A stretch of 22,211 nucleotides of DNA from a virus. Of the stretch, positions 1-22,211 are shown in pieces. Both the position numbers and the translations under genes were made by a program. The first letter of the stretch is position 1; each line of letters starts with the position of its first letter. The stretch lies in the IMG/VR virus record IMGVR_UViG_3300046048_000275, positions 1-22,211 of that record; one strand, written 5' to 3'. Below the pieces are notes generated by a model that did not search any database, was not told where the DNA came from, and saw only the letters and a program-made list of their open reading frames with translations.

Positions 1-321
1 GTTCCCTTGCGCAACCCTCCCGACGTGTGGCGCTCCTGGTGCCGAAGGAATCTTGCTCACAAGTTCCCCTATGGTCAGTTCTTCTTGGCCTGGGGGAACC
101 TTCAGCATCTGGCCTCTCTGTACGAGACTGATATCATCTGTGTTGACCACCATACTGATTCTCGAATCACGGATTGGAGCTTGGTTGGAGACGGAGATGC
201 ATCGAAGGCGGGATGGACGTTGATACAGACAGACCTTAGACCTCTGTACCTACTTCCGATTGTTAATGACCACTATGGGCCTCGTGTGAAATGGCAGCAC
301 CAGCATATACCACAGACCTGA
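1..321 (+). CDS. 3' end of an unrecognised phage gene (partial)
   Basis: The frame is open from the first base of the window to TGA at 319-321, giving 106 residues of a protein whose start lies upstream. The other two forward frames are closed well before this point. I do not recognise a family. The visible part is rich in Trp, Asp and His and contains VDHHTDSRITDW and WSLVGDGDAS. No membrane segment is seen. It overlaps the next gene by 31 bases, so the two are probably co-transcribed and translationally linked. A TTG at 7 could serve as a start but has no visible ribosome site, so a continuing gene is more likely. By position it may be a neck or tail component, but this is only inference from its neighbours. 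Confidence 0.55.
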   Translation, partial: VPLRNPPDVWRSWCRRNLAHKFPYGQFFLAWGNLQHLASLYETDIICVDHHTDSRITDWSLVGDGDASKAGWTLIQTDLRPLYLLPIVNDHYGPRVKWQHQHIPQT

Positions 322-2159
322 CAACGATCAATGTAGTCGATGTCGCAGGAGGTACCACTAACTGGACCGCGTTAGGAGGCGGTGCAGCGGGTCTGAACTC
401 AGAGACTGACTACTACATTCAAGGTGATGCCTGTCTGTCTAAGAATGGTTTCACAGCATCGACTCGTGGGATGATCTACAGCGCTGGTGCAACTACCATT
501 GCCGCAGGCGATGCTCTATTCATGTGGGTTCGACAAGCCAACAGAAACTTGTTGGATACTATATCAGCAGGCGGTGGTCAGATAGTCATCGGTTCAAGCA
601 TAGCTAACTACGACCACTTCTATATAGATGGCTCTGATGTGGACGGCTCGGATCTTCTTTCCTGGGTCAACTACGCAGTTGATCCAACTCAGACTCCGTC
701 TACTACTACTGGTACCCCAACTGCGACTACCTTCTTCGGTTGCCTATGGAAGATTCTGGGGAGTGGTTCTCTGAAAGGCGCACCGAATGCCATTGATGTT
801 TTCCGTCACGGTCGAGAGATCCAATGTACTAATGGCGATGTAACTAACGGTTATGCTACGTTTCTGGGTGCAGGAACATTCGATGCGAATACCACCCGAC
901 GTTGGGGTCTGTTGACTCCAGTCGCCGGCGGGTTCCAGTTCCATGGTTGCTTCGTCATGGGCACTACTGGGACGGCCGTTGACTTCCGCGACTCCAACCG
1001 GAATATTATTGTCCTCAACGACATTTTCTTACCGACTGGCTTCAACGAGTTTGAGATACGGAATGCTAGTTCTAATGTAGAGTGGACCGGCATTACCATT
1101 CAACATCTGGGTACCAACTTCCCAGCGATACTGACTCTCAACGTAGGGACGTTTACCGGCGAGAACTGTCGCTTTTCTGGATGTGCCACAACTACTTTCA
1201 ATTCTGATGGCTCAAGCTCATGCATCAATAGCCAGTGGTCAAGTTCCGGACAGGTCATCCTCAATGAGGCTGATATTAGTGGTTCTTCCATTCTCACACC
1301 AACTGTTGCAGTTGACGAAGGAGCGGTCTATGATAATCGTACAACCTCCGGTGCCACGAGCATTAGTGAACTTGATAACTGTACTTTTAGTATTGGCGGC
1401 AATGCCCATCATGCTATTCGCTTTGGCTCAAACGTACTACACGACATCACGCTAACTGGAATCGAGTTCACGGGATTCTCAGCGACTAACGATGCGAACA
1501 ACTCAACTCTGCGTTTTGATGGCACGACGGGTTCGATCAACGTCAACCTCATTGATTGTACAGTAGATGGCAATCCAGCTACCACCTCGAACGTCGGCGT
1601 GGATGATGCTGCGGGTATTACAGTTACTCTCGTTGTCAATCCCGTTACGACCAAAGTCACTTGCATTGATGAAGTTGGAAACGCTGTAGCCAGCGCTCGA
1701 GTCTTCCTGGAAACGGCAGACAATGGCGGAGGCTCAGGATTCCCCTACCAGGCGAGCGTTTCAACGCTTACGCAAACGGGAGGAACAGCTACTCTGACTG
1801 CTTCTGTAGCGCATGGACTAGCGACTAATGACTATGTGGTCATACGTGGCGCAGGAGACGAGCTCTACAACAAAGTAGCTCAGATCACAGTAACTTCAAC
1901 CACTCAGTTTACCTACACAGTGGATGCTGGAGCTTCAGCCTCGGCAGGTGGAACTCCAGTATTCTCATACGTAGGTCTCTACGGAACGACAGCTACAACG
2001 GGAATTGTCCAGGCATCGAAGACTTGGCCAGCTTCTCAAAGCTTAACGGGTTGGGCTCGAAAGAGTACCTCTTCGCCGTACTATCGGCAGTCCTCTCTCT
2101 CTATCGCTGATGCGAGTGGAGGCTCTGATGTTACGGCTTTGATGATCCTAGACGAGTAG
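291..2159 (+). CDS. Beta-rich phage appendage/structural protein, beta-helix-like centre
   Basis: This gene encodes 622 residues and begins MAAPAYTTDLTTINVVD, an N terminus of the kind seen in phage structural proteins. The first 170 residues are small-residue rich. Residues about 170-450 are short beta-prone turns rich in Asn, Gly, Thr and Ser, with spaced Cys and Asn steps, as in parallel beta-helix fibres. Residues about 450-475 (VTCIDEVGNAVASARVF) resemble an Ig-like or carboxypeptidase-regulatory fold. Residues about 500-550 contain AHGLATNDYVVIRGA followed by TSTTQFTYTV, a small beta module common in phage virion proteins. The ATG at 291 has no good ribosome site, but the N terminus looks complete and the upstream gene overlaps it by 31 bases, so coupling is likely. 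The likely role is a virion surface appendage; host binding is possible but not shown. Confidence 0.72.
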   Translation: MAAPAYTTDLTTINVVDVAGGTTNWTALGGGAAGLNSETDYYIQGDACLSKNGFTASTRGMIYSAGATTIAAGDALFMWVRQANRNLLDTISAGGGQIVIGSSIANYDHFYIDGSDVDGSDLLSWVNYAVDPTQTPSTTTGTPTATTFFGCLWKILGSGSLKGAPNAIDVFRHGREIQCTNGDVTNGYATFLGAGTFDANTTRRWGLLTPVAGGFQFHGCFVMGTTGTAVDFRDSNRNIIVLNDIFLPTGFNEFEIRNASSNVEWTGITIQHLGTNFPAILTLNVGTFTGENCRFSGCATTTFNSDGSSSCINSQWSSSGQVILNEADISGSSILTPTVAVDEGAVYDNRTTSGATSISELDNCTFSIGGNAHHAIRFGSNVLHDITLTGIEFTGFSATNDANNSTLRFDGTTGSINVNLIDCTVDGNPATTSNVGVDDAAGITVTLVVNPVTTKVTCIDEVGNAVASARVFLETADNGGGSGFPYQASVSTLTQTGGTATLTASVAHGLATNDYVVIRGAGDELYNKVAQITVTSTTQFTYTVDAGASASAGGTPVFSYVGLYGTTATTGIVQASKTWPASQSLTGWARKSTSSPYYRQSSLSIADASGGSDVTALMILDE

Positions 2160-2162
2160 GAG
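2158..2162 (+). promoter_or_regulatory. Ribosome binding site overlapping a stop codon
   Basis: AGGAG begins inside the TAG stop (2157-2159) of the upstream appendage gene. It sits 7 bases before the ATG at 2170, so ribosomes ending on the first gene are well placed to re-initiate. Confidence 0.65.
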
Positions 2163-2169
2163 AAGAAGA

Positions 2170-2508
2170 ATGTCTAGCATTGGAAGTACGACTGAAGACA
2201 TAGACGGTGTACCGATTGATCGGGGACCGAAAGAAGAGCGGGCGATGACTGAGGCTGAGCTTCGAGGAGCAATGCAAGATGTAGCCAAAGCCAAGATGTC
2301 CATCGGAGAAATGGCAACGACTAAAGGCCTGATGAATGAGATGAAGATTCTTCGTGCCTTGGTCGATGATGTTTGCAATCAGAACAACAAGCTCGTCGGA
2401 ATGGTGATGACCCTGGAGCAGAAGTTCGAGAACTACCAGAAACAGCGCGCCATTGAGCTTCAGTCCTGGTTGGCTAAAGGTGGGAGCACTACGCCTGAGG
2501 ATAACTGA
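2170..2508 (+). CDS. Small coiled-coil protein, unknown role
   Basis: This encodes 112 residues, mostly charged and helical. Residues about 25-100 show heptad-like spacing of Leu, Met and Ile (for example MKILRALVDDVCNQNNKLVG and MVMTLEQKFENYQKQR), which suggests a coiled coil. The N-terminal 20 residues and the C-terminal GGSTTPEDN look disordered. No signal peptide or membrane segment is present. It lies between a large appendage gene and a structural gene with a TGATG overlap downstream, so a role as an assembly chaperone or minor virion linker is possible. I do not recognise a named family. Confidence 0.7.
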   Translation: MSSIGSTTEDIDGVPIDRGPKEERAMTEAELRGAMQDVAKAKMSIGEMATTKGLMNEMKILRALVDDVCNQNNKLVGMVMTLEQKFENYQKQRAIELQSWLAKGGSTTPEDN

Positions 2509-3047
2509 TGGCACTGTCACTCGATCCAGCAACGCGGCTTATCACGGTACCTCAAGCCGATCTGACTTTTGTCTCGGGGACTTTGTATTCCCTAGACACG
2601 GATCAGTTTCGGAAGGACGTGATGACGCTGCTGGCCAGCGAGCCCTATATCTGGATGCCCGATGCCTACATTCATAATACCGAAGTAACGGTAGCGGGTA
2701 CGACATTTGCAAGAACGCTGGAGTTCATCAATGGCTACAGCGTCCAATTTGAATTCACGGGAAGTCAGTACAGCGTGAGACTGGAAGGCAGCAACAACAA
2801 TATCTTCGACGTGGAGAATGGAATTCTTGTACCCACATCATTGGTGACTGTCATTCCCACTAACTCTGCGGGTCTGATTCTCAATGCACAATCAAGTCTG
2901 CAGCCCGGTGATATTACTGATATTGCTGATGCTGTCTGGGATGAGGCAGCAGCTGACCACACCACAGCCGGAACATTCGGACAACTTATGAGCAAGTTCC
3001 TGACTGTCGGGAAGTGGCTCGGATTACGAGGAGGCCCTGGCAAGTAA
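2508..3047 (+). CDS. Phage structural protein, neck/tail region
   Basis: The protein has 179 residues and starts in a TGATG overlap with the gene before it. Its N-terminal part includes YSLDTDQFRKDVMTLLASEP and EVTVAGTTFARTLEFINGYS, a beta-rich pattern met in minor structural proteins of tailed phages. Near the C terminus is DITDIADAVWDEAAADHTTAGTFG, a helical motif that recurs in phage tail and neck proteins and may mediate assembly. No membrane segment is present. It directly precedes the adaptor-like gene, so it probably belongs to the same neck or tail assembly. The exact function is unknown; the phage structural assignment rests on motif resemblance and position. Confidence 0.72.
   Translation: MALSLDPATRLITVPQADLTFVSGTLYSLDTDQFRKDVMTLLASEPYIWMPDAYIHNTEVTVAGTTFARTLEFINGYSVQFEFTGSQYSVRLEGSNNNIFDVENGILVPTSLVTVIPTNSAGLILNAQSSLQPGDITDIADAVWDEAAADHTTAGTFGQLMSKFLTVGKWLGLRGGPGK
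3028..3034 (+). promoter_or_regulatory. Ribosome binding site that fixes the adaptor start
   Basis: GAGGAGG lies 12 bases before the ATG at 3047. It falls after the upstream in-frame ATG at 3014, which therefore cannot use it. This favours the TAATG-overlap start at 3047. Confidence 0.6.
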
Positions 3048-4102
3048 TGGCTACGAGCGGAACAGTATCAACGACGGTCTTCAATACGCGGAAAGTTATC
3101 GACCACGCTTTCCGACGGGCGGGAATACCACCTCAGGCAATTGCTGGAGAGAATTTGCAGGTAGCTTTGGACCTGCTTTATCTCGATCTGTCAGCTTTGG
3201 CTAATGACGGCATTCCACTGTGGACGATCACTCCCCTTCTTCTTCCGATGTATGAGCGGGTTGCTACCATTCAGACTCCGGTAGGAACAGAAAGGGTCTA
3301 TGACGTCAATCTTCGTACAGCTCAAAGGCTGACTGGGGATGCTAACAGCAGCGAGGGAATAGCAGCTGATGCCTTCGATGGGGATTTGGAAACAGCTTGT
3401 ACTCAGGTGTCGGCAGCTGGGTACATTCAAACTATGCTTAATTCTGCTGCTACTGTGCCTATTTTTGGCATTCTTCCCAATGCCTCTGGCACGTGGGACA
3501 TCTCAATGCAGTACTCCGACGACGGAATTGCTTGGACCACTCTTTGGACCGAGTCCGCATTGGATGTTGTAGCTGGCGAATGGTATTGGAGAGATGTTGA
3601 AGGGGTCCCCGAGAAGCAGTATTGGAGACTTCAAGCTAACGGTCTTACGGTTTTGGACGTTACAGAGCTTGTCTTTCAGAACGTACCCTCGGAAATTCCG
3701 ATGTATCAGCTCAACAGAGGCGACTATAACAACCTTCCTAACAAGGATCGGACAGGAAGACCCACTCAATACTGGTTCAATCGCACGAGACAACAGCCTG
3801 AGATTGTTCTATGGCCTTCTCCTGAGCTCCAATTCACGTTCAATCAGGTCACGGGTTACGCTCAAAGAGCCATCCAGGACGTAGGAACGATGCAGCAAGA
3901 GCTCGAAGTACCTCAACGTTGGTACATGGCCATCGTTTTGAAGCTCGCGCAGCAGTTGGTGAGAGAAATTCGAGAAGCTGAAGTCGCTAGAACTCCCGAT
4001 ATTGACGCCCAAGCAGCTTTTGAACTGAGAAAGGCTTGGGGAAATGAAGGAGATGGCTCCGATGCCTTCTTCCGGGTCAACATTTCGCCTTACACGAGGT
4101 AA
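3047..4102 (+). CDS. Neck/head-tail adaptor-like protein with an inserted discoidin-like domain
   Basis: The protein has 351 residues from the ATG at 3047, which overlaps the previous stop (TAATG) and follows GAGGAGG; an ATG 33 bases earlier is less likely. Residues 11-95 (VFNTRKVIDHAFRRAGIP, LLYLDLSALANDGIPLWTI) and 215-335 (YNNLPNKDRTGRPTQYWFNR, EIVLWPSPE, then long helices) resemble the gp4-like adaptor or stopper proteins of podoviruses that join portal to tail. Residues about 99-210 interrupt this fold and look like a galactose-binding/discoidin (F5/8 type C) beta-sandwich: AFDGDLETACTQ, SMQYSDDGIAWTTLW, EWYWRDVEG and YWRLQANG. The insert could decorate the neck and bind sugar or another virion protein. 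The adaptor call is moderately firm; the domain call rests on motifs only. Confidence 0.72.
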   Translation: MATSGTVSTTVFNTRKVIDHAFRRAGIPPQAIAGENLQVALDLLYLDLSALANDGIPLWTITPLLLPMYERVATIQTPVGTERVYDVNLRTAQRLTGDANSSEGIAADAFDGDLETACTQVSAAGYIQTMLNSAATVPIFGILPNASGTWDISMQYSDDGIAWTTLWTESALDVVAGEWYWRDVEGVPEKQYWRLQANGLTVLDVTELVFQNVPSEIPMYQLNRGDYNNLPNKDRTGRPTQYWFNRTRQQPEIVLWPSPELQFTFNQVTGYAQRAIQDVGTMQQELEVPQRWYMAIVLKLAQQLVREIREAEVARTPDIDAQAAFELRKAWGNEGDGSDAFFRVNISPYTR

Positions 4103-4104
4103 CC

Positions 4105-4476
4105 ATGCCGAAGTTTCTTGACACAACCGGGCGAAGCACGTATGGAATTGGTCTCTGTGACCGATGCAATCGCAAGTTTCCTTTGGAAGAGCTCTTTTCG
4201 GATCCAAATAGTCCGGGTCTGAAGGTCTGTTCCGATGATTTGGACGAGTATGACCCCTATCGACTTCCGAGTCGAAAGACCGAAGACGTTACTCTCCGAT
4301 TCACCCGTCCGGATATTCCGGTTACGGACATCTTACAGACCGGATGGAACCCTGAGTATAGCTTGATTGGAGCAAGATATACTGGCGGTCCCGTCACCAC
4401 TGGGCCTCGGATTACGGAAGATGGATCAATCAGGGTCATGGAAGACCCTTACCGCCAGAATGTAGACATAGGATAA
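4105..4476 (+). CDS. Small Cys-containing phage protein, possible zinc-binding
   Basis: This encodes 123 residues. The N-terminal third contains CDRCNRKFPLEEL (Cys18 and Cys21) and then GLKVCSDDLDEYDPYRLP (Cys42). The pattern recalls a short zinc-knuckle family found next to neck genes in podoviruses. Only three cysteines are present and no His is near, so zinc binding would need an Asp or a water as the fourth ligand, or could be lost. The rest is polar, with ITEDGSIRVMEDPYR at the end. It begins two bases after the adaptor gene and is followed four bases later by the tail fibre gene, so it is probably made with them. Its role in the virion is not known. Confidence 0.7.
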   Translation: MPKFLDTTGRSTYGIGLCDRCNRKFPLEELFSDPNSPGLKVCSDDLDEYDPYRLPSRKTEDVTLRFTRPDIPVTDILQTGWNPEYSLIGARYTGGPVTTGPRITEDGSIRVMEDPYRQNVDIG

Positions 4477-4480
4477 CGCA

Positions 4481-7400
4481 ATGACCATCAAACTCTCTGA
4501 ATTAGCCATAGGGCAACCACTGACAGGTGATGAGTTAGTCGAGATTGTCCAAGACGGGCAGAGTCGACGGACTACCATCGCACAGATTCAGGCCCCGCCT
4601 CAGCTTCAGGCAACCTATGTCACGATGACAGCCAACCCCGATCTGCCAAATGAGCGGATCTTGACTATGGGTACTGGACTTCAGCTGGCTGATGGCGGAG
4701 CAGGAGGAGCGGTAACTCTATCGGCAACAACGCTGCTGACTGAGCCTCAGATTCTCTACGATGGAGCCAGTAACCCTGTTCTTCAAACGGGAACGGGCGC
4801 CGTACAGATCTTTGAGCCTGGAGATACCGACTATCTAAGCATCACTTACTCGGGAACTAGCGTAGTTTTCTCCACGTTTGATCCGGCTCACACCATTGAC
4901 ATCGCTTCTACCGATCTTACGGTTACCGGGGGTGATATCATCCTGGATACCGGTAGCATCGTGCTGGGTACTGGTTCGATCTCGGCTGGCGCTGGACTAC
5001 TCGTCCCTTATGAGATACCAATCCAGTGGGAAGATGCGACACCGACAGCTTACGACATGCTTGTCTTTGCGGGTTTCGTTCCGGGTGATGCTCCAGTTCC
5101 TGACCCGAATCTTGGTAATGTCTCTTTGCTTGTCACTGGCGAGACGGCTTTGAATTTCACTGGCAGCTTTAGCGCGGACATTGGTGGTGTAGGCTGGACC
5201 TATACCGGCGGCGATCCGTTCAGTGGTGCTGAGCTCGGCTACGTAACTACCAGCAATTTCAAGAATGGTCTTAGGTCGATTTTCTGCAAAGGTGAGACCG
5301 GCGCTACGTTCGAGGGCTTCGTCGGCCCTGCGCAAAACTCTACCGAAGCGGCCGTCTTTTTCCCGATTGGACTCGAGGAATTCACAATCGAGTTCTGGCT
5401 TGATCCGAGCACGGAATACAAAGGTCTGAATCCAGACGGCCGGTGGAGCAACAACTTTCCGGTGCTCTCGTCGTATAACACGCAGAGTCCAAGCGCGCAG
5501 TCAATCGAGATGGACATTGAGCCTAGGGGTTGGTTCAACCTCCTTGTCCCGATTTCTACTGGCCGTGTCGTCGTTCTTGCTCAGGTCGATCATGGACAGG
5601 GCTATACCAGTACGACCTGGATGAACGAAAGCTGGCATCACTTCGCGTTTACCCGCGAATCAGATGGCGAGTTCAGGGCGTACTTTGATGGCGTCTTGCG
5701 GGCTATTACAGGCTTTGGCCTGCAGCCAAGTCAGGCAACCTTACCGCTCGTGCAGCCAAGCAACGCACAAACCGTCAACATCGGCTGTAAGCAGCGAAAC
5801 GGTTCGGTTCCTGATGGCCAAGGTGCTGCCGCATATATTGACGACTTCCGCATCACAAAAGGCGTTGCTCGTTACCTGCAGGGTGGTGGAACCGTCGGCA
5901 CGACTGTTTTCACGCCACCTGGAGCACCCGATGGCACCGCGAAGACTAATCAGTTTATTGTCGGCGATCCGGGTTATGAGGTTCTCCTCGATGGTTTGGT
6001 AGTCACAAGCAATGCTGACGTTTATGCACCCAGAGTCGTTAGCGGAGATCCGGGAACTGAAGGTGACGGCATTTCTCTCGACGGTACGACTTATTTTAGT
6101 TCGTCCAAGGTCTCAGATATTGGCGGAACAAATCTGGCGCAGTTCATCCTGCATCGGCACTCAACGACTATTGCTCCGGTAATCTTATCTGCTCGGTCTA
6201 ATAGCGATACCAGTGCACACACATTGGTAACTGATGGCCAGTCGCTACTGTGGATGATTGGCGCCGGATGGGATGGTGTCGCTTATCAGCGCTCAGCCGA
6301 GATTGAATTTGAAGTTGACGGCGTGGCAGCAGCTGATGACATGCCGGGTCGGATCATCCTGTCGACAACGCCGGGTGGAACAAAGGTTCCCGTCGAGCGG
6401 CTACGGGTCTCGAGCGAGGGCGGCCTGTATCTCAGCGAGATAGGTACCGCCGATGCAGACCTTGCGGGTAAGGGTCAGGTCTGGGTCCGCAACGACACCC
6501 CGAATGCGCTCATGTTTACGGACGATGCGGGCACCGACTTTGTGATCGGTGGCGCCGGCGTGACTCCGTTACTACCTACCGCGACGCCAGTTGGCAGATG
6601 GACATACGACGCCACAAGCCAAACGATGAGCAACCCCGGCTCAGGGTTCATTCGGTTCAACAACGTCACGCTGACATCCTCGAACGTCATGGCGATTCAC
6701 TACATCGACGCCGATGGTCTCGATTGGGAGCAGCACATACTCGATGCGTGGGGCGGCACGGCGACTGGCATCCTGGTTCGGATGAGCAAGGTCGGTGATC
6801 CGCAGACGTATGTTGTCTGGTCAATCAACAGTGACAACGATCAGCTTACCCACAACAACCCGTACATCAATCTCATCGCGTTCGAGGGCACTTGGGCCAA
6901 CGGGGACGAGATTTATATTGAGATTCAGACGCAGCCCTACGTCATGCGCCCGACAACGGATCACGGTATCTACTCGGCCAGCGCGATCCTATCCGGCCAG
7001 CCGCTCAATGGCCTGATACAGAGCGCGAGACTTCTGCACGATCCTGCTTTGTCGGCCTGCAATTTGGATTTTGTCCAAGGATCGACGTTCAGAATCTCGC
7101 ACAATTTCAGCAACACCGACATGTCCGGCAGCGCGATTTTTCAAGTACGATCCAGTAATCGTTTCGAGATTTATGGGTCCACGAATAGCCTGCCACGGCT
7201 CACCGTCACTGAGGGCGCGATCAGCATTGGTCACGCCAATGACAGCGTTGCTGGCAACGGTGCGCCTATGTTGCGTATGCACGAGCGCACGGATGCTGGC
7301 GCCGATGAGGCCGACTGGGGGCAAGTCTGGGTCAAGGGCAATACGCCGAATGTTCTGATGTTTACGGACGACACCGGCGTCGATCACAACCTGATTGACA

Positions 7401-8164
7401 TCGGTGCTGCGGCACAGACGATCTCTACCGGCTGGTCAACCACTACGGGTGGTTCAGTTACCCTAGCTGCAAACGCCGGAGTTTTCTATACGGAACAGAC
7501 GGCTGATGATGCCCCGGGTACTGGGCAGGGTCAGATCTGGGTCAAGGATAATACGGCTCAGGTTCTCTACTTCACTGACGATACGCTCAATGATTACTAC
7601 TTGGCTGGGCCAGATTTTGATTCAGATGGAGCCAATTTCACAGTAAGGCAGAACGTGCTAGTTCGAGGCGGTCATTACTTCCAAGTCTATGACGCGGGCG
7701 ATGACGACTTCCTGGATATTCTCCACACGGGAACAGTCTGTGAGATAACGACTGCAGGAACCGGGGTCGGATCGGTACCGATAAACTTCACAGACCTCAC
7801 CCTGCAAGAGTTCACGCTGCAGGATTTCAGTCTCAGTAAAGACGCACCCACAGTAGTCACTAACGCGGTAACGCTCACCTACGCCAACGGACCTGTCTTC
7901 GAAATAGATCTCGAGCCGGCTACTGGCACTGTCACGGTGACGCTGTCCGGTGGGCCGCTTACTGGTGAGTACGGTCAGATCACCGTCAAAGTACAGCAGG
8001 ATGGAACTGCTGCTAGGACGATCACCTGGGCTGGTGGTACATTCAGGTGGGCTGGCGGCACGGCACATCCTATGAACCCAACGCTCGATGGCTTCTCGAT
8101 CTTTACCTTCGAGAGTTGGGATGCCGGAACAACTTGGTATGGAAGCGGAGCGGACTACTCATAA
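4481..8164 (+). CDS. Tail fibre protein with LamG-like domain
   Basis: This is the largest gene here, encoding 1227 residues. The N terminus (LSELAIGQPLTGDELVEIVQ, then SRRTTIAQI) is of the type that anchors fibres to the virion. Residues about 210-480 form a LamG/concanavalin-like domain: FTIEFWLDP, WHHFAFTRESDGEFRAYFDG and YIDDFRITKGVARY are its signature strands. Three degenerate copies of GQVWVxxNTPNxLMFTDD follow at residues 665-682, 947-964 and 1017-1034; such motifs punctuate beta-rich fibre shafts. The C terminus (TVTLSGG, ITVKVQQDGTAARTITW, ending GTTWYGSGADYS) resembles fibre tips. Bases from about 5040 to 7420 look more GCGC-rich than the flanks, suggesting domain exchange. The LamG domain probably binds host glycans. 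The fibre call is firm; the ligand is inferred. Confidence 0.85.
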   Translation: MTIKLSELAIGQPLTGDELVEIVQDGQSRRTTIAQIQAPPQLQATYVTMTANPDLPNERILTMGTGLQLADGGAGGAVTLSATTLLTEPQILYDGASNPVLQTGTGAVQIFEPGDTDYLSITYSGTSVVFSTFDPAHTIDIASTDLTVTGGDIILDTGSIVLGTGSISAGAGLLVPYEIPIQWEDATPTAYDMLVFAGFVPGDAPVPDPNLGNVSLLVTGETALNFTGSFSADIGGVGWTYTGGDPFSGAELGYVTTSNFKNGLRSIFCKGETGATFEGFVGPAQNSTEAAVFFPIGLEEFTIEFWLDPSTEYKGLNPDGRWSNNFPVLSSYNTQSPSAQSIEMDIEPRGWFNLLVPISTGRVVVLAQVDHGQGYTSTTWMNESWHHFAFTRESDGEFRAYFDGVLRAITGFGLQPSQATLPLVQPSNAQTVNIGCKQRNGSVPDGQGAAAYIDDFRITKGVARYLQGGGTVGTTVFTPPGAPDGTAKTNQFIVGDPGYEVLLDGLVVTSNADVYAPRVVSGDPGTEGDGISLDGTTYFSSSKVSDIGGTNLAQFILHRHSTTIAPVILSARSNSDTSAHTLVTDGQSLLWMIGAGWDGVAYQRSAEIEFEVDGVAAADDMPGRIILSTTPGGTKVPVERLRVSSEGGLYLSEIGTADADLAGKGQVWVRNDTPNALMFTDDAGTDFVIGGAGVTPLLPTATPVGRWTYDATSQTMSNPGSGFIRFNNVTLTSSNVMAIHYIDADGLDWEQHILDAWGGTATGILVRMSKVGDPQTYVVWSINSDNDQLTHNNPYINLIAFEGTWANGDEIYIEIQTQPYVMRPTTDHGIYSASAILSGQPLNGLIQSARLLHDPALSACNLDFVQGSTFRISHNFSNTDMSGSAIFQVRSSNRFEIYGSTNSLPRLTVTEGAISIGHANDSVAGNGAPMLRMHERTDAGADEADWGQVWVKGNTPNVLMFTDDTGVDHNLIDIGAAAQTISTGWSTTTGGSVTLAANAGVFYTEQTADDAPGTGQGQIWVKDNTAQVLYFTDDTLNDYYLAGPDFDSDGANFTVRQNVLVRGGHYFQVYDAGDDDFLDILHTGTVCEITTAGTGVGSVPINFTDLTLQEFTLQDFSLSKDAPTVVTNAVTLTYANGPVFEIDLEPATGTVTVTLSGGPLTGEYGQITVKVQQDGTAARTITWAGGTFRWAGGTAHPMNPTLDGFSIFTFESWDAGTTWYGSGADYS
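6473..6526 (+). repeat. Fibre repeat copy 1 (residues 665-682)
   Basis: This encodes GQVWVRNDTPNALMFTDD. At the DNA level it shares the run tgtttacggacga with copy 2, so these two copies are the closest pair. Confidence 0.75.
7319..7372 (+). repeat. Fibre repeat copy 2 (residues 947-964)
   Basis: This encodes GQVWVKGNTPNVLMFTDD, differing from copy 1 at four positions. It lies near the point where base composition returns to that of the rest of the window. Confidence 0.75.
7529..7582 (+). repeat. Fibre repeat copy 3 (residues 1017-1034)
   Basis: This encodes GQIWVKDNTAQVLYFTDD, the most diverged copy. Copies 2 and 3 are only 70 residues apart, whereas copies 1 and 2 are 282 apart, so the spacing is irregular and reflects inserted domains. 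Confidence 0.7.
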
Positions 8165-8838
8165 TGCCTAGCAGATCCACAATAACATTCGATAACCCCG
8201 AGGGCTTCTTTGCTAAATCGGTTTTGCCTCCGGCTTTTCGGAAGCGTCAGCGTGAGACTCGGTTCCGCCAGGAATGGAATCTGTCTCACTTCCTCTACCG
8301 CTGCCTGATGCTGGGTTGGAATGGCGAGGGCGATGCTCGGCAGTTCATGAGGGAATTCAAAGGGCCGAAGTACCAGCGAGGACAGTTATCGGGAGGATCA
8401 TGCAATCGCTGGAATAGGCAACCTCAGGGCCAGGTCGTCATCACGACTCACAGCCTGATCGACGAGTCGACATCTTTTGCTGGAACGACGTTTACCTTTC
8501 GGACTATGGGAACGCTTCGTGGCACCGTGCTAAATGGCGATCCGCAGTTTCCTGTCTGGGCCGGAGAGTGGTGGTCAGAGGAGCCTGTGACCTCCATTGG
8601 CGACGACTATGCAGTTCGATACCTGTCGTCTGGCCAGATTGGCACCTTGACTGGTAGCGCGTCTGCCGCGGACGCTTGGGTAACTATCTCAGTTGATCGT
8701 GGATATAGCCTTAGTCGGCAGCTGGCGGTGGAAGGTATTGGGGTCAGCATTTTTCAGGCGACGTTTGAGATTGGTCCGCAGCCAAGCGGGCCAGCGGACG
8801 ATAGTGCACTGCTCGGTTTGCGTGCGGACATCATTTAA
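8164..8838 (+). CDS. Unknown phage protein downstream of the tail fibre
   Basis: The protein has 224 residues from the ATG in a TAATG overlap with the fibre stop; the frame stays open 39 codons upstream, but that part lies inside the fibre gene. The first 70 residues are basic and aromatic (PPAFRKRQRETRFRQEWNLS, LYRCLMLGWNGEGDARQFM). The remainder is beta-prone, with TSFAGTTFTFRTMGTLRG, SSGQIGTLTGSAS and WVTISVDRGYS. No membrane segment or signal peptide is seen. Its tight linkage to the fibre gene suggests a fibre-associated or minor virion protein, or a fibre assembly factor. I do not recognise a family, and the function is open. Confidence 0.7.
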   Translation: MPSRSTITFDNPEGFFAKSVLPPAFRKRQRETRFRQEWNLSHFLYRCLMLGWNGEGDARQFMREFKGPKYQRGQLSGGSCNRWNRQPQGQVVITTHSLIDESTSFAGTTFTFRTMGTLRGTVLNGDPQFPVWAGEWWSEEPVTSIGDDYAVRYLSSGQIGTLTGSASAADAWVTISVDRGYSLSRQLAVEGIGVSIFQATFEIGPQPSGPADDSALLGLRADII

Positions 8839-8852
8839 TCACAAACCCCGAA

Positions 8853-8857
8853 AGGAG
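8853..8857 (+). promoter_or_regulatory. Ribosome binding site for the GTG start at 8866
   Basis: AGGAG stands 8 bases before GTG 8866 within the 27-base gap at 8839-8865, the longest gap in the window. It supports GTG as the start of the first gene of the lysis-type cassette. No promoter or hairpin is evident in the gap. Confidence 0.65.
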
Positions 8858-8865
8858 AAGAGAAA

Positions 8866-9135
8866 GTGGAAAACCAAAACGAAAACAAAAACGTAGTCCT
8901 GAGCCCAGAAGTTATTCGTCGAGCAGCTGCTTATGGAGCTGATCTTCTTAACACCAAGGGCGCAGTAAAGATTGATGCTGCATCAGCATTGACCGGGGAT
9001 CTTCAAGTATTGCACATTATCCTACAGAATATCGGTAGTGGTGAGGTGATTCTTGCTCGTCCCGAAAATCCTCCGCCCCAAGACGATATAGTCGTGGAAT
9101 CAGGAGCAGAAGAGAATGGAACAGATCAGGAGTAA
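8866..9135 (+). CDS. Small unknown protein at the head of the lysis-type cassette
   Basis: This encodes 89 residues from a GTG with a good AGGAG site. The N terminus is Asn and Lys rich (MENQNENKN). The middle (VIRRAAAYGADLLNTKGAVK, then GDLQVLHIILQNIGSG) could form a small alpha/beta fold. The C-terminal 20 residues are acidic and Pro rich. No membrane segment is clear. The gene overlaps the next one by 20 bases, so it belongs to the same operon as the holin-like and spanin-like genes. I cannot assign a function; a regulator of lysis is possible only by context. Confidence 0.65.
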   Translation: MENQNENKNVVLSPEVIRRAAAYGADLLNTKGAVKIDAASALTGDLQVLHIILQNIGSGEVILARPENPPPQDDIVVESGAEENGTDQE

Positions 9136-9472
9136 GGACTTCTCCCTCCACACGCTGGCCAGTACTGTGGGTTCGCTTGCAGTACTGGTTCCAGTCCTGT
9201 GGTTCATTGGAAAGCCTCTTATCGCCGATGCTTTGGCTGAGGAATTCAAGGAGACAGTTCAGCAGGAGCTTAGTCCATTAGAGGGCTCATTCAAAGTACT
9301 GCTGGATCGGGACATCAGCGCACTCCGAAAGGAAATTGCGCAGATGAGATTCCGACAGCGAGCAGGTGGAGACCAGTGGACTCGAGATGATGCTGAATAT
9401 CTAGCTGAACTGGAGATCGAACTCGAAGCCTTGAAGGAAGCTCGAGCTGAGCTACTGAAAGAGAATCACTGA
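9116..9472 (+). CDS. Membrane-anchored coiled-coil protein, inner-spanin-like candidate
   Basis: The protein has 118 residues. Residues about 14-33 (LASTVGSLAVLVPVLWFIGK) form one membrane segment with a short charged N tail. Residues about 40-118 are charged helix with heptad character (ELSPLEGSFKVLLDRDISAL, YLAELEIELEALKEARAEL). One N-terminal membrane anchor followed by a coiled coil is the topology of inner-membrane spanins, and also of some holin-associated or UviB-type proteins. It overlaps the preceding gene by 20 bases, has AGGAG 11 bases upstream of its ATG, and shares TGATG with the DUF5675-like gene. The lysis role is inferred from topology and neighbours, not from sequence family. 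Confidence 0.65.
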   Translation: MEQIRSKDFSLHTLASTVGSLAVLVPVLWFIGKPLIADALAEEFKETVQQELSPLEGSFKVLLDRDISALRKEIAQMRFRQRAGGDQWTRDDAEYLAELEIELEALKEARAELLKENH

Positions 9473-9927
9473 TGGAACTTACTCTACAACGGTTTTCGGG
9501 TGGCGAGGAAGCTACTCTCGGTTTGATCTTTGCCGATGGTACCTTCTTCTGTTACTCACTCGAAGATCAATTCAATGAGCCAAAGATTCCGGGAGAGACT
9601 CGGATCCCAGCTGGTCGCTATCAGATTAAGCTGCGGACTGAGGGTGGCATGACAAAACGGTATGCTGCTCGCTTTCCTGACATTCACCGAGGAATGCTTT
9701 GGCTTCAGAATGTACCGGATTTTACCTTCGTCTATCTGCATACTGGCAATACTGACGACCACTCCGAGGGTTGCATCCTAGTCGGAGATGGACAGGTACA
9801 GAATGTTACTGAGCGCGGTCAGGTGACTAGTTCGGTGGCAGCTTACAGGCGGCTATATGAGACTGTCGTTCCAAGGCTGTCTCGTGAAGAAGTCTGGATA
9901 ACCATCAAAGATGAGGACGTACTATGA
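9472..9927 (+). CDS. DUF5675-like protein, possible cell-wall enzyme
   Basis: The protein has 151 residues. RIPAGRYQIKL (44-54), HRGMLWLQNVPDFTFVYLH (72-90) and TGNTDDHSEGCILVG (91-105) match the pattern of the DUF5675 family, found in phages and prophages. His90, His97 and Cys101 are conserved-looking polar positions. The SEGCILVG segment resembles the S-x-GC active-site motif of L,D-transpeptidases, so a peptidoglycan-acting role is an attractive guess, though the family function is not settled as far as I know. There is no signal peptide, so export would need the neighbouring holin. No lysozyme, amidase or other classical endolysin is seen in the window, which makes this the best lysin candidate here. 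Confidence 0.78.
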   Translation: MELTLQRFSGGEEATLGLIFADGTFFCYSLEDQFNEPKIPGETRIPAGRYQIKLRTEGGMTKRYAARFPDIHRGMLWLQNVPDFTFVYLHTGNTDDHSEGCILVGDGQVQNVTERGQVTSSVAAYRRLYETVVPRLSREEVWITIKDEDVL

Positions 9928-10166
9928 CTGTCAATACCAACACACTCGTGGGAGCTCTGGTTGCTGCCTTGATTCTTTTCATCAGCAGCATCGTGACTCT
10001 GTTCACCAATGACCCGACTATGACCTTTCAGGAGATCGGCCAGGCAACCTGGGTTTCAATCGTAGGAGGCGCAGCCGTTGCGTTTCTGAAAGACTATCAA
10101 GCGATTACCACCCGGCGCTTGATCAATAAAGTCACGAAAGCGGGTGACGGTGGAGGAGCGGTATGA
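9924..10166 (+). CDS. Holin-like small membrane protein
   Basis: The protein has 80 residues. Residues about 8-27 (LVGALVAALILFISSIVTLF) are a strong membrane segment. A second, weaker segment lies at about 42-55 (TWVSIVGGAAVAFL). The tail is basic (TTRRLINKVTK). Small size, two predicted segments, a charged C terminus and overlap (ATGA) with the lysin candidate fit a class II-like holin that permeabilises the inner membrane. The start is set by the 4-base ATGA overlap. Holins share little sequence, so this rests on topology and context. It also overlaps the lipoprotein candidate downstream by ATGA. Confidence 0.7.
   Translation: MTVNTNTLVGALVAALILFISSIVTLFTNDPTMTFQEIGQATWVSIVGGAAVAFLKDYQAITTRRLINKVTKAGDGGGAV
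10152..10158 (+). promoter_or_regulatory. Strong ribosome binding site for the lipoprotein gene
   Basis: GGAGGAG inside the 3' end of the holin-like gene ends 4 bases before the ATG at 10163, where start and stop overlap as ATGA. The spacing is short, but the site is the most complete in this cassette. Confidence 0.6.
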
Positions 10167-10576
10167 GGAATTTACAAAAGCAATACCTGTCGTTCTTTCT
10201 GGTTCTGCTACTGGTAGGCATACAGGGCTGTGTCAGCTCGAACCCTATCGCCCGAGCGGAGACAGTCGAACAAAAGGCCTACGCTACTTACGGCACGTTT
10301 GTTATCTTCGAAGAGCAAGCAGCTAAGCTCGTAAGCAGTGGAACCTTACCGGCCAGCGCAGTACAAGCGATTGCTGACGCTGATCGGCGAGCTAAGCCCG
10401 TAGCTGATTCTCTGTTGGACTCAGTCCGGGAGTTCAATGCTATTCAGGCAGAGTTCGAAGCAAGCGGTACTGGAGAGGAGCGGTATATCGCCGCTATCAA
10501 CAACCTCAATGGTTGGATTGATCGAGCTGCCCCTCTCATTGATAATCTCGTAGCGGCAGTGAAAGGAGCTGAATAA
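10163..10576 (+). CDS. Putative phage lipoprotein in the lysis cassette
   Basis: The protein has 137 residues. The N terminus MRNLQKQYLS is basic, followed by a hydrophobic stretch FFLVLLLVGI and then QGC with Cys23, giving a lipobox-like site. The -2 residue is Gln, which is atypical, so lipidation is probable rather than certain. Residue +2 is Val, which would favour outer-membrane sorting in a Gram-negative cell. The mature part is helical and Ala rich. Its place beside a holin-like gene and near an inner-spanin-like gene raises the idea of an outer-membrane spanin partner, though it is longer than most of these and the two genes are not adjacent. An alternative is an unrelated superinfection or moron-type lipoprotein. 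Confidence 0.7.
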   Translation: MRNLQKQYLSFFLVLLLVGIQGCVSSNPIARAETVEQKAYATYGTFVIFEEQAAKLVSSGTLPASAVQAIADADRRAKPVADSLLDSVREFNAIQAEFEASGTGEERYIAAINNLNGWIDRAAPLIDNLVAAVKGAE

Positions 10577-10995
10577 TGGATCCGATTAGCATGATTCTGC
10601 TGGCCGTCCGCGGATTGTCAGTAGTCGTAAGCAACCCCGCTCTGGGCGGAGGTTCGAGCCTCAAGATGAATGAGATCTCTGAGTTCCTGGGCATGCTCGG
10701 TGAATTGATCGAGCGCGGTAGCGAAGGACACGAAGAGCTCAAGAGATTCGCTGAGACCATTGATCGAATGGTAGCTGAGAATCGAGGCCCGACTCCAAAG
10801 GAATGGGACATTCTTCGTGGTCGTAGTGATGCTGCTCACGCAGTTATCCAAAGAGCGGCTGCGGCGTTAACTGAGGATGAAGTTCGAGCAGATGAAGCAG
10901 CTGATGCTTCTCGTGCCGAACTGGAAGCGGCTGGACAACCTACGACTGGGCCAGATGAGATGGACCCGGACGTACTCGATCCGCCCCAGGAGTAA
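10576..10995 (+). CDS. Phage protein of unknown function after the lipoprotein gene
   Basis: The protein has 139 residues starting at a TAATG overlap. It begins with a hydrophobic stretch MDPISMILLAVRGLSVVVSN, too short and mixed to call a membrane segment with confidence. It continues with an amphipathic helical region (ISEFLGMLGELIERG, FAETIDRMVAENRGP) and WDILRGRSDAAHAVIQRAAA. The C-terminal 40 residues are acidic and Pro rich, probably disordered. The overall pattern looks like a phage protein that recurs near lysis genes, but I cannot give it a function. It ends the lysis-type cassette, 3 bases before the second adaptor gene. Confidence 0.68.
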   Translation: MDPISMILLAVRGLSVVVSNPALGGGSSLKMNEISEFLGMLGELIERGSEGHEELKRFAETIDRMVAENRGPTPKEWDILRGRSDAAHAVIQRAAAALTEDEVRADEAADASRAELEAAGQPTTGPDEMDPDVLDPPQE

Positions 10996-10998
10996 GCC

Positions 10999-11646
10999 AT
11001 GCCCACTGCAATGACATTTGACTCGCTGCAGACTGACTTGAGACAGTATCTCGAGCGGGGTACTGCAGTGGATACCACCGTCTTCGAGCAACTGCCTCGG
11101 CTGATCAACTTAGCTGAGCGAGATATTGCTCGTGCCCTGAAGATCCAGGGTTTCATTAACGTCGTGACTAGCGTGATGGCTGCGGGAACTTCGGTTTACG
11201 CTAAGCCTGATCGCTGGCGCGATACGATAAGCATCAACTACGGGGTTGGTACATCTAACAATCAGCGTACTCCTGTCTACCCCCGGAGCTATGAGTACCT
11301 GAGGATGTACCACCCCGATTCTACCGTGCAAGCACCGCCCGAGTTTTATGCGGACTACAACTACGCCAATTGGCTGTTCGCACCGACACCGGATGCAGCT
11401 TATCCCTTCGAGGTTGTCTACTATGAATTGCCAGCTCTGCTTGATGCATCGAATCAAACTAACTGGCTTACCGACCACGCACCGAACACTCTGCTGCACG
11501 GTTCTTTACTTCAAGCCAGTCGGTTCCTGAAGAATGATGAACGTATTCCGACATGGCAGAGCACTTATGACCGCGATCTTCAGCTACTTAATGGCGAAGA
11601 TCTTCAGAAGATTATCGACCGAACAAGTTCAAGACAGGGAGCATAA
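10999..11646 (+). CDS. Phage adaptor protein (SU10 adaptor-like)
   Basis: The protein has 215 residues. MTFDSLQTDLRQYLERG, then FEQLPRLINLAERDIARALK, KPDRWRDTISINYG, RSYEYLRMYHPD and PPEFYADYNYANWLFAPTPD follow the layout of phage adaptor proteins of the type described for Escherichia phage SU10, which form a ring below the portal. Length and all-helical N terminus plus beta centre fit. It is followed by a fibre-like gene and a nozzle gene, as expected for a podovirus tail module. The start ATG at 10999 lies 3 bases after the previous stop, with CCAGGAG just upstream. This is one of two adaptor-like proteins in the window, the other being at 3047-4102. Confidence 0.82.
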   Translation: MPTAMTFDSLQTDLRQYLERGTAVDTTVFEQLPRLINLAERDIARALKIQGFINVVTSVMAAGTSVYAKPDRWRDTISINYGVGTSNNQRTPVYPRSYEYLRMYHPDSTVQAPPEFYADYNYANWLFAPTPDAAYPFEVVYYELPALLDASNQTNWLTDHAPNTLLHGSLLQASRFLKNDERIPTWQSTYDRDLQLLNGEDLQKIIDRTSSRQGA

Positions 11647-11647
11647 C

Positions 11648-13423
11648 ATGACATATACTGATGTCTTCGGAGGCGCTACGCTCTACCCCGCTGGGCAGAC
11701 GTATCTGTCTCTGACCTTCTCAACCGACCAGGTACTGTCTTGGCCGATTGAACAACAGATCGGTGGAAACATCGTGGCTAGCATCATTGACCTCAACCCA
11801 ACTGGTGCTGGACTCAATGTCGATATGCCCGATGCCCGTCAAGCTTCCAATGGTATTCAGGCAGTCTTCAACAATATCGGCGGAAATACGGTCACCGTCC
11901 GCGATGATACCGGTGGAACCATTCTTTCCTTGGCGTCAGGAGCCGCCTGGGTTCTCTATCTGAGCGATAACAGCACGCAAGCAGGCACGTGGCGTACCTT
12001 CCAGCTTGGCGCCTCTGTGGCAGTAGCGAATGCCTCAGCGCTTGCTGGAGCGGGATTGAAAGCTATCTCGACAACGTTGAATCAGCGCATCGCTCCGACT
12101 TCGACGGCCGTCACTCCTATTACCTGGACGGATTCTAATCGAGCCCAGATGACAATCTGGACGGGAGGTGTAGGTGTACTTAATTTTCCCTCTCCTGGCG
12201 CTGTTGGTTCTGATTGGTTTGCTATGGTCCGAAACAGTGGCTCAGGCGACCTCACCCTTACTCCGCCTTCTGGTACTATTGATGGTAGTGCTACACTCGC
12301 TATGGCTCCTGGCGAATCTTCTATCATAGTCACGGATGGAACGAATTTCTTCACGGTGGGTTATGGACAATCTAGCTCGTCAGTCTTTGACTTCATCGAA
12401 ATCAATGTCGCCGGCTCGGGTGACTACACGCTCTCCGGGGTCGAGTTGAACCGGATTTCCTATCGTTTCACTGGCATCTTGACCGGTAATAGGAACATCA
12501 TCGTACCTGGCTCTGTTCAACAGTACTGGGTCGACAACTCGACTTCCGGAGCTTTTTCTTTCTTCGTCAAGACAGCTCCTCAGGTTACTCCGATTCAGAT
12601 TCTTCAAGGTGATCGGAACATTCTGTACTGTGACGGAACGGATGTTGTAAGCGCCGAGTCAGCAACTGTTTCTTTCCCCATCGCTGTATCCCAAGGCGGT
12701 ACTGGTGCTAATACTGCTGCTAATGCTCGAGTCAATCTGGGTGTTCCTCCTGAGACTCGACTGATCAATACGGCAGCTCTCAGCGGTCTAGCTGGAGGTG
12801 GCGATCTAACGGGCGACAGGAGTCTGTCCATTGATGCTGATAACCTGACAGCTGAGACTACTATTGACTCGGCTGTTGATGTGGTTCCTTTCTACGATGA
12901 TTCGGCTGCGGCCATGCGTAAGGCTACCGTAGCCAACCTGGTACCGAAGAACAATGACTTCAAGAGGAAGAACACCGCAACGGTTCGAAGCTCAACCACA
13001 ACTGTCACGGATGATCCGGATTTGGCAGGATGGTCAATTCCCTCAGCTGGGAACTATATCATTCAGGGTATGCTGAAGGTAAGCGTGACGGATAACGTAG
13101 TTGGATTCCGTTGGCACTTCCAAACTACTTCGTTCGATACCAATCTAAGTCAGAGCCAGTTGATTACCTATGGCTACAACGGTTCGATTTTCACAGTAGT
13201 CGATCAAACGCCTGACGCTGATCAACAGCTGGGTATTGCAGCCTCTGGTAGCTACTGGTTCATCCTTCAGGGAATGATTCGATTCACTGGAGCCACGACT
13301 CTGGACTTCCAATGGGCTCAGTCAGTCAGCGGCGCAGCCTTTACGACATTGGAAGGTGGCTCTTGGATTAACCTCATCCGAGCTTCGGATGCTACTGCTA
13401 CAGCGAACACGTTCACGTCATGA
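11648..13423 (+). CDS. Second tail fibre-like protein
   Basis: The protein has 591 residues from ATG 11648, just after the adaptor stop, with GGGAG upstream. The frame is open further back, but that part lies inside the adaptor gene. The first 330 residues are beta-rich, with repeated glycine turns (NNIGGNTVTVRDDTGGT, GSGDLTLTPPSGTIDGS). Residues 347-366 hold SQGGTGANTAANARVNLG, a motif shared by many phage tail fibres. A second typical stretch, LAGGGDLTGDRSLSID, follows. The last 130 residues (WSIPSAGNYIIQGMLKVS, then LDFQWAQSVSGAAFTTLEGG) look like a TNF/C1q-like or similar receptor-binding tip. It is encoded between adaptor and nozzle, so it probably attaches there. The fibre call is firm; receptor binding is inferred. 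Confidence 0.8.
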   Translation: MTYTDVFGGATLYPAGQTYLSLTFSTDQVLSWPIEQQIGGNIVASIIDLNPTGAGLNVDMPDARQASNGIQAVFNNIGGNTVTVRDDTGGTILSLASGAAWVLYLSDNSTQAGTWRTFQLGASVAVANASALAGAGLKAISTTLNQRIAPTSTAVTPITWTDSNRAQMTIWTGGVGVLNFPSPGAVGSDWFAMVRNSGSGDLTLTPPSGTIDGSATLAMAPGESSIIVTDGTNFFTVGYGQSSSSVFDFIEINVAGSGDYTLSGVELNRISYRFTGILTGNRNIIVPGSVQQYWVDNSTSGAFSFFVKTAPQVTPIQILQGDRNILYCDGTDVVSAESATVSFPIAVSQGGTGANTAANARVNLGVPPETRLINTAALSGLAGGGDLTGDRSLSIDADNLTAETTIDSAVDVVPFYDDSAAAMRKATVANLVPKNNDFKRKNTATVRSSTTTVTDDPDLAGWSIPSAGNYIIQGMLKVSVTDNVVGFRWHFQTTSFDTNLSQSQLITYGYNGSIFTVVDQTPDADQQLGIAASGSYWFILQGMIRFTGATTLDFQWAQSVSGAAFTTLEGGSWINLIRASDATATANTFTS

Positions 13424-14922
13424 CGCAACCAACTCGAATCATATCTGCACCCGGCATCAAGCGAGATGGTACTAAGCTTGAGGGTGATTCCTACGTTGAC
13501 GGTCAGTGGTGTCGATTCCAACGCGGTCGGCCACGGAAGATGGGCGGATATCAGGCAGTCACAAATGCTGTCCCAGAAATCGTCCGAGGCATGGATGCCT
13601 ACTTCATTGACAACCTGAACTATCTACATTTAGGTGGGGCTACTCAGCTCAATCAGTTCGTTGTCAATACCAACGGCAATCTGGCCAGTACAGCTGATCG
13701 GACTCCGGCAGGATTCTCAACTGATCCCGACAACCTCTGGCAGTTCAGCGTATTCTTCGAGCAGGTAGGTGCGACCAATCATCTCATCGCTCATGCTGCG
13801 CCGAACCTCAGCGACATCGCTAGCAGCGTGGCTACTCCAATCTACTTTGGGCAGGTGGATGACACAGCTGTTCTGACGAGTACGGGCAAGAGCGTCAGTG
13901 GAGGAGCGATTGCTCTCGGTCCGTATCTGATGGCTTACGGCAGTGATGGATTGGTTAGCTACAGTACGATCAACGATCCGAATGGTACTTATACCGACGC
14001 CTGGATCACGCCACAGAAGATCGTGAAAGGACTTCCGCTTCGAGGTTCAGGTGCCGGTCCCGCTGGGCTGTTCTGGTCGCTCGATTCATTGATCCGAGGA
14101 CAGTTTGTAGGAGGAGCTACTGTTTGGGCTTTCGATACGCTAAGCGCTGAGACGTCTATTCTGTCATCTCAAGGAGTGATCGAGTATGACGGCATATTCT
14201 ACTGGCTTGGCATTGATCGGATGTTGATGTTCAACGGCGTCATTCGGGATATACCCAACTCCTTTAACCTCAATGACTTCTTCGACAATCTGAACTACAC
14301 TCATCGTCAGAAGGTATTTGCCTACAAGGTTCCTCGCTTCGGTGAGATCTGGTGGTGCTATCCGCGAGGCAACGCTACTGAATGTACGCATGCTATCATC
14401 TTCAACGTCAATGAAGGCGTCTGGTACGATACCGCGCTTCCTGATGAGGACAGGACTACTGGGGTATATGCTAAGGTATATAGGAAGCCCTTTATGGTAG
14501 ACCGTGTGGATACGGGGGTGGGTTATACGCTATGGCAACACGAAACGGGTACTGATAAGATACAACAGAGCGACGTTCAACCCATCCCCTCGTATTTCGA
14601 GACTGCGGAAATCTCGTTGCTGACACAGGAACAGGCGCAGAACAAAGCTCTGCATGTGGCACTGATTGAACCGGACTTTAAGCAATCAGGGAACATGACC
14701 GTTACTGTACGCGGGAGAATCAATTCCCGCGCTCCACAGACAGACGGTGAAACCTTCACCTTCTCTGATGTTGCTACGTCAGGTGACGAGGAGACAGTCA
14801 AGGTGAAGGAAACCAAGCGACTCATGAGTTTCAAATTTGCTTCCAACACAATTGGAGGCCATTACGAGATGGGTGAATGCTTAGCGCACGTTGCACCCGC
14901 GGACGGAAGGACGCAGACTTGA
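13420..14922 (+). CDS. Tail nozzle / packaged-DNA stabilisation protein (P22 gp10-like)
   Basis: The protein has 500 residues, starting in an ATGA overlap with the fibre-like gene. Residues 11-44 (APGIKRDGTKLEGDSYVDG, then WCRFQRGRPRKMGGY) are the hallmark of gp10-like and tail tubular B-like proteins that form the nozzle below the adaptor. The body has beta-propeller-like strands: VIEYDGIFYWLGIDRMLMFN, VFAYKVPRFGEIWWCYPRG, THAIIFNVNEGVWYD and YTLWQHETGTDK. The C-terminal 100 residues (TVTVRGRINSRAPQTDG, RLMSFKFASNTIGGHYEMG) are beta strands of the nozzle body. Length fits the family. It works with the SU10-like adaptor to close the portal channel and guide DNA exit. This is the clearest structural assignment in the second tail module. 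Confidence 0.85.
   Translation: MTQPTRIISAPGIKRDGTKLEGDSYVDGQWCRFQRGRPRKMGGYQAVTNAVPEIVRGMDAYFIDNLNYLHLGGATQLNQFVVNTNGNLASTADRTPAGFSTDPDNLWQFSVFFEQVGATNHLIAHAAPNLSDIASSVATPIYFGQVDDTAVLTSTGKSVSGGAIALGPYLMAYGSDGLVSYSTINDPNGTYTDAWITPQKIVKGLPLRGSGAGPAGLFWSLDSLIRGQFVGGATVWAFDTLSAETSILSSQGVIEYDGIFYWLGIDRMLMFNGVIRDIPNSFNLNDFFDNLNYTHRQKVFAYKVPRFGEIWWCYPRGNATECTHAIIFNVNEGVWYDTALPDEDRTTGVYAKVYRKPFMVDRVDTGVGYTLWQHETGTDKIQQSDVQPIPSYFETAEISLLTQEQAQNKALHVALIEPDFKQSGNMTVTVRGRINSRAPQTDGETFTFSDVATSGDEETVKVKETKRLMSFKFASNTIGGHYEMGECLAHVAPADGRTQT
14905..14910 (+). promoter_or_regulatory. Ribosome binding site supporting a TTG start
   Basis: GGAAGG lies 8 bases before the TTG at 14919. This spacing is good and supports TTG over the ATG at 14877, which lacks such a site, and over the ATG at 14940. 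Confidence 0.5.
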
Positions 14923-15155
14923 ACATTGATCCCCGAGGGATGACCTTTACCGACTGGTCGGACCGAGTGAACGGTCTATTGACCAATAGGTTGCCCTGGA
15001 GATTCGATGGAGACGAAAGCGGTTGGATGGACTGGGCTCATTACTTGAAAGACCATCCAGATTTTGAGGGCCAGAATATTCCCGAACCGGAGATCTTCGA
15101 TCACTGGGAAGAATGGGCCATGAGATTCAATCAGACAGTAGAACTGCCAGGGTGA
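14919..15155 (+). CDS. Small Trp- and Asp-rich protein, likely TTG start
   Basis: The protein has 78 residues if it starts at TTG 14919, which overlaps the nozzle stop as TTGA and follows GGAAGG at the right distance. Other possible starts are ATG 14877 (92 residues) and ATG 14940 (71 residues). The protein is acidic and rich in Trp (FTDWSDRVNGLLTNRLPWRF, SGWMDWAHYLKDHPDFEGQN, FDHWEEWAMRFNQ). It lacks a membrane segment. It shares TGATG with the next gene, so it sits between nozzle and internal virion proteins in one operon. I do not recognise a family. A small assembly factor or minor virion part is plausible, by position only. Confidence 0.6.
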   Translation: MNIDPRGMTFTDWSDRVNGLLTNRLPWRFDGDESGWMDWAHYLKDHPDFEGQNIPEPEIFDHWEEWAMRFNQTVELPG

Positions 15156-17077
15156 TGAGAATGGATTTTGATAAAGAGGCCAACAGCGTAATGAAAGATC
15201 TTCAAATGGTAGCTCAAGTTCCGGGTGGACTCGAGATGCTATTCACTCAGGCGGCCAATCAGGGGAGAAAACGTGGCGGCTCTGTCAAGAAGCTTCGATT
15301 GTACTGTGGTGGAGAGGCCAAGTATCAGGAAGGAGGCTTAGCTCAAGCCGAGGAAGTTCGGTCAATGGGCCGTGGAGACGATGAGGTTCTACTTCATGTC
15401 TCTCCCGAAGAATACGAAGCTATTGTGGCGATGTGGGGAGAACCCGACATCAACCCTAATACTGGCCTCCCGGAGTACGGCTTTCTATCGAAGGTCTGGA
15501 AGAAAGTCAAGAAGGCGGTCAAGAAAATCGTCAAGAGCCCTGTCTTCCAGTTCATCGCACCGATTGCACTCAACGCTTTTGTTCCTGGCCTCGGAGCAGC
15601 GATTGGATCGCAACTCGGTCTGTCTGGAGGTCTCGCTTCGACTGTCGGCAATGCTGTCGTCCGAGGAGGCATAGGAGCGGCAGGAGGAGGCAAAGAAGGT
15701 GCGCTCTCAGGTGTCGTTAATGCGCTGACCATGGGCGGCACAGGAGCCGATATAGGCTCTAAGCTAGGACTTTCGGGAGGTCTGGGCAAAGCTGCTGGCA
15801 ATGCGATCATCGGAGGAGTAGGAGGACAGATCGGCGGAGGCGGCTTTGCGCAGGGAGCTCTCGGCAACGTAGCTAATGCGATGATGATGGAGCCGTTGGA
15901 GAAGGGAACCGAGGGAATGCTCAAATCGACATTTACACCTGAGACTTCTGAACTGAGCAGTGCACTTCAGACTGGCGACATGAGTCCTATTCCCGGTGGT
16001 CCTCAGATGAGTCCAGTTCCGGGTGGTGCGCCGCAGATTAGCGATATGCTGAAGGGCAGCCAAGATCTTCCGTGGTATCAAGATGCCTGGAACTGGGCTA
16101 AGGACAATCCCCTTCTTGCTGCTGGTGCTGCGGGATTAGCTTACAGCGGTCTGTCAGGTGGGGGCGGAGATGAACCTCCTCCGAACTGGCAAGGGGGCGG
16201 GTCAGGTGAATTCTTCGAGCCTCTACCAACAAACTTTGACTACGGTCGGGAGTTCCAGGGTCTGAGTCCTGAAGCTTATTACACCTATGGTCAAGCAGGA
16301 GGAGAGCATACCTTCCTAACTAACAACCAAATCGGTCGACAGCTTCCCGGAACTCAGCCTCCGGCAGGTCAGCCAGGCATGCCACCTCCCCAAGGTCAAC
16401 CGGGCACGAATTGGGGAGCGAATCCGAATGATCCCCATGACATGGGCTACGGCTTCTATAATGAGTTCGGTGAATTCATGCCCTGGGATAATTCAGAAGG
16501 GGCTTTGCCCTATGCTCCTCCGGCTCAGCCAACTGCTCCTCCAACTATGGTTCAGCGTGACTTAACTCCGGATGAGGCCAATTTTCTCAGTCTCGATTTG
16601 TCTGGAGCTAGCAGTTCTCTAGGTAAAATGCTGCGGAATCTTCAGCAGCAAGCGGGTGCCGGATATTCTGAGGGAGGTTATGTCGGTTACCAAAGGGGCG
16701 GTCCTTTAGGTCACGCCAAAGGAATGGGCTCAGGTCGAGACGATACCATCGAGGCATTGCTATCAGATGGCGAGTTCGTCTTTGATGCTGAGACTGTTTC
16801 TCTGCTAGGTGATGGCAGCAATTCGGAAGGCGCTCGTCGCCTCGAGGAACTGCGTCAGAAACTGCGGAAGCACAAGGGTAAGAAACTGATGAAGGGAAAT
16901 TTCAGCGATGACGCTATGAACCCGGAAGATTACTTACCGAAGGGCCTCGGTCAGCTCTCTGACAAGGAAGTAAAGCAGATGCAGAAAATGAAGCCAAGTC
17001 CCAAAGACAGCAAGGCTCGAAAAAAGATGAGACAACGAATGTTTATTAAACGACTCCAACAGCAGATGGGAGATTGA
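15155..17077 (+). CDS. Glycine-rich internal virion (ejection) protein candidate
   Basis: The protein has 640 residues from ATG 15155 (TGATG overlap); ATG 15161 is also possible. Residues 56-61 are KYQEGG, followed by GRGDDEVLLHVSPEEY and INPNTGLPEYGF, a string seen in phage internal proteins. Residues 111-145 form a very basic amphipathic helix (KVWKKVKKAVKKIVKS) running into a hydrophobic stretch. Residues about 149-245 are two glycine-zipper repeats of period 50 (IGSQLGLSGGL and IGSKLGLSGGL). A Pro/Gly linker covers about 300-500. Near the C terminus GYQRGG (511-516) precedes GMGSGRDDTIEALLSDGEFV and a basic helix. Basic plus glycine-zipper segments fit a protein that inserts into membranes during DNA ejection. 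This is inference from features and neighbours; no enzyme motif is seen. Confidence 0.68.
   Translation: MRMDFDKEANSVMKDLQMVAQVPGGLEMLFTQAANQGRKRGGSVKKLRLYCGGEAKYQEGGLAQAEEVRSMGRGDDEVLLHVSPEEYEAIVAMWGEPDINPNTGLPEYGFLSKVWKKVKKAVKKIVKSPVFQFIAPIALNAFVPGLGAAIGSQLGLSGGLASTVGNAVVRGGIGAAGGGKEGALSGVVNALTMGGTGADIGSKLGLSGGLGKAAGNAIIGGVGGQIGGGGFAQGALGNVANAMMMEPLEKGTEGMLKSTFTPETSELSSALQTGDMSPIPGGPQMSPVPGGAPQISDMLKGSQDLPWYQDAWNWAKDNPLLAAGAAGLAYSGLSGGGGDEPPPNWQGGGSGEFFEPLPTNFDYGREFQGLSPEAYYTYGQAGGEHTFLTNNQIGRQLPGTQPPAGQPGMPPPQGQPGTNWGANPNDPHDMGYGFYNEFGEFMPWDNSEGALPYAPPAQPTAPPTMVQRDLTPDEANFLSLDLSGASSSLGKMLRNLQQQAGAGYSEGGYVGYQRGGPLGHAKGMGSGRDDTIEALLSDGEFVFDAETVSLLGDGSNSEGARRLEELRQKLRKHKGKKLMKGNFSDDAMNPEDYLPKGLGQLSDKEVKQMQKMKPSPKDSKARKKMRQRMFIKRLQQQMGD
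15602..15887 (+). repeat. Tandem glycine-zipper repeat within the ejection protein candidate
   Basis: Residues 150-169 (IGSQLGLSGGLASTVGNAVV) and 200-219 (IGSKLGLSGGLGKAAGNAII) are two copies 50 residues apart, each followed by a Gly-rich tail and GALxxVxNA. The codons differ a lot between copies, so the duplication is old and kept at the protein level. Confidence 0.75.
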
Positions 17078-17078
17078 C

Positions 17079-18074
17079 ATGGCCGGAGTATTAGACTTCT
17101 TATTCGAGGGTAGGCCGCCTTCGTCTGTCAATACTTACGGGCAGACGGTTAAGGATATTCCAAAGTGGCTGTCCGATTACACGCAAGGCCTCATCGGTCG
17201 AGCGAACATGATTGCCGCCGAGCCTTACATTCCTTACGAGGGTCCGAGGATCTCGGGCTTCTCGCCGGATCAGCTTCAGGCTTTCGATATGGCCCGAGGA
17301 AATGTTGGCTCCTGGTCTCCGCTGATGCAGGGAGCAGCTGAATCGGCTTATGCTGGTGGATCGGCTGACCCCTATGCTGCTGGGTCTCCATACATCCAGT
17401 CGGCTATGCAGGGATTCCCCGGAGCGGTTCAGGAGTACATGGACCCCTACATCGGAAACGTCCTGAATCGGCAACAGGAGCTGTCTCAACGGAACCTCGA
17501 AGAGAACATCATTCCAAGCATGCAATCAGCCTTCATAGGTTCGGGAACTTTTGGTGGAGACCGAATGGCTGATATCTCAGGCCGTATTGCTCGAGATACG
17601 GCTGAGGGTCTGCAGGGTCAGCAACTCGCGGCGCTATCCGGAGCTTATGGTCAAGCTGGCCAGCTGTTCGGTCAGGATATGCAGCGACGGGTTCAAGGCG
17701 GTCTGGGTCTCGGACAGCTGGAAGGAATGCGAGGAGAACTCGGTTTGAAAGGCTCTTCTCAACTGGGAGCCCTGGCCGAAGCATTACAGGGTATGCAATG
17801 GAGAGACGTTGCTGGACTGGAATCTGTTGGCCGTCAGCAGCAGGATCTGGGTCAGCGAAGCCTCGATCTCGCTTATCAGGACTTCCGGGAGCAGAGGGAC
17901 TATCCGCGTCGCACTATCGACTGGATGAACTCAGTCATTCGCGGCATTCCATACTCTCAGATGATTACCTCACAGCAGACAGGACCAGCAGATGTCTATG
18001 GTCCATCGCCACTCTCTCAAATCGCTTCGCTCTATTCAACGTGGCAAGGGCTGGGCGGAAAGCAAGGTGGATAA
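17079..18074 (+). CDS. Internal virion protein candidate, Gln/Gly-rich helical
   Basis: The protein has 331 residues. It opens with FLFEGRPPSSVNTYGQTVKD and PKWLSDYTQGLIGRANMIAA, then EPYIPYEGPRISGFSPDQLQ. Phages with large internal proteins often carry a protein with this opening in the same place. The middle and C-terminal parts are helical and rich in Gln, Gly and Ala (ENIIPSMQSAFIGSGTFGGD, ALSGAYGQAGQLFGQDMQRR), compatible with long extended helices. No transmembrane segment or catalytic motif is seen. It begins 1 base after the previous stop and ends 1 base before the 934-residue gene, so all are co-expressed. A role as an ejected core protein is inferred from context and composition. 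Confidence 0.7.
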   Translation: MAGVLDFLFEGRPPSSVNTYGQTVKDIPKWLSDYTQGLIGRANMIAAEPYIPYEGPRISGFSPDQLQAFDMARGNVGSWSPLMQGAAESAYAGGSADPYAAGSPYIQSAMQGFPGAVQEYMDPYIGNVLNRQQELSQRNLEENIIPSMQSAFIGSGTFGGDRMADISGRIARDTAEGLQGQQLAALSGAYGQAGQLFGQDMQRRVQGGLGLGQLEGMRGELGLKGSSQLGALAEALQGMQWRDVAGLESVGRQQQDLGQRSLDLAYQDFREQRDYPRRTIDWMNSVIRGIPYSQMITSQQTGPADVYGPSPLSQIASLYSTWQGLGGKQGG

Positions 18075-18075
18075 T

Positions 18076-18102
18076 ATGCGGCGGAAATTTCAAGAAGGCG
18101 GC
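18076..18102 (+). repeat. RRKFQEGG copy 1 (N terminus)
   Basis: The gene starts MRRKFQEGG. The codons differ from those of the internal copy at nearly every third position. Confidence 0.8.
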
Positions 18103-20880
18103 TTGGCTGCAGCTAACTCGATGGATTCCTCAATGGACCCCACCTCTGCTCTCATGGGCCTCTTCGGTCAGTTCAATACGACCACTCCCGAGGCTCAGAG
18201 GTATGCTCGAGATATTCTCGATGAATACGGAGAGCAGGACTGGTCGACTGAGCAAGAGATCATGGAGCGATTCCGCGAGACAGCGGAGGAGTCCCGTGCA
18301 GCTCTTAAGGCAGCTCGAGAACAGATTCTGTCTCAGGAGTTCGACAAGCGTCAGATGTGGCTAGCTGCTGCTCAGGGATTCGGTGCTCCTACTCAGACTG
18401 GCCAATTCGGTGAGACGCTCGGAAATGTAGCGGGTCTTCTTCGGCAGCCTATGGCTGAAGAAAGAGAGTTCGAGCAGGACAAACTCAACCGTCTCCTCGA
18501 ACTCGATCAGGCTATGTCGGGCGTTGATCAGAATCTGCTGATGAACGAGTTCCAGGTACAGAAGCTGCAGAGACAAACCGAAGGTCAGATGGCTCGAGAA
18601 GCACTGAAGATTCTCGGTCGTCCTCCAAGGACTGGCGCGGGTTCTCCAATGCGACCGATGGATGCTCCTGGGATCAAGTCGCTCGATCAGAAGATGGCTA
18701 CGGAGTATGCTGATTGGGTCACTGGAGGAGGTGCAGCAACTCAAGGTAAGATTGCTCTGCTTTCTGACATGGTCGGACAGCTCAAGAGTCGAGATGATCT
18801 TAGCGGTCCCTGGATTGGACTCATTCCGAAAGCGGGACGAGACTTCCTGTTACCCGAAAGCGCCAATGCTCAGGAAACAGTCGAGACTGTCGCTCAGGAA
18901 TCATTGAAGCAGATTCTCGGCGGTCAGTTCGGTCAGCGCGAAGGCGAGATGCTGTTGCAGAGAACCTTCAACCCAGCTCTTGAAGAATGGCAGAACGCCC
19001 GTCGAGCAGAAGCTCTGATGCTGAAGATTCAAAAGGCCTACGAAGAGAAACAGCGGGCAATGGAATACTTCAGTGACAATCAAACGATGTACGGCTATGA
19101 CGGCAAAATGCAATGGACGCTCGAAGACTTCATGCCTGAAGAGACCATGCGTAAGATCCGTATGCCGAATGGTGACATCATTGACGTACCGGCTAGCCTT
19201 ACGACTAAGAAGCAAGTTCAGCAGTACTACGACAGAATCCGGGAGCAACGAGGATACAGGCGGGGAGGTAAAGTAAGTAGCACCTTCAGACATCGTCGCA
19301 AGTTCCAGGAGGGCGGACCGGTCGAGAACTTCGAAGAGCTCGGAGAAGACTACGACCAGGAGTTCGGGGACATAGGCGGCTTTACACCGATGGATGCTCT
19401 TCGAATTGTCGGTGGAGCTAGCGCAGGGTTGCTTGGAGGAGTTGGTGCAGAAGAAGCGGGTACTCGACTCTACGAAATGAATCAGAATCTGAGTCGTCCG
19501 CCGCGAAGCGAGCAGCTCATTGGTATGGCGATGGAGGAAGGCAACGTACCGCCAACCGAAATGGTTACTGAAGTCAAGCGTGGCCAGCGCATGGGAGTTC
19601 CGGAAGTACCGTTAGACGTCTCAGGACGCACAGCACGGGAACTTGGCGAGCGAGCTATAATGGCATCAGGTCCAATCGGCGATGAGGCCTTGGACATGCT
19701 CGTAGAGCGTCAGGCAGAATCTCGTCAGCGAGTAGCGCGTCAGGTCGAGAAGGGCCTTCGTACTCCTGAGTTCTACACCACTGAAGATCGACTGACCGAT
19801 AAGCTGTATACTCAGGCTTCACCGCTGTATGAGAAGGCATTCAAAGAAACTGTCCCTGCTCCTCCGTGGTGGGGAGAGATGTTCGACTCCAAGTACGGCA
19901 AGAAAGCTATTCAGTTGGCTCTCTCGATGATGAAGGAGTCGGGTAAATCCATAGGTAAGGCTAACTTAGCGGGAATGGTAGAGCGACCGACTCTCGAGTT
20001 CCTGGACTGGGTCAAGAAGGGTTATGACCAGCAGATCTTCAGAGCTCAGGGTAACAACTGGCATCCTACCGCTACTACGCCCGAAAGCCGAATCATCAAA
20101 GAGCAGAAGAAGCGATTGGTCAGCTACCTGGATGAGAACGGTCCAGAGGAGTATAAGAAAGCACGGGCGCAATACAAAGGCGATGCCGAAGTCATCGAGG
20201 CGTTGAACCTGGGTCGAGACAGCTATTACCGCATGCCGGTTGAAGAAGCTCGCCGGACACTCGAGAATATGAGCTTCGCTGAGAAGCAGGCTCTTCGAAC
20301 TGGGTTTGCTCAGAAGATGTACGAGGTTATCTATGCGCCCAGCACTGACATCGCTGCCGCTCGCCGATTGATCGGTAGTCCTGAGATGCGAGGAAGACTC
20401 GAACTGCTCTTCGACAAGCCACGCGAGTTCCGCGTCTTCGATGCTGCATTGAAGCGCGAGATGGATATGTGGGAAAGGAATCGCGGAATGATCCGTCGGG
20501 CAGAGTCAGGTCGGACCAAGCGTCAGATCGCCAATGTCATGGAGATGGACGATCCGTTGGCAGCGGTCAAACAGCAGATTGGTCGCGGACCCACGATGTG
20601 GGTACTTCGTATGCTTCCGCCTTACGGCAGCAAGAGGACGTTGTCTGAGAAGGAAGCAGACGAGATTGTCCGTATTCTTACGCAAGGCGACGTTCAGGAG
20701 CTCGAGCAGATCCGACCGAGGCTCGACTATGCCACTGAGTACGCCAAGAAGCGAGGCAAGCGCCGTGGCAAGGCAGCTATCGCGGGTGCAGCGCTTGGAG
20801 CGGCTATAGCAGCGCTCAGCGGCGATGAGGAAGACGACGAAGATGTTGATCCCGAAGAGATGATCGAGGCACTTCAGTAA
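18076..20880 (+). CDS. Large internal virion protein, apparently two fused units
   Basis: The protein has 934 residues from ATG 18076, with AAGGTGG just upstream; the frame is open further back but only inside the previous gene. Unit 1 (1-405) starts MRRKFQEGG, is highly helical, and includes LGGQFGQREGEMLLQRTFNP (about 280-300), a segment typical of phage internal proteins. At 407-414 the sequence RRKFQEGG occurs again, and unit 2 (407-934) follows with a short Gly-rich hydrophobic stretch (IVGGASAGLLGGVGAEEAG), RQRVARQVEKGL, SPLYEKAF and DWVKKGYDQQIF. The end is KKRGKRRG, a hydrophobic Ala/Gly segment at about 898-915, and a very acidic tail. No protease or lysozyme motif is seen. It is likely packaged and injected with DNA. 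The two-unit structure is discussed in the findings. Confidence 0.7.
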   Translation: MRRKFQEGGLAAANSMDSSMDPTSALMGLFGQFNTTTPEAQRYARDILDEYGEQDWSTEQEIMERFRETAEESRAALKAAREQILSQEFDKRQMWLAAAQGFGAPTQTGQFGETLGNVAGLLRQPMAEEREFEQDKLNRLLELDQAMSGVDQNLLMNEFQVQKLQRQTEGQMAREALKILGRPPRTGAGSPMRPMDAPGIKSLDQKMATEYADWVTGGGAATQGKIALLSDMVGQLKSRDDLSGPWIGLIPKAGRDFLLPESANAQETVETVAQESLKQILGGQFGQREGEMLLQRTFNPALEEWQNARRAEALMLKIQKAYEEKQRAMEYFSDNQTMYGYDGKMQWTLEDFMPEETMRKIRMPNGDIIDVPASLTTKKQVQQYYDRIREQRGYRRGGKVSSTFRHRRKFQEGGPVENFEELGEDYDQEFGDIGGFTPMDALRIVGGASAGLLGGVGAEEAGTRLYEMNQNLSRPPRSEQLIGMAMEEGNVPPTEMVTEVKRGQRMGVPEVPLDVSGRTARELGERAIMASGPIGDEALDMLVERQAESRQRVARQVEKGLRTPEFYTTEDRLTDKLYTQASPLYEKAFKETVPAPPWWGEMFDSKYGKKAIQLALSMMKESGKSIGKANLAGMVERPTLEFLDWVKKGYDQQIFRAQGNNWHPTATTPESRIIKEQKKRLVSYLDENGPEEYKKARAQYKGDAEVIEALNLGRDSYYRMPVEEARRTLENMSFAEKQALRTGFAQKMYEVIYAPSTDIAAARRLIGSPEMRGRLELLFDKPREFRVFDAALKREMDMWERNRGMIRRAESGRTKRQIANVMEMDDPLAAVKQQIGRGPTMWVLRMLPPYGSKRTLSEKEADEIVRILTQGDVQELEQIRPRLDYATEYAKKRGKRRGKAAIAGAALGAAIAALSGDEEDDEDVDPEEMIEALQ
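19294..19317 (+). repeat. RRKFQEGG copy 2 (residues 407-414)
   Basis: The eight residues are identical to the N terminus but with mostly different synonymous codons. Just before it, GYRRGG (residues 393-398, bases 19252-19269) is a looser copy of the same motif. Confidence 0.8.
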
Positions 20881-22211
20881 TGGCCAAAGTCCGTCCATTC
20901 AATCGAGCAAAGCAATACGCTCATAGCGAAGCTCCAATACCGGGGTTCTTCTCAACGCTTGACGAGCTCGTAGCTACTTCTCCTCGTCCAGCTATGACGA
21001 AGACGGAATGGGAGCAGTGGTTGAAGCCAGGTCGCATGTTCAATCGCGAGGGAGTTCAATACGGCCTCAAGAAGAGCGAGCTCCAAGAGAATGACATGGA
21101 TACCGTTCTCTCCAACCTACAGAGATATGCCTTAGAAGAATCCGAAGGTGGAGATGAACTGATTCCTCGAGAGTGGATCTTCCGCGACTTGCAGAAGTGG
21201 CGTCCCAAGTTCACAGGTATGGTTCTAGATACCTACGAAGCGGGAACGATGTCAATGTCCGACCGCTTGGCGGAGATGGCCGATGCTCTGAAAGACCATC
21301 CTGAGCGGGGATCAATGGCTTTTAGTGATGACCCCGATATAATCACTGCCATTGGACGGTGGCAGCCGGTTGAAGATATGCTTCCGGGTAGAAGAACACA
21401 TACAGATCGGCTAGAGACGTATCAAACCAAAATCGCTGATCCGCAGTATGAAAGCTGGGGTTACCACCACAAGTCGGCTGACTCAAACGATAATGATGGC
21501 TACTTTGAATTAGTCACGCGATATGCTGGCCCAAAACCTATGGGCAAAGTACATCAACATTACGACAAGGATACTCTTTCCTGGTCTCGGGGAACTCGCC
21601 ATCTCAATACGACAGACGAGCAACCCTCAGTAGTTAGGCTAATCGAAGAAGTTCAATCCGATTATCATCAACAAGGTCGGAAACGCGGCTACGCTACTGA
21701 TGATATTGTCGACGAGGATGCCTATCTCGCTGATGAGATGAGTCAGATTGAAACGGAGCTCAAGGACGGGTACAGTATTGATCCGGATGATTTCTATCGC
21801 AATGCTGCTGGAAACTCGAGAATGGAGTACAGTGGCTATCCTCTTGAGGTTCAAGCGGCAATTGATGAACAATTCGAACTGTGGATGAACTACAGAGATC
21901 GAGCTCGAGAGATTTCAAAAACACTCGAAGAAATTCCCTTCAAGGATACAAAGGAATACTTCGAACATGAGCTGATGAAGAACGTCATTGCAGCCGTAGA
22001 TGAGGGCGAGAGCTACGTTGCAATTGTTCGGGGACAGGATCAAGTCGACCGGTACAACTTAGGCGGGAAGCGAGCTGAGGGAACCAAGAAAGCTTATGAC
22101 GAGCTTTATCCGTCAGTGATGAAAAAGATTGCCAACAAATACGGAGGCCAGTTTGATGAGGTGCAAATCGAAGTCGTAGAAATGGTTGAGCCGCGCCTCG
22201 AGTATCTGGAT
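20880..22211 (+). CDS. Polyvalent-type phage protein, N-terminal part (runs off the window)
   Basis: The frame opens at the ATG of a TAATG overlap and stays open for 444 codons to the window edge. Residues 22-31 (GFFSTLDELV), then TKTEWEQWLK, GVQYGLKKSEL and LIPREWIFRDLQ resemble the opening module of phage polyvalent proteins. Residues 256-271 read EEVQSDYHQQGRKRGY, close to the EIQSDWHQ-GRKxGY motif common in that group. Residues about 354-385 (FKDTKEYFEHELMKNVIAAV, then GESYVAIVRGQDQVDRYNLG) and YDELYPSVMKKIANKYGG follow the usual order. Such proteins are thought to be injected with DNA and to act on host defence or metabolism. The catalytic activity here is unknown; further domains may lie beyond the window. 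Confidence 0.72.
   Translation, partial: MAKVRPFNRAKQYAHSEAPIPGFFSTLDELVATSPRPAMTKTEWEQWLKPGRMFNREGVQYGLKKSELQENDMDTVLSNLQRYALEESEGGDELIPREWIFRDLQKWRPKFTGMVLDTYEAGTMSMSDRLAEMADALKDHPERGSMAFSDDPDIITAIGRWQPVEDMLPGRRTHTDRLETYQTKIADPQYESWGYHHKSADSNDNDGYFELVTRYAGPKPMGKVHQHYDKDTLSWSRGTRHLNTTDEQPSVVRLIEEVQSDYHQQGRKRGYATDDIVDEDAYLADEMSQIETELKDGYSIDPDDFYRNAAGNSRMEYSGYPLEVQAAIDEQFELWMNYRDRAREISKTLEEIPFKDTKEYFEHELMKNVIAAVDEGESYVAIVRGQDQVDRYNLGGKRAEGTKKAYDELYPSVMKKIANKYGGQFDEVQIEVVEMVEPRLEYLD

Follow-up and report, generated by a model that had tools for sequence, protein, structure and literature searches.

The 934-residue protein encoded on the plus strand at 18076-20880 of the window (the whole 22,211-nucleotide stretch of viral DNA analyzed here) is probably a mosaic ejection protein that arose by in-frame fusion, and the peptide RRKFQEGG that it contains twice probably represents two clade-specific copies of a short linear motif, most likely used in docking. 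At the level of sequence, homology and synteny show that the protein joins units that are separable in other phages. The motif stands at the N terminus and at seams between modules and is enriched at the level of the clade, a distribution for which a docking peptide is the most likely explanation.

The open reading frame, whose product begins MRRKFQEGGLAAA, carries RRKFQEGG at residues 2-9 (18079-18102, plus strand; CGG CGG AAA TTT CAA GAA GGC GGC) and again at residues 407-414 (19294-19317, plus strand; CGT CGC AAG TTC CAG GAG GGC GGA). The translation confirms what the first-pass annotation had reported, both for the positions of the two copies and for their synonymous codons, which differ at seven of eight places. 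The frame stays open upstream to 17992. A Shine-Dalgarno-like AAGGTGG (18064-18070, plus strand), 5 nt ahead of the ATG at 18076, and a homologue (L007) that begins directly with MAGYQEGG together favor initiation at that ATG. RRKFQEGG is the sole repeat of more than five residues in the protein. Because GG and QE are common pairs, a low-complexity peptide could in principle recur by accident, but the composition of the protein predicts only 0.00018 identical 8-mer pairs, none of 3000 shuffles held a repeated 8-mer, and the motif is conserved in four fused homologues. Chance is thus excluded, its remaining probability being negligible. A third, looser copy that had escaped the first-pass annotation, GYRRGG, is found at residues 393-398 (19252-19269, plus strand) just ahead of the second octapeptide, and the seam therefore carries a motif pair.

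When the whole 934-residue protein was used as the query, no close relatives were found in IMG/VR. Relatives were gathered instead via the conserved neighbor protein encoded at 13420-14922, which gave 80 environmental loci. In tblastn searches, Caulobacter phage GB2A has a free 435-residue protein that matches the first half of the protein, and Rhizobium phage RHph_I1_23 has a free 702-residue protein that matches the second. In cultured GB2A the two units correspond by synteny to gp063c and gp062c, the former also by homology, and in cultured RHph_I1_23 the second unit (C) is a gene of its own. Profile searches of the 80 loci gave the gene order EJ (an ejection protein), N (the first unit), C. 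At most loci where N and C could be recognized, each has its own open reading frame; more split cases were found among bacterial bins. Since relatives have a gene for each half, and the two genes adjoin, the 934-residue protein is a fusion of two units. The first-pass annotation had suggested such a joining and a search of relatives for separate half-genes; that search succeeded, GB2A and RHph_I1_23 included.

N and C share one reading frame in the window and in three further environmental phages, L005 (1141 residues), L007 (902 residues), and L107 (990 residues), the last of which came in via a DNA scan for RRKFQEGG alone. In all three the motif stands both N-terminally and at the seam, in keeping with the earlier view of the peptide as a conserved element. 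Across the four fused proteins the N-terminal QEGG never varies, while almost nothing else in the first 38 residues is conserved, and every seam has the motif or a GG pair. In a tree of EJ proteins, the fused phages group with L008 and L009, in which a free N unit sits beside a different partner; the deep branches of this tree are weak, and it leaves the number of fusion events undecided. We infer that fusion is likelier than splitting to be the derived state, since the split state is commoner and more widely spread.

The protein is organized as N1, N2, a short segment, a linker, and C, all on the plus strand. Module N1 (residues 1-180; 18076-18615) is helical and homologous to the free N proteins of relatives, and N2 covers residues 181-350 (18616-19125). 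A β-hairpin and helix segment follows (residues 351-392; 19126-19251), with strands predicted by AF2 at residues 358-362 and 368-372; the N-terminal ends of free C proteins are weakly similar to it. The motif pair lies in a predicted disordered linker (residues 393-446; 19252-19413). The all-helical core of unit C spans about residues 447-916 (19414-20823). It matches phrog_5880, a family of unknown function, with an E value of 4.7e-24 over residues 513-836 only, so that the N unit falls outside the family. The full-length AF2 model is helical but poor (mean pLDDT 53), with values below 50 at residues 1-37 and 393-521, where both octapeptides fall. Modeled alone, the C unit is almost all helical, with a core pLDDT of 80-92. 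No match to the C unit was found in the PDB by sequence or by fold, and fold matches in BFVD are uncharacterized phage proteins.

The place of the gene in the late operon suggests a role in the virion or in ejection, and the product is best described as a putative internal ejection protein of the podovirus type. The gene comes after genes for the tail-tube/virion structural proteins phrog_2941 and phrog_3287, a tape-measure-like protein, and EJ, a 331-residue phrog_4287 DNA ejection protein (17079-18074, plus strand) immediately upstream; relatives share this order. Like ejection proteins, the product is predicted by AF2 to be mainly α-helical, confidently for the C unit and with low confidence at full length. 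The location after the tail-tube genes and the run of helical proteins recall gp14, gp15, and gp16 of T7 and gp7, gp20, and gp16 of P22, and in GB2A the neighboring gene that occupies the C position encodes a lytic transglycosylase domain, like T7 gp16. However, the 934-residue protein differs from those of T7 and P22 in consisting of two fused units, in carrying the [FY]xxGG motif, and in showing no detectable match to the solved ones in sequence or fold. As no sequence or fold homology of the C unit to solved ejection proteins was detected, we do not assign the protein as a homologue of gp15 or gp16. It also lacks the C-terminal GG...LSDGEyV module of tape-measure proteins, which is present in the tape-measure-like protein encoded at 15113-17077 together with copies of the same GG motif.

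Borders between modules shift from phage to phage. In L011, EJ and N1 are joined in one protein, SYQEGG lying close to the seam (L011:12349-14664), a second kind of fusion within the same cassette. Module N2 belongs to the free N protein in GB2A and opens the protein that follows in L049. The N-C seam of L005 is longer by 173 residues (residues 429-601 of the listed open reading frame, L005:15132-18557), with motif copies on both sides, and no relatives of this stretch were found among the open reading frames of the compared loci; L007 and L107 carry other middle modules. These shifting borders fit the mosaic domain swapping described among podovirus ejection proteins (PMC8954989).

The first-pass annotation offered as one reading that the repeat is a relic of two genes whose products both began MRRKFQEGG. 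The existence of the units as separate genes elsewhere would agree with this, as would the start of one free N protein, that of L009, with MANYQAGGLAAA; GYRRGGKV ahead of the seam could likewise be an old C terminus, comparable to the RYMDGGRV that ends a tape-measure-like protein of GB2A. However, no free C protein among 14 has the motif at its start, which argues against shared starts, and only 1 of about 27 free N proteins does. The motif also recurs inside other proteins, at many places that are not boundaries. Residues 355-392, moreover, show a weak likeness to the opening 40 residues of free C proteins, MPRDVKVTLSNGEVLQYNGVPDDVTPDQI among them (HHalign probability 37%, P 3.5e-4), and the C protein may once have started there. 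This likeness, if real, moves the old boundary some 50 residues upstream of the second octapeptide; the fusion point would then lie near residue 353, and the second octapeptide would always have been internal to the C protein. On present evidence the first-pass annotation was wrong about what the peptide marks, and we regard an origin from two like-starting genes as improbable.

The other early reading was of a conserved signal, and in one form of it the peptide would be a processing site at which a prohead protease cuts between QE and GG, releasing two mature proteins. The N-terminal and seam positions would suit such a site, and its hydrophobic-x-Glu ahead of Gly resembles the T4 gp21 site. 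A Glu conserved ahead of the cut, as in protease-processed internal proteins, was not observed: Arg, Thr, Gly, Lys, or Ala replaces it in many motif copies, and YQTGG, YAGGG, GYRRGG, YQAGG, and FAKGG occur at equivalent or similar sites. Searches of six related contigs for prohead proteases of the S78, CLP, and S49 families found none, the search for the T4-type S77 family having run without a working control. The window contains no head genes, and the match of the major capsid protein (MCP) to a head-protease fusion family is confined to that family's capsid part. Given the variable Glu and the lack of hits to the three protease families in those six contigs, cleavage is the less likely course, and we give this reading very little weight. 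A perfect AGGAGG lies within the codons of the second copy (19307-19312), and internal translation initiation there was rejected, as no ATG, GTG, or TTG follows it at usable spacing. The further claim that one gene yields two functional proteins thus finds no support. T4-type internal proteins carry a short N-terminal capsid targeting sequence and are matched with a prohead protease. The present peptide is likewise short and N-terminal on internal proteins, but it is not confined to N termini, its Glu is not conserved, and none of the three protease families searched for was found.

RRKFQEGG is one form of a looser motif, [KRGQNVS][FY]xxGG, refined as [KRGQNVS][FY][AQKNMRSEDH][EKRGDQHSAN]GG. 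The refined pattern was set after the data had been seen, and the contrast between the tape-measure/ejection block and other genes also holds for plain [FY]xxGG. Relative to shuffles, that block contains 6 copies where 0.30 are expected in the window, 9 where 0.51 are expected in G002, and 9 where 0.29 are expected in G004, whereas all other genes together hold 0, 1, and 3 copies, respectively. For the close clade as a whole the block has 23 copies against 1.18 expected, and enrichment in this phage and its close relatives is about 20-fold. EJ of this phage lacks the motif. The tape-measure-like protein has KYQEGG (15320-15337, plus strand) and a tandem YSEGG...YQRGG with copies 8 residues apart (16664-16702, plus strand). 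In distant relatives the genes of this block are not enriched for the motif (8 copies, 7.24 expected), so it is not essential to the family, and enrichment as a family-wide trait was rejected.

Outside the clade, the pattern MxK[FY]QEGG, searched at the DNA level, matched 40 viral contigs; most matches lie at the start of a protein or at a Met within it, and the phage proteins concerned are diverse and unrelated. A second [FY]xxGG occurs in 14 of 24 clusters of such proteins (2.04 expected), often near the C terminus. Repetition is thus the usual habit of the motif and no special mark of the 934-residue protein. An unrelated family of 307 residues begins exactly MKRRKFQEGG (L103-L106, e.g. L105:10480-11403). 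There it adjoins a phrog_16759-like protein (PSSTPKQARTMRAAAHSP) that also bears the motif, and a neighbor of the same type follows the ejection block in L007. Small proteins in L108, L127, L118, L138, L143, and other loci combine an N-terminal MxK[FY]QEGG with an [FY]xxGG close to the C terminus, after which come tails such as GCAxRGKTRG or GAGCAKKGVRPCKM; those tested gave no significant PHROG family. A 118-residue protein outside the ejection block (L007:2245-2601; G004:26112-26468) contains FKTGG, FARGG, YKHGG, and YAHGG. For three other motif proteins no cultured relatives were found. It is possible, and we suggest it tentatively, that [KRGQNVS][FY]xxGG is a peptide code common to aquatic phages of unrelated kinds, by which internal and ejected proteins are sorted or docked into the virion and modules become interchangeable.

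The main rival to a docking role is that the motif is a plain linker, in which Gly-Gly turns and an aromatic anchor keep modules apart with no specific partner. Its occurrence in predicted disordered regions and at module seams would fit, and tandem copies, which occur 8-10 residues apart, could be small hairpins. However, the motif also stands at the very beginning of proteins, a place that calls for no linker, and the N-terminal QEGG is invariant amid varying surroundings. We consider a plain linker rather unlikely and favor docking.

The gene that follows, at 20880-22211, is cut by the end of the contig; it has a weak match to phrog_7348 (endolysin) and no relatives among the compared loci, and its RLIEEVQSDYHQQGRKRG stretch may resemble phage proteins of the polyvalent type. 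Among the small late genes, 9472-9927 encodes a DUF5675 protein (Pfam E value 6e-27) that is possibly part of a lysis cassette.

We propose that two units, encoded by separate neighboring genes in relatives, were fused in frame to give the gene at 18076-20880, and that RRKFQEGG is not the leftover start of the second. In this phage and those nearest to it, the motif stands N-terminally and within the disordered linkers that separate tape-measure and ejection modules, where it could give every exchangeable module a way to bind one common partner in the head or core. The motif would then be retained as modules fuse, split, or swap, because all of them would bind that partner through it.

Overall, the 934-residue protein is best seen as a variant of the mosaic ejection proteins already known. 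Of greater interest is the motif, which appears to be undescribed: we found no account of the peptide in the open-access literature searched. The mosaic nature of ejection proteins is known, but how their modules still fit together after a swap is not clear. A peptide that recurs at module ends and seams offers a testable answer to this question, and as a sequence tag it might help to pick out injected proteins among phage genes that lack annotation.
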